Shown: positions 1 to 64,000 of the stretch, one piece after another
How positions within the stretch are numbered: position 1 is the first letter of the stretch
Layout: every line of letters starts with the position of its first letter
NCBI GenBank assembly: GCA_945877575.1
Contig: CAMDUE010000002.1
Span: 62,001 to 126,000, forward strand
Source of the DNA: Chitinophaga pinensis
GTDB lineage: Bacteria; Bacteroidota; Bacteroidia; NS11-12g; UBA955
Reading direction: 5' to 3'
Length of the DNA stretch: 64,000 bases
The notes under the pieces: model-generated
Databases searched by the model: none
What the model was told of the DNA's origin: nothing
Seen by the model: only the letters and a program-made list of their open reading frames with translations
Position numbers and translations under genes: made by a program

Positions 1-97
1 AGTTGAAACTGTTTTGGGCTGGAAGGCAAAAAAAGATTTGAGCGACATGCTCAAAGACGCTTGGCATTGGCAATCGCTCCAAAAATCAAATACATAA
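1..97 (+). CDS. galE: UDP-glucose 4-epimerase, C-terminal end (partial)
   Basis: Only the last 31 codons are in the window, read from base 2 and ending at TAA (95-97). The residues VETVLGWKAKKDL followed by DMLKDAWHWQ match the C-terminus typical of GalE, which interconverts UDP-glucose and UDP-galactose with bound NAD in the cytoplasm for surface polysaccharide supply. The NAD-binding fold and catalytic residues lie outside the window, so the call rests on this tail alone. The gene converges on lnt and the two coding regions overlap by 47 bp. Another extended-SDR sugar epimerase is possible but the tail is very GalE-like. Confidence 0.8.
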   Translation, partial: VETVLGWKAKKDLSDMLKDAWHWQSLQKSNT

Positions 98-1700
98 ACA
101 ACAAAACCCCAATCACTATCAAATCATTGATTTTGGAATAAAATGTTCTAATCTCATTTGCATAGATGTTCTGAACAATGCATTTCTTCTCGTACCAATC
201 CGTTTTTTGATATTCTTGACCCACAGGATCAATAAATCCACTAATACCCGTATTCGCTGACCTAGCAACCCATTTGCGCGTCTCTATGGCTCTCAAACGA
301 GCATATGAAAAGTGCTGTTTGTAACCTGGCGTATTTTCCCACCAAGCATCGTTGGTGATTATTCCCAACCACTGAGCCCCGTTTTTTACGTAATCACTTA
401 CATATTCACCGTAAATACTCTCGTAACAAATGATTGGTGCAATGGCATTATCCACTCCAAGTGCTGAAGCACTATCACTGACCCCTAAACTTCCCGTTGT
501 GCTGTTTTCATCTAAGGTAACAGCCAATTTTTCTAAAATTGGAAACGTCTGAATGAACGGCATCTGCTCTGTACCAGGTACCAACTTACTTTTATGATAT
601 ACTTGTGCAGCCGCAGAATTATTCAAAAACAACGCCGAATTATACAAATTCAAATATACACTGCTATCGTACCTGCTCTTTCTCGCACTTCTATTGGGCT
701 TAACCGTTGTATTGTAATATCGAATTCCTGAAAAACCTGTTAGAAGGCTCAATTTAGGGTTCAAACTGTCTTGCAGCAAATACCTCCGCAACAATGCCAC
801 TTGGTAATTGCTTTCAATTTGATCAACGTCCACACTATTAACCAGGCACGTTTCAGGCCATAAAAGCCAGTCTACTGAATCGCCAGATTCGGTCATGCCC
901 TGTTTTGATATACGCAGCATTTCATTTTGCATATCAATGGGGTCTCTGACAAACTTTTCATTCCATGGATCAAAGCTGGGCTGTAGAACGGCCACCTTTA
1001 TTTTTTTTCCCTGTTGGATATTTATTTCTGCAAGCTTCCCAAGAATCAACGAAAAGGAAATGGGCAATATCCAAAACAAGGGCACTAGAACTTTTGAACT
1101 GCGATTAATTTTACTCGGCGATGGATAAACCACCAAAAGACGATATAAAATAACATTCCCAACCAGCACCCAAAACGAACCGCCCAGAGTACCTGTGTAT
1201 TCATACCATTGAACAATAGGAATGGCCGTTGAAAGCCCATTTCCCAATGCAAGCCAAGGCCAACTCAAATCCCATCGGTGATGCCCGTATTCATAAAACA
1301 ACCAAGAGAATATGAAAATTCCCCATACAAAAAACTCACTTTTCAACTTATTGCCGTCATTCAGCCTCCGTTTAATGAATCTCCAAATTCCAAAAGGAAT
1401 CAACATAAACAAAGAGTTCAAAAAGAGCATACTGACCGCACCCCATGCCGATGCAAACCAAACCCACCAAGTGGTTGAAATATTCCAGCCCAAAATGGCT
1501 AAGAACAGAAAGCCGTAAAATTTTGTTTTGGAATCAAAATATCCTGAATATCGTTCCCCCAAAAGAAATAAAGGAATGAAAGAAACAAATAATAAGGGCC
1601 AAATACCCACGGGTTCCCAGGCTAAAACAAATAAAACTGCGGGCAATAGAACCAATGCCCATGTAGGCAAAGTTCTGAATTTATTCATCATCTGATTCAT
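51..1700 (-). CDS. lnt: Apolipoprotein N-acyltransferase
   Basis: 549 residues. Lnt transfers an acyl chain from phospholipid to the N-terminal diacylglyceryl-cysteine of lipoproteins at the periplasmic face of the inner membrane. Several hydrophobic segments fill the first 220 residues, followed by a nitrilase-like domain. The expected catalytic triad is visible: Glu283 (WPETCLVN), Lys370 (YHKSKLVPGTEQ) and Cys425 (IICYESIYGEY). A last membrane segment lies near the C-terminus. The ATG at 1700 overlaps the end of rsmI by 20 bp; in-frame ATGs at 1691 and 1688 are possible alternatives. The window encodes several lipoproteins that would be substrates. The 3' end overlaps galE on the other strand. 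Confidence 0.93.
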   Translation of the reverse strand: MNQMMNKFRTLPTWALVLLPAVLFVLAWEPVGIWPLLFVSFIPLFLLGERYSGYFDSKTKFYGFLFLAILGWNISTTWWVWFASAWGAVSMLFLNSLFMLIPFGIWRFIKRRLNDGNKLKSEFFVWGIFIFSWLFYEYGHHRWDLSWPWLALGNGLSTAIPIVQWYEYTGTLGGSFWVLVGNVILYRLLVVYPSPSKINRSSKVLVPLFWILPISFSLILGKLAEINIQQGKKIKVAVLQPSFDPWNEKFVRDPIDMQNEMLRISKQGMTESGDSVDWLLWPETCLVNSVDVDQIESNYQVALLRRYLLQDSLNPKLSLLTGFSGIRYYNTTVKPNRSARKSRYDSSVYLNLYNSALFLNNSAAAQVYHKSKLVPGTEQMPFIQTFPILEKLAVTLDENSTTGSLGVSDSASALGVDNAIAPIICYESIYGEYVSDYVKNGAQWLGIITNDAWWENTPGYKQHFSYARLRAIETRKWVARSANTGISGFIDPVGQEYQKTDWYEKKCIVQNIYANEIRTFYSKINDLIVIGVLLFMYLIFGAIANAKRL

Positions 1701-2391
1701 TTTGGTCTAACTTGGAATAATCCTTGCCTTCCAAAACTACAACAAATTCTCCTTTGGGCGCATGCTGTTTAAAATGAGATAAAACCTCATTTAACGTACC
1801 GTTAATGGTTTCTTCAAATTTCTTGGTTAACTCCCTTGAAACGCTAATTCTTCGATGTGGCTCACACAAGGAGGCTAAGGCTTCTAAAGATTTTAATAAC
1901 TTATGAGGACTTTCATAAAAAGCGACGGTAATTCCAGAATTGACCAATTCATTTATTTTGGTTTGTCGTCCTTTTTTCTGAGGAAGAAATCCCTCAAAAA
2001 TAAATCGATGCAGTGCGAAACCACTTTTTACCAATGCGGGTACAAAAGCGGTGGCACCTGGAAGAACTTCTACGGGAATTCCGTTTTCTAATGCCGCTCT
2101 AACTAACAAAAACCCCGGATCTGAAATAGCCGGGGTTCCTGCGTCTGATATCTGGGCCAAAACAACCCCAGATTGTAATTCTTGAATGTACTTAGCTAAT
2201 CGTGAGTGTTCGTTGTGAAGATGAAAACTCTCTAAAGGCGTTGTAATTTGATAATGATTTAACAACACCTTTGAGGTTCGGGTATCTTCGGCCAGCACTT
2301 TAGATACTGATTTAAGTACTTCTACCGCCCGGTAAGTCATATCTCCCAAATTGCCAATGGGCGTGGGGACTATATAAAGCTTACCTGACAT
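1681..2391 (-). CDS. rsmI: 16S rRNA (cytidine-1402 2'-O)-methyltransferase RsmI
   Basis: 236 residues, about the lower end of the family length. RsmI methylates the ribose of C1402 in 16S rRNA using SAM. The tetrapyrrole-methylase fold motifs are present: PTPIGNLGDMTYRA near the N-terminus, EDTRTSKVLLNHY, and SDAGTPAISDPG, which lines the SAM pocket. The C-terminal acidic tail (NESDDE) is short. ATG at 2391 lies 7 bp after the rny stop, and the 3' end overlaps lnt by 20 bp, so it is probably translated from the same message as rny and lnt. Confidence 0.95.
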   Translation of the reverse strand: MSGKLYIVPTPIGNLGDMTYRAVEVLKSVSKVLAEDTRTSKVLLNHYQITTPLESFHLHNEHSRLAKYIQELQSGVVLAQISDAGTPAISDPGFLLVRAALENGIPVEVLPGATAFVPALVKSGFALHRFIFEGFLPQKKGRQTKINELVNSGITVAFYESPHKLLKSLEALASLCEPHRRISVSRELTKKFEETINGTLNEVLSHFKQHAPKGEFVVVLEGKDYSKLDQNESDDE

Positions 2392-2398
2392 ATTGATC

Positions 2399-3940
2399 TT
2401 ATTTAGCTACGCCTACAGAACGCTTCTCACGAATCACAGTAATCTTAACTTGACCTGGATAGCGCATCTCAGTCATGATTCTGTTAGAAAGCTCAAATGC
2501 CAAAGTATCTGCTTGATCATCGGTGGTTTTTTCAGCACCCATAATAATGCGCAACTCACGACCAGCTTGAATGGCAAAAGCTTTTTCAACCCCAGGGTAA
2601 CTCAAAGCCATATTTTCCATTTCTTTGATACGTTCAACGTATTGCTCATCTCCACGACGTGCGCCAGGGCGAGATCCGCTGATTGCGTCACAAGCTTGGA
2701 TGATAGGACTCAACAAGCTTGTCATTTCTATTTCATCGTGGTGGGCACCAACAGCATTCACTACTTCAGGGTGTTCGCCGTACTTTTCGCACAACTTCAT
2801 ACCCAACAATGCGTGTGGAGTTTCCTCGTCGTTATCAGGGCATTTTCCAATGTCATGCAATAATCCTGCACGTTTAGCAAGTTTCACATTTAAGCCCATT
2901 TCCGCAGCCATAGTTGCACATAAACGAGCTACTTCACGGCTGTGCTTCAATAGGTTTTGTCCGTAAGAACTTCTGAAACGCATTCTTCCAACATATCGAA
3001 TCAATTCAGGGTGTAAACCGGTAATACCTAAATCAACCACGGTTCTTTCTCCCCATTCAATGACTTCTTCTTCAATTTGCTTTTTGGTTTTTTCAACCAC
3101 TTCTTCAATACGAGCAGGGTGAATTCTACCATCGCGAATCAAACGTTCCAAGGAAACTCGGGCAACCTCTCTTCTGATAGGGTCATAACAGCTCAATACA
3201 ATGGTTTCTGGGGTGTCATCAATCAAAATTTCTACACCAGTTGCGGCTTCAAACGCTTTGATATTTCTACCTTCTCTACCAATAATACGGCCTTTAACAT
3301 CATCAGATTCCAATGGGAATGCAGTAACTGTATTGTCAATAGCCAATTCAGCTGCTGTTCTTTGGATGGTTTGAAGTACAATCCTCTTTGCTTCTCTAGT
3401 TGCACCCAATTTAGCTTCCTCTACAATGTTTTTTGCGATGGTAAGACCTTCGGTGTGCGACTTAGCTTTGATGGTTTCAATCATTTGATCTTTGGCATCA
3501 TTCTGCGACAAACCGGCAATTGACTCTAATTTAGCCAATTGTTGCTCACGAAGGGTTGCTAATTCTTTTTCTTTTGTTTTGTACGCTTCCATTTGGGCGT
3601 CTAAACGTTGGCTTTTCTGAGTGGTCTCATCTTCTTTCTGTTTAAGACTCTTCATTTTGTCATCTAAAGATTGCTCCTTCTGACGAAGTCTATTTTCAGC
3701 ATTTGACAACTCTGAATTGCGCTTGTTTGTTTCACGCTCGTATTCTGAACGAAGCTGCATGTACTTCTCTTTTGCTTCAACAATACGGTCTTTTTTGAGA
3801 GATTCTCCTTGTGATTTTGCCTCCTCGAGGATGCGAGTTCGCTCGCTTTCTAACTGATTTTTTCTTGCCGATACGAATACTACGTACCCTAAGCCTAATC
3901 CACCGACTAGACCTGCAAGGATGAACACGATAACTTCCAT
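2399..3940 (-). CDS. rny: Ribonuclease Y
   Basis: 513 residues, the usual length for RNase Y, a membrane-anchored endoribonuclease that initiates mRNA decay. The protein shows an N-terminal membrane helix (residues 3-22), a long charged coiled coil to about residue 190, a KH domain with GRIIGREGRNIKAFE, and an HD domain with the metal-binding pair His362-Asp363 in AGLLHDIGK. It lies 47 bp downstream of zapA and 7 bp upstream of rsmI, all on the minus strand. The only other RNA-decay enzyme in the window is PNPase, at 49 kb. Confidence 0.95.
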   Translation of the reverse strand: MEVIVFILAGLVGGLGLGYVVFVSARKNQLESERTRILEEAKSQGESLKKDRIVEAKEKYMQLRSEYERETNKRNSELSNAENRLRQKEQSLDDKMKSLKQKEDETTQKSQRLDAQMEAYKTKEKELATLREQQLAKLESIAGLSQNDAKDQMIETIKAKSHTEGLTIAKNIVEEAKLGATREAKRIVLQTIQRTAAELAIDNTVTAFPLESDDVKGRIIGREGRNIKAFEAATGVEILIDDTPETIVLSCYDPIRREVARVSLERLIRDGRIHPARIEEVVEKTKKQIEEEVIEWGERTVVDLGITGLHPELIRYVGRMRFRSSYGQNLLKHSREVARLCATMAAEMGLNVKLAKRAGLLHDIGKCPDNDEETPHALLGMKLCEKYGEHPEVVNAVGAHHDEIEMTSLLSPIIQACDAISGSRPGARRGDEQYVERIKEMENMALSYPGVEKAFAIQAGRELRIIMGAEKTTDDQADTLAFELSNRIMTEMRYPGQVKITVIREKRSVGVAK

Positions 3941-3987
3941 TTTCTTTTTATTATATTATAATGGAGCACCGTCTGTTAAATGAAATA

Positions 3988-4284
3988 TTATATATGGCTG
4001 AGCAAGGTTTCTATCTCCTCCAAAACTTTCAATGAATCTTCATCATTATCCGTTTTAGGGGTTAAGGGGGGTGTTTGTCTAAGCACTTCCCCCGCTAAAT
4101 CTAAAGAAGCCCAAGACAAGCGATCAAGCGGATTGCTTGTTCCAAATCTTTTAAATCCTTCGATTCTATTATTCAGCAACTCGGCAGCTTTCAGCACCTG
4201 AGCCTCATCTTTTTGAGCCACCCTAAGTCTAATAGGATGGTTATCTATAATTAATGAGACTAATACGGTCTGATTACTATCCAT
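3988..4284 (-). CDS. zapA: Cell division protein ZapA
   Basis: 98 residues. ZapA binds and bundles FtsZ filaments at the division ring. The N-terminal part (VSLIIDNHPIRLRVAQKDE) matches the small ZapA globular head, and the rest is a helical dimerisation region that includes AAELLNNRIEGF. It starts 6 bp after the stop of a coiled-coil gene, an arrangement that suggests coupled expression. It is followed by a 47 bp gap to rny. The family is short and divergent, so the name rests on the head-domain pattern plus length. Confidence 0.85.
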   Translation of the reverse strand: MDSNQTVLVSLIIDNHPIRLRVAQKDEAQVLKAAELLNNRIEGFKRFGTSNPLDRLSWASLDLAGEVLRQTPPLTPKTDNDEDSLKVLEEIETLLSHI

Positions 4285-4290
4285 ATTACA

Positions 4291-4626
4291 TTATTCGTTT
4301 AACAAATCAATGCACCGGTCAATGTCGCGAACCAACTCATTAATCTTGATTTTTAAATCATGATTGGATGATGAAGATTCGTTAGACATTTCTTTTGCAA
4401 TTTTAATCAATTTATTCTGTTCTGTTAAATCATTGATGGTATTTTTCTGAATTTGGATGATGTTTTCGTTCAAAGCCCTTTGTTCTTCGCTATCTGACAA
4501 TCTGCCCTTCAGCAAATCAACTTCCTGGAGTAACGCATTGTTTTGAACTTCTAGGGCACGATTTTTATGAACCAGCTTTAAAACTTTCTCCTTAATCAGA
4601 CCCAATCTTTGTTCCATATCAACCAT
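4291..4626 (-). CDS. Coiled-coil protein next to zapA
   Basis: About 111 residues, almost entirely predicted coiled coil: regular heptads of Leu, Ile and Val between charged residues (for example LGLIKEKVLKLVHKNRALEV) and no membrane segment. I do not recognise a named family. It sits directly upstream of zapA and 6 bp after the rfbA stop. By position and shape it could be a ZapB-like partner of ZapA in the division ring, but this is inference. The open frame extends to a TTG at 4632 that overlaps nothing useful; ATG at 4626 (MVDMEQ) or 4617 (MEQRLG) are better starts, and I chose 4626. Confidence 0.75.
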   Translation of the reverse strand: MVDMEQRLGLIKEKVLKLVHKNRALEVQNNALLQEVDLLKGRLSDSEEQRALNENIIQIQKNTINDLTEQNKLIKIAKEMSNESSSSNHDLKIKINELVRDIDRCIDLLNE

Positions 4627-4632
4627 CAACAA

Positions 4633-5511
4633 TTAAATACTGTATGTTTTGATATTAATAATTTTCTCTAAATAAATTCCGTAACCACTTTTCTTAAGAG
4701 GTTGTGCAATTTCTAACAATTGTTCGGTTGAAATAAATCCTTGTCTCCAAGCAATCTCTTCAATGCACCCAACTTTCATGCCTTGACGCTCTTCAATTAC
4801 TTCTACAAACTGACCTGCTTGCATCAAACTCGCAAAAGTACCTGTGTCTAACCATGCAGTGCCTCGGCTCAAGATTCTGACCTGTAATTTTCCTTGTTCG
4901 AGATAAATCTTGTTTACATCTGTGATTTCCAATTCACCCCTAGCTGAAGGTTTAAGGTTTTTAGCAATTTCTACAATTGAATTATCGTAAAAATACAAAC
5001 CCGGTACAGCAAAGTTTGACTTAGGAACCGCTGGCTTTTCTTCAATGCTCAAAGCTTTCAAGTTATCATCAAAATCAACCACTCCATATCTTTCTGGGTC
5101 TGAAACATGATAGGCGAATACAATTCCACCATCAGGTTCTTTACAACTTTTGAGAGTCTGATTTAAGTTTGAACCATAGAAAATGTTATCTCCTAAAATC
5201 AATGCTACGCTATCATCTCCAATGAAATCGGCACCCAAAACAAATGCCTGAGCAAGTCCGTCAGGACTAGGCTGAACACAATATTCAAAACGGCAACCAA
5301 TTCTTGATCCATCACCCAAAAGTCGTTCAAAATGAGGAAGATCATTTGGCGTTGAAATGATTAAGATTTCCCGAATTCCCGCCATCATCAGAACAGATAA
5401 CGGATAATATATCATGGGTTTATCGTAAACAGGCATCAACTGTTTACTCACAGCCATGGTTAATGGATACAATCTAGTACCTGAGCCACCGGCAAGAATT
5501 ATTCCTTTCAT
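4633..5511 (-). CDS. rfbA: Glucose-1-phosphate thymidylyltransferase
   Basis: 292 residues, full length for RfbA/RmlA, which makes dTDP-glucose from dTTP and glucose-1-phosphate, the first step of dTDP-rhamnose synthesis. The nucleotide-binding loop [11 protein letters not shown] is at residues 8-18 and is followed by [12 protein letters not shown]. The substrate motifs ILGDNIFYG and WLDTGTF are also present. The other rml genes are not in the window, so the gene is separated from its usual pathway partners here. It is packed between tyrS (16 bp upstream) and the coiled-coil gene (6 bp downstream). Confidence 0.95.
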
Positions 5512-5527
5512 GAATCAAAGATAATGA

Positions 5528-6826
5528 CTATTGAACTTCAATTACGAAGTAGTTCTTCTTTCCTTTCTGAGCAATGAGGAAACGTTTGTGAATCAAATAA
5601 CCAGAATCAATTATACCATCAACATCTGAAAATTTCTCTTTATTGATGGAAAAACCGTTTGCTGCAATCATTTTTTTAGCTTCACCTTTCGACGGAAAAA
5701 TTCCCGTATCAACCGCCAATATGTCCAAAACAGAAACACCTGCTTCTATAACATCACGAGAAACCACAAACTTTTCCATGCCTTGAAGACTGGATTCTAA
5801 AGTTGACTCATCTAGAGAAAGAAGATCTTCACGAGTACCATTTCCAAAAAAGACTTGAGTGGCCTTAACGGCTAAATCTAAGGCAGATTTAGAATGTACC
5901 CTTTCTGTCATCTCTTCAGCAAGAGCACGTTGAAGATTTCTTTGGAATTCGTTTCCTTCGTGAGCAGCAATCAATGTTTCAATCTCCTCACGAGATTTCA
6001 AAGAATAAATCTTCATGAATCGCTTTGCATCTTCATCAGCAATGTTCAACCAAAATTGATAAAAGGCAAAAGGCGATGTTTTATTGGGGTCTAGCCAAAT
6101 ATTTCCGCCTTCACTTTTTCCAAATTTGGTTCCATCTGATTTGGTGATCAACGTAGCGGTTACAGCATAAGCTTCACCACCAGCCATTCTTCTGATTAAC
6201 TCAGTTCCTGTTGTGATATTCCCCCATTGATCAGAACCGCCCATTTGAAGTTTGCACCCCATGTTTTGATATAAATGGTAGAAATCATAACCCTGTACCA
6301 ACTGATAACTGAACTCTGTAAATGACAATCCTCCTGACTCCAACCTATTTCTTACGCTGTCTTTCGACATCATATAACTTACAGTAATGTGCTTTCCGAC
6401 ATCTCTGATAAAATCCAAAAAATGCCAATCTTTAAACCAATCGTAGTTATTGACAATGCTGGCAGCATTTGGAACGTTTTCGAAATCCAAAAATTTCATC
6501 AATTGATTTTTTTGGCCCTCAAGATTTTTATTCAAAGTTTCTAAATCCAATAACTGGCGTTCAGCACTTTTACCACTTGGGTCACCTACCATACCAGTAG
6601 CACCGCCAACCAGAGCAACGGGTTTATGTCCTGCACGCTGAAACAATGACAGCATCATTATAGGAACCATGTTTCCAATGTGCAATGAATCTGCAGTAGG
6701 GTCAAAACCGATATAGGCTGTAACTTGCTCTTTGTTTAGCAAGTCTTGGGTTCCGGGAATGGCATCATGCAACAATCCACGCCACTTAAGTTCTTCAATA
6801 AAGTCAAAGTTGGGTTTAAAGCTCAT
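5528..6826 (-). CDS. tyrS: Tyrosyl-tRNA synthetase
   Basis: 432 residues. A class I aminoacyl-tRNA synthetase that charges tRNA-Tyr. The HIGH-type motif HIGN is at residues 49-52, and the KMSKS-type loop appears as KFGKS near residue 234, the form typical of bacterial TyrRS. A C-terminal S4 RNA-binding domain (GIFPSKGEAKKMIAANGF) completes the architecture. The ATG overlaps the end of the upstream membrane-protein gene by 11 bp, implying translational coupling. I see no T-box or other leader element in front of it. Confidence 0.97.
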   Translation of the reverse strand: MSFKPNFDFIEELKWRGLLHDAIPGTQDLLNKEQVTAYIGFDPTADSLHIGNMVPIMMLSLFQRAGHKPVALVGGATGMVGDPSGKSAERQLLDLETLNKNLEGQKNQLMKFLDFENVPNAASIVNNYDWFKDWHFLDFIRDVGKHITVSYMMSKDSVRNRLESGGLSFTEFSYQLVQGYDFYHLYQNMGCKLQMGGSDQWGNITTGTELIRRMAGGEAYAVTATLITKSDGTKFGKSEGGNIWLDPNKTSPFAFYQFWLNIADEDAKRFMKIYSLKSREEIETLIAAHEGNEFQRNLQRALAEEMTERVHSKSALDLAVKATQVFFGNGTREDLLSLDESTLESSLQGMEKFVVSRDVIEAGVSVLDILAVDTGIFPSKGEAKKMIAANGFSINKEKFSDVDGIIDSGYLIHKRFLIAQKGKKNYFVIEVQ

Positions 6827-7253
6827 TGTTTTTTTCTCTCTCCTCTATAATATCTGAAATGGTTTGCTTCATTTTCTCGGCGTCTTCGTCTGAAAGTCCG
6901 CTAGTTGGAAAACTCACCACTTGTGCTGTTTCTTTTAACATAAAATTAATTTCAAAGACTAAGTAATCTATACGCTGAATGAATTTCCAAGGAATAAATT
7001 TATAGTTTGAAAAAAAATGATCTCTCCAAGAAACGCCGTCCTTATCTACCAATACAAAGTAATCGCCTTTTCTTTTTACATAGAGCCAAAACACCAATGA
7101 TAGTGCTATTGCTAAATAAATGAAGCTACCTGCCCAACCAAAAATTCCATAATGGAAAGCAAAACCCACCATCACCATGATGATGATTACTACCATTCCA
7201 GGTAGTTCCGCTTTTGACTTTGGGATTACAACGTGAAATCGATGCTCTGCCAT
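6816..7253 (-). CDS. Small membrane protein, PH-like C-terminal half
   Basis: 145 residues. Two adjacent membrane helices (about residues 19-58) are followed by a soluble region rich in beta-strand pattern (YFVLVDKDGVSWRDHF, then WKFIQRIDYLVFEINF) and a C-terminal charged helix. This layout resembles small bacterial proteins with a PH-like domain behind a membrane hairpin, but I cannot name a family. It lies between a T9SS cargo gene (3 bp gap) and tyrS (11 bp overlap), so it is probably co-expressed with them. No catalytic residues are recognised. Confidence 0.75.
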   Translation of the reverse strand: MAEHRFHVVIPKSKAELPGMVVIIIMVMVGFAFHYGIFGWAGSFIYLAIALSLVFWLYVKRKGDYFVLVDKDGVSWRDHFFSNYKFIPWKFIQRIDYLVFEINFMLKETAQVVSFPTSGLSDEDAEKMKQTISDIIEEREKNNEL

Positions 7254-7256
7254 GAA

Positions 7257-7967
7257 TTACTCCACTACCAATTTTTGTGAAGTGCCATTAGCTAGAACCA
7301 AATACATGCCTGATTTCCAATCAGAAAGATTGATCTGGTAAACCCCATTTTCTGAATTCAACCATGAAATAGCTACCTCTCTTCCTGTCAAATCAAAAAT
7401 TTTGGGTTGAGATTTAGCAAGGATTTGAACTTCTCCATTTGCAGGGTTAGGATATATTTTTAAACCTTTAAGGTTATTTAAATTCATCACATTCGCAGCT
7501 CCTCCTTCAATAGTTAAAACATAATTTCTCAAAGTATCTGGCTGAGCAACAGGTATAGACCCAAAAACTTTAGCGAACACTTGAACAGGTATTTTTAACG
7601 GAAAAACACCACCTTCTGATGGAGTTCCAGTCAATTCAACACAACTCAAAGTCATTGGAAGAAATACACATTTGTAATCTTTACAGATGTATCCCATTCC
7701 AGCTGGCAAGCCATCAATAGATTTCATCACCATAGAATCAATTTTTGCAAGAACAGGAGCTCCTTGAAGAATTACATTAGTATCCTTGAAAAGCATAACT
7801 GTTATACGCTCGCTATATGGAGCATTGATGCTACCTTTAGGCAAAGACGCTGGTGAAATTCCGGGTATGGTCAAAGCTGGATCAGGGGTGCAATTCTGTG
7901 CTTGTAACTGAGGAGAAACAACTGCTAACATTCCGATAGCAATTATCCATGCAAACTTCCGTATCAT
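7257..7967 (-). CDS. Secreted protein with T9SS type A sorting domain
   Basis: 236 residues from the ATG at 7967, which begins a signal peptide (MIRKFAWIIAIGMLAVV to about residue 24). The longer open frame to 8087 runs into the divergent receptor gene and was rejected. The C-terminus carries a type A sorting domain: LKIYPNPANGEV, IFDLTGREV, GMYLVLANG and a final KLVVE. This directs passage across the outer membrane by the type IX secretion system with later cleavage or anchoring. The central part, with paired cysteines, has no fold I recognise. It heads the long minus-strand run that ends with lnt. Confidence 0.85.
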   Translation of the reverse strand: MIRKFAWIIAIGMLAVVSPQLQAQNCTPDPALTIPGISPASLPKGSINAPYSERITVMLFKDTNVILQGAPVLAKIDSMVMKSIDGLPAGMGYICKDYKCVFLPMTLSCVELTGTPSEGGVFPLKIPVQVFAKVFGSIPVAQPDTLRNYVLTIEGGAANVMNLNNLKGLKIYPNPANGEVQILAKSQPKIFDLTGREVAISWLNSENGVYQINLSDWKSGMYLVLANGTSQKLVVE

Positions 7968-7997
7968 TGTAGTTTTAGATTGGTTACACGAAAATAC

Positions 7998-10130
7998 ATG
8001 GAAATTGCCAAACCTTTTAAATGTTTCTTTTTGATAGCGTGTTTTTGCAACACTAAAATTGCCTTTTCGCAGCAAAATCAACTTCAACGATTGGTAGATT
8101 CACTGAGAGACGATTCTGAATTTGAGTTTTTGGAACAGGTAGTGATTTCAAACAATAAAGACCTATCAAAAATCAAAGAAAGTACCGTTGGTGTATCTGT
8201 TATTAAACCCTATCTCATTCAAAATAGAGTTACTACAAATGCTCGAACCGCCTTCGAACAAGTTCCAGGATTGGTAGTCAATGATGACCAAATAAACATA
8301 AGAAACGGCAGCGGTTGGAGTTACGGCGCAGGAAGCAGAGTCATGGTTACCTTAGATGAAATGCCTATGCTTTCTGGGGATGTTGGATCGGTTCCCTTCT
8401 CGTTTCTTCCAGTAGAAATTGTTGATGGCGTGGAAGTGATAAAAAGTGCAGGTTCTGTACTGTATGGTTCTTCGGCCCTAAATGGAGTAGTCAACCTTTC
8501 AAGTGAACCTATTTCTTACCGCGGAAAAGGAAAAATGAACGTTCTTGCTGGTTTCTATGACATACCAGATCAGTACAAATACACTCAAAAACGAAGATCA
8601 TTTTACGGAATCAACGGGCAATATACCGAACGAATCAAACAACACTCTTTGGGCGCAAACTGGAACCAACTCAATGATGACGGATATAAATATAGCGGAC
8701 AAGATTACCGAGTTCGTATGGGATGGCGTTATGGTTTTCAGCCAAATAGACTGCCACAGTTAAGAATTAAAATTAACGGTAATATTCAGAAAGGTGAAAG
8801 TGGCAATTTCTTGGTTTGGGAAAGTGCAGAACAGGGATATCTCAACAATGACACCGTTCTTGGTAAAAACCTTTTGCGCCGCTTTAATGTAGACCCCAGC
8901 ATCACCTGGAACGGAAAAAAATGGCAACACAAACTACAGCATCGTTTTTTTAGGGTTAAAAATGACATAGACAGTTTAGCCTCCGGTGGCGAGAATCAAG
9001 ACAATTCGAGTGACTTTTATTACTCTGAATTGCGCAGCAGTCGGTCATTCAAATCCATCAAAAAACCTCAAAATTATTTGAGATTTACAGGCGGTATTGT
9101 AACAACCTATACCCTTTCACAATCACCCCTTTTTCAAGGTGATCACAAAGCATTCAATCACGCCGCTTATACCCAACTTAAATATAAAACAAAGAAATGG
9201 GTCATTGAAGGTGGTGCTCGATATGAATACTTTGATTTAGACGGAGTGGTTAGATCAAAACCCGTAATTCGCGCCGGTCTTAATAGACAATTAGGATCAG
9301 GTACGTTTGCGCGTCTTTCTTACGGCGAGGGATTCAGATTCCCCAGCATGGCTGAGCTTTTCACAAAAACCACGAGCGCCGGAGTATCTGTGCTTCCGAA
9401 CCCTAACTTACAACCAGAATTCTCTAGAAACATTGAATTGGGTGTGAAGCAAGGTATAAAAACAAAAAATATCCAAGCATATTTTGATGCATCCTTGTTT
9501 TACATGAACATTGATAATTTGATGGAATACACGTTTGGCGTGTATTCTTCACAAACTAACCCCTTCGGTGATGCCGGTTTCAAAAGTTTAAACGTAAGCA
9601 ATGCTCAAATTTCTGGTTTCGAAATAGAAAGTGCTGGCCAATGGAAACATAAGAATAAATCATTAAGATGGTTAGCGGGCTATACCTATTCCTTACCCGT
9701 AGTAACAAATCCCAATGACACTATAGGTTTTGGAAGTGTTTTGGGAAATCCATATCCCATCACTTTCGCGAGTACGCGTTCCAATGAATCGAATTTTATG
9801 AAATACCGAAACAGGCATGTTGTAAGAGGAGACGTAGAATTTCAAATTAAAGATAAAGTATTTTTTGGCGTAAGCTACAGATACCAATCTGCATTCGAAA
9901 ATATTGATGTTCAGTTCTTTGATGCCATACCAGGAGTTGAAAAACAATTTAAAGAAGGCAAAAACAGCGGACATATATTTGATATAAGAGCTGGAGTTCC
10001 TGTGAATGAACTTTTAGACCTAACCATTCAAATTAAAAATATCACCAATACCATTTACATGGGTCGACCTGCTGATTTAAGCCCACCAAGAAGTGTACAT
10101 ATTCAGTTCACTTATGACTTAGATATGTAA
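7998..10130 (+). CDS. TonB-dependent outer membrane receptor
   Basis: 710 residues from ATG 7998, giving a short signal peptide ending near IAFSQQ. The open frame extends 18 bp further to a TTG, which I consider not used. A plug domain follows (ARTAFEQVPGLVVNDDQINIRNG, with DGVEVIKSAGSVLYGSSALNG), then a long beta-barrel and the expected aromatic C-terminal strand HIQFTYDLDM. The motif GEGFRFPSMAELFT is typical of the barrel. The substrate cannot be told; iron or cobalamin complexes are common for this family. The start lies only 30 bp from that of the divergent T9SS gene. The 3' end overlaps the GT87-like gene by 19 bp. Confidence 0.93.
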   Translation: MEIAKPFKCFFLIACFCNTKIAFSQQNQLQRLVDSLRDDSEFEFLEQVVISNNKDLSKIKESTVGVSVIKPYLIQNRVTTNARTAFEQVPGLVVNDDQINIRNGSGWSYGAGSRVMVTLDEMPMLSGDVGSVPFSFLPVEIVDGVEVIKSAGSVLYGSSALNGVVNLSSEPISYRGKGKMNVLAGFYDIPDQYKYTQKRRSFYGINGQYTERIKQHSLGANWNQLNDDGYKYSGQDYRVRMGWRYGFQPNRLPQLRIKINGNIQKGESGNFLVWESAEQGYLNNDTVLGKNLLRRFNVDPSITWNGKKWQHKLQHRFFRVKNDIDSLASGGENQDNSSDFYYSELRSSRSFKSIKKPQNYLRFTGGIVTTYTLSQSPLFQGDHKAFNHAAYTQLKYKTKKWVIEGGARYEYFDLDGVVRSKPVIRAGLNRQLGSGTFARLSYGEGFRFPSMAELFTKTTSAGVSVLPNPNLQPEFSRNIELGVKQGIKTKNIQAYFDASLFYMNIDNLMEYTFGVYSSQTNPFGDAGFKSLNVSNAQISGFEIESAGQWKHKNKSLRWLAGYTYSLPVVTNPNDTIGFGSVLGNPYPITFASTRSNESNFMKYRNRHVVRGDVEFQIKDKVFFGVSYRYQSAFENIDVQFFDAIPGVEKQFKEGKNSGHIFDIRAGVPVNELLDLTIQIKNITNTIYMGRPADLSPPRSVHIQFTYDLDM

Positions 10131-11404
10131 AGCTGTTTATTCAGCCAAATAAAGTAGTTCGATACGAATATAAGTCCGCCCAAACCTTGCATTCTGCTGC
10201 CAATGATCCAGTATCGGGTTTCAAGTGAGAACAATTCAAAGAAAATTACCGCTCCCAACATCCCCAGAGATAAAACAAAAATTAAGGACTGTAAATTGAA
10301 CCAAGATTTATAATCAAAAGACCCATTTTCATTGACAAATTGATTCACCCAATTGAAGACTAAAAACACGACGCTGGGAATTAAAAAAGCAAACGAATAA
10401 TCGCGTTGATGGGGAAACACCAATGGAATGACCGCGGTAAAAACGGATATTCCCACCCACAATTTATGCTCTAATTGTGACTGCTTTATTTTAAAATAAA
10501 TTAATGTCACAATAACCATAACAAACAGTCTCAAGGCCATGGTGATTTTGAAAATGATATCATGAGATAATTCCGTGATGCAAGCCATAGGTTCATTGGG
10601 AATCTCATACCGCGTGAAAAACTTGACCACCATTGCACCCAAATCTACAAATCCGCCCTCTCCAACCGTAATAACATGGTTTGATTTTAAAGGATTTACC
10701 GCTTGTAGCCAATTTGAAGTTTGTCCTAAAATATAATCATAGGGAAAAACAAGAAAGGGTACTGCAATAAAGAACAACACCCAAGCTACAATGATTAATC
10801 CCTTTTTCACATCTAGATCGAGTCCTAATTTTCCGAATAAAAACAAGGGTAAAATTTTGATATTGAGTGCTAAGGACATTGGTGCCAATTGCAACCATCG
10901 AAACCTATTCCATTTAGCCACCAAACTTTCTAATATGGTCCAGAGAACGAAAACGGTTAATTGACCATACCAAAGATTCATGAAGAACCAACGGTAGCAG
11001 AAAACCATGCAAAGTCCCCAAAACCAAGCCTCTTTTGCAGGTGAATTCAAGGCAAATTGCGACTTTACAATTGTAATGATTCGGTATATGAAGAAAAAGG
11101 TTAACAATCCCCAAACCGTTTTTACAAAAACCAAGTCGTATAAAATATCGGGAAGCATGCTTTCATGAGCGAATGAAAGTCCCCTGAAAACGGTAAATGG
11201 CTGTAAAAACCAAGCAAAAAGCGGCGAATAATAGTAATATAAACCATTCAAATGGGGCTGTAAATACATATCTGACCCATCTTTGAGTGCATAAGCCGCT
11301 CTAATAAAAATATCAAAGTCATTTCCACTTCCCAAAGCGTGCATAGCAGGCCAAAATATAAGGGCTGAAAACACCCACAAAAACACTTTAATTGGTTTTG
11401 ACAT
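10112..11404 (-). CDS. GT87-like polytopic mannosyltransferase-type protein
   Basis: 430 residues from ATG 11404 (MSKPIKVFLW). The longer frame to 11449 overlaps the promoter region and was rejected. About ten membrane segments are visible. The first periplasmic loop has GNDFDIFIRAAYALKDG then YYYYSPLFAW, the pattern of GT87/DUF2029 (GT-C fold) enzymes, which use polyprenyl-phosphate sugars; the Asp in NDFD is the likely catalytic residue. The acceptor is unknown. A promoter (TTG, 20 bp, TATCTTTG) lies just upstream. A second GT87-like gene is at 51366-52526. Confidence 0.75.
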   Translation of the reverse strand: MSKPIKVFLWVFSALIFWPAMHALGSGNDFDIFIRAAYALKDGSDMYLQPHLNGLYYYYSPLFAWFLQPFTVFRGLSFAHESMLPDILYDLVFVKTVWGLLTFFFIYRIITIVKSQFALNSPAKEAWFWGLCMVFCYRWFFMNLWYGQLTVFVLWTILESLVAKWNRFRWLQLAPMSLALNIKILPLFLFGKLGLDLDVKKGLIIVAWVLFFIAVPFLVFPYDYILGQTSNWLQAVNPLKSNHVITVGEGGFVDLGAMVVKFFTRYEIPNEPMACITELSHDIIFKITMALRLFVMVIVTLIYFKIKQSQLEHKLWVGISVFTAVIPLVFPHQRDYSFAFLIPSVVFLVFNWVNQFVNENGSFDYKSWFNLQSLIFVLSLGMLGAVIFFELFSLETRYWIIGSRMQGLGGLIFVSNYFIWLNKQLYISKS

Positions 11405-11418
11405 GTTCAGATTTGCTC

Positions 11419-11449
11419 CAAAGATAGCGCCCAAATTTAGGTTCTTCAA
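11419..11449 (-). promoter_or_regulatory. Bacteroidota-type promoter for the GT87-like gene
   Basis: On the minus strand TTG (11449-11447), 20 bp, then TATCTTTG (11426-11419) match the -33 and -7 elements of the Bacteroidota primary sigma factor (TTTG and TAnnTTTG). The start codon lies 14 bp further at 11404. Confidence 0.7.
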
Positions 11450-11460
11450 CTTGAACCGCT

Positions 11461-11468
11461 TAAGTTTG
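11461..11468 (+). promoter_or_regulatory. -7 box (TAAGTTTG) for the M4 protease gene
   Basis: An exact TAnnTTTG box ends 15 bp before the ATG at 11484, which supports that start over the longer frame. A weak -33 (TTTA at 11436) is present. It lies back to back with the divergent GT87-like promoter. Confidence 0.6.
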
Positions 11469-11483
11469 TATAAGTTGCTAGCT

Positions 11484-14400
11484 ATGAGATATCGATTTTT
11501 AACCCTATTCCTGTGGTTGGTCAGTGCCTTTGATTTGAACGCGCAGATAATTCAGCATCCTAAATTGCCTACCCCACAAGTAGTTGATTACAACACAGAA
11601 CTACCAGTAGACCAGTACAAAAATATTTTCAATAAACTTGCTCAGTTATCTGAAAATAGCCAATGGCAGCTTATTAATTCCATTAGTGATAAATTGAATC
11701 AAACCCATCGCAGATATCAACAATATTTCAAAGGGGTTAGAGTTGAATTAGGCATTGGCATTACACATGCCAATAATACTGGGATTTTTAGGATTAACGG
11801 AGATTTCATTCCTGAAAGTTGGTTAAAAGGAAACCAACAACTCAATGAAAAACAAGCCCTTGACAAAGCTTTATCCCTTTATCCCTCCGATAATTACTAT
11901 TGGCTGCAACCGGGAATGAATGAAATTCTAAAAACCGTTACAAAGAACCCCGATACGAGCTACTTCCCAAAAGCAAGCTTAGTCTATTGTTCCAAAAACT
12001 TCAAATTAGATACCATTCAGCAACTCTGCTACCAGTTTAAAATCTATTCATCTAAACCTTTGTTTGGAAAAAGTGTCTACATTTCTGCTGAAACCGGTGA
12101 ATTAGTCGCTGAACAGAATCTCATTTTACACACCGAAGTAACAGGTTCTGCAGTAACCGCCTACAGCGGCACTAGATCCATTCAAACCGATTCAACTGCA
12201 CCAGGAAATTATCGATTGCGTGAATTCAATAGAGGAAATGGAATCATAACCCTCAACATGAAAAAAGGCACCGTTTACGGGAATGCTGTAGACTTTACAG
12301 ATGCAAATAATATTTGGAACAACAACAATGCCGACAAAGATCATGTGGCAACCGATGCGCATTGGGGGGCAGAAATGACCCATGACTATTTCCAACAGGA
12401 GCACGGAAGAAATAGCTTTGATAACAATGGATCTACTATTTATTCATTTATTCATTACGATGTGAATTTGGGTAATGCTTTTTGGAATGGATCTGTAATG
12501 ACCTATGGTGATGGTGATCCTAGTTCAATATTAAATGTACCTCTAACATCATTGGATGTTTGCGGACATGAAATTGCACACGCCGTAACCAATTATTCTG
12601 CTGATTTGGTATACCAAGATGAGAGTGGGCAACTCAATGAAAGTTTTAGTGATATTTTTGGACAAAGCATCGAAATTTGGAGTCGGCCATTGCAATGGAG
12701 TTGGAAAATTGGCGAAGATATTACCTCAACTGGCAATGGAATTCGCAACATGCAAAATCCCAACCTAAACAATCAACCCAAATATTATAAAGGAAATCTG
12801 TGGTACAGTGGCACTGGCGACAATGGCGGTGTTCATTACAATTCCGGTGTTCAAAATTATTGGTTCTACCTCATCACTTCGGGTGCATCAGGAACCAATG
12901 AAAAAGGCAATGCATTCAATATTTCAGCTTTAGGACTCAACAAATCAGCTGCCATTGCCTATAGAAACTTAACGGTTTACCTCACCAAATCAACCACTCA
13001 TGCCGACGCGCGTTTGTACAGCATCATTTCCACAGGAGATCTCTATGGAACTTGCTCACCAGAGGTAATCAATGTTACCAATGCTTGGTGGGTTTGTGGT
13101 GTTGGTGTAAAATATGATTCTGCTCTGGTGACCACAAATTTTAGATCCGATACCCTGAAATGCAAGGCCCCAGCAACCATAAACTTTACCAACCTTTCAG
13201 TGAATGCAAAAAATGTAGGTTGGAAATTTGGCGACGGCAATACCTCAAACACCTATTCGCCGTCTCATACCTACAATAGTTATGGCAAATACACCGTTTC
13301 TTTGATTGCAGAAAGTTGCTTCAAAAACAAATACGATACAACCATTGCTACCATTCATATCGATAGCACCTTCGATATTTGCGAGGGAGTTTTACTTCCT
13401 CAAAAAGGAAGCATCACCAGCAACCAATGCCATGGCTTCGTCTATGATGACGGTGGAGAAAACAATTACGGTCCCTCAAAAATCGTTAAACTCACGCTCC
13501 AAATTCCTGGAGCCGACTCTATCAGATATCGCTTCAATGAATTAGACTATGAAAATGGATTTGATTCAATAGTCATGTTCCACACAGATACCACTCAGGC
13601 CAAGAAAATTGGTCGTTTTACAGGAACTACGCTACCCTTCGCAGGAAAATGGCAAAAAACCACTTCCAATACCTTGATTTTTAAGCAATATTCAGACCCA
13701 ATGGTTGAAGGAAAAGGTTTCAAATTGGAATACATTGCCTATCGTCCTACCCTCAGTGTAAAATTTGCAACCGATTCAATCACCATTTGTTATGGTGACT
13801 CAGCACTTTTAAATCCAACCTACACCGGCACCGCCACCAACCCAGATATTCGATTCTATTACCCATCTGGTATTACAAAGTCCAATGTTTATGTGAAACC
13901 TCAAACTACTACTTCGTACATATTTACTGTTCATGACCCCTGTTTGGGCATCACTTCTAGAGATACATTCAAATTGAAAGTTCGTGCACCGCTTAACATA
14001 AACTTAGGTGCTGATACCAATATTTGTTCCGGCCAATCATACACCATAAATGCCATAAGCACCGGGGGAATTCCAGCTTCCTACGCTTACAAGTGGTCAA
14101 ATTCTTCCAATATTACTTCTAGCGCCTCATTGACTCCCACAGATTCTACTTCATTTTATGTGATTCTCAAAGACGGCTGCAGCATTCCTGATACCGCAAA
14201 CTTCAAACTCGGAGTATACAAACCTCTATCTATAGATCTTTCTTCTGTTTCGGGGGATATTTGCCCGGGTACGCTTGTCAATCTTACCACTATTGCTCGC
14301 GGTGGCCGCAAAAACCAATACGTTTACACTTGGACGCCTACCGTAGGAAGTCCTGGCGCACCCAACCAATCAGAAGTAATTAATGACTCTATTACGTATG

Positions 14401-15683
14401 TTATAACTCTTTCCGATGGATGTTCAACGCTTGACGCGGTTGACAGCACCGTGATCAACATACCGGCTCCTTTGGTGCTATCGCCAAAATCAAACGATAC
14501 GATACTTTGTCATGGGCAATCTTTAGACATCAATCTTACCGCTGCCGGTGGTAATTCGTCAGCTTATTCATTAACTTGGAATGATCCATCTTTGACTGGT
14601 TACACATTCAATTTAGTTCCTCCTGCCGGAAACAACTATTATGAAGCCGTACTTTCAGATGGTTGCATGCCAAACGATACCGTTTCGTTTAATGCTGAAA
14701 TGCGTGAGCCTCTCAAACTATCCGGAAGTTTAAATGATCAAGTTTTTTGCCTTGGTGAAACATTGGAACTTACTTATTTCGTCTCGGGGGGGGATGCATC
14801 AAAGTATCAGTTGACGTTCGATACCCTCAACTTAAATCCCTTGTTCAATTTCCGTTCGTTTAACCCTGATTCATCAAAAGTTTACACCCTAAAACTGTCA
14901 GATGGTTGTTCATTGGATACCCTTTTAGATTTTCCAATAGCTGTTAGTCCTTCTTCACTTAAAATTCAAACCGTTAGGTTCGATTCAACCATGTGCTGGT
15001 ATGAACAATTGGGCCGAATTGATATTGACTATGCGGCTACGAATGAGCCTGTAACCACTCAATGGAGAGGAACAATTTCTAATGCAAAATCAATAACCAA
15101 CCTTGATTCAGGTACATATTCTGTAGTGATTTCTGATACTTTTGGTTGTGCTGATTCAATGTCCTATCGAATCAATAAATTCTTCCCTATCATCAAAACA
15201 GGACGTGACACCACAATACACAGAGGTACACGTGCATTTTTATGGGTGACCAAAACCCAAAGTCAATCTTGGTACGGTGATGCAATTCTAACCAGCCCAA
15301 GCAGACAAACCATCTTTGTAAACCCTATTGTAGATACTTTTTACACGGTAGACGCCATTGATATAAATGGATGTGACAACAATGATACGGTATGGGTTTG
15401 GGTAATAACACCTCCTGATTATAAAATCCAAAACATCATTTCACCAAACGGAGACGGCAAAAATGAAACTTGGAATCTAACTCCATTAGATGAGTTGAAT
15501 CAATTTAGAATCACCATCATGGATCGTCAGGGCGCTTTAATTTATCAAACCGAAGGCTATCAAAACGACTGGAAAGCAGAAACCGCAGATGGCACGCCCT
15601 TACCCAATGGTGTGTATTATTTCCATTTGCAACATCTCAAAAAACCAATCGTTCACAAAGGATTTATACAAGTAATTAGATAA
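11484..15683 (+). CDS. Secreted thermolysin-family (M4) protease, multidomain, T9SS type B
   Basis: 1399 residues from ATG 11484, giving the signal peptide MRYRFLTLFLWLVSAFDLNA. An FTP-type propeptide region (to about residue 210) precedes an M4 catalytic domain with zinc motif HEIAH (His362, Glu363, His366) and third ligand Glu386 in LNESFSD, spaced 20 residues as in thermolysin. A PKD domain (FGDGNTSNTYSPSHTY) and a CUB-like domain follow. Then come several cysteine-containing Ig-like repeats (for example ICPGTLVNLTTIARGG). The C-terminal domain of the gliding-motility type begins at IISPNGDGKNETW and ends GFIQVIR. It should be exported by T9SS and act on extracellular protein. The next gene follows after 50 bp. 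Confidence 0.93.
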   Translation: MRYRFLTLFLWLVSAFDLNAQIIQHPKLPTPQVVDYNTELPVDQYKNIFNKLAQLSENSQWQLINSISDKLNQTHRRYQQYFKGVRVELGIGITHANNTGIFRINGDFIPESWLKGNQQLNEKQALDKALSLYPSDNYYWLQPGMNEILKTVTKNPDTSYFPKASLVYCSKNFKLDTIQQLCYQFKIYSSKPLFGKSVYISAETGELVAEQNLILHTEVTGSAVTAYSGTRSIQTDSTAPGNYRLREFNRGNGIITLNMKKGTVYGNAVDFTDANNIWNNNNADKDHVATDAHWGAEMTHDYFQQEHGRNSFDNNGSTIYSFIHYDVNLGNAFWNGSVMTYGDGDPSSILNVPLTSLDVCGHEIAHAVTNYSADLVYQDESGQLNESFSDIFGQSIEIWSRPLQWSWKIGEDITSTGNGIRNMQNPNLNNQPKYYKGNLWYSGTGDNGGVHYNSGVQNYWFYLITSGASGTNEKGNAFNISALGLNKSAAIAYRNLTVYLTKSTTHADARLYSIISTGDLYGTCSPEVINVTNAWWVCGVGVKYDSALVTTNFRSDTLKCKAPATINFTNLSVNAKNVGWKFGDGNTSNTYSPSHTYNSYGKYTVSLIAESCFKNKYDTTIATIHIDSTFDICEGVLLPQKGSITSNQCHGFVYDDGGENNYGPSKIVKLTLQIPGADSIRYRFNELDYENGFDSIVMFHTDTTQAKKIGRFTGTTLPFAGKWQKTTSNTLIFKQYSDPMVEGKGFKLEYIAYRPTLSVKFATDSITICYGDSALLNPTYTGTATNPDIRFYYPSGITKSNVYVKPQTTTSYIFTVHDPCLGITSRDTFKLKVRAPLNINLGADTNICSGQSYTINAISTGGIPASYAYKWSNSSNITSSASLTPTDSTSFYVILKDGCSIPDTANFKLGVYKPLSIDLSSVSGDICPGTLVNLTTIARGGRKNQYVYTWTPTVGSPGAPNQSEVINDSITYVITLSDGCSTLDAVDSTVINIPAPLVLSPKSNDTILCHGQSLDINLTAAGGNSSAYSLTWNDPSLTGYTFNLVPPAGNNYYEAVLSDGCMPNDTVSFNAEMREPLKLSGSLNDQVFCLGETLELTYFVSGGDASKYQLTFDTLNLNPLFNFRSFNPDSSKVYTLKLSDGCSLDTLLDFPIAVSPSSLKIQTVRFDSTMCWYEQLGRIDIDYAATNEPVTTQWRGTISNAKSITNLDSGTYSVVISDTFGCADSMSYRINKFFPIIKTGRDTTIHRGTRAFLWVTKTQSQSWYGDAILTSPSRQTIFVNPIVDTFYTVDAIDINGCDNNDTVWVWVITPPDYKIQNIISPNGDGKNETWNLTPLDELNQFRITIMDRQGALIYQTEGYQNDWKAETADGTPLPNGVYYFHLQHLKKPIVHKGFIQVIR

Positions 15684-15733
15684 AGTCTCTCATATCAATT
15701 AACTTTTCGCTTACTTACACGTCTATACATTTA

Positions 15734-16942
15734 ATGAAACATTCTACCCTTATTCTATTTTCTTTTGCAGCCTTAAGTTTAGTAATTTTTTCTTGCAGGA
15801 AAAACACACTTGACAACAACCAATATTCTAGTGAAGCCATAAAACGGACCTTCGGGAGTGAACTTGACATTAACAATCCCGAAAACTACGCCAATCAAAA
15901 TATTCCATTTTATATTTTAGCACAGAACGGTCAAAACAATCCCATTGACAATCGTAAAGCAACATTGGGAAGGGTGTTGTTTTATGATAAAAAACTCAGC
16001 ATCAACAATTCCATAGCATGTGGTTCCTGTCATATACAAGAATTTGCATTCAGTGATACAGCCAAACAAAGCGTGGGAGTTAATGGAATTACCAACAGGC
16101 ATTCCATGCGCTTGATTAACACTCGTTTTTCGAGAGAATCTAAATTCTTCTGGAATGAACGTGCCGCTTCTCTTGAAATTCAAACCACAATGCCCATTCA
16201 AGATCATGCAGAAATGGGATATAGTGGTCAAAATGGTGACCCCGGAATCAATGATTTAATCGCCAAACTCAACGCCATTGATTATTACCAAGAATTGGTT
16301 TCTTGGGCGTATCAAAATCCCCAGAAAACCAAAAAAATCGACGAAAATACCCTCCAAGAATGCTTATCTCAATTCATCAGGAGCATTCAATCTTTTGACA
16401 GCAAATTTGACCAAGGTAGATCTCAACTTCCTCTCAATGCCAATAACAATGACCTTCCTAACTTCAGTACTCAAGAGAACAGTGGCCGAGCGTTATTTAC
16501 AAATCCTCCCGTTTTTAATGATACTGGATTGAGAATTGCCGGTGGACTTGGTTGCGGCGGATGTCACCGAGCTCCAGAATTTGATATCGATCCAAACAGC
16601 TTGAATAACGGGTTCGTAGGGAACAATGATGATCCTAGAATTCTAGATCTAGGGAATACCCGCAGTCCGTCTTTAAGAGACCTTGTTAACCCAAGTGGAG
16701 CAATTAATGGCCCGTTCATGCATACCGGGGTACAAAACAGCTTGGCTCAAGTAATTGGGCATTACAATAGAATTCAAATTAGACCCGGAAATAACAACAT
16801 TGACCCAAGATTAACTCCCAGAGGTTTCCCGCAGAAATTGAATGTTTCTGGACAGGAGAGAGCTGATTTAATTGCATTTTTACAAACATTAACGGGCAAT
16901 GATGTTTATACTGATGTTCGTTGGAGCAATCCATTTCAATAA
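15734..16942 (+). CDS. Di-haem cytochrome c peroxidase/MauG-family lipoprotein
   Basis: 402 residues. The N-terminus ends in a lipobox (VIFSC, Cys21), so it should be anchored to a membrane facing the periplasm or surface. Two haem c attachment sites are visible: CGSCH (Cys96, Cys99, His100) and CGGCH (Cys274, Cys277, His278). The surrounding text (LGRVLFYDKKLS, GPFMHTGVQNSLAQVIGHYN) is typical of the CCP/MauG family. Such proteins reduce hydrogen peroxide or oxidise protein side chains. No mau genes are nearby, so a peroxidase is more likely. It lies 50 bp after the M4 protease on the same strand. Confidence 0.92.
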   Translation: MKHSTLILFSFAALSLVIFSCRKNTLDNNQYSSEAIKRTFGSELDINNPENYANQNIPFYILAQNGQNNPIDNRKATLGRVLFYDKKLSINNSIACGSCHIQEFAFSDTAKQSVGVNGITNRHSMRLINTRFSRESKFFWNERAASLEIQTTMPIQDHAEMGYSGQNGDPGINDLIAKLNAIDYYQELVSWAYQNPQKTKKIDENTLQECLSQFIRSIQSFDSKFDQGRSQLPLNANNNDLPNFSTQENSGRALFTNPPVFNDTGLRIAGGLGCGGCHRAPEFDIDPNSLNNGFVGNNDDPRILDLGNTRSPSLRDLVNPSGAINGPFMHTGVQNSLAQVIGHYNRIQIRPGNNNIDPRLTPRGFPQKLNVSGQERADLIAFLQTLTGNDVYTDVRWSNPFQ

Positions 16943-16957
16943 GGCCAAAATATTGCT

Positions 16958-16965
16958 TATTTTTG
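16958..16965 (+). promoter_or_regulatory. -7 box (TATTTTTG) for tRNA-Arg
   Basis: An exact TAnnTTTG box ends 8 bp before the tRNA 5' end, and CCGCCC follows it, as after several other boxes in this window. No clear -33 element was seen. Confidence 0.55.
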
Positions 16966-16973
16966 CCGCCCTT

Positions 16974-17048
16974 GGCCCCGTAGTTTAATGGATAAAATTA
17001 GCGTTTCCTAAACGTTCGATATGGGTTCGATTCCCGTCGGGGCTACCA
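16974..17048 (+). tRNA. tRNA-Arg (anticodon CCT)
   Basis: A complete cloverleaf can be folded. The acceptor GGCCCCG pairs with CGGGGCT (one G-T pair). The D stem is GTTT with AAAT. The anticodon stem AGCGT pairs with ACGTT around the loop TTCCTAA, giving anticodon CCT, which reads AGG. The T arm is ATGGG, loop TTCGATT, CCCGT. The discriminator A and an encoded CCA end at 17048. The next gene starts 15 bp later. Confidence 0.95.
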
Positions 17049-17062
17049 ATTCCTTAATTTTC

Positions 17063-17797
17063 ATGTTTGATACTATATTAAAACCCTTCATTGGGGTGTT
17101 GGTTCTGCTCGCTTCAATAACGTCAATGAATGCTCAGATTGATTCCACCTCTTTCACTCAAGATAGTTTGAACATCAATGACACTGCCATCCGAAAACCC
17201 TTCAAACTTACGAAAAGAGACATTCAAAAGGTGATTAAGGTAATCAAAGCAAGCAACGAGATCAGACAGATTATTAAGCGCGATTATTCAGACCTTTTTC
17301 AAATGAATGGATTTCACCCAACCTTGGGTTATACTTATCAAGGTGTGAATACTCTAAGTGTGGGACTTGGATACGGTAAAAGGCACTTGTTTAAACCCAC
17401 AATCTATGAGAATTTCCATACAAATCTATTGCTTTACCCTTCCTACGATAAAACAAATTGGGGATTTAACATGGGATACACTCAAAGCAAATTATTTGGT
17501 TTTTGGGGTGTAGAAACATTCGTGCTTTCCAATGGGAACGGACAAGTAAACTTCGCCATTCGTCCTGAAATAGGCATTAGCATCATTGGGGCCATTGATA
17601 TTGGTTATGGATTTAATTTAGCCCTAGATAAGAATCCTTCTTCATTGAATTCACATTGCTTCGTATTAAGATATACCCATCAATTTTTGCATAAATCTAT
17701 AAAAAACAAGGTGAAAGAAATAAACCATGTTTTCAATAGAGATTACCCTCGATTGAAAGAAATTGGCTTGGACATTCTTGAATCAAGAACTAAATAA
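17063..17797 (+). CDS. Predicted outer membrane or secreted protein, unknown
   Basis: 244 residues from ATG 17063, giving a signal peptide ending near SMNAQ. The open frame continues upstream into the tRNA gene, but those codons cannot be coding. The C-terminal 150 residues have alternating hydrophobic and polar positions with many Tyr, Gly and Asn (for example LSVGLGYGKRHLF, WGFNMGYTQSKLFGFWG), as in a small outer-membrane beta-barrel. I do not recognise a family. It starts only 15 bp after the tRNA, so it may be made from a transcript that is cut at the tRNA 3' end. Confidence 0.7.
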   Translation: MFDTILKPFIGVLVLLASITSMNAQIDSTSFTQDSLNINDTAIRKPFKLTKRDIQKVIKVIKASNEIRQIIKRDYSDLFQMNGFHPTLGYTYQGVNTLSVGLGYGKRHLFKPTIYENFHTNLLLYPSYDKTNWGFNMGYTQSKLFGFWGVETFVLSNGNGQVNFAIRPEIGISIIGAIDIGYGFNLALDKNPSSLNSHCFVLRYTHQFLHKSIKNKVKEINHVFNRDYPRLKEIGLDILESRTK

Positions 17798-17830
17798 TTT
17801 ACCTTTTCCGTCGCAAACGTATTAAGCTCC

Positions 17831-18526
17831 ATGAAAAAAATAATTTTTAACCTATTCTTGGTAATTCTGTGTTCACATTTAGGTGCTCAAGTACAAGAAC
17901 CACCTTACATTGAAGTGCAAGCTAGAGCCGAAAAAGAAGTGGTTCCAGATCAAATTTATGTGATGATTGCCCTCTTCGAAATTCAAGACGGCCGAAAGTC
18001 AATAAAACTAGCAGAGCAAGAATCAAAATTAAAAAACATTGTCAAAGGCTTGGGACTTCCACTCTCAAATTTATCTTTATACAATGCCCAAGCAAACTAT
18101 GGTAACATCAACAATTGGGGCAAAAAAGACGTCATTGACCGTAAATACTACAGCCTAAAGGTGTCAAATGCCGAGACCATCGGTAAGCTCTATGAGGAAT
18201 TAAATAAAATATACATCAACGAAGCCTACATCTACAAGTCTGAATATTCTCAAAAAGATAGTTTGTTACAAGACCTGCGCATTGAGGCTATGCGTAAAGC
18301 AAAAAACCAAGCAAATGTTATGACCCGCGCTATCGGCTCAAAAGTGGGTAAACCTTTAATTATTCGTGAACAACAGGAATACTATCCCGTTGCCTATGAA
18401 AACGCTATGATGACTAAAGGACTTTACGAAACAGATGATGATGTTTCATCCAATATGAGTGAATCCATGGAATACAAACCCTTGAAAATAAGCCTCTCGG
18501 TTTATGTGAAATTTGCTTTGGACTGA
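17831..18526 (+). CDS. SIMPL domain (DUF541) protein
   Basis: 231 residues with a signal peptide ending near CSHLGAQ. The SIMPL/DUF541 pattern is clear: the opening YIEVQARAEKEVVPDQI, a middle region with LYNAQANYG, and LRIEAMRKAKNQANVMTRAIG before the C-terminal strands. Members are periplasmic or outer-membrane proteins with few established functions. It follows the previous gene by 33 bp; a near-match -7 box (TACCTTTT) lies in that gap. Its stop is 1 bp from that of the convergent M20 peptidase gene. Confidence 0.88.
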   Translation: MKKIIFNLFLVILCSHLGAQVQEPPYIEVQARAEKEVVPDQIYVMIALFEIQDGRKSIKLAEQESKLKNIVKGLGLPLSNLSLYNAQANYGNINNWGKKDVIDRKYYSLKVSNAETIGKLYEELNKIYINEAYIYKSEYSQKDSLLQDLRIEAMRKAKNQANVMTRAIGSKVGKPLIIREQQEYYPVAYENAMMTKGLYETDDDVSSNMSESMEYKPLKISLSVYVKFALD

Positions 18527-18527
18527 T

Positions 18528-19985
18528 TTATAACTTCCCAAACAAAACGGTATAGAAACGGACTGCATTTTCAAAGTCCGCTCTAATTACATGCTCATTC
18601 TTTCCATGAATTCCCGTTAGGTTCACAGAATTAAACTTGTAAGGTAAAAATCGGTAAATTCTATCGCAATTCTGAATATAGTGTTTGCAATCACTCCCAA
18701 CAATTGCAAGCCCCGGAACCACAACGGCTGAAGGAAATACCTCATTAACACTGTTGTGTAGCTCATCGAAGCCCAATCCATTTGACGGTGAAACTGGACT
18801 CGATTCATTAGAATTTCCAGTCAATCGCACCTTTACACGGTCATCATTGATGGTTCTTTTAACCCAATCAATTACATTCTTGATACTATCGCCCGGAAGC
18901 AACCTAAAATTAACTATTGCCGTAGCTTTCGGCGGCACTACATTCTCCTTTTCACCCGCATTGATTATGGTGGTGACATGAGTGGTTCTAACCGTGGCAG
19001 CAGTCTTATCGCCTTGGTTTAAAACCCATTTTACCAACGGCGAGGTAATCCATAAATTTGAAAATAACAGTCTATAACCCCAATCCATGTATGGCGCGGA
19101 GCTCTCAAAAAGCCCTTTGATGGGTTCCTGAATTCTCGATTCAAATTGTGTCTCATCCAATTTATTTAAAGCACTGGTCAACACCGATGTTGTGTTGTCT
19201 CTCTTCGGCCATGCGCTATGTCCGCCTTTGATTTCGACGGATATTTCAACCGTTGCATAACCCTTTTCAGCTACTCCAATAATTGCTGCGTCGTTTTTCA
19301 ACCCTGGTATCACCTTTTCCATTACTCCAAAGCCTTCATCATTGACAAATCCAATTTCTATATTATTGTCTTTTAAATATTTACTGATTTGAGCTGCTCC
19401 TAAATTTCCACCCACTTCTTCATCATGGCCAAAAGCCAAAAGTATTCTTCTTTGAGGAATCTTGTTCGTTTTCAATATGTCTTCCGCCGATTCTAAAAGT
19501 GCAATTACCGCATTCTTATCATCCAAGGCTCCTCGTCCCCAGAGAGTATCTTTTTCTATAGTGCCGTCAAACGGCGGATATTTCCAATTAGATGAATCTT
19601 CCACGGGTACCACGTCTAAATGTCCCAAGAAAAGAGCCGCAGGCAAAGTTTTATTCATCGACGGAAGTTCAATCAATAAACTCCCTTGATTGATTACCGA
19701 CCATGTAGCTTTTTGAGCCAACAACGGATAGTTTATTTTCATCCAATGGTGTAATTGTTGAAACTTTTGAATGGCCATAGAATCATCAACACCAGATGGA
19801 CTGAGGGTTCTAAACTGCAATGCCTGTGAAAATCTCAAAAATGCAGAACCATCCACTTTGGAAGAAGCAGATGGACTGTTCAACGAATTAAATTCAGGCT
19901 TCGTATTAAACACAAAAGCTTTTAAAACCATGACCAATAAAAGAATTCCTATGGCTAAAAGGAGGGATTTAAAGACTTTCTTCAT
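18528..19985 (-). CDS. M20-family peptidase, membrane-anchored
   Basis: 485 residues from ATG 19985 (MKKVFKSLLLAIG), with one N-terminal membrane helix. The open frame reaches a TTG at 19997, but that TTG is part of the promoter -7 box, so it is not the start. Metal-site motifs of the M20 family are present: FLGHLDVVPVED, WGRGALDDKNAV, FGHDEEVGG and a late GSDCKHYI. The pattern fits the CPS1/PM20D1-like carboxypeptidase branch, which cleaves or forms N-acyl amino acids and peptides. The substrate is unknown. It is divergent from the glucosaminidase gene. Confidence 0.92.
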   Translation of the reverse strand: MKKVFKSLLLAIGILLLVMVLKAFVFNTKPEFNSLNSPSASSKVDGSAFLRFSQALQFRTLSPSGVDDSMAIQKFQQLHHWMKINYPLLAQKATWSVINQGSLLIELPSMNKTLPAALFLGHLDVVPVEDSSNWKYPPFDGTIEKDTLWGRGALDDKNAVIALLESAEDILKTNKIPQRRILLAFGHDEEVGGNLGAAQISKYLKDNNIEIGFVNDEGFGVMEKVIPGLKNDAAIIGVAEKGYATVEISVEIKGGHSAWPKRDNTTSVLTSALNKLDETQFESRIQEPIKGLFESSAPYMDWGYRLLFSNLWITSPLVKWVLNQGDKTAATVRTTHVTTIINAGEKENVVPPKATAIVNFRLLPGDSIKNVIDWVKRTINDDRVKVRLTGNSNESSPVSPSNGLGFDELHNSVNEVFPSAVVVPGLAIVGSDCKHYIQNCDRIYRFLPYKFNSVNLTGIHGKNEHVIRADFENAVRFYTVLFGKL

Positions 19986-19994
19986 CACTTGAAT

Positions 19995-20002
19995 CAAAGA
20001 TA
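19995..20002 (-). promoter_or_regulatory. -7 box (TATCTTTG) for the M20 peptidase gene
   Basis: An exact TAnnTTTG box on the minus strand ends 9 bp before ATG 19985. A TTG 16 bp upstream (20021-20019) may be the -33 element. The box decides the start, since the upstream TTG codon lies inside it. Confidence 0.6.
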
Positions 20003-20039
20003 TAACTTCTAATTAATTCAAGCTTACACAATACATAAC

Positions 20040-20047
20040 TATCTTTG
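20040..20047 (+). promoter_or_regulatory. -7 box (TATCTTTG) for the glucosaminidase gene
   Basis: An exact TAnnTTTG box ends 8 bp before ATG 20056, so the predicted mRNA leader is only a few bases. It pairs with the divergent M20 box 37 bp away. No -33 was recognised. Confidence 0.5.
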
Positions 20048-20055
20048 TATCAATT

Positions 20056-20535
20056 ATGTTGAAAAATATACGGCCCATAATATTTGCATTTATACTGCTT
20101 TTTACTCAAAATCTCTTTTCGCAAACGCGCATTTCCAACCAAAGTTACATTGACCAATACAGACCCCTTTGCGATAGTTTGTCAGCTAAATACGGTATCC
20201 CTTCATTAGTAATTCTTGGCATTGGAATCTATGAATCAGATTACGGTAACAGCAAAGTTTGTAGACTGTTGAATAATCATCACGGGCTGGCAGGTAAGAA
20301 CAATTTACTCAAAACCCACGGAATTAAATCTCGGTACAAGCAATTTGAAACTGATTCCTTGGGATATGTTGCCTTTTGTGAATACGTAGCCGCAAGAAAA
20401 TACTACCAAACCATGCCAAAGGATGCAGACATTGGATTGTGGCTTACTACCATTGGAAGTCATGGCTATTGCCAAAATCCTCCGATTTGGAAAAAGCACA
20501 TTATTCAAATTTTAAGCAAGAATAAATTGATTTAA
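20056..20535 (+). CDS. Secreted glucosaminidase-domain peptidoglycan hydrolase
   Basis: 159 residues: a signal peptide (ending near NLFSQ) followed by a single glucosaminidase (LYZ2-like) domain. The family motif is GIGIYESDYGNSK with the presumed catalytic Glu60, and NNHHGLAGKNN and ARKYYQTM follow as in this fold. Such enzymes cleave N-acetylglucosaminyl bonds in peptidoglycan for wall remodelling. There is no LysM or other binding domain, so it is a minimal version. The stop codon overlaps that of the convergent lipoprotein gene (4 bp). Confidence 0.9.
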   Translation: MLKNIRPIIFAFILLFTQNLFSQTRISNQSYIDQYRPLCDSLSAKYGIPSLVILGIGIYESDYGNSKVCRLLNNHHGLAGKNNLLKTHGIKSRYKQFETDSLGYVAFCEYVAARKYYQTMPKDADIGLWLTTIGSHGYCQNPPIWKKHIIQILSKNKLI

Positions 20536-21368
20536 CAACCCTCCCATTCTTTACCCACTTGCATTTGTGCAATAGGTTTTGGTGTGCCATTATTCGAAGC
20601 TTTGGTTGAAAATAACACCATGCATTCCTCGCTTTCGGTGTATTTTCTGCAATTATTGATTACCCAATCTTGAATACCGTCGCCATCTAAATCACCTACA
20701 AAAACCATATTTACATTGCAGTCATCAAAGGTGGGTATATAACTTAACTGAGTTGATTTAATGGTCTTAATGCCGTTTTCCTTTTCGTTCAAATCCAATC
20801 TATACTCAAATGAATATTCTCTGCCTTGATCAGTGAGTTTTCTGTCACTAGCTTTAATCTCCATAAACGTTTCTCCTTTGTAAAAACCGGCTGTTTTTCC
20901 TGCTTCTAAGTTGAAACCTTCCTCGAATTCGCTTTTCAAATGGATAATTTCTTTGGTCATGTAAGGATTATTAGTGATAAACAAGCAACGTTCGCCCATT
21001 TTCAACTTTATACTGGGAACATAACCCGGCATAGAGCTAATTACTGTAAACAATTGACTGCTTTGAGGCACTACTTTTTTCAATGAGTACTCTTTGCTTG
21101 AGGAATCGTAAAACAATCCCATAAAAGACAATTGATTGTATTTCTGTACTTCGTCTTGACTGAATTTTCCATTTATATTTAACAATGTACTCTTTCCATC
21201 AAATTCATTGGGCCATTTAGATTGTTCATTCAATTGAGCATAATAAGCAGCAGTATCTAGATAGTTTGAATCTATAGATTCTGCCTCTGCACCCTCTTGA
21301 TTCGCTTGGTTATTGGTACAAGAAAAGCAAAACGCAATAATTGCAAAAAGATAGAAATAGTGTTTCAT
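20532..21368 (-). CDS. Predicted lipoprotein, unknown function
   Basis: 278 residues. The lipobox FCFSC (Cys17) ends a short hydrophobic signal, followed by a polar, acidic linker. The rest is soluble and beta-rich. Near the C-terminus DLDGDGIQDWVINNC resembles the short calcium-binding loop found in FG-GAP-like repeats. I do not recognise a family. It is transcribed alone, convergent with the glucosaminidase gene (4 bp overlap), and a degenerate -7-like sequence lies just before the start. Confidence 0.85.
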   Translation of the reverse strand: MKHYFYLFAIIAFCFSCTNNQANQEGAEAESIDSNYLDTAAYYAQLNEQSKWPNEFDGKSTLLNINGKFSQDEVQKYNQLSFMGLFYDSSSKEYSLKKVVPQSSQLFTVISSMPGYVPSIKLKMGERCLFITNNPYMTKEIIHLKSEFEEGFNLEAGKTAGFYKGETFMEIKASDRKLTDQGREYSFEYRLDLNEKENGIKTIKSTQLSYIPTFDDCNVNMVFVGDLDGDGIQDWVINNCRKYTESEECMVLFSTKASNNGTPKPIAQMQVGKEWEGC

Positions 21369-21451
21369 TAGGGCAGCAATTTAAAGGATTTTTAGAACTT
21401 TGTTACACTATCATGAATAAGGGTTTTATTACCATCATTCTTTTCACAATT

Positions 21452-21459
21452 TAACTTTG
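21452..21459 (+). promoter_or_regulatory. -7 box (TAACTTTG) upstream of the desaturase
   Basis: An exact TAnnTTTG box in the 215 bp gap between the lipoprotein and desaturase genes. It would give a leader of about 120 bases containing a 20-codon ORF (21496-21558). Confidence 0.4.
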
Positions 21460-21583
21460 TTTACACTTGTTGTATTTAAAACTTAACAATTTAATATGAA
21501 TCACCTCTACAGAGCTGTGTTTCTTCTAATTTCAATCGATTTCTTCTTTAAAAAGTAAGAAATTTCTAGTAATATTGAAGTAA

Positions 21584-22687
21584 ATGTCCCAATCACCTAA
21601 CCGAATTGCATTCTCAAACAACGGAAATGCTTTTCAATCAGAATTACGCCAACGAATTGATGCTTATTTCACTCAAAATAACATCTCTAAAACTGGTAAT
21701 TTTTTGCTCTGGACCAAAACATTTCTTGCGTTAACTATACCCCCAGCATTGCTTGCTTATTCATTTTTAGGCGGGTTACCCATGTGGGCCAATTACACCA
21801 TTTTTGCATTTATTGGAGTAATGCATGCCTTCACAGGTTTCAATGTTATGCACGATGCTTGCCACGGCAGTTTTTCGAACTCTTTATGGGTAAATAAATT
21901 GTTTAGTCATTCAATGGAGCTTCTAGGTTCAAGCGCGCACATTTGGAAATTCAAACACAACGTATTGCATCATACATGGACCAACGTTGATGGTATAGAT
22001 GACGATATTGCAAAGTCACCCATGTTAAGACATTGCAACTCTCAAGCATATAAACCTATTCAAAAATATCAGCATGTTTACATGTTTTTACTTTATGGAA
22101 TTTCTACCATTTGGTGGATGTTTGGAAACGACCTAATTAAGTATTTCAAAAAAGAAGTAAATGCCCAGCCAATGCCAAAAATGTCTACTGTTGATCATTT
22201 GATATTTTGGGGCTTCAAATTGTTATATGCTGTTACTTATGTGGTGTTACCTATTGCGTTTTTCGGTGTTTTACATGGAATTCTATTATTTGTAACCCTG
22301 CATTTTGCTTTGGGACTGTTGCTTTCATTAGTGTTTCAAATGGCACACGCCGTTGAAGGTGTTCACTTCGAAGATTTCAACGAATACGATGCTCCACAAG
22401 AAAAAATCCCCAACGAATGGGCAATACATCAAGTATTAACCACCAATAATTTTGCTACAAAATCTTGGTTGGCTACTTTCTTTATGGGCGGACTTAACTT
22501 TCAAGTAGAACATCACTTGTTTCCCAATATATCTCATGTTCATTACCCTAAAATGAACGAGATTTTGAAAGAACTTTGCGTGAAATACAACATTCAATAC
22601 AATGAAATTCCTACCTTTTGGCAATCAGTTGTATCTCACATTCGTTGGATGAAGGCCATGGGTACTCCCCAACTTCAAGCAGCGTAA
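21584..22687 (+). CDS. Membrane fatty acid desaturase
   Basis: 367 residues with four to five membrane helices. The three histidine boxes that hold the di-iron centre are complete: HDACH (90-94), HNVLHH (125-130) and QVEHH (307-311). The Gln in the third box is typical of the front-end/linoleoyl-CoA desaturase branch, but no cytochrome b5 domain is attached. It introduces a double bond into acyl chains of lipids, probably for membrane fluidity; the position cannot be told. It has a long upstream region with its own promoter box and converges on the M28 peptidase gene with a 7 bp gap. Confidence 0.92.
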   Translation: MSQSPNRIAFSNNGNAFQSELRQRIDAYFTQNNISKTGNFLLWTKTFLALTIPPALLAYSFLGGLPMWANYTIFAFIGVMHAFTGFNVMHDACHGSFSNSLWVNKLFSHSMELLGSSAHIWKFKHNVLHHTWTNVDGIDDDIAKSPMLRHCNSQAYKPIQKYQHVYMFLLYGISTIWWMFGNDLIKYFKKEVNAQPMPKMSTVDHLIFWGFKLLYAVTYVVLPIAFFGVLHGILLFVTLHFALGLLLSLVFQMAHAVEGVHFEDFNEYDAPQEKIPNEWAIHQVLTTNNFATKSWLATFFMGGLNFQVEHHLFPNISHVHYPKMNEILKELCVKYNIQYNEIPTFWQSVVSHIRWMKAMGTPQLQAA

Positions 22688-22694
22688 CATACTT

Positions 22695-24197
22695 TTAGTC
22701 TAAAGTTTGGTCTAGTGCGTAAATCATGGCTGCAATAGCAGCTGCTCCGAGTTGTAGCTCTCTTTTATTGACGTTCTCAAATATGTCAGTCTCAGCATGA
22801 TGCACGTCAAAATATCTTTGAGAATCAGGTACAAAAGCCACTAATTGCGTCTTATTATCGTTTTTCTTTATCGGACCAATATCTGCTCCACCACCGCCAA
22901 TTTCAAATTCGCCCGCCCCATATTGCGCAAAAATTTCACGATACGGGAGTGCCATTTCATACGCCATAGAATCTAAAGCAAATCCACGAGGTGTAAATCC
23001 CCCTCTATCGCTTTCTAAAGCTACAACATGTATATCACCAGACTCCTTAGCCAATTCTGCGTATTTTAGAGCCCCTTTAAGACCATTTTCTTCATTAATC
23101 CACCAAACACATCTTAAGGTGTGTCTTGGCTGATAATTGAGCTGTTTAAGAATTCTCAATGCCTCAAAGCAATGCATGATTCCAGCACCATCATCATGAG
23201 CTCCTTCACCCTCATCCCAACTATCAAAATGTCCACCAAAAGCTATCACTCTTTTTGGATAAATCAATCCGTCAGACTGGGCAATCACGTTTGCACTCAA
23301 TCGATCATCTAGCGTTTGGCAAGATAATTCGAGATCTAATTTCATTTTAGGATCTTTCTTACTCAAAAAGGTAAGCGCATCAGCGGCAGCAGTAGAAATA
23401 GCCGCTATTGGAATCTTATTTATGGTATCATCATAGTAAGTTACTCCCGTATGAGGATGTAAATCACAAGAATTACTCATGCTTCTAACCAAAACGGCTT
23501 TAGCGCCATAAGGTGCACACCAAACAGCACCGTAAACCCTTTGGTTCACACATGAACCATAAGCCATAAAAGTTCGAATAAACTCCTCTTCAAAGGGCCT
23601 ATTTAGTATTACAATTTTCTCTTGTAATTCCCCCAATTCTCCTAAACTATCAAGCTCAGCCCTTGACGCAACTGCGACGCAACTGCCCGATACCTTTCCC
23701 GAAATACTTCCACCCAATGCAGTAACTTGTACAGGGAATATTTTTGTTTTGGAGGATATTTGATCGCCCAAGGAATTTATATACGCATCACATTCATACC
23801 TCGGCGCTGGAGAATTGGGAAAACGCTGCTGAGCAATTTCCTCGCTCGCTGTTGAAATATTCTTAGTTAGCCAAGGAGATGAAAAATTCAATCTACTGAT
23901 TTCACCGCGCTCCCACCTTGGAACCAAAACCGGTTGTTTATAAACAGAATCAAACGAATAAGAATTAAGCATATTCACAGACCAGTCAAGAGCTGCTTCT
24001 GTTTGATCTGACCCACTCAATCTTGATCCATACTCCTTACACAACTCACCTAATCGAGAATACGCATGAGGGTTTAAAAGAGCTTCGTCGTAAATTTTTT
24101 TGATAAATTCAGTTTGCGTTATTGTAATTCTTTGGGCATTTAATGAATAAAAACCAAATAGAAAAGTACTAATTAGGAGCTTTTGTTTGCTGAACAT
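22695..24197 (-). CDS. Secreted M28-family zinc peptidase (carboxypeptidase Q-like)
   Basis: 500 residues with a signal peptide ending at SLNAQ. A protease-associated-type insert lies between about residues 140 and 270. The M28 zinc ligands appear as FGGHFDSWDEGEGAHDDGAG, WWINEENGLKG, ALESDRGG and a final VHHAETDIFENV. The arrangement fits plasma glutamate carboxypeptidase-like dipeptidases, which act in the periplasm or outside the cell. An intrinsic terminator sits just before its start, so it probably has its own promoter, although I found no clear box. Confidence 0.92.
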   Translation of the reverse strand: MFSKQKLLISTFLFGFYSLNAQRITITQTEFIKKIYDEALLNPHAYSRLGELCKEYGSRLSGSDQTEAALDWSVNMLNSYSFDSVYKQPVLVPRWERGEISRLNFSSPWLTKNISTASEEIAQQRFPNSPAPRYECDAYINSLGDQISSKTKIFPVQVTALGGSISGKVSGSCVAVASRAELDSLGELGELQEKIVILNRPFEEEFIRTFMAYGSCVNQRVYGAVWCAPYGAKAVLVRSMSNSCDLHPHTGVTYYDDTINKIPIAAISTAAADALTFLSKKDPKMKLDLELSCQTLDDRLSANVIAQSDGLIYPKRVIAFGGHFDSWDEGEGAHDDGAGIMHCFEALRILKQLNYQPRHTLRCVWWINEENGLKGALKYAELAKESGDIHVVALESDRGGFTPRGFALDSMAYEMALPYREIFAQYGAGEFEIGGGGADIGPIKKNDNKTQLVAFVPDSQRYFDVHHAETDIFENVNKRELQLGAAAIAAMIYALDQTLD

Positions 24198-24207
24198 GGT
24201 GTGAAGT

Positions 24208-24239
24208 TAAAAAAAAGAGGGGAATTACTTCCCCTCTTT
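24208..24239 (-). terminator. Intrinsic terminator after the T9SS cargo gene at 24265
   Basis: A perfect 11 bp stem (24214-24224 with 24229-24239, core GAGGGGAA/TTCCCCTC) and 4 base loop, followed on the minus strand by a run of eight to nine T. It separates 24265-26961 from the M28 gene. Confidence 0.9.
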
Positions 24240-24264
24240 CTATGATTATCAATTAAAAAACCAA

Positions 24265-26961
24265 TTAACGATTCAACATTACCTTGTGAGTATCTACTCC
24301 TTGGTTGGTAATGATTTTAACTATGTAAGTTGCATTTGACAAATTACTGTTAAAGTTGATGCTCTTAACATCATTTGCTTTTTGAACCAATTGTCCATTC
24401 AAGTTGAAAATCTCAACACCCAATACTTTTACTGAAGAATTATGAGCAATTTTAATATTTCCATCTTCACTAGGAATGGGATATACAGTTGTTGATAAAG
24501 CAACTAATTTCTCTGTTGAAGAAGATTTCTCATCAACCAAAACACTGAATCTGTCTTTTTTGAATTGATCATTTGATGATGTACTGAAAACATATTGAGT
24601 TTCAGAACCGATTTCAATGATTGAATCAAGTTGTTTATCTAAAATTCTAACTGAGTATTCTGAATTATTTTCGCAAGTCTTTGCAGTAAAGACATAACTT
24701 GTCTGTCCAAAATTTTGGAAATTAACTGGTATTACTTGATTTGAACTACCTGTTATAGGGCGAAAATCTTGGGTCATCCATTCACCGTTTGCAGATACAG
24801 TTCCAATTCCCAAGTATCCTCCAAAAATCTTCGCAGCATCATAAACATCTAATTCAGATTTAACTTCATTGAGTTCAGAATTCCACTCTAAATGGAACAT
24901 GTCGCTGTATTTAATTGAATCCTCCAAGTATTTAACTTCAGTTTGAAGTTGATTGCATTTCAATGGAGTTGGCTCCATTCTGAATGCAGTAGCGTTAGGT
25001 TCAGTCGTGATCTTATCAGACTCATCGAATGTAATTGTTCCACCATTTGAAGTAGCACTTGCGAAGAACGAAGCCCCAATCTCAATGATGTATGGCACAT
25101 TTCCAGTGGTAAATTTAGTCGTTCCTGTAAGTGTTACTGAACCTGATGTATTGTTATAAACATTGTATGATTTTGTGGTAGGATCGTAATACTGGAATTT
25201 ATCAGCAACGTTTGTACGAGACAAAGCTCTCCAATCAATGTGACATGGGAAAGGATTTCCAACCAAATTGAAACCAGCCAAATTACCTGTACCTCCTAGG
25301 TTCAAAGTAGCGGTTTTAGATCCAGTATGAAGAATTCCTTTGAAGTCTATATTACCTGCATTCGCTGAAGCACTCGGGTTACCTAAACCATTTCCCGCCA
25401 AACCTCTAAAGAATAATAACAATCCATCTCCAGGCTCAAATTTTGTTGGAGTACTTGAAGCATTGATACTATCCCATGTAGAATTTGTTTCATTCCAACG
25501 GTAGCTAGATGCTTTGCAATATCCGCATGAGCGATCCATACTGTCTGCATTACTTCCAGAGAAAACTCCTGATACGATTAAATCGTCAGTGATCTGAGAT
25601 AAATGAACCGTCTTCATTGGGAATGCTATAGTTCTGTATGTACGAATGCCATTAGAATACATTTCGAAATAACTACTTCCTGTTATAGATGCGTTTGTGC
25701 CTAACGTTGCAACACGGCCGCGATTGGTGCCGTTATTTCTAATTTGCAAATCAGGTACCCAACTCTGCCAATCTGCCGCAGACGAAGATGCTGGAACAGT
25801 GGTATTGGTTATTGTTGCATAGTTTCTTAGAGTTAAAACAGCCAAAATGGGCAACGAACGTTTCAATGTAAGGTTTGAATTTGGAGTACTTGATTTACCT
25901 GCAACACCTACAGTTACGTTTGCTAGTCCACCAAAATATGCAGTACCAGAACCTTTAAACTCTTGAGATTCACCATCAAAAAACACTGTATTTGAAGACG
26001 TAGAAGTCATGTAAAGGCTGTTTCTAGATTGTACGTCAACATCACCACCGTAGAATACATCACCATCTCCAGTGAAAACCAAACGAGCTTGATCTCCAAC
26101 TCCGGGAGTTTCACAAATCAGATCTCCATTAATATCAGCATCCGTTCCATTTGTCAATGCAATTCTCAGTGTATCATATCCGTTGGTTTTTAAAGTAGAT
26201 GATTCGTGTGTTTTAAATTCTCCACCACTCAACGTAATTGTACCGTTTGAACCTTCTTCTCTGAAACGAACATTAGAATTCGGCTGTAAAACAATACTTT
26301 TAATGGTCTGATTGGTTACGTTAACATTCACATCTAATGCGGTTGATCCCTGATCAAAAACCAAGATATCAGAAGTTCCGGGTGTAGTTCTTGATGGTGA
26401 CCATGATGCAGCATCATTCCAATTTGATAAAGTAGCCTGACTCACATAGTTGTAGATGTTAGGATCAACAATTACGGTGCATTTCAACGTAATTTTCTTA
26501 CTAGTTCCTGTTTGTACTACACATAAATTGTTTGCAACCTCAATATCAATTGTATTTGTAAATGTACCGTTTCCACCAGCACCCATTCTTTGAAAAGTCA
26601 ATACCACTGATCCTGAACCTGTTCCAGGTTCAAAACACAAGTTACGACTATTTCCTGGCCAACGAGTTACATCCAAATAAGCGGTTGAACCACTAACATT
26701 TGATTTCACTTGGTAGTTAGCTGTGTCAGTTTGATCACCAGTGATAGTGATCTTATCTCCAGTTGAATAACTAGAAAAATCTACAGTTACTGATTTCTCG
26801 AAAGGAGTTCCACGATTTGAATACCAGGTCAGGTTATAAACACCTGATGACTCAGTTAGAAGTCCATTTGCAGTTGCAGCAGTTAAAGTCTGTGCACTAA
26901 GGTTGGAAGAGGTTATTAGCGTAAAAAATCCACCAATAATTCCAATTAAGTTTTTGTTCAT
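24265..26961 (-). CDS. Large secreted protein with T9SS type A sorting domain
   Basis: 898 residues from ATG 26961 (MNKNLIGIIGG), which starts a signal peptide ending near NLSAQ. The longer frame to 27006 was rejected. The body is beta-rich and Thr/Ser/Asn-rich with an inverse composition of charged residues, as in surface-exposed repeat proteins; no enzyme motif was seen. Two cysteines in CGYC lie mid-protein. The C-terminal domain (VYPIPSEDGNIKI, VEIFNLNGQLV, NATYIVKI, KVMLNR) is a type A T9SS signal. It is terminated by a strong hairpin at 24208-24239. Confidence 0.85.
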   Translation of the reverse strand: MNKNLIGIIGGFFTLITSSNLSAQTLTAATANGLLTESSGVYNLTWYSNRGTPFEKSVTVDFSSYSTGDKITITGDQTDTANYQVKSNVSGSTAYLDVTRWPGNSRNLCFEPGTGSGSVVLTFQRMGAGGNGTFTNTIDIEVANNLCVVQTGTSKKITLKCTVIVDPNIYNYVSQATLSNWNDAASWSPSRTTPGTSDILVFDQGSTALDVNVNVTNQTIKSIVLQPNSNVRFREEGSNGTITLSGGEFKTHESSTLKTNGYDTLRIALTNGTDADINGDLICETPGVGDQARLVFTGDGDVFYGGDVDVQSRNSLYMTSTSSNTVFFDGESQEFKGSGTAYFGGLANVTVGVAGKSSTPNSNLTLKRSLPILAVLTLRNYATITNTTVPASSSAADWQSWVPDLQIRNNGTNRGRVATLGTNASITGSSYFEMYSNGIRTYRTIAFPMKTVHLSQITDDLIVSGVFSGSNADSMDRSCGYCKASSYRWNETNSTWDSINASSTPTKFEPGDGLLLFFRGLAGNGLGNPSASANAGNIDFKGILHTGSKTATLNLGGTGNLAGFNLVGNPFPCHIDWRALSRTNVADKFQYYDPTTKSYNVYNNTSGSVTLTGTTKFTTGNVPYIIEIGASFFASATSNGGTITFDESDKITTEPNATAFRMEPTPLKCNQLQTEVKYLEDSIKYSDMFHLEWNSELNEVKSELDVYDAAKIFGGYLGIGTVSANGEWMTQDFRPITGSSNQVIPVNFQNFGQTSYVFTAKTCENNSEYSVRILDKQLDSIIEIGSETQYVFSTSSNDQFKKDRFSVLVDEKSSSTEKLVALSTTVYPIPSEDGNIKIAHNSSVKVLGVEIFNLNGQLVQKANDVKSINFNSNLSNATYIVKIITNQGVDTHKVMLNR

Positions 26962-26984
26962 AGTTAAACTAAGATATTTTTCCA

Positions 26985-27024
26985 AAAACAAAAATAGCCG
27001 CTGCATTTCAATTTACAGCGGCTA
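26985..27024 (-). terminator. Intrinsic terminator after the small basic protein gene
   Basis: A perfect 9 bp stem TAGCCGCTG/CAGCGGCTA (26995-27003 with 27016-27024), 12 base loop, followed on the minus strand by TTTTTGTTTTT. An overlapping TATTTTTG (26996-26989) could also serve as a -7 box for the next gene at 26961. Confidence 0.85.
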
Positions 27025-27092
27025 CCACTCAAAATTTGTAGGAAAAATGTGGAAAAGTATAGAATGTTATGTATATTTAACTCAAACCATAA

Positions 27093-27278
27093 TTAAAATG
27101 CGGGTCTCGTTCGTCTTCCACTACCCCTAATTGCCTGTATTAATTCATTAATTCTAGATTGTCTCACCTTAAGCTTTCCTTCGGAATGCCCATCATTAAC
27201 CGTCATTCTTGTCATTCGTTTTTGAAGTTGATGCAATTTGTGATACAACTTGCCTTTGTCTGATTTCTTGTTACTCAT
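27093..27278 (-). CDS. Small basic protein, unknown
   Basis: 61 residues from ATG 27278 (MSNKKSDKGKLYHKLHQLQ), rich in Lys, Arg, His and Gln, ending in GSGRRTRPAF. The frame continues upstream, but that part is hydrophobic and not a plausible N-terminus. There is no signal or membrane segment. The composition suggests nucleic-acid or ribosome binding, which is inference only. It has its own strong terminator at 26985-27024, which supports real expression. The upstream gene ends 67 bp away on the same strand. Confidence 0.6.
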   Translation of the reverse strand: MSNKKSDKGKLYHKLHQLQKRMTRMTVNDGHSEGKLKVRQSRINELIQAIRGSGRRTRPAF

Positions 27279-27345
27279 GTTTTTTGGATTTAAGGTTAAA
27301 CTTAAAATTACTCGGATGGATAATTTTAAACCATCAGGATTCAAT

Positions 27346-28746
27346 TTAGGAATATTTCTTTAATAACCAAATTCGTATCATATAAAAAACTTGAAACATT
27401 TCACCAATAACAAACACCAACATCAATGGCATTAAAAACCATACTGCCCTCATATTCAATCTCATAAGAATATTCGCTAAGGCACCAGTTGAAAATGCTT
27501 GCAAAACAACAAACACGATAAACATGAGAGAAAATTCTATGAAAATACTTGAGTTTTCTCCAAGCCTCTTTAACCATACAACAAAAACAACTAACAAGAT
27601 TACCAGAGATATCATTACTGCATTGATATACCAATTTAATTTGGAGAAATTCGTATTCGTTTTTCTTTCAAGTCCTTGTGAATGAAACTGATAATGGTAT
27701 TCATTTGACAAAACCTTCCTTATGGTTTCATTTTCACTGCTCCTTATTATTCCATCCCCAACACCAATTAACGTGAGCTGTTTAAAAGTGGCTTTAACCG
27801 AGGCAACCAATAACTCCCCCAACAAGTTTCTATCTAAAATAATTCCCTGAAGTACTCTTCTATACAGAGAATCAGTATGATACCAACCGCCTACCTTCAT
27901 GTGAATCCCGTCTGGCGGCCAGATATAGTCCCAGGCATGATCTGGAAGACTATCCTTAAATTGACACAATACGGTGTTTTCTGACTTGCAATTCTTATCA
28001 AGATATTCTTCGAGAATTCCATTTTCTGCCATTTTTGCAACTAAAAAAACCGGTGCATTCTTAGACAAACTAAATCCATTACCTGCAATGAGATTACTGC
28101 CCATTACTAAAACCATAGGCAGAATATATATTAAATTATATGTTATTTTATATCTTACATTTATAGTGCCTTTATTAAACAATATATTTATAATAAAAAG
28201 GCCAATAATTACGAGTAAATGTGCATTATGCATCACGCAAGAAATGCCCATTATTATCCCCCAAAAGAACGCCAATTGCCTTTCATTAGACTTGATTGAA
28301 ACCGTAAACAGATACCAAGACAGAAACAATAAACTTGTGAAAATATCAGGCATGATCTGGGTTACAATCCACATAGCACCCGATATCCAAATCCCAACAG
28401 CCAACAAAGTCAAAACTGCAATTCGATTTACCCTTATTTGCGCCCGCATCATTAAGTGAGTAGCCACTAAACTCAATCCATAAACAACCATCCAAAAGGG
28501 AAAAAAAACCACCGGGAAAAGAGACTGTATGCCCATGATTTCCCTCAAAAACCATATCCACAACGAGTAAAATACCGTCCTATCACCAGGTACTTTAAGC
28601 TCTATTGAATTTAATAAGTAAGCACCACTGTCATTGGTAAACACATACAATTGTTGTTCTCCAAAAAGCTGAAAAATAATCAATAAAACCAGAGAAACGA
28701 ACAAGCTTTCTAGCAGAAAAGGGAATTTTTTGATAAACACTTTCAT
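27346..28746 (-). CDS. Polytopic membrane protein, possible GT-C glycosyltransferase
   Basis: 466 residues with about ten to eleven membrane segments. After the first helix a loop reads VFTNDSGAYLLNS, which holds an Asp where GT-C glycosyltransferases keep the catalytic acid, and a large periplasmic loop follows in the second half (YLDKNCKSENTVLCQF, then WPPDGIHMKVGGWYHTD). I cannot assign a family. Function as a lipid-linked sugar transferase is inference. It stands alone, followed after 67 bp by the small basic protein gene. Confidence 0.7.
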   Translation of the reverse strand: MKVFIKKFPFLLESLFVSLVLLIIFQLFGEQQLYVFTNDSGAYLLNSIELKVPGDRTVFYSLWIWFLREIMGIQSLFPVVFFPFWMVVYGLSLVATHLMMRAQIRVNRIAVLTLLAVGIWISGAMWIVTQIMPDIFTSLLFLSWYLFTVSIKSNERQLAFFWGIIMGISCVMHNAHLLVIIGLFIINILFNKGTINVRYKITYNLIYILPMVLVMGSNLIAGNGFSLSKNAPVFLVAKMAENGILEEYLDKNCKSENTVLCQFKDSLPDHAWDYIWPPDGIHMKVGGWYHTDSLYRRVLQGIILDRNLLGELLVASVKATFKQLTLIGVGDGIIRSSENETIRKVLSNEYHYQFHSQGLERKTNTNFSKLNWYINAVMISLVILLVVFVVWLKRLGENSSIFIEFSLMFIVFVVLQAFSTGALANILMRLNMRAVWFLMPLMLVFVIGEMFQVFYMIRIWLLKKYS

Positions 28747-28972
28747 TATTGTTCGCGATGCAAATTAGTAACTTTTGGAGCTTTTTGTTGTTAATAATTT
28801 GAGGATTCAGCAATGATTCCCTAGCAAATAGTTATATTGAAAAATATTCAAAGTACATACAATACGCATTTAGTTCCATTTTTGGGGGTATAACAGCGGC
28901 TATAATTCCATTGATTAGAGCAGTTATTGTCTATTTTAAATCACTACAAGAATATTATACCGTTGAAAATCA

Positions 28973-28980
28973 TATTTTTG
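28973..28980 (+). promoter_or_regulatory. -7 box (TATTTTTG) for the 130-residue lipoprotein
   Basis: An exact TAnnTTTG box ends 4 bp before ATG 28985, so transcription would begin at or near the start codon. No -33 match was seen. Confidence 0.4.
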
Positions 28981-28984
28981 TGAG

Positions 28985-29377
28985 ATGAGAAAATGGGGAT
29001 TGTCAGTTATTGTAGTTACAGCATTAATTTCTTGCCAAGGAAACACTGACAGAATTTATAAATTAGATAATAAAAGTGCATACAATTTGCGACTTAGGGC
29101 CAAAGTAAATTCTGAACAAAGCTATCAAATTGACACTATAATCCCTGCTGGACTTAGAAATGTAATGGCCATTTTCAGCGAAGTTGGTGGAACTAAAGAT
29201 GCAGACGAAAATCCTGGAGCACTATTTTCTGAATGGCAACTAACAACAGTTGACGGTAAATCATGCAAAAAAGACGTTAATGGAAATACTTGGAATAAAA
29301 GTGTTATTGAACGAAGCAGCATGCCATCTAATCAAGAACATCTTTATTTATTTGAAATAACCGACTCTGATTTTTAA
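28985..29377 (+). CDS. Predicted small lipoprotein
   Basis: 130 residues. The first 17 residues form a lipoprotein signal with lipobox LISC (Cys17). The mature part is polar and contains two further cysteines. No family recognised. The gene stands between the divergent membrane protein and dtd, with about 240 bp of mostly non-coding DNA upstream and 196 bp downstream. A -7 box only 4 bp before the start would give a leaderless message. A TGA of an upstream reading frame overlaps its ATG (ATGA), see findings. Confidence 0.75.
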   Translation: MRKWGLSVIVVTALISCQGNTDRIYKLDNKSAYNLRLRAKVNSEQSYQIDTIIPAGLRNVMAIFSEVGGTKDADENPGALFSEWQLTTVDGKSCKKDVNGNTWNKSVIERSSMPSNQEHLYLFEITDSDF

Positions 29378-29509
29378 TTCAAATACTACCGATATTTTCG
29401 TCAAAAACGCCCATTTCAGTTCCCTTAGACGAACATCCGGTGGAAATTTGTTCTACTTGCATGGCAGATAATATTTAAGTTTGTTATTGCGAAGTTCATC
29501 TCCAAAAGT

Positions 29510-29543
29510 TTTATAAACAGTGACCATTGTCACGTTTTATAAA
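29510..29543. promoter_or_regulatory. CRP/FNR-type palindrome upstream of dtd
   Basis: Two 15 bp arms (29510-29524 and 29529-29543) are inverted repeats with 13 of 15 positions paired. The centre reads GTGA-N6-TCAC, the core of sites bound by the CRP/FNR regulator family. It ends 30 bp before the dtd start, where an activator or repressor could act. It could instead be a hairpin in the leader; there is no T run. Confidence 0.5.
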
Positions 29544-29573
29544 TCTAGTGAGCTTGACATTATATCTTAAAAA

Positions 29574-30023
29574 ATGAGAGTAATAATTCAAAGGGTTTCA
29601 GAATCAAGTGTAACAATTGATCATCAAATTCACTCAAAAATTGGTTATGGTTTCTTAGTATTATTGGGTATCGAACAGAACGACACCAAAGAAGATGCTG
29701 ATTGGCTTAGTCAAAAAATCACACAGATGAGAATTTTCAACGATGAAAATGGCAAAATGAACTTGAATCTTGAGCAAATTCAAGGAGAAATACTCATTGT
29801 TAGCCAATTTACCTTATATGCAGCAACCGCAAAGGGAAATAGACCCTCTTTCATTAAAGCGGCGAGACCTGAAACAGCCATTCCACTTTACGAATACTTT
29901 ATAAAGGCCGTTTCGGTAAATGTTGCAAATGTAAAAACAGGCATTTTTGGCGCTGATATGAAAATCAACTTAACCAATGACGGGCCAGTGACCATTTTTA
30001 TCGACTCTAAACAGCGAGAATAA
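29574..30023 (+). CDS. dtd: D-aminoacyl-tRNA deacylase
   Basis: 149 residues, the standard DTD length. DTD removes D-amino acids (and glycine mischarged on tRNA-Ala) from tRNAs as a proofreading step. The active-site motifs are present: VSQFTLYA (Ser77-Gln-Phe-Thr80) and the Gly-cisPro motif in LTNDGPVT. ATG 29574 is preceded by an A-rich stretch. A GTGA-N6-TCAC palindrome lies upstream. The next gene, the WG-repeat protein, starts 47 bp after its stop with its own promoter box. Confidence 0.96.
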   Translation: MRVIIQRVSESSVTIDHQIHSKIGYGFLVLLGIEQNDTKEDADWLSQKITQMRIFNDENGKMNLNLEQIQGEILIVSQFTLYAATAKGNRPSFIKAARPETAIPLYEYFIKAVSVNVANVKTGIFGADMKINLTNDGPVTIFIDSKQRE

Positions 30024-30043
30024 ACCATTTTAGAAAACAATTG

Positions 30044-30051
30044 TACCTTTG
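30044..30051 (+). promoter_or_regulatory. -7 box (TACCTTTG) for the WG-repeat gene
   Basis: An exact TAnnTTTG box between dtd and the WG-repeat gene. It overlaps the first in-frame TTG and so rules that codon out as start; the GTG at 30071 lies 19 bp downstream. No clear -33. Confidence 0.6.
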
Positions 30052-30070
30052 TAAAACATATTGTACAACT

Positions 30071-33000
30071 GTGAATCGCACATTTTCTATAAATTCAAAA
30101 ACTGTCATCAAAATCTTTAGTACTTTTATTGCAATTTTGAGTTTTATAATTCCAAAAATTTCTCTTTCTCAAACGCCCAATGAACCTCCTGTTCCTTACC
30201 TTAGAAAAGATGGTAAATACACCTTAGTGTTTAAAGGAACTAATCAACGAGCCATCGATACAGCATTTGATTGGATAGGAAGTTTTCATGATGGAATGGC
30301 AAAAATTGAGGTTTTTGGTGAAATTGGCTACATCAATCAAAAAGGCAAAATTGTTGTTGCTCCTAAGCTCCTGTTTGGTAACGACTTTTTTAATGGAAGA
30401 GCGAAAGTATCTTCTGGTACCAAATATGGATATATTGATACTTCTGGAAATCTAATTATTCCGGAAAAGTTTGATGCAGCAGGTGACTTTAAAGATAGAA
30501 TGGCCGCAGTTCGAGTAGGAAAAAAATGGGGCTATATCAATACCCAAGGCACTCTAAAAGGAGGTTTACTTTTTGACGATGCGGGTGATTTTTCTGAGGG
30601 ACTTGCACAGGTAAAAAGTAACGGAAAATGGGGCTTCATTGACTCAAATGGCACCTTATTTCCGTCCAAAGGAAAAAAATATAAATTTGAATCTTCTGAA
30701 AACACCGTACTCATTAACATAAACAAAAATGGAATGTGGGGGTATGCTAACAAAGACGGTAAGGTAGTAATCAACTTTCAGTACAATGATGCTCGTCCAT
30801 TTAGTGAAGACCTAGCATTGGTGCTTGTAGGTGAAAAATACGGGTTTATTAATAAAAGTGGTGTATTGCAAATTCCTGCCATCTATGACCTTGCTGATAA
30901 CTTCTATGAAGGGGTAGCTGCTGTAAAGTTTAAGGAAGAATGGGGTTTTATTAATCATCAAGGAAAATGGGTTATCAATCCCGTGTTTGAATTGGCCACA
31001 CGTTTTAAAAATGGTATAAGCTGGGTTCAAATTGAAAATGAATGGGGAGCTATCAACATCAAAGGAGAATTCCTTTTTGCTGACCGTTATGAGGAATATG
31101 GTCAATTTTCCGAAGGACTGGCACCCGTTAAAAAATTAGGAAGTTGGGGTTACATAAATACCGACGGTAAATATGCCATTCAACCCAAATTTACTTCAGC
31201 AGGTGAGTTTAAGGGAGGAGTGGCAAAGATTGAAGTTTCAGGAAGATTTGATTTCATTGACAAAACCGGAAATAACATTGTGCCTTCCGAATTCAAATTT
31301 GACTTCGCCGGTGAATTCAAAGAGGGTATGGCCCGCGTTAAAAAAGATGGATTGTGGGGCTTTGTTGACTTCCGAAATGAAATTGCTATTCCTCCAACGC
31401 TCATAAACGCAGAAGATTTTCACGATGGGTTAGCAAGAGTAGAAAAAACGGGATTTTATGGATTCATTGATCTTCAAGGAACTGATGCCATTGAAGCTAT
31501 TTACGAAAATGCAGGATTTTATTCTGATGGCCTTATACCAGTTATGAAAAACTCAAAATGGGGGTATATAAATGCTCAGGGCAAAGAAATGATTGCCTTT
31601 GACTTTGAGGATGCATCTGAATTTATCAACGGTTTAGCCTGTGTAAGAAAATCCGATAGTTTTTTTTATATAAACCAAGATGGCTATCAAGCTATTGATG
31701 GCACATTCTCTTATGCATCAGCCTTTACTTTATTTGGATATGCTACTGCTAAATCAAGTGATTACTTTGGAATCATTAATACCAAAGGAAAGTTTGTGGT
31801 GAATCCTGTATATCGCTCAATCAAAAAATTATACGATTCTTATTTCTCAGCAATTGATACAGCCAATCGTTGGGTAATTGTAGGATATGACGGATTCAAA
31901 ATAATTCCACCAGATTATGATGAGTTTGGGGAACCTAACGAAGGTCTAATTCCTGTTAGAAAGGATAAAAAATGGGGAGTTATTGATTTCAACAATGCTG
32001 TAAAATTACCCTTCAATTTTGACTTTATTGGTCGTTTCAGTGATGATGCTGCCGCTTTTAGGGTGGGTAAAAAATGGGGGTTCATCAATTCAGATGGAAA
32101 ATATCTAACACAACCGAAATTTGACGATGCAGGTAACCTAACTGAAAATCAGTTCAATGTATTATCTAATGGGAAATGGGGTTACGTAGATAAATTTGGT
32201 AACGTCATTTTTGTTCCAAAATACATTCAGACTGGTGAATTCGGTAATGGCTTAGCTCCTGTTCGAATTAATAATAAATGGGGATATATTGGACGATTCG
32301 GCGAAATGGTCATTTCCCCAGTTTTTGACTTTGCGGGTAATTTTATTGATAGCCACGCCTATGTAGAAGTTAATGGCCGTTTCGGCGTCATCAATCCTTT
32401 TGCTGAGTTCACAGTTCCTCTTTCTTATGAAGATGCTGGCCCGTTTAAAGACGGTCTGAGTAACGTAAAACTGGGAGGAAAATACGGTTATGTAAACAAA
32501 AAAGGTGAATTGGTTATTGGTTTTATTCAAGATGACCCGGCTGAATTCAAGGGCGGTTATGCCCGTGTATTCAGAAACGGAAGATATGGCGTAATCAATA
32601 CCATTGGTCAAGTTGTAATTCCAGCCATCTATGAAAATGTTGGAACATTTTCTGATGAATTAGTTCCTTTTGATCTTCAAGGTGGTATTGGATTCATGGA
32701 TAAAGAGGGAAACTTAGCTGATCTAGTAGAACCCATCTATGAACTTGCCAATACTTTTGATGATGGTTTAGCCGCTGTAAGAATTGATGATAAATTTGGC
32801 ATCATTGATCCTCTACATAATTTCTATTTTCTACCCGAATTCGAATTTCTGAGCAATCCGAAAAACAACGAAGTAATTGTAAAAGAAAATAACCTTTTTG
32901 GAATCATAAACCTTCAAGGAGATTGGACCGTTTTACCACAATACGAAGAGATATCTCATATTAATAACAACAGAAGAAGAATCAAGATGGCCGGCGTTTA

Positions 33001-34171
33001 TGGCTACTTGAATGAAAACTCTGACATTGCCATACCCCCAAAATTCGAAGCTGCTTTTGATTTTTATCAAGGTATTGCATGTGTTAAAACCAATGATTTG
33101 TATGGGTTAATTGACTCTACAGGAAACTTCATTTTGGAACCCAAATATCCCCAAATTTTTTCCTTTTCTGAAGGTTTAGCCGCATTTCAATCAGATAATT
33201 CATGGGGTTTTATGGATGTCTCTGGAAATACAGTTATTGCTCCCAAATATGAAAAAGTCGGTTCCTTTCACAACAATAGAGCTTGGGTTCAACTGAATGG
33301 ATTTTATGGGTTTATAGACAAAAATGGAAGTTTTATCTTAGAAGCAAAATATGAGGGTGCCGTTGATTATAAAGAAGGATTTTACGGCGTTAAATCTAAG
33401 GGACGTTGGGGATTCGTCGACTCAACTTTGAAAACGAGTATTGATTTTTTATTCACGGAAGTAAGGCCTTTTAAAGACGGAATGGCTGCAGCGAGAAATA
33501 AAGCTGTCTGGGGATTTATCAATAAACAGGGGGAATGGCAAATTAACGCTCTGTTTGAAGAGGTATCTAATTTCAATGGTGGTTTTGCCGCTATAAAACT
33601 TTCTGGTAAATGGGGATTTATCAATAAGCAAGGAGTTGCTCAAGTCTCTCAGAAAACCCGATTTGACCTTGCTCGAGGTTTCAAAAATGGCTTTGCTCCC
33701 ATAAACATCAATGGTTTTTGGGGATACATCAACCGCAAATACGAGGTAAAGATTGCGCCGCTGTATGAGGATGTTGCAAACTATGCCTCTGGTCTTGCTC
33801 GTGTTGAAAATCGCGGAAGAGTCCAATTTATTGACACTCTTGGCATGAACAGGCTTGAATTCAAAGACCCTGAAATTGGATCATTCCACGAAGGGTTAGC
33901 TAAGTTTTATAGTGAAGGATTTTATGGATATATCAACTTGGAGGGTGTTCTAGTTGTAGAACCTTTATTTAGCAATGCCTACAACTTCACCGGAGGTATG
34001 GCAAAAACAGAATTAAATGGTTTTTACGGTTTCATCAATACTCAAGGTCAAACCATCATACCGCATAAGTATGAATTGGCTTCAGATTTCTACAAGGGAC
34101 TTAGTTTAGTAGAGAAAAGGGGCCAAAAATATTACGTAGATACCACTGGTTTTGAGTATCTTGAAAAGTAG
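30071..34171 (+). CDS. Giant WG-repeat protein, exported
   Basis: 1366 residues from GTG 30071; no ATG is available, and an upstream TTG lies in the promoter. A signal peptide ends near KISLSQ. The rest is built of about 38 units of roughly 35 residues, each with a core such as WGYINTQGK or YGFIDKNG, the WG-repeat (KWG leptospira repeat) pattern; linkers contain PxFxxAGxFxxGxAxV-like text. Units 31-33 are nearly identical. WG repeats are predicted to form beta-propellers or solenoids, and their functions are mostly unknown. There is no sorting domain or membrane anchor, so it may stay periplasmic. The 3' end lies 1 bp from that of panC. Confidence 0.93.
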   Translation: MNRTFSINSKTVIKIFSTFIAILSFIIPKISLSQTPNEPPVPYLRKDGKYTLVFKGTNQRAIDTAFDWIGSFHDGMAKIEVFGEIGYINQKGKIVVAPKLLFGNDFFNGRAKVSSGTKYGYIDTSGNLIIPEKFDAAGDFKDRMAAVRVGKKWGYINTQGTLKGGLLFDDAGDFSEGLAQVKSNGKWGFIDSNGTLFPSKGKKYKFESSENTVLININKNGMWGYANKDGKVVINFQYNDARPFSEDLALVLVGEKYGFINKSGVLQIPAIYDLADNFYEGVAAVKFKEEWGFINHQGKWVINPVFELATRFKNGISWVQIENEWGAINIKGEFLFADRYEEYGQFSEGLAPVKKLGSWGYINTDGKYAIQPKFTSAGEFKGGVAKIEVSGRFDFIDKTGNNIVPSEFKFDFAGEFKEGMARVKKDGLWGFVDFRNEIAIPPTLINAEDFHDGLARVEKTGFYGFIDLQGTDAIEAIYENAGFYSDGLIPVMKNSKWGYINAQGKEMIAFDFEDASEFINGLACVRKSDSFFYINQDGYQAIDGTFSYASAFTLFGYATAKSSDYFGIINTKGKFVVNPVYRSIKKLYDSYFSAIDTANRWVIVGYDGFKIIPPDYDEFGEPNEGLIPVRKDKKWGVIDFNNAVKLPFNFDFIGRFSDDAAAFRVGKKWGFINSDGKYLTQPKFDDAGNLTENQFNVLSNGKWGYVDKFGNVIFVPKYIQTGEFGNGLAPVRINNKWGYIGRFGEMVISPVFDFAGNFIDSHAYVEVNGRFGVINPFAEFTVPLSYEDAGPFKDGLSNVKLGGKYGYVNKKGELVIGFIQDDPAEFKGGYARVFRNGRYGVINTIGQVVIPAIYENVGTFSDELVPFDLQGGIGFMDKEGNLADLVEPIYELANTFDDGLAAVRIDDKFGIIDPLHNFYFLPEFEFLSNPKNNEVIVKENNLFGIINLQGDWTVLPQYEEISHINNNRRRIKMAGVYGYLNENSDIAIPPKFEAAFDFYQGIACVKTNDLYGLIDSTGNFILEPKYPQIFSFSEGLAAFQSDNSWGFMDVSGNTVIAPKYEKVGSFHNNRAWVQLNGFYGFIDKNGSFILEAKYEGAVDYKEGFYGVKSKGRWGFVDSTLKTSIDFLFTEVRPFKDGMAAARNKAVWGFINKQGEWQINALFEEVSNFNGGFAAIKLSGKWGFINKQGVAQVSQKTRFDLARGFKNGFAPININGFWGYINRKYEVKIAPLYEDVANYASGLARVENRGRVQFIDTLGMNRLEFKDPEIGSFHEGLAKFYSEGFYGYINLEGVLVVEPLFSNAYNFTGGMAKTELNGFYGFINTQGQTIIPHKYELASDFYKGLSLVEKRGQKYYVDTTGFEYLEK

Positions 34172-34172
34172 T

Positions 34173-35000
34173 TCAAGGCAGTTCTTTGAAAACCAAATTA
34201 TCAATTAGACGAACTTTTCCTAAATATCCTGCGTAGACCACTGCATGTGCCTCAGCTCGATTTGATACAACCACCAAATCTGGTAATGAAACATAGTTAA
34301 AGTATTCAGTATTAATTCCATTGGTTTTCAATTCGTTAATAAGAATTTGTATTTTGGAATCTACCATATCTGTTGCAGATACTTTTGCCATGGCTTGATA
34401 GATTTCATTGGCAATTATTCTTTCCTCAGCAGTTAATCGTTCGTTTCTTGAACTCATGGCAAGCCCATCAAGTTCCCTCATTGTTTCAATCATGTTGAAT
34501 TGAATTAATGGAAATTCTTGTTGAATTAAGCGCCTTACCACCATACACTGTTGCAAATCTTTTTGCCCAAAAAATACATGTCCAGGTTTGACGATTTCAA
34601 ACAACCTGCGCAACACCATCACAACGCCCTCAAAATGTCCGGGCCGATAATGTCCCTCCAAACTTTCAGCTTCTAATCCCAAATGCACAGATTTTACAAT
34701 TCCGTCTTCAGGGTAAATTTCATTTACAGAAGGAAGGAATACAGCATCTACTCCAATGGAAGCTAATTTTCTGAGATCTTCGTAAATGGTTCTGGGATAC
34801 TTCGCTAAGTCTTCAGAATTATTAAACTGCGTTGGATTAACGAAAATACTGACTATTACAGAATGTCCTTGTTCTTTTGCGTGTTGTACCAATGATAAAT
34901 GTCCATCATGCAGCGCACCCATCGTGGGAATGAAGGCCCAATGATTTAAATATTCAGCGGCGCTGGATTGCAAATGACTAACAGTGTAAAAAATCCTCAT
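34173..35000 (-). CDS. panC: Pantothenate synthetase
   Basis: 275 residues from ATG 35000 (MRIFYTVSHL); the frame continues to a TTG at 35045 that is not needed. PanC condenses pantoate with beta-alanine using ATP, the last step to pantothenate and so coenzyme A. The HIGH-type motif HDGH (31-34) lies in PTMGALHDGHLSLV, followed by SIFVNPTQFN, GHFEGVVMVLRRLF and GQKDLQQ, and the KMSKS-like LAMSSRNERL. The panB and panD genes are not in the window. It is divergent from the GT5-like gene with 103 bp between starts; this pairing is common in Bacteroidota. Confidence 0.96.
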   Translation of the reverse strand: MRIFYTVSHLQSSAAEYLNHWAFIPTMGALHDGHLSLVQHAKEQGHSVIVSIFVNPTQFNNSEDLAKYPRTIYEDLRKLASIGVDAVFLPSVNEIYPEDGIVKSVHLGLEAESLEGHYRPGHFEGVVMVLRRLFEIVKPGHVFFGQKDLQQCMVVRRLIQQEFPLIQFNMIETMRELDGLAMSSRNERLTAEERIIANEIYQAMAKVSATDMVDSKIQILINELKTNGINTEYFNYVSLPDLVVVSNRAEAHAVVYAGYLGKVRLIDNLVFKELP

Positions 35001-35063
35001 GAAAATGGATTGCAAAGTAAGTCCCCCAACATCAATAACTTTCAAAAACCGGATTTTTTTCGT

Positions 35064-35071
35064 TAATTTTG
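35064..35071 (+). promoter_or_regulatory. -7 box (TAATTTTG) for the GT5-like gene
   Basis: An exact TAnnTTTG box 32 bp before ATG 35104 in the divergent panC region. A TTTC 24 bp upstream may be a degenerate -33. Confidence 0.5.
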
Positions 35072-35103
35072 TATAATCTCTTTTACAAGAGCCAACACAG
35101 TTT

Positions 35104-35907
35104 ATGGAAGGAACAAAAAAACGTGTACTGTTTGTGAGTTCGGAAATGTCGCCCTTTCTTGAAACCTCACCAGTCGCAACAATTGCTAGAATGCTACCCC
35201 AAGCACTTCAAGAGCAAGACAACGAAATCAGAATCTTAGTGCCTCGTTTTGGTGTCATCAATGAACGCCGTAACCGATTGCACGAAGTAGTAAGACTTTC
35301 AGGGATTAACATTTCAATTGATGACAATGACAATCCATTGATTATCAAAGTAGCTTCCGTACCAAACACCAAAATGCAGGTGTATTTCTTAGACAACGAA
35401 GACTTCTTCCATAGAAAGAATGTTTTCAATGATGACAATGGAAAATTCTTCGAAGACAACGATGAAAGAACCATTTTCTTCTGTAAGGGAGTTATGGAAA
35501 CGGTAAAAAAATTAGGTTGGTCACCCGATATCATTCACTGTCAAGGTTGGATGACAAGCTTGATTCCCTTGTACTTGAAAACCATCTATAAAGACGAACC
35601 CGTTTTCAAAAATACCAAAGTGGTTTTCAGCGTGTACCACGAAGATTGCAACGATCATTTAGGAACGGACTTCCTTAGAAAAGCAAGTCTGAACTCAATT
35701 GACGGTGCTTGTTTAGAATGTTTTGGTGATGCCACATTGAATAAAGTAAACATTGGTGCCGTTAAACATTCAGACGGTATTGTCACTGCATGCGATGAAG
35801 CATACAAATCTGTAGAAGATTTCTTAGACGGGAAACCAGTTATGAGACATACAGACGAGAGCCCAGAAATTAATTATGTTTCTTTTTACGAGAAACTTTT
35901 ATCCTAA
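35104..35907 (+). CDS. Glycogen/starch synthase-like (GT5) N-terminal domain, probably inactive
   Basis: 267 residues, about half the length of GlgA. It resembles the N-terminal half of GT5 glycogen synthases: SSEMSPFLE at residues 12-20 corresponds to the ADP-glucose-binding entry, and WSPDIIHCQGWMTSLIPLYL to the HxHDW loop. However the expected Lys-Thr-Gly-Gly is replaced by Glu20-Thr-Ser-Pro, the HD pair is changed, and the whole C-terminal nucleotide-binding domain is missing. It therefore probably lacks synthase activity and may act as a binding or regulatory protein. A DUF4270 lipoprotein gene follows after 18 bp. Confidence 0.85.
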   Translation: MEGTKKRVLFVSSEMSPFLETSPVATIARMLPQALQEQDNEIRILVPRFGVINERRNRLHEVVRLSGINISIDDNDNPLIIKVASVPNTKMQVYFLDNEDFFHRKNVFNDDNGKFFEDNDERTIFFCKGVMETVKKLGWSPDIIHCQGWMTSLIPLYLKTIYKDEPVFKNTKVVFSVYHEDCNDHLGTDFLRKASLNSIDGACLECFGDATLNKVNIGAVKHSDGIVTACDEAYKSVEDFLDGKPVMRHTDESPEINYVSFYEKLLS

Positions 35908-35925
35908 TTCATTCGTTATCTCTTC

Positions 35926-37248
35926 GTGAAGCCCTCGCTCCGAATTCTTTTATTGCCCATATTTTGCACTTTCTTTGCTGCTTGTGACAGAGAACAAGGC
36001 AATATAGTTATTGACGGACAAGGGCAGGGTAACCAAATGGGGTTGAATATTACTGATACTCTCTCCCTCGTTGGTTCTACTATAGATGAAGACTCACTGC
36101 CCGCCAAAGGTTTAAGTTATGCTTTGGTAGGTGAAGTTAACGACCCTGTTTTTGGCCGTTCGAAGTCATCGTTATTTGCTGATCTCAACTTGGTTGAACC
36201 CAATAACAACTTCCCCAATACCAAAGAACCTGATTCTGCGGTGCTTTTTATTCCGGCTATCGCCGGACTTCAACACTACGGAGATCGAAACTTTATTCAT
36301 CGACTGAAAATCGCACCAATCACAGAAAATATTTCTTCTGATTCTGTTTATTTTCAAACTCAATCCTTCCCCGTTGACGAAAATTTAGCGACCTATTACA
36401 ACGGGCAACTCATTAATGAGTACAACGATTCTGTGAATTACAGAAAAATCAAACTAGCTCCCTACAACGGCATCAAGATTAAATTATCATCTGACTTTGC
36501 AAAATTCCTCATGAATATGCCCAAAGATGCTTATGAAACCAACGCAAATCTTGATAAATACTTCAAAGGATTGGCCATCATACCGGAAAATAGTCAACTC
36601 AGTTCTGGGCAGGGTTCCTTTGCTGTTTGGGATATCCAAAACGTTATTTCTACTTCGTATAGAGCAAAAATCATGCTTTACTACGACGATACAAGTACTT
36701 TCTTGTTCAGTTTCTCAGGAAAAAGCAATGCAGTAAGCCAAGGCACTACAGGTCCATATAGCGGCGAACTAGCTACTCAGCTAAACAATCCCCACCAAAA
36801 CTATAACAGAACCTATGCACAAGCTTTGGGGGGCGTAAAAACGAAGATTACCATTCCGTATCTTTATAATTTGATTGCTGATGGCAATATTGCCATTCAA
36901 AAAGCAGAAATTGAATTCTTTCCAGTTGACTATACTGAAAACTACTTTGTACCGCCGCGTTTAAATCTATACAAACCCCTTAACGGAGGTAGCACAAGAA
37001 ATTATTTGCTGAAAGATGCTTTGGTGCTTTCCAACTACGGAGGTAGTTACAACACCAAAACTAGAAGTTATAAGTTTGAGATAACCAGACACTTGCAGGA
37101 AGTCATCAACGATTCCGTTTTTAGCTCCTTAAATACCAATTTAGGGTTATACCTAGCTATTCCCGCAGATCAACCGGTAATTGGTGCTCGTGCCATCTTT
37201 GATCACACAAAAACAAAGCTTCACCTCATTTACACCAAACCCAATTAA
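35926..37248 (+). CDS. DUF4270-family lipoprotein
   Basis: 440 residues starting at GTG 35926, the only sensible start for the signal sequence, which ends in lipobox FAAC (Cys20). The body is beta-rich, with segments such as YALVGEVNDPVFGRSKSSLF and the recurrent phrase about paired strands and Asn-rich loops typical of DUF4270, a Bacteroidota family of unknown function. The order panC, GT5-like, DUF4270 is familiar from other Bacteroidota. It is 18 bp after the GT5-like gene and 6 bp before the DAHP synthase gene, so the three are probably one operon. Confidence 0.85.
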   Translation: MKPSLRILLLPIFCTFFAACDREQGNIVIDGQGQGNQMGLNITDTLSLVGSTIDEDSLPAKGLSYALVGEVNDPVFGRSKSSLFADLNLVEPNNNFPNTKEPDSAVLFIPAIAGLQHYGDRNFIHRLKIAPITENISSDSVYFQTQSFPVDENLATYYNGQLINEYNDSVNYRKIKLAPYNGIKIKLSSDFAKFLMNMPKDAYETNANLDKYFKGLAIIPENSQLSSGQGSFAVWDIQNVISTSYRAKIMLYYDDTSTFLFSFSGKSNAVSQGTTGPYSGELATQLNNPHQNYNRTYAQALGGVKTKITIPYLYNLIADGNIAIQKAEIEFFPVDYTENYFVPPRLNLYKPLNGGSTRNYLLKDALVLSNYGGSYNTKTRSYKFEITRHLQEVINDSVFSSLNTNLGLYLAIPADQPVIGARAIFDHTKTKLHLIYTKPN

Positions 37249-37254
37249 TTAACT

Positions 37255-38136
37255 ATGTCTCATCGCAAACCCTATCAATTGGTAAGTCGCGACTGGAAAA
37301 GTGCCGATACCATCATCGAAATAAATGGTACCAAGATTGGGCAAGATTTAATGATGATTGCGGGACCGTGTGCAGTTGAAAATGAAGAACAAATATTTAC
37401 CATCTCTGAGTTTTTGGCCAAGCAAAACGTTAAGTTTCTTAGAGGTGGAGCATATAAACCCAGAACCAGCCCATATTCTTTTCAAGGACTAAAAACCGAA
37501 GGACTTCAACTCATGCGCCAAGCTGCAGATAAACATGGAATGTCTGTAGTCTCTGAAATCATGAGCATCGATAAAATTGATGAATTTAATGAGCTTGTTG
37601 ATGTGTTCCAAGTTGGAACCAGAAACATGCAAAATTATCCTCTATTGAGAGCCCTGTCAAAGGTGAACAAACCCATTTTATTGAAACGTGGATTGAGCAG
37701 CACCATTGAAGAATGGTTATTGGCTGCTGAATATATTGTTTCCGGGGGAAATGAACAAGTTATTCTTTGTGAACGCGGCATTCGCACCTTTGAAACGGCC
37801 ACCCGAAATACTGTAGATATTGCGGCTATTGCATTGGTCAAGCAACTGAGTCATTTACCTGTTATTTTAGATCCAAGCCAAGGAACAGGTACAAGAGAAC
37901 TCATAGCCCCCATTAGTTATGCAGGAGTTGCAGCAGGTGCAGATGGACTAATTGTAGAAATTCACAATCAACCCAATGAAGCTCTCAGCGATGGAGATCA
38001 AAGTTTGTATTTGGATCAATTTGCAGAAATGCTTTCCCCTCTGAAAGAGTTGGCGAGGTTCAGACAAAAACGATTTGATTTCGAAATGGAGCAAAACTTA
38101 TCTGCCGAAAAATCGGTATATGGGCCAGCCCAATAA
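37255..38136 (+). CDS. 3-deoxy-7-phosphoheptulonate (DAHP) synthase, type I beta
   Basis: 293 residues. DAHP synthase joins phosphoenolpyruvate and erythrose-4-phosphate, the first step of aromatic amino acid synthesis. The family signature MIAGPCAVENEEQI, the PEP-site GGAYKPRTSPYSFQG, metal-binding CERGIRTFE and LDPSQGTG, and VEIHNQPNEALSDGDQ are all present. This is the short beta subtype related to KDO8P synthase, with no ACT or chorismate mutase domain attached, so feedback control may come from a separate protein. It begins 6 bp after the DUF4270 gene and overlaps the convergent permease gene by 39 bp. Confidence 0.93.
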   Translation: MSHRKPYQLVSRDWKSADTIIEINGTKIGQDLMMIAGPCAVENEEQIFTISEFLAKQNVKFLRGGAYKPRTSPYSFQGLKTEGLQLMRQAADKHGMSVVSEIMSIDKIDEFNELVDVFQVGTRNMQNYPLLRALSKVNKPILLKRGLSSTIEEWLLAAEYIVSGGNEQVILCERGIRTFETATRNTVDIAAIALVKQLSHLPVILDPSQGTGTRELIAPISYAGVAAGADGLIVEIHNQPNEALSDGDQSLYLDQFAEMLSPLKELARFRQKRFDFEMEQNLSAEKSVYGPAQ

Positions 38137-39495
38137 AACAATTCCTATTCCCGTAATGGCAATGGTAAACTGACTAAAAAGTATACCTATGGCTACAAAT
38201 CCAGCCAAAATCAAATATAAGTAAGTAGAATAAGGGTAAAACCAAACCTTGTATGGCCTTTCCGCAATTGGCTCATTCTTACGCAACTTAATGACACCTG
38301 CCACCGTTATGATATAGAACAATAGAGAGGCAAAAGTACAATAAGACAATAACTGACCGTACGTTCCACTCAAACACAAAACGCTCGCCCAAATAGCCTG
38401 ATAAATCAACGCATTTTGGGGAACATCCCTTTGGTTTACTTTTACAACAGACTTGAAAAAAAGTCCTTGTTCAGCCATAGATTGATAGAGTCTACTGCCC
38501 GATAAAATTAGACCGTTATTACAACCAAAAGTACTAACCAATACAAGCATTGCCATAATAATTTCTGCAGACCAAAACGATCCGTTGGAAGCAATTATCT
38601 TTCCAACCGCCGCAACGCCTACCCTATCAGAATCAGCATTTGCCACTTCATCAAGAGTGAGAACAGAGAAATACGCAAGATTAGCCAAACAGTAAACTAT
38701 AGTTACCAATAAAGTACCCCAAAAGAGTGCTTTAGGTATAGTCTTAAATGAATCTTTGATTTCTGAGCCCATAAAGGTAATTCCTTGCCAAGCATCCGAA
38801 GAGAATAAACTGCCCACCATAGCAGATGCAAAAGCCAACATAAAACCTATACTTGAGAGATATTCCCACTGATTTTTTACAAGGGACTTAGAAGTCCAAG
38901 ATGATTGATGATTGTTGCTAAAATTACTTATCAACTCGCCGCCATTTTGAACAGCATAATAAATACCACAAACTATAAGTGCGCCTAACGCCAAGAATTT
39001 TGTCAGAGTAAATACTCTTTGAACCCATTTTGTTTCTTGAACACCCACAACATTTATACCGGTTAGAACCCACACACTTAAAAGAGCAACCACAGGCGTT
39101 CCAACAGAATGATTCAACAATACATAGTCCGTAACAAAATAACGATCAAAAATCAACCAAAAATGCTTTGAAAACGCCATAGCAACTGCGGCAATCACAC
39201 CCGTTTGAATCACTGAGAAGACTGTCCAACCATAAACAAATCCAATTTTTCGACCGTAAATCCTCGAAATGAAGTTAAACTGTCCTCCAGAACCCGGCAT
39301 CATCGAAGCCAACTCTCCAAAATGAAGAGCTGCTAGCAACGTAATTACTCCAGCCAATACCCACGCCATCATAACCCAAGGTGCGCTCCCCAATTGACGG
39401 GTCATATCGGCCGAAACCAAAAAGATTCCACTGCCAATCATACTTCCTGAAACAAGAAGCACTGAATCAAACAATCCCAGTTTTTTTGAAGACAT
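38098..39495 (-). CDS. APC-family amino acid permease
   Basis: 466 residues from ATG 39495 (MSSKKLGLFD); the TTG further out is inside a terminator. About twelve membrane helices are visible, with the APC signature SMIGSGIFLVSADM in helix 1 and GGQFNFISRIYGRK in helix 3. The family imports or exchanges amino acids; the pattern suits the LAT/serine-threonine exchanger branch, but the substrate cannot be read. It lies downstream of another APC gene with a terminator between them. The 3' end overlaps the DAHP synthase gene. Confidence 0.9.
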   Translation of the reverse strand: MSSKKLGLFDSVLLVSGSMIGSGIFLVSADMTRQLGSAPWVMMAWVLAGVITLLAALHFGELASMMPGSGGQFNFISRIYGRKIGFVYGWTVFSVIQTGVIAAVAMAFSKHFWLIFDRYFVTDYVLLNHSVGTPVVALLSVWVLTGINVVGVQETKWVQRVFTLTKFLALGALIVCGIYYAVQNGGELISNFSNNHQSSWTSKSLVKNQWEYLSSIGFMLAFASAMVGSLFSSDAWQGITFMGSEIKDSFKTIPKALFWGTLLVTIVYCLANLAYFSVLTLDEVANADSDRVGVAAVGKIIASNGSFWSAEIIMAMLVLVSTFGCNNGLILSGSRLYQSMAEQGLFFKSVVKVNQRDVPQNALIYQAIWASVLCLSGTYGQLLSYCTFASLLFYIITVAGVIKLRKNEPIAERPYKVWFYPYSTYLYLILAGFVAIGILFSQFTIAITGIGIVLLGWPIYRFFGR

Positions 39496-39511
39496 AAACG
39501 GGCAATTTAAC

Positions 39512-39542
39512 AAAAAAAAGGGCGGTGATAAAACCGCCCTTT
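39512..39542 (-). terminator. Intrinsic terminator after the second permease gene
   Basis: A 10 bp stem (39517-39526 with 39533-39542, core GGGCGGT/ACCGCCC), 6 base loop, followed on the minus strand by eight T in total. It separates the two APC permease genes. Confidence 0.9.
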
Positions 39543-39545
39543 GAA

Positions 39546-41117
39546 TTATTTATTTAAATGAGAGTGTTTTCGACTATAAGTAAAATAAATTACCAAGCCA
39601 ATAACCATCCAAATCAAGGCAGATTTCAAGGTAAAGGCATCTAAGGAAACAATCATCAAACCGCAAATCAATATGCCTAAAATAGGAACAAAAGGCACCA
39701 ATGGAGTTTTAAAAGGACGGGCCACATCAGGATTTGATTTACGCATAATCAAAATACCAGCACAAACCAATACAAATGCAAACAAGGTACCAAAAGATGT
39801 AAGGTCGCCTGCAAGACTTCCAGGAGCAAAACCAGCAAATAATCCCACGAAAACAAAAAGAATCCAGTTAGCTTTAAAAGGAGTTTGGTATTTAGGATGA
39901 AGTTCGCTGAATGCTTTTGGTATGAGTCCATCGTTAGCCATAGAAAAGAAAACCCTACTTTGACCCATCAACATGACCAAAATAACCGATGAAAATCCAG
40001 CCAAAATGGCAACGGTGATGCTAGTTCCCAACCACTCATAACCTTTCATGTAAGTTTGAACGGCATAAGAAACAGAAGCTTCTTTTCCTGCAGTGGCGAA
40101 TTCTTGCCAAGGAGCCACACCCGTTAACACATGACCAAACAAAATATAAAGCACGGTGGCAACAGCCAATGAGCCTAAAATTCCAATGGGCATATCACGC
40201 TTTGGATTCTTAGCTTCCTGCGCGGTAGTACTTACAGCATCAAATCCGATGAAAGCAAAGAATACAATTCCAGCACCACCAATTACGCCACCCCAACCCC
40301 ATTCAAAGAAGCCAGAATGACCTGGAGTGCCTTCAGGTATTAGGTAAGGATCATGGTTCAAAGGATTTATAAAATTCCATCCAACTACAATAAACACTAA
40401 CACAATGGCCACTTTTATAAATACAATAATGGCATTTACCGATGCAGATTCTTTGGTTCCTTTAATCAACAATAAAGTCAAAGCAAAAAGAATAACCAAC
40501 GCAGGAACATTCATAATTCCCTGAGTGATTTGTACGGTTGATGCAATATTCGCAGGAAGCTTTTGGAATTGCTCAGGACTCAAAACACCCTTATCAAAAC
40601 CAATCCATTCGGAAGCCTTGAATGCAGGAAGAACCGAAATTTGCGCAATAGATTCAGCAGAAATTTTATATAATTTTTCAAACGGCGAATGACACCATTC
40701 ATAGGGTATGGCCCCACCAAGTAAATTATTGAGATATTCACTCCAAGCAATGGAAACGGTTGCAGCACCTAAGGCATATTCCATCATCAAAGCCCAACCA
40801 ATGATCCAGGCTACCAATTCTCCCATAGTGACAAAGCTGTACGCATAAGCGCTTCCTGAAATGGGAATCATTGCCGCAAATTCAGCATAGCAGAGACCAG
40901 CCAAGGCACAACCAATGGCAGCCACAATGAAGGATAAAGTTACACCTGAACCTGCCGCCTCTGATGCAGCCGCTGCCGTTCTCACAAACAGTCCCGCACC
41001 AATGATTGCACCAATTCCTAAAGCAACCAAACTACCTGCACCTAAGGTGCGTTTCAAGTTACTTCCTTCGGCCTGAAGCAATAATTCACTTAAGGACTTT
41101 TTTCTCCAAATAGACAT
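39546..41117 (-). CDS. APC-family cationic amino acid transporter-like permease
   Basis: 523 residues with twelve or more membrane segments. Motifs of the CAT/YfnA branch are evident: LGIGAIIGAGLFVRT in helix 1, YAEFAAMIPISGSAYAYS in helix 3 and FFAFIGFDAVSTTAQEAKNP in helix 6. It is a proton-coupled or facilitative amino acid importer, perhaps for basic or branched-chain amino acids. It lies 36 bp downstream of kbl with its own promoter in the end of kbl, and it is followed by a strong terminator. The neighbour kbl degrades threonine, so a catabolic link is possible. Confidence 0.92.
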   Translation of the reverse strand: MSIWRKKSLSELLLQAEGSNLKRTLGAGSLVALGIGAIIGAGLFVRTAAAASEAAGSGVTLSFIVAAIGCALAGLCYAEFAAMIPISGSAYAYSFVTMGELVAWIIGWALMMEYALGAATVSIAWSEYLNNLLGGAIPYEWCHSPFEKLYKISAESIAQISVLPAFKASEWIGFDKGVLSPEQFQKLPANIASTVQITQGIMNVPALVILFALTLLLIKGTKESASVNAIIVFIKVAIVLVFIVVGWNFINPLNHDPYLIPEGTPGHSGFFEWGWGGVIGGAGIVFFAFIGFDAVSTTAQEAKNPKRDMPIGILGSLAVATVLYILFGHVLTGVAPWQEFATAGKEASVSYAVQTYMKGYEWLGTSITVAILAGFSSVILVMLMGQSRVFFSMANDGLIPKAFSELHPKYQTPFKANWILFVFVGLFAGFAPGSLAGDLTSFGTLFAFVLVCAGILIMRKSNPDVARPFKTPLVPFVPILGILICGLMIVSLDAFTLKSALIWMVIGLVIYFTYSRKHSHLNK

Positions 41118-41140
41118 AATTTATTAATAACGTAGAATGA

Positions 41141-41170
41141 CAAAAATAACAATTTATTGAATCACCCCAA
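41141..41170 (-). promoter_or_regulatory. Promoter for the CAT-like permease
   Basis: Minus-strand TTG (41170-41168), 19 bp, then TATTTTTG (41148-41141) match the Bacteroidota -33 and -7 elements. The -33 lies inside the end of kbl, and the start codon at 41117 is 23 bp away. Confidence 0.7.
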
Positions 41171-42350
41171 GTTCTTTTCCAACTTTGGTAAATGCGGCTA
41201 TGGCTTTATCGATATGTTCTGGTTCATGCGCCGCAGAAAGTTGAACACGAATTCTTGCTTGATCTTTTGGAACAACAGGATAAAAGAACCCAATTACATA
41301 GATACCTTCTTCAAGTAATTTATCTGCCATCGTTTGACTCAACTTAGCATCATAAAGCATTATGGGCACAATAGCTGAGTCACCATCTTTGTAATCGAAG
41401 CCAGCCGCTTTCATTCCTGCTTTAAATTGCTTGACATTACTCTCCAATTTATCTCTTAACTCAGTGGTTTCGGTGAGCATGTTTAATACTTCAATACTTG
41501 CTCCAACAATGCTCGGTGCTAAAGAATTGGAAAACAAATAAGGTCTACTCTTTTGGCGAAGCATTTCAATGATTTCTTTTCTACCCGTTGTGTAACCGCC
41601 CATTGCACCACCCAATGCCTTGCCTAAAGTACCAGTTACAATATCAATTTCACCGTGAACTCCACATAATTCAGGAACTCCACGACCCGTTTTTCCAATG
41701 AAACCTGCTGCGTGACATTCATCGGTCATCACAAGAGCATCATACTTCACGGCCAGTTCATGAATTTTATCTAGTTGAGCTACATATCCATCCATGGAGA
41801 AAACACCATCAGTTACCACTATTTTAAAGCGAGCACCATCTGCATTTGCTTGAATGAGCTGCTTTTCAAGGTCAGCCATGTCATTGTTGCTGTAACGATA
41901 TCTTTTTGCCTTACATAATCTTACACCATCAATGATAGATGCATGATTTAGTGCATCACTAATAATGGCATCTTGCTCACCAAATAAGGGTTCAAATACG
42001 CCGCCATTTGCATCAAATGCAGCAGCATATAGAATGGTATCTTCGGTACCGTAAAACTCAGCAATCTTTGCTTCAAGTTCTTTATGGATATCTTGTGTTC
42101 CGCAAATGAAACGTACACTACTCATTCCAAAACCGTGAGTATCAATGGCTCTTTTTGCCGCTTCGGTAACTCTAGGGTGACTGCTTAATCCCAAATAATT
42201 ATTGGCACAAAAATTAATGACTTCTTGTCCGCTATCTAATTTTATTACAGCGTCTTGAGGTGAAGAAATTATTCGTTCGCGTTTTAAAAGACCTGCTTCT
42301 TCTATTTGTGCAAGTTCGTTTTGTAAATGCTGTTGTAATGCTCCGTACAT
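41154..42350 (-). CDS. kbl: Glycine C-acetyltransferase (2-amino-3-ketobutyrate CoA ligase)
   Basis: 398 residues from ATG 42350 (MYGALQQHLQ), matching the usual length; the longer frame starts at a GTG inside a promoter-like sequence. Kbl is a PLP enzyme that splits 2-amino-3-ketobutyrate into glycine and acetyl-CoA in threonine breakdown. Family motifs include FCANNYLGLSSHP, GFGMSSVRFICGTQ, DECHAAGFIGKTGRG and TGTLGKALGGAMGG with the PLP lysine. The partner threonine dehydrogenase is not in the window. It follows the GH3-like gene with a 45 bp gap containing a -7 box. Confidence 0.94.
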   Translation of the reverse strand: MYGALQQHLQNELAQIEEAGLLKRERIISSPQDAVIKLDSGQEVINFCANNYLGLSSHPRVTEAAKRAIDTHGFGMSSVRFICGTQDIHKELEAKIAEFYGTEDTILYAAAFDANGGVFEPLFGEQDAIISDALNHASIIDGVRLCKAKRYRYSNNDMADLEKQLIQANADGARFKIVVTDGVFSMDGYVAQLDKIHELAVKYDALVMTDECHAAGFIGKTGRGVPELCGVHGEIDIVTGTLGKALGGAMGGYTTGRKEIIEMLRQKSRPYLFSNSLAPSIVGASIEVLNMLTETTELRDKLESNVKQFKAGMKAAGFDYKDGDSAIVPIMLYDAKLSQTMADKLLEEGIYVIGFFYPVVPKDQARIRVQLSAAHEPEHIDKAIAAFTKVGKELGVIQ

Positions 42351-42357
42351 AGTGCGA

Positions 42358-42365
42358 CAAAAATA
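42358..42365 (-). promoter_or_regulatory. -7 box (TATTTTTG) for kbl
   Basis: An exact TAnnTTTG box followed by TCGCAC ends 7 bp before ATG 42350, so the kbl message would have almost no leader. No -33 at the standard distance. Confidence 0.5.
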
Positions 42366-42395
42366 AGAGTTTCGCACAAATTTGTAGGTCTTTGC

Positions 42396-43898
42396 TTACA
42401 GGAAGGGCAGTATTTCTTCCAATAAGTTTCTGTGATTGGCCAATCTCGGAACTTTATTTTGCCCACCGAGCTTTCCTTTAAATTGGAGCCAACGCTTAAA
42501 CGTTTGGGGAGTAGCTAAATGTACTGTAGGTCGTTTCATGACCAGATTGCCTTTCCTTTTGCCATCGTAGTCTGAGTTTACATTTATCAATTCTTGATCA
42601 AAAATGTCAATAAACTCATCTAATGATGTGGGATTGGTCTTGAACTCAAAGATCCATTCATGTCCCTCGGAACCTGAATGAAATCTAGGGGCACCAGTAT
42701 AATCTACCAATTCAAGATTCAACTTTTGACAAGTTTTAGTAATAGCTGTTTCGGCATTCTCCATGATAATTTCTTCGCCAAAGGCGTTGATAAACAACTT
42801 GGTGCGACCGGAAAACTTGAACAAGAAGAATTTACTTCCCTCCATGGGAGTTTCAGTAAAACAAATAGTATCACCAATAGCGTATCTCCACAACCCGCTG
42901 TTATTTGTAACCACAACAGCGTAATTTATACCCGTCTGAACTTCCCAAAGAGGCACAATGCTTTCGGGACCTTTACTAGTATCATAAAATTCGTAGAAGA
43001 CCCCATGATGAGTAGTTAAAAGTAGATCAGTTCTGTCTTTGTAGGCCTGAACACCAAAGAAACCTTCACTAGCGTTGTAGGTTTCGACATAATTCATTTT
43101 GGGGTCGGGAGCTAATTTTTTATATATCTCCCTGTAAGGTTCGAAGTTCATCCCGCCGTGAACAAAAAGCTCTAAATTTGGCCATACTTCATGAATATGG
43201 CTTTTACCAGACAGCTCTAGTACTCGTTGAATTACAACCATTGTCCAAGTTGGCACTCCATGAATGGAAGAAATATTTTCATGCATAGTGGTTTGAGCCA
43301 TTCGCTCCACTTTTTCTTCCCAATTATTCATCACCAAAATAGACAAATCAGGCGCACTTTTCCAATTGGCCCAAGACGGCATGTGGGTCATCAAAATAGC
43401 ACTCAAATCACCCACGTAGCAATTAGGATAATCAGAAGTAATTTTATTTGAACCCCCAATCAACAATGCTTTTCCATCAAAAACTTTTGCGGTTGGATTG
43501 AAATGATAATATTGAGTAACGGGCTCTTTTGATCCTTTGAAATGGTTATTTTCTAAACATTCAAAGGTTATAGGAATGAACTTTGCTTCATTAGAAGTAG
43601 TACCAGAGCTCTTTGCAAACCAAGTAATATCTGAAGGCCAAATGAGTCCCTGTTGACCTTCCATAGTTCTAATGATGTAAGGCTTTAATTCTTCGTAACC
43701 GGCCAATGGTAAGGCATTTGCAAAATCTTCATACGTAATTCGCTGTTGAACACCATGTATACGTCCGTATTCTGTAAGCGATAACTTTTGAATGAAATAA
43801 TCTAACAGCTGTTTTTGGTGTTTAATGGCCTGTGCAGACATATCCCAGAGTTCCTGGTGACGCTGCTTAAAATACCAACCAATTGCACTTGCTATCAT
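42396..43898 (-). CDS. GH3-family acyl-adenylate-forming protein
   Basis: 500 residues, a full-length GH3 fold. Plant GH3 enzymes conjugate acyl acids such as auxin to amino acids through an acyl-adenylate; bacterial relatives have no settled function. Visible family features are [19 protein letters not shown] (nucleotide-binding loop), [25 protein letters not shown], and [14 protein letters not shown]. Its ATG overlaps the stop of the ABC ATPase gene by 4 bp, so the two are probably coupled. The operon also carries gatC and plsC, so a lipid-related substrate is conceivable. Confidence 0.9.
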
Positions 43899-44572
43899 TG
43901 TACATTTTCAATATTTCCGTCTTTCATTCTCACAACCTTTTTTGCATGTTGTGCAATATCTTCTTCGTGGGTGACTAAAACAATCGTATTTCCAGCAGCA
44001 TGAATTTCTTCAAAAAGAAGCATAATTTCATGACTGGTTTTTGAATCTAAATTTCCTGTTGGCTCATCGGCAAGCAATAAACTAGGATTATTAACCAACG
44101 CTCTTGCTACAGCTACACGTTGTCTTTGTCCACCTGAAAGTTCATTGGGTTTATGATTCATTCTATCTTTAAGACCCACCCGCTCTAAAACTTCACGGGC
44201 CATATCTTCTCTCAACTTCTTAGGTATGCCAGCATAAACCAAGGGTAATGCCACGTTTTCAACCGCATTCATTCGGTTCAACAAGTTGAATGTTTGAAAA
44301 ACGAAGCCTATTTCACGATTCCTAACTTCGCTGAGGCTTGCATCAGACATTTTACTAACTTCATGATTATTCAACCAATAACTTCCCGAACTGGGCGAAT
44401 CTAAACAACCAATGATATTCATCAAGGTACTTTTTCCAGAGCCACTAGGCCCCATTAAAGCAATGTATTCTGACCTTTGGATTTGCAAATCAACGCCTTT
44501 CAGTGCGTGCACCACCTGATCACCAAGTATGTATGTTTTGGTAATATTCTCGAGGGATATTAAGGCGTTCAT
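43895..44572 (-). CDS. ABC transporter ATP-binding protein, LolD/MacB-type
   Basis: 225 residues. The ATPase motifs are complete: Walker [10 protein letters not shown], signature [15 protein letters not shown], Walker [13 protein letters not shown] and a switch His in LVTHEEDIA. The insertion [18 protein letters not shown] is typical of the LolD/FtsE/MacB group. These ATPases work with permeases of the FtsX type for lipoprotein release or export. No permease gene lies nearby, so the partner must be elsewhere. It sits 8 bp after gatC and overlaps the GH3 gene by 4 bp. Confidence 0.9.
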
Positions 44573-44580
44573 GGCTAAAT

Positions 44581-44874
44581 TTATTGCTGATCAATCACTT
44601 TGGGCACTCTAAAAAAGTCACCGTCTGTTTTAGGTGCATTTTTAAGAGCTTCGGCTTTTGATATTTCTTGAACAACTTCATCTGGTCGTAAAACCGTATG
44701 AGAGTTGGTCATATATATCAAAGGTTCTACCCCATCGGTATTTACTTCTTGCAATTTTTCACACATTTCCAAGATTTTTTCTAACTCATTTTGGATGGAT
44801 TTTTTTTCGTTCTCATCAAATTTCAGCCTAGATAATTTGGCTAAATCATCCACTTTTTGTTCTGTTATTTTCAT
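44581..44874 (-). CDS. gatC: Asp/Glu-tRNA amidotransferase subunit C
   Basis: 97 residues. GatC is the small subunit that wraps around GatA and GatB in the enzyme that converts Glu-tRNA-Gln or Asp-tRNA-Asn to the amide form. The N-terminal pattern [18 protein letters not shown] and the central [19 protein letters not shown] are diagnostic. gatA and gatB are not in the window, so the gene is separated from them, as is common in Bacteroidota. It overlaps the plsC-like gene by 4 bp and is followed by the ABC ATPase gene after 8 bp. Confidence 0.93.
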
Positions 44875-45611
44875 TGTGTAATTATACCTGCGTTCAACAA
44901 ATCTTGATTAATAATCGAATATACTCTTTCCGCTAAAGCTTCAGCGTCATCTATCGATAAGTCTTTGGTTTCAATCGGTGCGTTTACCTTCATTCTCATC
45001 AACCCTGGAGACATGACGAATTTAAAGCTTTCCAACCGTTTATGGTTATCAAACAAGGTAACAGGCACCACAGGTAGCTTTTTCTCAATGGCTAATTTAA
45101 AAGCACCCAATTTAAATGGATATTTAACTTTAGGAGTATCGCTAGGGATTCTTCCCTCTGGAAAAATAATTAGACTTCCACCATCATCTAATTTCTTCCC
45201 TGCATCAATGAAAGCATTATGAGAACCTCTTAAACTCTCTCTTTTCACAGGCACGTCAATGGTTTTAAACCAAATACTGAACAAGGGAATCTTGCTCAAT
45301 TCAAATTTTGCCATGAAGAAATTGAAAGTAGGTAAAAATCCTCCAGTCAAAACAATGTCAATGTATGACATATGGTTGGGACAGAAAACGTATTGATTCT
45401 TTCTTTTGAGTTTTTGTTCATAGGAAATTTGAGGCCACATAAGACCCAAATAGGTAGAGGCTTTACCCCAGATCTTTCTAATATGATCAGCAATAAAATA
45501 TGTTTTTGTAGATCTTAAAAAAAGCCAAAGAATGGGATATAGAATCAGGAAAATCCCAATAAAAATGGCGCCGTAATACCCTATATATAAATAATTTAGT
45601 ACTTTTCGCAT
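44871..45611 (-). CDS. plsC: 1-acyl-glycerol-3-phosphate acyltransferase
   Basis: 246 residues with an N-terminal hydrophobic segment (residues 8-31) and one acyltransferase domain. The catalytic motif NHMSYID corresponds to HX4D, and FPEGRIPSD is the glycerol-phosphate-binding block. The enzyme adds the second acyl chain to lysophosphatidate to make phosphatidic acid at the inner membrane. PlsC-type proteins occur in several copies, so an ornithine lipid or other acceptor cannot be excluded. It starts immediately after the DUF4199-like gene and overlaps gatC by 4 bp. Confidence 0.9.
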   Translation of the reverse strand: MRKVLNYLYIGYYGAIFIGIFLILYPILWLFLRSTKTYFIADHIRKIWGKASTYLGLMWPQISYEQKLKRKNQYVFCPNHMSYIDIVLTGGFLPTFNFFMAKFELSKIPLFSIWFKTIDVPVKRESLRGSHNAFIDAGKKLDDGGSLIIFPEGRIPSDTPKVKYPFKLGAFKLAIEKKLPVVPVTLFDNHKRLESFKFVMSPGLMRMKVNAPIETKDLSIDDAEALAERVYSIINQDLLNAGIITQ

Positions 45612-46136
45612 TTACGCTTTCTTCTGATTGGCAATATACACCAACAAAGTCATTACCAAAGCGATAGACAGAAACATGTATATCTCAACGCGCGCCCACA
45701 TACCCCAATGAATGTTTTCTTCAATGCTTTTTGTATGTTCTAAAATGGTCTCTTTTTTCTTTTCGGGGGATAAATCTTCCTTGTTAATTTTGGTTTTCAT
45801 ATTCTTAACACTGGCATTGCGATAGTGTTGAAAAACCTCTGTTCTGTTAAATTGAACATGTTGATAAGCCCCAATATTAAATAGAGCGGAAATAAGTGCC
45901 ATAGACAAACTTCCAATCAAAGTCTTTCCCAAAGAAAGTGGCTTCTTCATAGGAAGCGCCATAATTGATTTGATGAAAAGATACACACCCAAACCCAAAA
46001 TCACTACATTTCCAAGTACAGGTACAGCAGATAAAAAAGTACGTTGCATGTAAAGTTGATTGAAAAAATTAATCAACACCATACTAGCACTTAACGAGCC
46101 AAAAGCAGTCCCGTAAAGAAATATTTTCTTTATCAT
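45612..46136 (-). CDS. DUF4199-like membrane protein
   Basis: 174 residues with four membrane segments (approximately 5-25, 40-60, 75-95 and 150-168) and a charged cytoplasmic or periplasmic stretch before the last one (KINKEDLSPEKKKETILEH). The layout and text such as SLGKTLIGSLSMALISALFNIGAYQ resemble DUF4199, a Bacteroidota family of unknown function; the match is by eye and tentative. Its stop abuts the start of the plsC-like gene, so it is likely the first gene of that operon. A TATTTTTG box ends 4 bp upstream of its start. Confidence 0.7.
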   Translation of the reverse strand: MIKKIFLYGTAFGSLSASMVLINFFNQLYMQRTFLSAVPVLGNVVILGLGVYLFIKSIMALPMKKPLSLGKTLIGSLSMALISALFNIGAYQHVQFNRTEVFQHYRNASVKNMKTKINKEDLSPEKKKETILEHTKSIEENIHWGMWARVEIYMFLSIALVMTLLVYIANQKKA

Positions 46137-46140
46137 ACAG

Positions 46141-46148
46141 CAAAAATA
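46141..46148 (-). promoter_or_regulatory. -7 box (TATTTTTG) before the DUF4199-like gene
   Basis: An exact TAnnTTTG on the minus strand ends 4 bp before the ATG at 46136. If used, the mRNA would be leaderless. No -33 was recognised; the DNA here is A-rich, so chance is possible. Confidence 0.35.
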
Positions 46149-46162
46149 GGTAAGTATAAACG

Positions 46163-46196
46163 AAAAAAGGCCACTCCCAAGAGGAATGGCCTTTTG
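46163..46196 (-). terminator. Intrinsic terminator after the DUF3276 gene
   Basis: A 9 bp stem (46165-46173 with 46187-46195, core GGCCA/TGGCC) with a small inner stem, followed on the minus strand by a run of T (CCTTTTTTCG). It lies just after the stop at 46213. Confidence 0.85.
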
Positions 46197-46212
46197 TTCA
46201 ACCAGATTTTAA

Positions 46213-46530
46213 TCAATCTAAGTGGTCTTCCTCGTTGCGAGAATACTCATCAAAGTTATACTCAGGTAAAAGATTTGATTTTACATGGCCAATGGTTTCA
46301 TTGAGTGCTTCAGAGAATTTATTGAAATCTTCTTTGTACAAATGAATTTTGGTTTTCACAAAAGAACCATCTTCAAACCTACTTCTTTTACTTTCGGTAA
46401 GGGTGATATAATAGTCGTTATTTCTAGTGGCTTTTACATCAAAAAAATAAGTACGCTTTCCCGCACGAATGCGCTTGGAAAAAATTTCCTCTTGGTTTTG
46501 GTCGTTGTAGTTGTCTTCGTTCATAGGCAT
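46213..46530 (-). CDS. DUF3276/PUR-domain nucleic-acid-binding protein
   Basis: 105 residues. The central part (IFSKRIRAGKRTYFFDVKA, then YYITLTESKR and IHLYKEDFNKF) matches DUF3276, a Bacteroidota member of the PUR-alpha family that binds single-stranded DNA or RNA. N- and C-terminal tails are acidic. Start ATG 46530 or 46524 are both possible. It stands alone, followed by its own terminator, with an AT-rich palindrome (46589-46602) 58 bp upstream. A role in RNA or DNA handling is the family expectation. Confidence 0.9.
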   Translation of the reverse strand: MPMNEDNYNDQNQEEIFSKRIRAGKRTYFFDVKATRNNDYYITLTESKRSRFEDGSFVKTKIHLYKEDFNKFSEALNETIGHVKSNLLPEYNFDEYSRNEEDHLD

Positions 46531-46588
46531 ACCCTTCTGTATTTATTAAAGCAAATATGCGAAAAAAAATGTTATTCCAATTATGGTG

Positions 46589-46602
46589 TACAATAAATTG
46601 TA
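46589..46602. repeat. AT-rich palindrome TACAATAAATTGTA
   Basis: A perfect 6 bp inverted repeat with 2 bp centre, followed by a third half-site-like TTACAAT. It lies between the ABC exporter stop and the DUF3276 start and could be an operator; no function is established. Confidence 0.4.
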
Positions 46603-46632
46603 AATTACAATGATAAAATCACGTGTAATTCA

Positions 46633-48429
46633 TTAATTTTCAACTGTTTGATTGCAATATAACCAATTGTAGAATTCGTTCTCTGTTATGAGAAGATTAT
46701 GCTTTCCAATACCCTCAATTTCACCTTGATTTAACACCAAAATTTGGTCGGCTTTCATGATTGGAGCCAGTCTATGACTAGACATAATTACGGTTAAATT
46801 TTGATCTTGAAAAGCAGAGTGTAAGTTGGCAATAATTTCAGCCTCAGTATCAGCATCTACAGCACTTAAGCAATCATCCAAAAGCAAAATAGAAGCATCT
46901 CTCATCAGTGCTCTTGCAATAGCCAAACGCTGTTTTTGTCCACCAGAAAGAGATACCCCACGCTCACCAATAACGGTCTCCAAACCCAGTGGGAAATTGT
47001 GAAGGTCCTTTTCTAGGCAAGAAATTCTGAGTGCATGACTTAACTTTGAATTATGACTCAAATCTTCTTTAGTATCCACACGGTGGATATCCTGTGCTCC
47101 CAACAAAATATTTTGTTTAATGGTGTCGCTGAATAAAAAAACATCTTGCGGAACATAGGCCAACTGATCTCTAAATGAGGCAATGGAAAAGTCTTTATAA
47201 TCAACCCCGTCAATAGCTATACTACCGTCTTGAAGCTCAATTTGTCTAGACAAAAGTTGAAGTAAAGTAGATTTTCCGGAGCCTGTTTTACCGACTACCC
47301 CTATAAATTGTCCTTTCTTGATAGATAAATTAATGTTGCTTAAAGAATTGAATGGCTTCTCATGGAAACGATGACTCACATTTTTCAATCGAATTTCTGA
47401 ATTCCAGGTTTGAAGATTCATTCCACTCTCATTGACCTCAGAATGATTCAAAAATTCATTGATTCTTGTTTGACTTGCTGCGGCCTTTTGAACCAGTGCG
47501 GTTGTCCATCCTAAACTAGCAACTGGCCAAATCAACATATTTAGATAGATGATAAATTCAGCCACATTACCGGCTGTAAATCTATTCGCTTCCACTTCTT
47601 TACCTCCTACATAAAGAATGATGATGGTACTTAAACCCATAAGCAAAGCCATCAAAGGAAAAAACAAGGCGTTGATTCGAGCCAATGATAATGTTCTGGT
47701 CTGATATTCAATTCCTGCCTTTTGAAAATCATCCGAAAACGACTGTTCCGCTCCGAAGCTTTTGATAACCCTAATTCCCGCAAAAGTTTCCTGAGCCTTT
47801 GTTGTTAATAAAGAGAGTTGTTCTTGTATTTTCTTGTTTCCCAAATTGATCTTTCGAGAAACTTGATAAATTGAATATGACAGCAGGGGCAAAGGCAACA
47901 TCACCCAAAATGTCAATCTAGAGTTTATCATAAACATCTGAGACAAGATCAAAAGAAATGAGAAGATAATATTGGTAAAGTACATGATAGATGGACCTAT
48001 GTACATTCTGACATTAGATACATCTTCCGTTATTCGTGACATTAAATCACCGGTATAATTCTTACGATAGAAACTTTCGCCCAAGTTCAAATACTTTTTA
48101 AAAAGTTCATTTTTTTGATCATACTCAATCTTACGGCTAGTCACTATCAAAAGCTGGCGCATCAAAAAGAGAAACAAACCTTTTAAAATTGCGGCAATTA
48201 CAATAGCCAATCCAAATCCGATTGCATTCCGGCTGACCCATTTAAAGAGCAAGTTAGAATTTAATATAGGCACAGATTCAGATAAAATAACGGCATCATC
48301 AATTCCCATTCTGACAAAAACAGGCACGTAAATGGCAAATACGTTGCTTAAGATAACACACAGAATTCCACCTACAAACCATAGATAATAGCGTTTGAAA
48401 TACTTATTTAATGCTGAAAGTGAACCCAT
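46633..48429 (-). CDS. ABC exporter, fused permease and ATPase (MsbA-like)
   Basis: 598 residues. Six membrane helices fill the first 320 residues, and the C-terminal ATPase has Walker A GKTGSGKST, signature VSLSGGQKQRLAIARAL and Walker B ILLLDDCLSAVDADTE. Half-exporters of this type move lipids, lipid A or drugs out of the cytoplasm; the substrate cannot be told. A promoter -7 box (TACCTTTG) lies 14 bp before the start. It is a single gene followed after 102 bp by the DUF3276 gene. A homodimer is expected. Confidence 0.92.
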   Translation of the reverse strand: MGSLSALNKYFKRYYLWFVGGILCVILSNVFAIYVPVFVRMGIDDAVILSESVPILNSNLLFKWVSRNAIGFGLAIVIAAILKGLFLFLMRQLLIVTSRKIEYDQKNELFKKYLNLGESFYRKNYTGDLMSRITEDVSNVRMYIGPSIMYFTNIIFSFLLILSQMFMINSRLTFWVMLPLPLLSYSIYQVSRKINLGNKKIQEQLSLLTTKAQETFAGIRVIKSFGAEQSFSDDFQKAGIEYQTRTLSLARINALFFPLMALLMGLSTIIILYVGGKEVEANRFTAGNVAEFIIYLNMLIWPVASLGWTTALVQKAAASQTRINEFLNHSEVNESGMNLQTWNSEIRLKNVSHRFHEKPFNSLSNINLSIKKGQFIGVVGKTGSGKSTLLQLLSRQIELQDGSIAIDGVDYKDFSIASFRDQLAYVPQDVFLFSDTIKQNILLGAQDIHRVDTKEDLSHNSKLSHALRISCLEKDLHNFPLGLETVIGERGVSLSGGQKQRLAIARALMRDASILLLDDCLSAVDADTEAEIIANLHSAFQDQNLTVIMSSHRLAPIMKADQILVLNQGEIEGIGKHNLLITENEFYNWLYCNQTVEN

Positions 48430-48443
48430 ATATGTTTAAATTT

Positions 48444-48451
48444 CAAAGGTA
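48444..48451 (-). promoter_or_regulatory. -7 box (TACCTTTG) for the ABC exporter
   Basis: An exact TAnnTTTG on the minus strand, 14 bp before ATG 48429. No clear -33. This box and the rpsO box share a 308 bp region between the two genes. Confidence 0.55.
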
Positions 48452-48463
48452 CCGCTAAAAAAA

Positions 48464-48670
48464 ATGTTGGTGCCTAAAACTTTCTTTTTATTGTGTTGTT
48501 TCTTGCTTGGGGTAGATTTAAGTTTTCATAGCTGGCAGAGTCCCGGGGTTTACCCTGGGATTTTGCTTTTTAAGGAAATTGGGTTTTCAGGCATTGTATT
48601 TTTGGGATTGAAAAGTCTTAATTTGAATGACGCATTACCCAATACTCTGAAGCAGCCTTCAAAGCCGTAA
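48464..48670 (+). CDS. Possible small membrane protein, unknown
   Basis: 68 residues from ATG 48464 after an A-rich stretch. The first 18 residues (VPKTFFLLCCFLLGVDL) are hydrophobic, and a second hydrophobic segment follows at about 35-50, so a two-helix membrane peptide is possible. It lies in the region between the ABC exporter and rpsO, which otherwise holds only promoters. There is no family match that I recognise, and it could be a chance open frame. Conservation in relatives would decide. Confidence 0.35.
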   Translation: MLVPKTFFLLCCFLLGVDLSFHSWQSPGVYPGILLFKEIGFSGIVFLGLKSLNLNDALPNTLKQPSKP

Positions 48671-48710
48671 ACATTTTTGAAAATATTTTCCACAAGTTAT
48701 TAAATTTACT

Positions 48711-48718
48711 TATCTTTG
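48711..48718 (+). promoter_or_regulatory. -7 box (TATCTTTG) for rpsO
   Basis: An exact TAnnTTTG followed by CAGCCC, 19 bp before ATG 48738. A TTTC 24 bp upstream may be a degenerate -33 element. Confidence 0.65.
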
Positions 48719-48737
48719 CAGCCCAAATCGACAGAAA

Positions 48738-49007
48738 ATGCATTTAACAGCGGAAAGAAAAAAAGAAATTTTTACCAAGTTTGGAGGTAATGATCGCAAT
48801 ACTGGTAGCACAGAAGCACAAATCGCTATGTTCACCGAGCGTATCAACTTTATCAGCGGACACCTTAAAACTGCGAAAAAAGACAAAAGCGCAGAATTAT
48901 CGTTGATTAAGTTGGTTGGTAAGCGTCGTAGCTTATTGAATTACCTTGCTAAACAAGATATCTTCAAATATCGTAACTTGATCAAAGAATTAGGATTACG
49001 TAAGTAA
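48738..49007 (+). CDS. rpsO: 30S ribosomal protein S15
   Basis: 89 residues, the full length of S15, which binds 16S rRNA early in assembly of the central domain of the small subunit. The family text FGGNDRNTGSTEAQIAMFTERI, then GHLKTAKKD and GKRRSLLNYL is unmistakable, and the protein ends KELGLRK. A -7 box lies 19 bp upstream and a strong hairpin terminator follows. The order rpsO-pnp is the classical one. Confidence 0.98.
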   Translation: MHLTAERKKEIFTKFGGNDRNTGSTEAQIAMFTERINFISGHLKTAKKDKSAELSLIKLVGKRRSLLNYLAKQDIFKYRNLIKELGLRK

Positions 49008-49029
49008 TTTTAAATTTCTCTTACTATAG

Positions 49030-49065
49030 AAAAGCCCCGTTCGCACAAGCGAAGCGGGGCTTTTT
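49030..49065 (+). terminator. Intrinsic terminator between rpsO and pnp
   Basis: A 10 bp lower stem AAAAGCCCCG/CGGGGCTTTT plus a 5 bp upper stem TTCGC/GCGAA with loop ACAA and one bulged G, followed by T. It may attenuate read-through from rpsO into pnp. Confidence 0.92.
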
Positions 49066-49083
49066 GTTTTAAACAATTTTAAT

Positions 49084-51294
49084 ATGTTAAATATCCAAAA
49101 ACACTCTTTTGATTCTGGCGATGGCCGAATTGTAGAAATTGAGACTGGCCGTTTGGCCCGTCAAGCACACGGAAGTTGTGTGGTAAAAGTGGGTAAGATG
49201 ATGATTCTTGCCACTGTTGTTAGTAACTACGATGCTAAAGAAGGAATTGATTTCCTTCCTCTAAGTGTTGATTATCAAGAGAAATTCGCTGCTGTAGGTA
49301 GAATACCTGGTAGCTTCTTGCGTCGTGAAGCGCGTTTATCTGACTATGAGGTGTTGATCTCTCGTTTGGTAGACCGTTGCTTGCGCCCTTTGTTTCCTGA
49401 AGATTATCACTCTGATACTCAGGTAAATTTGTTTCTTATCTCATCTGATGAAGATATCATGCCTGACGCTTATGTAGGTTTGGCTGCTTCAACTGCTTTG
49501 ATGTTGACCGACGCTCCTTTCAACGGACCTATCTCTGAGGTTCGTGTTGGAAGAATTGACGGTAAATTGGTTCTAAATCCTACACGCAGCCAACTTGCGA
49601 CTGCTGATTTAGACATCCTTTTGGGTGGTACTGCTAAAGACCTTAACATGGTTGAAGGTGAAATGATGGAACTTTCTGAAGAGGAATTCTTAGAAGCTCT
49701 TAAGTTTGGACACGAAGCCATCAAAGCTCAGTGTGCGGCACAATGGGCATTCCTAGAACAATTAGGTGGCAGAAAACCCGTGCGCGAATACAATCACGAA
49801 GACAATGATGAAGAACTAAGAACTCGTGTGATTGCTGAAACATCTGCAGCCATTCGCGAAGTTGCTGAAAGCGGAAAACCTAAGCACGAACGTTCTGATT
49901 CATTTAAAGCCATCATCAGCGAATATGTAAAGCAATTTGAAGGACACGAAAATGAATCAAGAATGGTTCGTTTGGCGAAAAAATACTTCCACGAGGCTGA
50001 ATACAATCAAATGCGTGCCATGATTTTAGAAAGTGGCAAACGTTTAGATGGTCGTACTACAACTCAGGTTCGCCCAATTGATACAACTGTAGATTATTTG
50101 CCTGCTGCACACGGATCAGCTGTTTTCACCCGTGGTGAAACTCAATCTTTGACCACTGTTACTTTAGGTGGTAAATTGGATGAGCAGTTGTTAGACGCTC
50201 CTTTGTTGCATGGACACAGCAGACTGATGTTGCATTATAACTTCCCAGGTTTTTCAACAGGTGAAGTTCGTCCAAATCGTGGACCTGGTCGTCGTGAGAT
50301 TGGACATGGTAACTTGGCGTTGAGAGGTTTGAAGGCTATGCTACCTGAAAATGTTCCTTATGTAATCAGAATTGTGAGTGATATTTTAGAATCTAACGGT
50401 TCTTCAAGTATGGCAACAGTTTGTGCAGGTTCTATGGCTTTGATGGATGCAGGTATTCAGTTGAAAAAACCCGTAAGTGGTATTGCTATGGGACTTATCA
50501 CCGATGAAAAAGGAAATTACCAAGTATTAACTGATATCTTAGGTGATGAAGATCACTTGGGTGATATGGATTTCAAAGTAATTGGAACCAAAGATGGTAT
50601 CACTGCTTGTCAAATGGATATTAAAATTGATGGCTTGAACTGGGAAATGGTGATTCAAGCGTTAAAACAAGCACGTGAAGGTCGTTTGCATATTTTGGGT
50701 GAAATGGAAAAAACCATTTCTGCTCCTGCTGATGCAATGAAACCACATACTCCAAGAATTGAAATGATCATCATTGATAAGGAATTCATTGGTGCAGTTA
50801 TTGGTCCAGGCGGTAAAATCATTCAAGACATCCAGGCAAAAACTGGAACCACTATTTCTATTGAAGAAAAAGATGGTAAAGGCCATGTGGAGATCCTATC
50901 TAATGACGCCGAAAGCATGGAAAAAGCTGTGGCCATAGTTAGAGGTATTGTAGCAATTCCTGAAGTTGGTGGAACTTACTCTGGTAAGGTAAAAAACATC
51001 ATGGAATTCGGAGCTTTTGTAGAATTTATGCCAGGTAAAGATGGCTTATTGCATATTTCTGAAATTTCTTGGGACAAAACTCCTTCTATGGAAGGTGTCT
51101 TCCAAGAAGGTGAAGTTTTAACTGTTAAGTTGATTGAAGTTGATCAAAAAACAGGTAAATTCCGCTTGAGCAAACGTGCTTTGGAACCAAAACCAGAAGG
51201 TTATGTTGAACCAGCTCCTCGTCCTCCACGCGAAAATCGCGACGGTGGTAGAGACAACCGTGATCGTGATCGCGGAAGAGGTCCAAGAAGATAA
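49084..51294 (+). CDS. pnp: Polyribonucleotide nucleotidyltransferase (PNPase)
   Basis: 736 residues. PNPase degrades RNA 3' to 5' by phosphorolysis and can add tails. Two RNase PH-like domains (the second with NFPGFSTGEVRPNRGPGRREIGHGNLA split across the text) flank an all-helical region, followed by a KH domain (IGAVIGPGGKIIQDIQAKTG) and an S1 domain (YSGKVKNIMEFGAFVEFMPG). The C-terminal tail is Pro/Arg/Asp-rich (NRDGGRDNRDRDRGRGPRR), a feature of RNA-binding tails. The gene is preceded by a terminator after rpsO and followed by another at 51324-51356. Confidence 0.97.
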   Translation: MLNIQKHSFDSGDGRIVEIETGRLARQAHGSCVVKVGKMMILATVVSNYDAKEGIDFLPLSVDYQEKFAAVGRIPGSFLRREARLSDYEVLISRLVDRCLRPLFPEDYHSDTQVNLFLISSDEDIMPDAYVGLAASTALMLTDAPFNGPISEVRVGRIDGKLVLNPTRSQLATADLDILLGGTAKDLNMVEGEMMELSEEEFLEALKFGHEAIKAQCAAQWAFLEQLGGRKPVREYNHEDNDEELRTRVIAETSAAIREVAESGKPKHERSDSFKAIISEYVKQFEGHENESRMVRLAKKYFHEAEYNQMRAMILESGKRLDGRTTTQVRPIDTTVDYLPAAHGSAVFTRGETQSLTTVTLGGKLDEQLLDAPLLHGHSRLMLHYNFPGFSTGEVRPNRGPGRREIGHGNLALRGLKAMLPENVPYVIRIVSDILESNGSSSMATVCAGSMALMDAGIQLKKPVSGIAMGLITDEKGNYQVLTDILGDEDHLGDMDFKVIGTKDGITACQMDIKIDGLNWEMVIQALKQAREGRLHILGEMEKTISAPADAMKPHTPRIEMIIIDKEFIGAVIGPGGKIIQDIQAKTGTTISIEEKDGKGHVEILSNDAESMEKAVAIVRGIVAIPEVGGTYSGKVKNIMEFGAFVEFMPGKDGLLHISEISWDKTPSMEGVFQEGEVLTVKLIEVDQKTGKFRLSKRALEPKPEGYVEPAPRPPRENRDGGRDNRDRDRGRGPRR

Positions 51295-51323
51295 TTACAA
51301 CAAGATAATCATCTTTAAATACG

Positions 51324-51356
51324 TAAGGCCGCCTCTAAAGGGTGGCCTTATTTTTT
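51324..51356 (+). terminator. Intrinsic terminator after pnp
   Basis: A 10 bp stem TAAGGCCGCC/GGTGGCCTTA (one G-T pair) with a 7 base loop, followed by TTTTTT. It separates pnp from the convergent GT87-like gene. Confidence 0.9.
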
Positions 51357-51365
51357 AAAAAACAA

Positions 51366-52526
51366 TCAATTGGAGAGTCTGGATTTCCGTATAAGGTATT
51401 GCAACATTCTCAGATATACTAGAATCACGGGAAAAACCTTCATTTGAGACGTTTCTACGATCCAAAACCTAAAACTTCTAGGATAGACATCTGTTGGACC
51501 CAAAACGGTCAATAGAAGCACCAAAACAAGCAAAAATACATCAACCTGCGTTAACTTATCAATGAGCAAATAGAATGCAACAATTGAACCAACAGCAATG
51601 ATAAAAGTGGCCGACTCCGCCATATGATTAAAAATAACCACCCAAACACCCCAAGTAAGTCCGTAGTAGATGATCAATTCTTTCCGCTGACGAATAAAAA
51701 AAGCCAAAATCAACTGAATGCACAGTGCAAACAATAAGGTTAGGCTTTTGTTTGGCAGGAGGTGAAACCAGCTTTGCATCCATCCCAAAACAGAATATTT
51801 TACAAAATAGCCACCATCGCTTTTTAAAAGAATGAACCATCTGAGGTATTGGGAGATCAAATAATCCCAAGAAACAAAAAACAGTGGTAGCGAGAAAAGA
51901 ACTGCAAATTGAATAATAGAGCTTAGAGCAATTTTTAACCAATGCCTTCTATGAAAAAGAAATAGGGTAAACAGTACCAGGCCAAAAATTTTAATAAAAC
52001 CAGTCAAAAGGATGCAAAAAACTGCCGAATGCCATTTTTCACGCTGATAAAACACCAGTGTCCATAGTATTAAACCCAATACAACCCCGTTGCTTTGACT
52101 GTTGAGCATGGAAGTAGAGGATTCAACAGCGAAAAACACAAACAAATAAAGCCATCTACTTTTGTGGGTTGAAATTAGCTGGGTTAATGCCAAAAAGGGA
52201 AGAATTACATTCAACGAATTCCAAAGGAATAGTCCAAAAAAATCATTTCCTATAGCGAAAGGGGCGAATAATAAAGCAAATGTGGGTGTATATTTAAAAA
52301 CATCGTATTGAACTGGTCCGTAGGTTTCGAATAGGGGTAATGACAGCAGTAGGTGATAAAATGAATTCTTAAATATCAGAAAGTTATTGAATAATGTTAC
52401 GGGAAAAGGAATGTCAGGAACTCTACTCAATGGGGCATTAATGTTCTTTAGAGTAATTCCCATCGACAGTAGAACCAAAAATATAAGTGCAGTTTTAAAG
52501 CGAGGGGCGAGATTTTTACCTGACAT
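51366..52526 (-). CDS. Second GT87-like polytopic membrane protein
   Basis: 386 residues from ATG 52526 (MSGKNLAPRFKTALIF); the longer frame to 52571 was rejected because it runs into the terminator hairpin. About nine membrane segments. The loop after helix 1 and the text YDVFKYTPTFALLFAPF resemble the Y-x-P-P region of GT87/DUF2029 polyprenyl-phosphate-sugar transferases, but the acidic residue pattern is weaker than in the gene at 10112-11404. The function is therefore inferred from topology. It is not in an operon: terminators lie on both sides. Confidence 0.65.
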   Translation of the reverse strand: MSGKNLAPRFKTALIFLVLLSMGITLKNINAPLSRVPDIPFPVTLFNNFLIFKNSFYHLLLSLPLFETYGPVQYDVFKYTPTFALLFAPFAIGNDFFGLFLWNSLNVILPFLALTQLISTHKSRWLYLFVFFAVESSTSMLNSQSNGVVLGLILWTLVFYQREKWHSAVFCILLTGFIKIFGLVLFTLFLFHRRHWLKIALSSIIQFAVLFSLPLFFVSWDYLISQYLRWFILLKSDGGYFVKYSVLGWMQSWFHLLPNKSLTLLFALCIQLILAFFIRQRKELIIYYGLTWGVWVVIFNHMAESATFIIAVGSIVAFYLLIDKLTQVDVFLLVLVLLLTVLGPTDVYPRSFRFWIVETSQMKVFPVILVYLRMLQYLIRKSRLSN

Positions 52527-52552
52527 GAATATTAAATGGGTTGCTAAATTAC

Positions 52553-52587
52553 AAAAAAAGGCTGCCCCCATTGAAGGAAGCAGCCTT
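52553..52587 (-). terminator. Intrinsic terminator ending the adhesin locus
   Basis: An 8 bp stem AAGGCTGC/GCAGCCTT (52558-52565 with 52580-52587), 14 base loop, followed on the minus strand by TTTTTTT. It lies just after the OmpA-family gene. Confidence 0.88.
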
Positions 52588-52605
52588 AAACTTCAAATTT
52601 AAAGA

Positions 52606-55600
52606 TTATCTAACGCGTTTTCCGTTTTCAAATTTCACAACAAAACAATCTTTGAAGGTTTTTGTACGCAGTGCAGTTTTATACTGTTCTGCTTCTTCTT
52701 CGGTTTTGAATTGTCCGGCTGTGTATTTGAAATAAGGACCGTCTTGATATTCGTATACATCTCTAAGTCCAAAAGCTTGTAATTTACCAATGCTCATTTT
52801 GGAAGTAGACATAGCTACTTGAACACGATAAACAACACCTTTGGTATTCTGACTGGTTGACTTTACACTGCTAACAGGGGCTGGTGCGCGCTCCTCAACG
52901 GTTTCCTGTGCAGGAGCTGGAGCAGCTTTTGGAGGTGTTGATTTTCCAGATTTAGCAGTTGGCACCTTGTCACCTGGGTAATTTTTATAGTTCGAAGGAG
53001 ACTCATACTTATCTGGAATACCATCTTCGTCAGAATCAGTATCAATATAATCAGGTTTACCGTCTTTATCTGTATCAACTGTACCCTCAACATTGTCAGG
53101 AATACCGTCATTATCAGAATCAGTATCTAGATAGTTTGGTTTACCATCATAATCTACATCTTTAGTGCCTTCTTCGGCGTCGGTTAATCCGTCATTATCA
53201 GAATCATTATCTAAGAAATTTGGAGTACCGTCGTTATCAACGTCGCCTCTACCTTCAACACTATCCGAAACACCATCACCATCAGAGTCTAGGTCTAGAT
53301 AATTGGGTTTACCATCACCATCGGCATCATTAATTCCTTCGGTTTTATCTGAAATACCATCGTTATCAGAATCAGTGTCTACATAGTTTGGTTTACCGTC
53401 TTTATCAAAGTCCATTCCGGTTTCAACAGCATCAGGAATACCATCGTTGTCTGAATCTTTGTCAATAAAGTTGGGCAAGCCATCCATGTCAGAATCTTTT
53501 CTTCCTTCAGAAGCATCTGGAATACCGTCATTGTCTGAATCTGGATCTAAATAATCAGGAATTCCATCGTTGTCTGCATCGCCTACGTTCATGGTGCCTT
53601 GTTTAAGATCTTCTGGTCGGAAGCTCTTAGGAGAATTCATGGCCATTTCATCTTCAGCAGAAACCGTACTTCCTTGTTTATTACTAGTACCCGCTTTAGC
53701 CTTGGCTGTGGCTGCAGACGCTGTTGAACCAGTTGAAGCTTTAGGAGCAGCAGCTTTTGCTAAAGTAGGAAGAGGTTTTGAACCCTTTGGAAGTTTCTTG
53801 CCACAAGGAATGATGCCTTTTATTAAATATTCAGTTCTACGATTGGCTTGGTGCTCGTTATCAGAGCATTCTACACCGTCAAAACAGCGATTCAATACTC
53901 TGCTTTCACCAAAACCTTTGTAACTTAATCTTTCAGCTTGAATGCCTCTATTTGCTAAATATAAATAAACCGATTTTGCTCTGTTTTCAGACAATTGAAG
54001 GTTGTATTCATTCGAACCACGTGAATCTGTGTGTGAACCCAATTCAACCATAAGGTTAGGATTGTCATTCAATACAATTACAACTCGTTCTAATTCTTCC
54101 TTACTTTGTTGGGTTAATTCAAAGCTATTTAGCTCGTAATAGATGGGTTTCACATCAAAAATAACACCCAAATCTTCACCTACTCTGTAACGCTGTGCTT
54201 TAACCTTTACCACTCTCTGACCTTGAGCATTTACGTCAAACTCTGTGGTAGATGAATATTTATAACCGCAGGGACGAGTAGTCACTTGAACTTTCGCTTC
54301 TTTTGGAAGATCTTTTCTGGTGATCATTCCATCTGCATTAGTACTATCATTGAAAGCATTTGCATCATCCGAAAGGTTGTCGATAGCCACTTTTATGCGA
54401 GGCATTGGTTTACCCGTTTCATCGTCAACCACCATAACAATGATTTCGTCATTGGTGGGTTGTTTTTCAGACTTATTATCTTGGAACCATTTGAAGTAAT
54501 AAAGATTATCGTCAAACGATTTCGATTCACGATTAGAAGACATGGTTCCCCACATGTCATTCATTTCTGGGGCAAAGTCATCCATGTTTGAATTGATGGG
54601 TTTACCCATATTCAAGATCATGTTTGAATTTTTATCTACGGTGAAAACGTCCAATCCACCAAAGCCTAAATGTCCCTCAGAAGAAAAATAAAATTCGCCA
54701 TTTTTTCCAAAACGAGGGAAGTTATCTCTCAACATGGTATTGATTTGGGGACCCATGTTCACCACTTCGCCAATCAAGATACCTTGTTCTTTGTTTGCAA
54801 TGATGGGCGCTTCGTAAAGGTCTGACTTGCCAAATCCGCCTGGCATGTCAGATACAAAAACCACTTTTTTACCGTCTGGAGAAATCACCAAATCAGAAAC
54901 CGAGTAATTATCATTGTTCAATTGGAAGGGAAGTTCTATCCATTTGTTGGTTTTGCGGTCTTTCTTTACAGCAAAAATTTGCAATACCTTTTCTCTGTTT
55001 TTATTGAGTTTAGGAGCATTTCTAGTGATGTATAACCATCCGGTTGCTGAATCAAAACAGCTCACTTGTTGGTGAACCCTTGATTTATTGAAGGTCTCTA
55101 GTTGAGATCTTGAAATGGCGCTATCTAAAAACTTCGCAGAGTAAACATTGTAATAGCCTTGCTCATGGCTAGAAGAGAGAATCTTCCATAAGCCAGTATT
55201 TGACTTGTGCTTTGAATAGAATGCAAGGCCTTTTTTATTGGAAACTAAAGCAAATTCACCCTTACCAGAATTTTGATCAAACGGCTTGAAGTAATAATTG
55301 GAAGCAAAATTAAATTCCGCCCAATAATCTTCGCGCTTGTCTTTATTCTGAAGATAAAAAGGATAAGTCAACTCTTCAAATAAAGGAAGTCCGTTAAAAG
55401 TAGAATCTTTTAAAGTCAATAAAATACTGTCTGACAAACCGTAAAGCTGCATATTACGAGCTGAAAGCGCGTAATAGAGTTTATCTGTTGCATTAACTTG
55501 AGTAGGATATCTTTCCAACAGTTCGTAATAGGCATCGTAGGCCTTGTCAGGCATATTCATTTGTGCATATGAATAAGCTAAAACACGTTGATTGGTATAG

Positions 55601-55755
55601 TCTTTTTTCTTTGCTGAGGACTTAAACTCGTTTAAGCGTGCAATTTCTGAGAACTTATGCTGACTTAACAACTTAACCACTTTGGATTGAGACCAAAGTT
55701 GTGTTGCGAACAACATACTCAATGTCCAAACGCCAATTTTTATATTCAATTTCAT
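52606..55755 (-). CDS. OmpA-family protein with PD40, type 3 calcium repeats and SPOR domain (PorE-like)
   Basis: 1049 residues. Order: signal peptide (ends LWSQ, residue 23); helical TPR-like region to about 130; PD40/WD40-like propeller (for example VVFVSDMPGGFGKSDLYEA) to about 420; a carboxypeptidase-regulatory-like beta domain to 520; an OmpA domain at 535-650 (LGSHTDSRGSNEYNLQ, with the Asp and later Arg that bind peptidoglycan); an Ala/Lys linker; about seven thrombospondin type 3 calcium repeats at 725-916 (DSDNDGIPD); and a SPOR domain at 970-1046. TPR, propeller, regulatory domain and OmpA together are the layout of T9SS protein PorE. It is the last gene of the adhesin locus and probably anchors the machinery to peptidoglycan. 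Confidence 0.92.
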   Translation of the reverse strand: MKLNIKIGVWTLSMLFATQLWSQSKVVKLLSQHKFSEIARLNEFKSSAKKKDYTNQRVLAYSYAQMNMPDKAYDAYYELLERYPTQVNATDKLYYALSARNMQLYGLSDSILLTLKDSTFNGLPLFEELTYPFYLQNKDKREDYWAEFNFASNYYFKPFDQNSGKGEFALVSNKKGLAFYSKHKSNTGLWKILSSSHEQGYYNVYSAKFLDSAISRSQLETFNKSRVHQQVSCFDSATGWLYITRNAPKLNKNREKVLQIFAVKKDRKTNKWIELPFQLNNDNYSVSDLVISPDGKKVVFVSDMPGGFGKSDLYEAPIIANKEQGILIGEVVNMGPQINTMLRDNFPRFGKNGEFYFSSEGHLGFGGLDVFTVDKNSNMILNMGKPINSNMDDFAPEMNDMWGTMSSNRESKSFDDNLYYFKWFQDNKSEKQPTNDEIIVMVVDDETGKPMPRIKVAIDNLSDDANAFNDSTNADGMITRKDLPKEAKVQVTTRPCGYKYSSTTEFDVNAQGQRVVKVKAQRYRVGEDLGVIFDVKPIYYELNSFELTQQSKEELERVVIVLNDNPNLMVELGSHTDSRGSNEYNLQLSENRAKSVYLYLANRGIQAERLSYKGFGESRVLNRCFDGVECSDNEHQANRRTEYLIKGIIPCGKKLPKGSKPLPTLAKAAAPKASTGSTASAATAKAKAGTSNKQGSTVSAEDEMAMNSPKSFRPEDLKQGTMNVGDADNDGIPDYLDPDSDNDGIPDASEGRKDSDMDGLPNFIDKDSDNDGIPDAVETGMDFDKDGKPNYVDTDSDNDGISDKTEGINDADGDGKPNYLDLDSDGDGVSDSVEGRGDVDNDGTPNFLDNDSDNDGLTDAEEGTKDVDYDGKPNYLDTDSDNDGIPDNVEGTVDTDKDGKPDYIDTDSDEDGIPDKYESPSNYKNYPGDKVPTAKSGKSTPPKAAPAPAQETVEERAPAPVSSVKSTSQNTKGVVYRVQVAMSTSKMSIGKLQAFGLRDVYEYQDGPYFKYTAGQFKTEEEAEQYKTALRTKTFKDCFVVKFENGKRVR
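53007..53580 (-). repeat. Tandem type 3 (calcium-binding) repeat array in the OmpA gene
   Basis: About seven coding units of 25-27 codons with the core DxDxDGxxD (forms such as DTDSDNDGIPD and DTDKDGKPDYID). The near-identical units are visible at DNA level and could recombine. Confidence 0.85.
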
Positions 55756-55775
55756 GTTCGTTCTTCTTAAAAAAA

Positions 55776-56723
55776 TTAGAAATATCGAGGAGCTCTTACA
55801 CGGGCATTTGAGACATAAGGAATCATGAATTGCAAACCAAACTCATGAGATCCATTTACATAATTATTCAATGGTGCCAAACGACTATCATACGAGTAGA
55901 CCAATGTAAAATTAGGATTTACTTGAGCCATGGCCATAATACCCATTTCGCCACCAGTTCTAAAGAATCCACCCAAAGAATAATTCTCTTTGTAGATGGC
56001 ATGCACATTGATGTCAGCTTGAACTGGAACACCTTGAATCACACGTACCTGAGTGGTAGGTTTAATCTTCAAATCTGTTCCCGCATCAATCACGTATCCA
56101 GCAGTCAGGTAATACTGTGTAACAGCAGCGTACTGAACATCCATATTTTTACGGTTGTCTGCTGAGATGAATAACATTCTAGGTGCTGAAACTCCTGCAA
56201 AGAAGTTATTGGTGTAGGCATAAACCCCAAAGCCTGCCATGGGCGCAGTAACATTAAAGTCGTTGTTTTGGAAGGCAACGTCACCAGGCTTGTCAATTTG
56301 CAATTGAGATAAGTTTAGACTGTAATTGTATGCTCCTAAACGAAGACCAACTGCCAATCTCAAATCGCCTGTGATTTGCTTGTTCCATGAACCAGACAAA
56401 CCCAATTGAGTTTCAGTCATTGGACTAGCTGTTTTGAATTTACCAATGGTACCGGTTTGAATGTTGATACCTCCACCAAAGTCGCCTACCAAAGGAGAAT
56501 GAACTCCTAAGTTGTAATAACGTGGTGCGCCCGGTAAATTCAACCATTGTGTGCGTACCAAACTATTTGCTACCAGCGTTTGCTTAGAACCTGCATAAGC
56601 TGGATTCACTGCGAATGAGTTATAGTCGTAGTGTGAATACATCTGTTCTTGCTGAGCCGTTGCTTGAGAAACCCAAGACAAAGCGGCGGTGAATAACAGT
56701 TTATATATGATATTCTTGTTCAT
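55776..56723 (-). CDS. PorP/SprF-family outer membrane protein
   Basis: 315 residues with a signal peptide ending near ATAQ. The family opening QMYSHYDYNSFAVNPAYAG is diagnostic of PorP/SprF, and the remainder is an outer-membrane beta-barrel ending at VRAPRYF. SprF-type proteins are needed for secretion or attachment of SprB-like T9SS type B adhesins. This gene lies 36 bp after the 1584-residue adhesin gene and 20 bp before the OmpA gene, the standard sprB-sprF arrangement, so it is probably dedicated to that adhesin. Confidence 0.95.
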   Translation of the reverse strand: MNKNIIYKLLFTAALSWVSQATAQQEQMYSHYDYNSFAVNPAYAGSKQTLVANSLVRTQWLNLPGAPRYYNLGVHSPLVGDFGGGINIQTGTIGKFKTASPMTETQLGLSGSWNKQITGDLRLAVGLRLGAYNYSLNLSQLQIDKPGDVAFQNNDFNVTAPMAGFGVYAYTNNFFAGVSAPRMLFISADNRKNMDVQYAAVTQYYLTAGYVIDAGTDLKIKPTTQVRVIQGVPVQADINVHAIYKENYSLGGFFRTGGEMGIMAMAQVNPNFTLVYSYDSRLAPLNNYVNGSHEFGLQFMIPYVSNARVRAPRYF

Positions 56724-56759
56724 TTCGTGATTTTTTAAAATTTAACTAAACTGATTTGA

Positions 56760-59700
56760 TTAACGTTTGATGTAGAAGTTACCGGTAATTGGCTCTCTGT
56801 TTTGTCCGTTGTATTTGAACACATAGAAGTACACTCCTTCTGGTAAATCTTTACCCAATGAAGGAATACTACCTGCATATGTACCATCCCACTTGTTATT
56901 ATAACCTGTACCCGACTGATAAACCACTTGTCCGTTACGGTTAAAGACTATCAACTCAGCCTTGTCAAATACTTTCAATCCCTTAATATATAGTTCATCG
57001 TTATCGCCGTCACCGTTTGGTGAGAAAGCTTCAGGTATAATTACTTCAGCATCACGATAATCTGGAATTGTGTTTCCGTCAGAATCTTTAGTACCTTCAA
57101 CCGAGTCATTGATTTCATCGTTATCAGAATCTGTATCGCGGAAGTCCATAACTCCATCGCCATCAGTATCTACTGGTTTGGTTGGATCTGCACCCGCTTC
57201 AGTTTTGTCGTCAATTCCGTCATCGTCAGAATCTAGATCGCGGTAATCTTGATCACCATCTCCGTCAGTATCTACAGGATTGTTCGGATCTGTACCAGCT
57301 TCAACCTCATCTGGAATGGTATCGCCATCAGAGTCAAGATCAATATAATCTTGTTTACCATCTGAATCGGTATCAACAGGATTGGTTGGATCTGCACCCG
57401 CTTCTTCTGTATCGGGGATTTTGTCTCCGTCAGAATCAACATCGCGATAGTTCTCAAGGTTATCTCCATCGGTGTTTACTGGGGACGCTGGATTTGCTCC
57501 GGCCTCCACTTTATCTGGAATTAAATCGTTATCAGAGTCAGTATCAACGTAGTCTTTTTTACCGTCATTGTCTGTATCTATAGGATTGTTCCCGTCTTTC
57601 GCTTCGTAAGAATCTAAGATGGTATCATCATCAGAATCGGTATCGCGGTAATTTGGTAGATTATCAGAATCTGTGTCTACAGTTCCTTCAATACTATCTG
57701 GAATGGTATCGTTATCTGAATCAGTGTCAATATAATCAGCTGCATTGTCTGAATCTGTATCTGCGGGTACTGCATCTCCAGCATCTCCAAATGTGGCAGA
57801 TCCATCGGCATTATCAATAATGCCATCTCCGTCAGTGTCTGTTCCGTCTACAATACCGTCAGCGTTTGCGTCTGTGTAGGCTTGAAGACTTTCAACTAAA
57901 TCAAAAATATTATCGTTGTCTGAATCCAATTCACGTTGATTTCCAATACCGTCGCCATCGGTATCCACTGAAGCAAAAAACAAATCAGAAGCATTATCCT
58001 TCAATCCATTTTGATCAGCATCTGCCAATCCGGCTTCGCGAACATCATTGATGCCGTCGTTATCAGAATCCAAATCTTTATAATCAGGACGGGTATCTAC
58101 GTCAGAATCTACTAAAATTGCGCCGTTGTTGTTTTCCAACTTATCGGCAAGTCCGTCGTTATCAGAATCTTCATCGAGGTAATCTTTGGTACCATCTTTA
58201 TCAAAATCACCGCCTTTTTCTATATGGTCAGGAATTCCATCGTTGTCAGAATCGCCAATTACCACAGTAACTTTAACGGTTTTCTTCACCAAGTTACCGC
58301 TCTTATCGGTCAGTGTTATATCAACGTTGTTATCACCCACATCTGCCAATCCAAACAAGGTTTTACTGATGATGACTTGATAGGTAGCACAGTTGTCAGA
58401 GATGCTGATTACAACCATACCTTGAGTCAAAAGTGCGTTGCCTGCAGTATCTATGTATATGGTGGCGTCTTGGGTAGTTAAAATTGGATTAACCTTATCA
58501 TTCACTGTCACTGAAATTTGGGCAGAATCAATATTACCGTTTAGGTCTTCTGCATAGAACCAGATTTTGTGTAATCCTAAGTTAGAACAATCAATGGTTG
58601 AATCGCTCATCCATCTGCGTTTGATGGAACAATTGTCTTTGGTTCCGCCGTCAACGTCCGTGATGGTAAGTTGTCCTGTGCCGTTTGCATCAAGATCCAC
58701 AACGGGTGATTTCAAGAAAATGACAGGTGCAAGGGTGTCTAACACAAGTACTTTTCCAGTATCTTTAGAAATATTACCGTTTTTATCTGTTACCGTAATG
58801 ATGATTTGTACTTGTTTGCCTGCGCTATTGCAGAAGAACTGATTGTTATCTATAGAAATGCTTGCAATTCCGCAGTTATCTGTAGAATTTACACCAGCCT
58901 GAGCACCTGTGATGTTAACCACACCTGCACTATTCAAATAAAGTGTATCAATAGATATTTTGGCTATGGGCGCTAAAGTATCAAACAAGGTCAATTCAAA
59001 GCTATCGTTTCTGGAGTTCCCGGAAGGATCCAAAACCGAAACATAAACTTTATTCAATCCAACATGAGTACAATTAAATACTTCGGTTGAGTATGATGTG
59101 TCTGCGATGCTGCAATTGTCGCTTGCGAATAGAATTATACTATCGCCCTCAATGGTGTATTGTCCGTTTGCGTCAAGATAGGCGGTGAAATTCTTCCGTA
59201 CTAGTAGGGAATCTGGCTTAAATGTATCCAACAGAAGCACTTTAACGGTATCTCTGGAAACATTTCCAGAAGGATCTTCCACAAAAACAATAAGGTTGAA
59301 AAGTCCAGCTTCTTTGCAATCAAAGGTGCTATCTGACATGTATACTTTCGATATACCACAATTATCAAGTGCGCTCGCGTAAACATCTAAGAGTGTTATG
59401 GTATCTGCTCCATTGGTATCAAGATAACGAGTAATTGAATCAGCTGTTATAATTTGGAAAGGGAAGAATGTGTCTCTAACAATGATTTCAACGTCTTTAG
59501 AAAGAGAATTACCGGAAGCATCTTTCACGGTAACAGTATACATATTACTACCAAGGTTTGAACAATCAAATTTGGTTTTCATGATGGTATCAGTGATGCC
59601 GCAATTATCAGAAGCAAACAACATGATAGAGTCCTTCGAAACAAATGCTTGTCCAAATGAATCAAGATAAAGAATGGTATCTCTAACTTGGAGTGAATCG

Positions 59701-61514
59701 GGTTTCCTTGTATCTAAAACTGTAACCTGAATGTCTTTATAGTTAACATTTCCAGAAGAGTCTTCAGCATAAATTCTAAGAGTGTTTACTCCCTTTTGAT
59801 CGCAATCGAAGGTAGTATCTGTGCCGGATGCCCAATAAACCTTCAACTTTCCTTTGCTGCAAGAGTTATTATCCGTAACCGATAGCAACACATCTGCCAT
59901 TGACATGGTATCTGCGCCGTTTGAATCTAAATTACGAGTCACATTTTGCACGGTCATTGCCGGTCTAGTAGTGTCGAGTACAAGGACTCTTATTAATTTG
60001 TTGGACTTATTATTGGAGTAATCAGTCACTTCGAAGTTACCAGAGTCAAGTCCTAAATGTCTGCAGGTCCAAGCATATTGGAAGATGGTAATTGATTTAA
60101 TGGAGCAGTTATCAGTAGAAGCACTATCGGTTTCAGCCGCCGTAAGTGTATATAGTCCATTATTATCTAGGTATACTTTGGTAAGATACTTAGGAAGAGC
60201 TTTCGGCGCGGTCACGTCTCTAACACGAACATTTGCAGTGGCGCTATGGGAGTTGCCGTTTGAGTCTGTAGCCGTTAATGTTACTGTTATTCCAGTAGCA
60301 CCAGTATCAGCGCACGAGAATGTGGTTTTATCGAGGGATAATTTAAAGGCGCAGTTATCTGAAGTCGGATTACTAACATTGTCAACTTGTGCCGGTGTAA
60401 TGGTCACGTTTCCGGTGTTATCAAGGTCAACAACAATGTTTTGGGTTTTAACAACCGGGGCGGTGTTGTCTGAATGTTTGATAATTACTTCTTCCGTTAC
60501 CAAACAGCCTTGCTTATCCTTTATATCAACAAAGAATGTATCATCTACTAATGAATTATAACTGGAGGTAGATATAAATATACCCGTTTGACCAAAATCA
60601 TAAGTAAATGGAGAACCATTTCCTCCTGTTGGTGTGAAACCCAAAGTCCCAGAACCATAACAAACTGAATTTGTAATTGTTGTATTAGTTGCTATTTGTG
60701 CAACTGGCCCTAATACATTTACGTTCTGATTAACTACACAACCACTATCATCTTTAATAAAGACATTATAAGAGTTTACAATCAAACTATTAAAAGTTGA
60801 ACTAGATTGATATGTACCTGTACCAATTTTGTATTCATAAGGTAATGATCCACCTGAACCGTTAACAGTAATTTCACCATCACTTAATCCATAACAAGTC
60901 ACATCCTTTTCGGTCGTCGTAAATGTTAACTGAGATGGTTGAATAATTGTAACTTTCAATGTATCCTCGCAACCAATATCATCTTTTACTCTTAGATCAA
61001 CATCTGCTGCCGCTCCAAGACCAGTAAAATCTGTGCTTGATTGAAAGCCAATTGGGCCTAGTTTATATTGAAAATTTGTATTAGTAGAACTTGTTGTTGT
61101 CGCCTTAGCTTTTAAATACCCATCAGTTGTATTGAAGCAACTTACATCCTTTTTCTTGTCAATCGAAACTATCAAAGAGTAGCTGTTAGATAATGTTGTC
61201 GATTGGAATGTAACATTCCCAGAACCATCTTCTACATACACTTTATATAATTTACCTGATAAATTATTGAATGTGTAGGTCGAAGCTCCAGAAAGCGCTA
61301 CCATAATTGGAGTTGTACCTGTAGAATCTAAGCCGATTTTTGTAAAAGTTGACAAATTAGAGGCTATGATTTGTCCATCCCTTTTTGTTTTACATGTTGG
61401 ACTAACATCTGTTAAAATCTGCCCACTCGCAGTGCCGGCTAAAAACAAAAAAGTTGCTACCGATATTCCCGATAACAACTTCCGCTGTGCGCGTTTGATT
61501 ATATTAAATCTCAT
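56760..61514 (-). CDS. SprB-like giant T9SS type B adhesin with calcium repeats
   Basis: 1584 residues from ATG 61514, which gives the signal peptide MRFNIIKRAQRKLLSGISVA and cleavage near TASGQ; the open frame reaches 61661, but that 49-residue extension lacks a signal. Residues 33-348 hold SprB-like repeats (DVTCYGLSDGEITVNGSGG). Residues 349-1086 are nine HYR-like Ig repeats of about 80 residues (each with VxLDxNG and SDNC). Residues 1087-1488 are a long run of type 3 calcium repeats (DTDSDND). The C-terminal domain from IIPEAFSPNGDGDND to GNFYIKR is the gliding-motility type B sorting domain. It should be displayed on the surface for adhesion or gliding. Confidence 0.92.
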   Translation of the reverse strand: MRFNIIKRAQRKLLSGISVATFLFLAGTASGQILTDVSPTCKTKRDGQIIASNLSTFTKIGLDSTGTTPIMVALSGASTYTFNNLSGKLYKVYVEDGSGNVTFQSTTLSNSYSLIVSIDKKKDVSCFNTTDGYLKAKATTTSSTNTNFQYKLGPIGFQSSTDFTGLGAAADVDLRVKDDIGCEDTLKVTIIQPSQLTFTTTEKDVTCYGLSDGEITVNGSGGSLPYEYKIGTGTYQSSSTFNSLIVNSYNVFIKDDSGCVVNQNVNVLGPVAQIATNTTITNSVCYGSGTLGFTPTGGNGSPFTYDFGQTGIFISTSSYNSLVDDTFFVDIKDKQGCLVTEEVIIKHSDNTAPVVKTQNIVVDLDNTGNVTITPAQVDNVSNPTSDNCAFKLSLDKTTFSCADTGATGITVTLTATDSNGNSHSATANVRVRDVTAPKALPKYLTKVYLDNNGLYTLTAAETDSASTDNCSIKSITIFQYAWTCRHLGLDSGNFEVTDYSNNKSNKLIRVLVLDTTRPAMTVQNVTRNLDSNGADTMSMADVLLSVTDNNSCSKGKLKVYWASGTDTTFDCDQKGVNTLRIYAEDSSGNVNYKDIQVTVLDTRKPDSLQVRDTILYLDSFGQAFVSKDSIMLFASDNCGITDTIMKTKFDCSNLGSNMYTVTVKDASGNSLSKDVEIIVRDTFFPFQIITADSITRYLDTNGADTITLLDVYASALDNCGISKVYMSDSTFDCKEAGLFNLIVFVEDPSGNVSRDTVKVLLLDTFKPDSLLVRKNFTAYLDANGQYTIEGDSIILFASDNCSIADTSYSTEVFNCTHVGLNKVYVSVLDPSGNSRNDSFELTLFDTLAPIAKISIDTLYLNSAGVVNITGAQAGVNSTDNCGIASISIDNNQFFCNSAGKQVQIIITVTDKNGNISKDTGKVLVLDTLAPVIFLKSPVVDLDANGTGQLTITDVDGGTKDNCSIKRRWMSDSTIDCSNLGLHKIWFYAEDLNGNIDSAQISVTVNDKVNPILTTQDATIYIDTAGNALLTQGMVVISISDNCATYQVIISKTLFGLADVGDNNVDITLTDKSGNLVKKTVKVTVVIGDSDNDGIPDHIEKGGDFDKDGTKDYLDEDSDNDGLADKLENNNGAILVDSDVDTRPDYKDLDSDNDGINDVREAGLADADQNGLKDNASDLFFASVDTDGDGIGNQRELDSDNDNIFDLVESLQAYTDANADGIVDGTDTDGDGIIDNADGSATFGDAGDAVPADTDSDNAADYIDTDSDNDTIPDSIEGTVDTDSDNLPNYRDTDSDDDTILDSYEAKDGNNPIDTDNDGKKDYVDTDSDNDLIPDKVEAGANPASPVNTDGDNLENYRDVDSDGDKIPDTEEAGADPTNPVDTDSDGKQDYIDLDSDGDTIPDEVEAGTDPNNPVDTDGDGDQDYRDLDSDDDGIDDKTEAGADPTKPVDTDGDGVMDFRDTDSDNDEINDSVEGTKDSDGNTIPDYRDAEVIIPEAFSPNGDGDNDELYIKGLKVFDKAELIVFNRNGQVVYQSGTGYNNKWDGTYAGSIPSLGKDLPEGVYFYVFKYNGQNREPITGNFYIKR
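57051..58256 (-). repeat. Tandem type 3 (calcium-binding) repeat array in the adhesin gene
   Basis: About 1.2 kb coding for roughly 15 Asp-rich units (DTDSDNDTIPDSIEG, DLDSDGDTIPDEVEAG and similar). The last units also share the phrase EAGADPTxPVDTDGDG. It resembles the array in the OmpA gene downstream and may vary in copy number. Confidence 0.85.
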
Positions 61515-61598
61515 TTCTGAATGTTTTACTGATTTTTCTAGGGTTCCCGTTATTCTCATGCTCTCTATATGATAGTCATCGACTTGGCCGAATTTTAA

Positions 61599-61606
61599 CA
61601 AATTTA
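61599..61606 (-). promoter_or_regulatory. Possible -7 box (TAAATTTG) for the adhesin operon
   Basis: An exact TAnnTTTG on the minus strand, 84 bp before the chosen ATG at 61514, within the 242 bp gap to the next gene. The long leader and absent -33 keep this tentative. Confidence 0.35.
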
Positions 61607-61676
61607 ATACTTCTTTCATAACTGCTTTTTCACTGTATAATAAAACAGACAAAAACGACATTCATGCCTTTCTATC

Positions 61677-61706
61677 GGTTTTGTTGAATTTCTCACAACA
61701 AAAACC
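61677..61706. repeat. Inverted repeat in the gap upstream of the adhesin gene
   Basis: GGTTTTGTTG (61677-61686) pairs with CAACAAAAACC (61696-61706), 10 bp with one bulged A and a 9 base loop. It may be a terminator hairpin for the 61757-63157 gene or an operator. It has no T run. Confidence 0.4.
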
Positions 61707-61756
61707 ACACCAAAGACTCAATTAACCCCCAAAATGTAAACGTTTAAGTTTAAAAA

Positions 61757-63157
61757 TTACACGAGCATGACCCAAATGGCTGCCAAGAAAACCGTAAGTG
61801 CATTGCTTACCCAGTTGGTAGTATCGTTGGTGAAACCAGAAAATCCACCGACTAACACATCCCCCGAATCCGACAAAAGCCCCTCATCCGTTCTGTATTT
61901 TGATTGAAACAACTCACCCATAATACTGTCTAAAAGCATCCCTAAAAATCCAATAATTGTAATCATCACGGAAGCAAAAACGGCAGAATCACCATTCCAA
62001 TTACCATGCAAATACGATAAAAGTCCTACCAATGACGCTCCAACCAAACCTGCACCGGTTCCTGCTAAACTTACCCCGCCAGAAAGTCCCTTGGGAACTT
62101 CCTTAAATCGAATTAAACTGAATGTACGTCCCCCGAAAAAAACACCAAATTCACTGCTCAGGGTATCAGCAAGTGCCACAGAAATACTAACGTAAATGAG
62201 AAAATCACGAAACTCAGGATATCCCCCGAAAAACAGCAAAATCAACACTGAAATACCGCCGTTAGCAATAACTTGAAAAGCATCTCGGGGCTTGGAGGAC
62301 TTTGATTCGGAAGTTGAAAGAGTTTTCCGGTGATTCAATCGAGATGCCAATGAACCCAACATCAAAAAGATAAACAGTAAATATAATGGCGCATCTGCGA
62401 TCAAAAACACCAAGGCGAGAATGGCAGAAAAAACAATTCCGGATATGGTCAACCACTTAAACTTATAAATCAGTAAAGCCAAAGCAATGCCAGTGATCAT
62501 CCAAATTGGATCGAAAGTAAATTCCATTAAAATAGATTGGGTGAAAAACACCCACAATGGAACCGTTAAATTATCAGAACCCGAAGACGAGATCAACTCA
62601 ATTGAAGCTATTGTTAATGCCCAAACAAATAGGCAAAAAACGTGCGACTGAGGATAAAAAAACATCAACAAGACCCATGAACTTAGAGCGAATACTAGGG
62701 AACCAATAAAGGTTTTGGAATCGCGGCCCCATTGAATCTCGTTTGGAAAAAACTTCGAACCCCACCGTTCATTATACCACCTGCCAATAATGGCTGAAAG
62801 TCCATCGCTGATGGCTAGAATATAAAAAGACAGCGAAATGAGTTTAAGCTGGGAGGGAAAAATCAACATCAAGAAAAATAGCACCCAGGGGAAATAGGCA
62901 ATGCCCCAACTACGTCGGCCTTCGGTCTTGAAAAATCCCTTCCAAACAGCAAAGGTTAAAAGCACTGAAAAACCGCCAATCAAGTAAACAAAAAACTGAA
63001 AAGTATCAGAAGTTGTTATTGAAACAGCATGAGCGCAGGCGGAGATTGCGAGTATGTGCAACACTTTTCGAGCATAGAACGTAGACCATTTTGACAACAC
63101 TAAAGTGATGGCAATAGCCGAAAATACTATGACTAAATCTGATAAATAAACGCGCAT
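61757..63157 (-). CDS. Fused phytol kinase-like (VTE5) and DUF92 phytyl-phosphate kinase-like (VTE6) protein
   Basis: 466 residues from ATG 63157; a TTG at 63184 is not needed. Residues 1-215 resemble the phytol/dolichol kinase family: ARKVLHI at 29-35, SDGLSAIIGR at 117-126, and SKTFIGS at 147-153. Residues 260-466 match DUF92 (VTE6): FQVIANGG, ALADTLSSEFG, KGLSGGVSLAGTGAG and GMLLDSIMGELFQ. About ten membrane helices. In plants and cyanobacteria the two activities turn phytol into phytyl phosphate and then phytyl diphosphate with CTP/NTP; here they would be one polypeptide. The substrate is inferred. It is divergent from a homogentisate phytyltransferase-like gene with 47 bp between starts. 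Confidence 0.8.
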   Translation of the reverse strand: MRVYLSDLVIVFSAIAITLVLSKWSTFYARKVLHILAISACAHAVSITTSDTFQFFVYLIGGFSVLLTFAVWKGFFKTEGRRSWGIAYFPWVLFFLMLIFPSQLKLISLSFYILAISDGLSAIIGRWYNERWGSKFFPNEIQWGRDSKTFIGSLVFALSSWVLLMFFYPQSHVFCLFVWALTIASIELISSSGSDNLTVPLWVFFTQSILMEFTFDPIWMITGIALALLIYKFKWLTISGIVFSAILALVFLIADAPLYLLFIFLMLGSLASRLNHRKTLSTSESKSSKPRDAFQVIANGGISVLILLFFGGYPEFRDFLIYVSISVALADTLSSEFGVFFGGRTFSLIRFKEVPKGLSGGVSLAGTGAGLVGASLVGLLSYLHGNWNGDSAVFASVMITIIGFLGMLLDSIMGELFQSKYRTDEGLLSDSGDVLVGGFSGFTNDTTNWVSNALTVFLAAIWVMLV

Positions 63158-63204
63158 TATGTTTAACTTCCCGCTCCTTTGCAAATTACAACAAAATAGT
63201 CATC

Positions 63205-64000
63205 GTGAAGTTTCTCATTAGCCTTTGGAAGTTTTCCCGCCCACACACCATCATTGGGTCGTTCATCAGTATCAGCATTTTATTTTTATTGTCAATTTCT
63301 AACTCATTTCCTGTTAGTTCATCACATAAGGTAACTTATATATTTACTTTAGCATCTGCGCTATTCTGTAATCTGTTTATCACCGGACTAAATCAGGTCT
63401 TTGATTTAGAAATAGATCGCATCAATAAACCCAAACTTCCGCTAGTTAACGGTGAGTTAAGCATCTTTCGAGCAAATCAAATCATCATTTTTTCTTTGCT
63501 AATGTCTTTGATGTTGGCCTTCATTCAAAGCTGGTTTTTCGGGTCATTAATTACTTTAATTTGTTTCTTGGGTTGGGCTTACAGCGCCCCACCTGTAAGG
63601 TTTAAACGCCATCACGTTTGGGCGGCATCGGCCATTGCATTGGTGAGAGGACCGTTAGTGAATATTGGAATTGGACTCCATTTCATTGACAAGACCAATG
63701 GCTGGTACACTCACCTTAGTTTTTGGGACAATCTCTTACTTCACAGTGTCTCGCATTGGAATTGGATTGTGCCTATTTCTGTTTTTGTTACAGCCTTCAG
63801 CTTAGGCATTGCTTGGTTCAAAGATTTGCCTGACACCGATGGAGATGCTCAACATCAGATCAATACACTGGCCGTTGCAGCTGGAAAAAAAAGAGCCTTT
63901 TATTCTGGGTACATTTTGGTTTCATTGGCTTATGCCTTCTTAATGTGGTATGTTGGATCTATGGTGATGGCGCCCCTAAATTCACTTCAACCTTTTTTAT
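63205..64000 (+). CDS. UbiA-family homogentisate phytyltransferase-like protein (partial, runs off the end)
   Basis: 265 codons from GTG 63205 to the window end, no stop. The opening LWKFSRPHTIIGS is the homogentisate phytyltransferase start. The first Asp-rich motif is NQVFDLEIDRINKPKLPL (Asn63, Asp67, Asp71), then AYSAPPVRFKRH, and the second motif FKDLPDTDGD (206-214). These read very like cyanobacterial HPT/VTE2 and differ from ubiquinone UbiA and MenA. The family joins a prenyl diphosphate to homogentisate with loss of CO2, in the membrane. Acceptor and donor here are unproven. The GTG is chosen because no ATG lies upstream in frame. Confidence 0.85.
   Translation, partial: MKFLISLWKFSRPHTIIGSFISISILFLLSISNSFPVSSSHKVTYIFTLASALFCNLFITGLNQVFDLEIDRINKPKLPLVNGELSIFRANQIIIFSLLMSLMLAFIQSWFFGSLITLICFLGWAYSAPPVRFKRHHVWAASAIALVRGPLVNIGIGLHFIDKTNGWYTHLSFWDNLLLHSVSHWNWIVPISVFVTAFSLGIAWFKDLPDTDGDAQHQINTLAVAAGKKRAFYSGYILVSLAYAFLMWYVGSMVMAPLNSLQPFL

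Follow-up and report, generated by a model that had tools for sequence, protein, structure and literature searches.

Organization and conservation of the locus

In this work we have analysed a stretch of 64,000 nucleotides (C2:62001-126000, called the window below) from a Bacteroidia genome of 2.5 Mb that is 99.9% complete, and specifically three genes at 52606-61514 on its minus strand. According to the list of open reading frames and the domain profiles, these encode, in order, a long surface adhesin, an outer-membrane barrel of the PorP/SprF family and a PorE-like protein with an OmpA domain. The gap between the adhesin and PorP genes is 36 bp and that between the PorP and PorE-like genes is 20 bp, and an intrinsic terminator with a 12-bp stem and a T tract follows the third gene (52558..52587, minus strand). 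The same order on one strand, with these gaps and a single terminator after the last gene, had been proposed in an earlier note on this DNA, and it was borne out by the reading frames and by the one strong hairpin at 52587-52558. Past the terminator lies a gene for a GT87 glycosyltransferase (51366..52526, minus strand; PF09594, 54.2 bits), which begins a separate unit and is not part of the three-gene unit. It adjoins the PorE-like gene in every ortholog locus that extends that far, and its product is a candidate that could act on surface glycans or on the adhesin.

Relatives were gathered by a match to the full-length PorE-like protein and the ortholog loci were then inspected. In 13 other genomes of the same family the gene order, the spacing and the flanks are kept, as far as the contigs allow. 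Where the contigs reach, the order is DUF92, adhesin, PorP, PorE-like, GT87 and a convergent pnp, the position of the last being taken by an unrelated ORF in two loci of the same genus. The gaps inside the three-gene unit are about 1-36 bp across the ortholog loci. Of the 13 loci that could be tested, 12 have a terminator at this position 3' of the PorE-like gene, whereas 0.11 would be expected from dinucleotide shuffles, and the stems of the ortholog terminators, which have 8-12 pairs, differ in sequence. This comparative evidence indicates that selection has maintained termination 3' of the third gene and not inside the unit. The Bacteroidota -7 motif TAnnTTTG was matched once upstream of the adhesin in the window and not at all in seven relatives; it is not conserved.

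The adhesin

The adhesin gene (56760..61514, minus strand) codes for a protein of 1,584 aa. Its longest reading frame spans 56760-61661, and the likely start is 61514, where the Sec signal peptide begins, as the earlier note had placed it. Matches to CHU_C (78.5 bits) and TIGR04131 (50.6 bits), both above their cut-offs, and the signal peptide, which was recognized by inspection, mark the protein as a type B substrate of the type IX secretion system (T9SS). Its N-terminal part holds a divergent SprB-like repeat region (60495..61409; PF13573, 34.3 bits), followed by nine HYR-like Ig-fold repeats of about 83 residues each (58257..60470), a stalk of about 400 aa made of Asp-rich, TSP3-type calcium repeats (57051..58256), and the type B C-terminal sorting or targeting domain (CTD; 56763..57050), all on the minus strand. 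Most of the HYR-like repeats hold one Cys pair. The Pfam HYR profile (PF02494) did not match the window adhesin, and 4 of 33 repeats matched it weakly. A model of a single repeat (pLDDT 94) matched the folds of Ig-like domains, including PKD, Rib and SraP, so that HYR-like is fair as the name of a fold. The SprB-like repeat, the nine HYR-like repeats by count and the calcium repeats had all been predicted correctly; the suggestion that the adhesin is larger than SprB was wrong, since 1,584 aa have to be set against the 669 kDa of SprB (PMC7807042).

Identity to the orthologues falls from the CTD, the most conserved part of the protein (55-73%, and about 70% within the genus), through the TSP3 stalk (50-64%) and the Ig-like repeats (25-45%) to the SprB-like region (20-36%), and the length of the stalk is constant within the genus. 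An adhesin would be expected to show this pattern, in which the CTD and stalk are conserved and the tip diverges. The protein thus appears to combine a fixed base with a changing tip, and the SprB-like repeat region is likely to be the part that binds. We infer the adhesive function of this protein from its homologues or its domain make-up.

The barrel and the secretion machinery

The second gene (55776..56723, minus strand) encodes a barrel of 315 aa that ends in ...APRYF and belongs to the PorP/SprF family, with both PF11751 (166.7 bits) and TIGR03519 (181.5 bits) above the cut-off. The genome also has SprA (2243 bits), PorK/GldK (524 bits) and PorV, PorU, PorL, PorM and PorN, the last five again above the cut-offs, so that an absence of the T9SS core, named in advance as fatal to the proposal of an adhesin unit, is excluded. 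A GldJ-like gene, at 370.7 bits, stays below the cut-off of 458. Gliding tracks may therefore exist in this organism, and we count this against a static adhesin.

Could the adhesin be a mobile, SprB-like gliding adhesin which its barrel carries along the GldJ/GldK track? It has a type B CTD and a PorP/SprF partner, it contains an SprB repeat, and both GldJ-like and GldK genes are present. SprF, however, is covalently tied to GldK of the moving track via a cysteine pair in its C-terminal tail (PMC12635249), whereas a scan for cysteines found none in the window barrel, which has neither the C-tail nor the Cys-X-Cys that forms the disulfide bond with GldK in SprF proper. Among 14 barrels of this type, the mature part is free of cysteine in 13, and the C-tail is free of it in all. 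PorE-linked barrels sampled elsewhere are likewise without the twin-Cys pair, with a single late Cys in one family. Furthermore, the unit includes a PorE-like gene, whereas in Flavobacterium johnsoniae no PorE homologue accompanies the genes of the mobile substrates that were tested, and the substrate Fjoh_3952, which is PorE-linked, is static (PMC12618676). A barrel without the SprF tail, together with a PorE-like partner, points to the static class and not to SprB/SprF gliding. We therefore regard a mobile adhesin as unlikely and, because the barrel has no SprF cysteines, dropped it as the leading idea; the parallel to SprB and SprF drawn in the earlier note is not supported.

Another PorP gene, located beside PorU, PorV and a GldJ-like gene (L036:10950-13754), encodes a barrel with two late cysteines 12 residues apart. 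It is a candidate for a track-linked barrel, though this spacing differs from the Cys-X-Cys of SprF.

The genome contains 27 type B CTD matches and only six PorP genes, which means that most of the type B substrates have to use a shuttle in common with others, and crosstalk with a shared shuttle for orphan CTDs has been described in F. johnsoniae (PMC12618676). Is the window barrel then a shuttle for several type B substrates, with the operon merely its main producer? Against such a role, the gene immediately preceding that of the barrel is always the adhesin gene, and the CTD of the adhesin shows high conservation. We look on a shared shuttle with some doubt, as a possibility that is partly compatible with a stationary adhesin unit.

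The PorE-like protein and its tail

The third gene (52606..55755, minus strand) codes for a protein of 1,049 aa with a Sec signal peptide and no lipobox, whose best match among the PDB structures is PorE (6top). It is matched by the OmpA, PD40, TSP_3 and SPOR profiles. The PorE domain order of TPR, beta-propeller, regulatory and OmpA domains is present, the TPR and regulatory domains falling below the Pfam cut-offs and being seen in the model. The peptidoglycan-binding OmpA_C domain (53884..54141, minus strand; PF00691, 63 bits) is closest to Porphyromonas gingivalis PorE 6top by both sequence and fold search. Its residues D577, N585 and R592, which are invariant in 13 orthologues, align with Asp576, Asn584 and Arg591, the peptidoglycan-binding residues of PorE in P. 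gingivalis (PMC7192894). Two results count against a PorE-like anchor. The PorE family model NF052230 gave 206.9 bits, under its cut-off of 600, and inspection of 10 PorE-like signal peptides revealed no lipobox, whereas PorE is a lipoprotein.

It might be asked whether this protein is simply the core T9SS PorE of the genome, serving all secretion, and adjoins the adhesin by chance. The TPR, propeller, regulatory and OmpA domains are those of PorE, and the OmpA domain is nearest to 6top. The linkage to the adhesin is nevertheless conserved, a second cassette in the genome carries a PorE-like protein of its own, and the protein at C13:14110 fits the PorE model far better, with 383.7 bits against 211 bits for the window protein. 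This better match led us to reject the core-PorE identity, which we consider very improbable.

Past the OmpA domain the window protein continues with a tail of about 400 aa, which consists of a disordered linker, seven TSP3-type units (53002..53589, minus strand; PF02412, 51 bits; match to thrombospondin-1 at E 1.7e-4), a second linker and a C-terminal SPOR domain (52609..52836, minus strand). The earlier note rightly recognized a PorE-like OmpA protein and overlooked the TSP3 repeats and the SPOR domain. Seven TSP3 units were counted in nine of ten orthologues. The isolated tail scores 29.0 bits with the SPOR family profile PF05036, whose cut-off is 21, and a SPOR match at E 0.1 or better was obtained in 12 of 13 orthologues. 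The modelled order of strand-helix-strand-strand-helix-strand is compatible with SPOR. When the tail was compared by profile with solved structures, no SPOR chain was matched; the SPOR match is modest and we count this against our main reading. Gene conversion between the TSP3 repeats of the adhesin and those of the PorE-like protein was rejected, the similarity being 0.579 within the same genome and 0.579 with other genomes.

Full-length tails occur in 13 genomes from three genera, and a contig end cuts the copy from a fourth genus. In a phylum-wide sample of 296 genomes we kept homologues outside the family at E 1e-50, and the TSP3/SPOR tail was absent from all 55 of them: 52 lie in ORFs of at most 727 aa, which leave no room for the tail, and the other three, which are longer, stop at the OmpA domain. 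The homologues recovered from the sample outside the family measure about 650 aa and have OmpA as their last domain, and the order type B substrate, PorP, PorE was the same in five of the six loci that we opened. The second cassette of the window genome (C3:219-223 kb; L104, L039) likewise encodes a PorE-like protein, of 626 aa, without TSP3 or SPOR. It also includes a PorP gene and a type B adhesin with TSP3 repeats, the latter cut by the contig end; in relatives (L098-L103) it comes after a further ORF upstream of an adhesin of roughly 2,000 aa.

In another Bacteroidia family (L121, L124-L126) the PorE-like tail is matched by the SPOR profile and has no TSP3 repeats. The genes concerned lie 3' of those for type B and PorP proteins, and such tails would represent an independent or an intermediate state. 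Proteins of about 970 aa in another family (L116-L118) have a tail matching the SPOR profile, which in L116 follows DUF5723 and OmpA domains; we take these to be a different type of wall-anchored outer-membrane protein. The survey thus indicates that PorE tails vary, with no addition, with SPOR, or with TSP3 plus SPOR.

In the open-licence literature we found no published description of a PorE tail with TSP3 and SPOR. There, searches joining SPOR, OmpA and type IX secretion gave nothing beyond work on T2SS, and those joining SPOR, OmpA and Bacteroidota, or thrombospondin type 3 and T9SS adhesins, gave no result.

A probable stationary adhesin anchored to the cell wall

Taken together, we think it probable that the locus encodes a stationary, cell-wall-anchored surface adhesin unit. 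The sequence itself shows the genes and their domains, the T9SS core, the conservation of synteny and terminator, the peptidoglycan-binding residues and the lack of the SprF twin cysteines. Published homologues suggest that the products form a complex, depend on T9SS for export and are immobile. The adhesin would cross the inner membrane via Sec and the outer membrane via SprA, the shared T9SS translocon, and its type B CTD would then be passed to the PorP-like barrel from the next gene, which would serve first as shuttle and afterwards as surface anchor. It would bind the PorE-like protein in the periplasm, and the OmpA domain of the latter would hold the diaminopimelate of peptidoglycan. Outside the cell, the calcium-stiffened TSP3 stalk and the nine Ig-like repeats would bear the fast-diverging SprB-repeat tip, which would do the binding. 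The earlier description of the locus as a dedicated surface-adhesin export unit agrees with its synteny, spacing and terminator and with published complexes (PMC9143113, PMC12618676) as far as dedication is concerned. The word export is too broad, because the export itself goes through SprA, a shared translocon, and the genes encode a substrate, a shuttle or anchor, and a wall tether.

As to the tail of the PorE-like protein, the simplest guess is that it makes a second contact with the wall, beyond OmpA, the spacer of seven TSP3 repeats ending in a SPOR domain with putative binding to glycan. Perhaps, and we suggest this tentatively, the anchor has two points, with OmpA on peptide stems and a calcium-rigidified TSP3 spacer taking SPOR to denuded glycans, in which case one would expect the adhesin to be concentrated at division sites or new poles rather than cell-wide.

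What decides whether a type B adhesin is assigned to the moving or the fixed class is a topical question. Of the marks that can be read from a genome, two, a linked PorE homologue and a barrel without a twin-Cys tail, both point to a fixed adhesin here. The conservation of the TSP3 and SPOR tail points to an additional contact with the wall in some Bacteroidota, through which surface adhesins would be bound to particular sites in it. What is gained is a variant of a described kind of locus, together with a testable prediction.

Comparison with known systems

Loci of this three-gene kind have already been described in related bacteria, and it is the TSP3 and SPOR tail of the anchor protein that is variant. 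F. johnsoniae has five operons with a type B substrate, an SprF-like shuttle and a PorE homologue, for example Fjoh_3952-3951-3950 (PMC12618676). They contain the same three types of genes in the same order, and a static wall-anchored complex has been proposed for them. The window locus, where a single operon holds the substrate, PorP and the PorE homologue as judged from genes, synteny and terminator, fits this published static class by analogy. The difference is that its PorE-like protein adds the tail of about 400 aa after OmpA. In P. gingivalis, PorP binds both a type B substrate and PorE, giving a PorE-PorP-PG1035 complex (PMC9143113). The window locus shares with it the type B substrate, the PorP barrel and a peptidoglycan-binding PorE-like protein with the Asp, Asn and Arg residues. 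PorE of P. gingivalis is, however, a lipoprotein essential for T9SS, whereas the window protein lacks a lipobox and another protein of the genome is a better match to PorE. SprB-SprF of F. johnsoniae likewise combines a type B adhesin containing an SprB repeat with an adjacent cognate PorP/SprF barrel. SprB, at 669 kDa, is mobile, is linked through the SprF-GldK disulfide and has no PorE neighbour, whereas the window barrel has no cysteine in its C-tail and is encoded together with a PorE-like partner.
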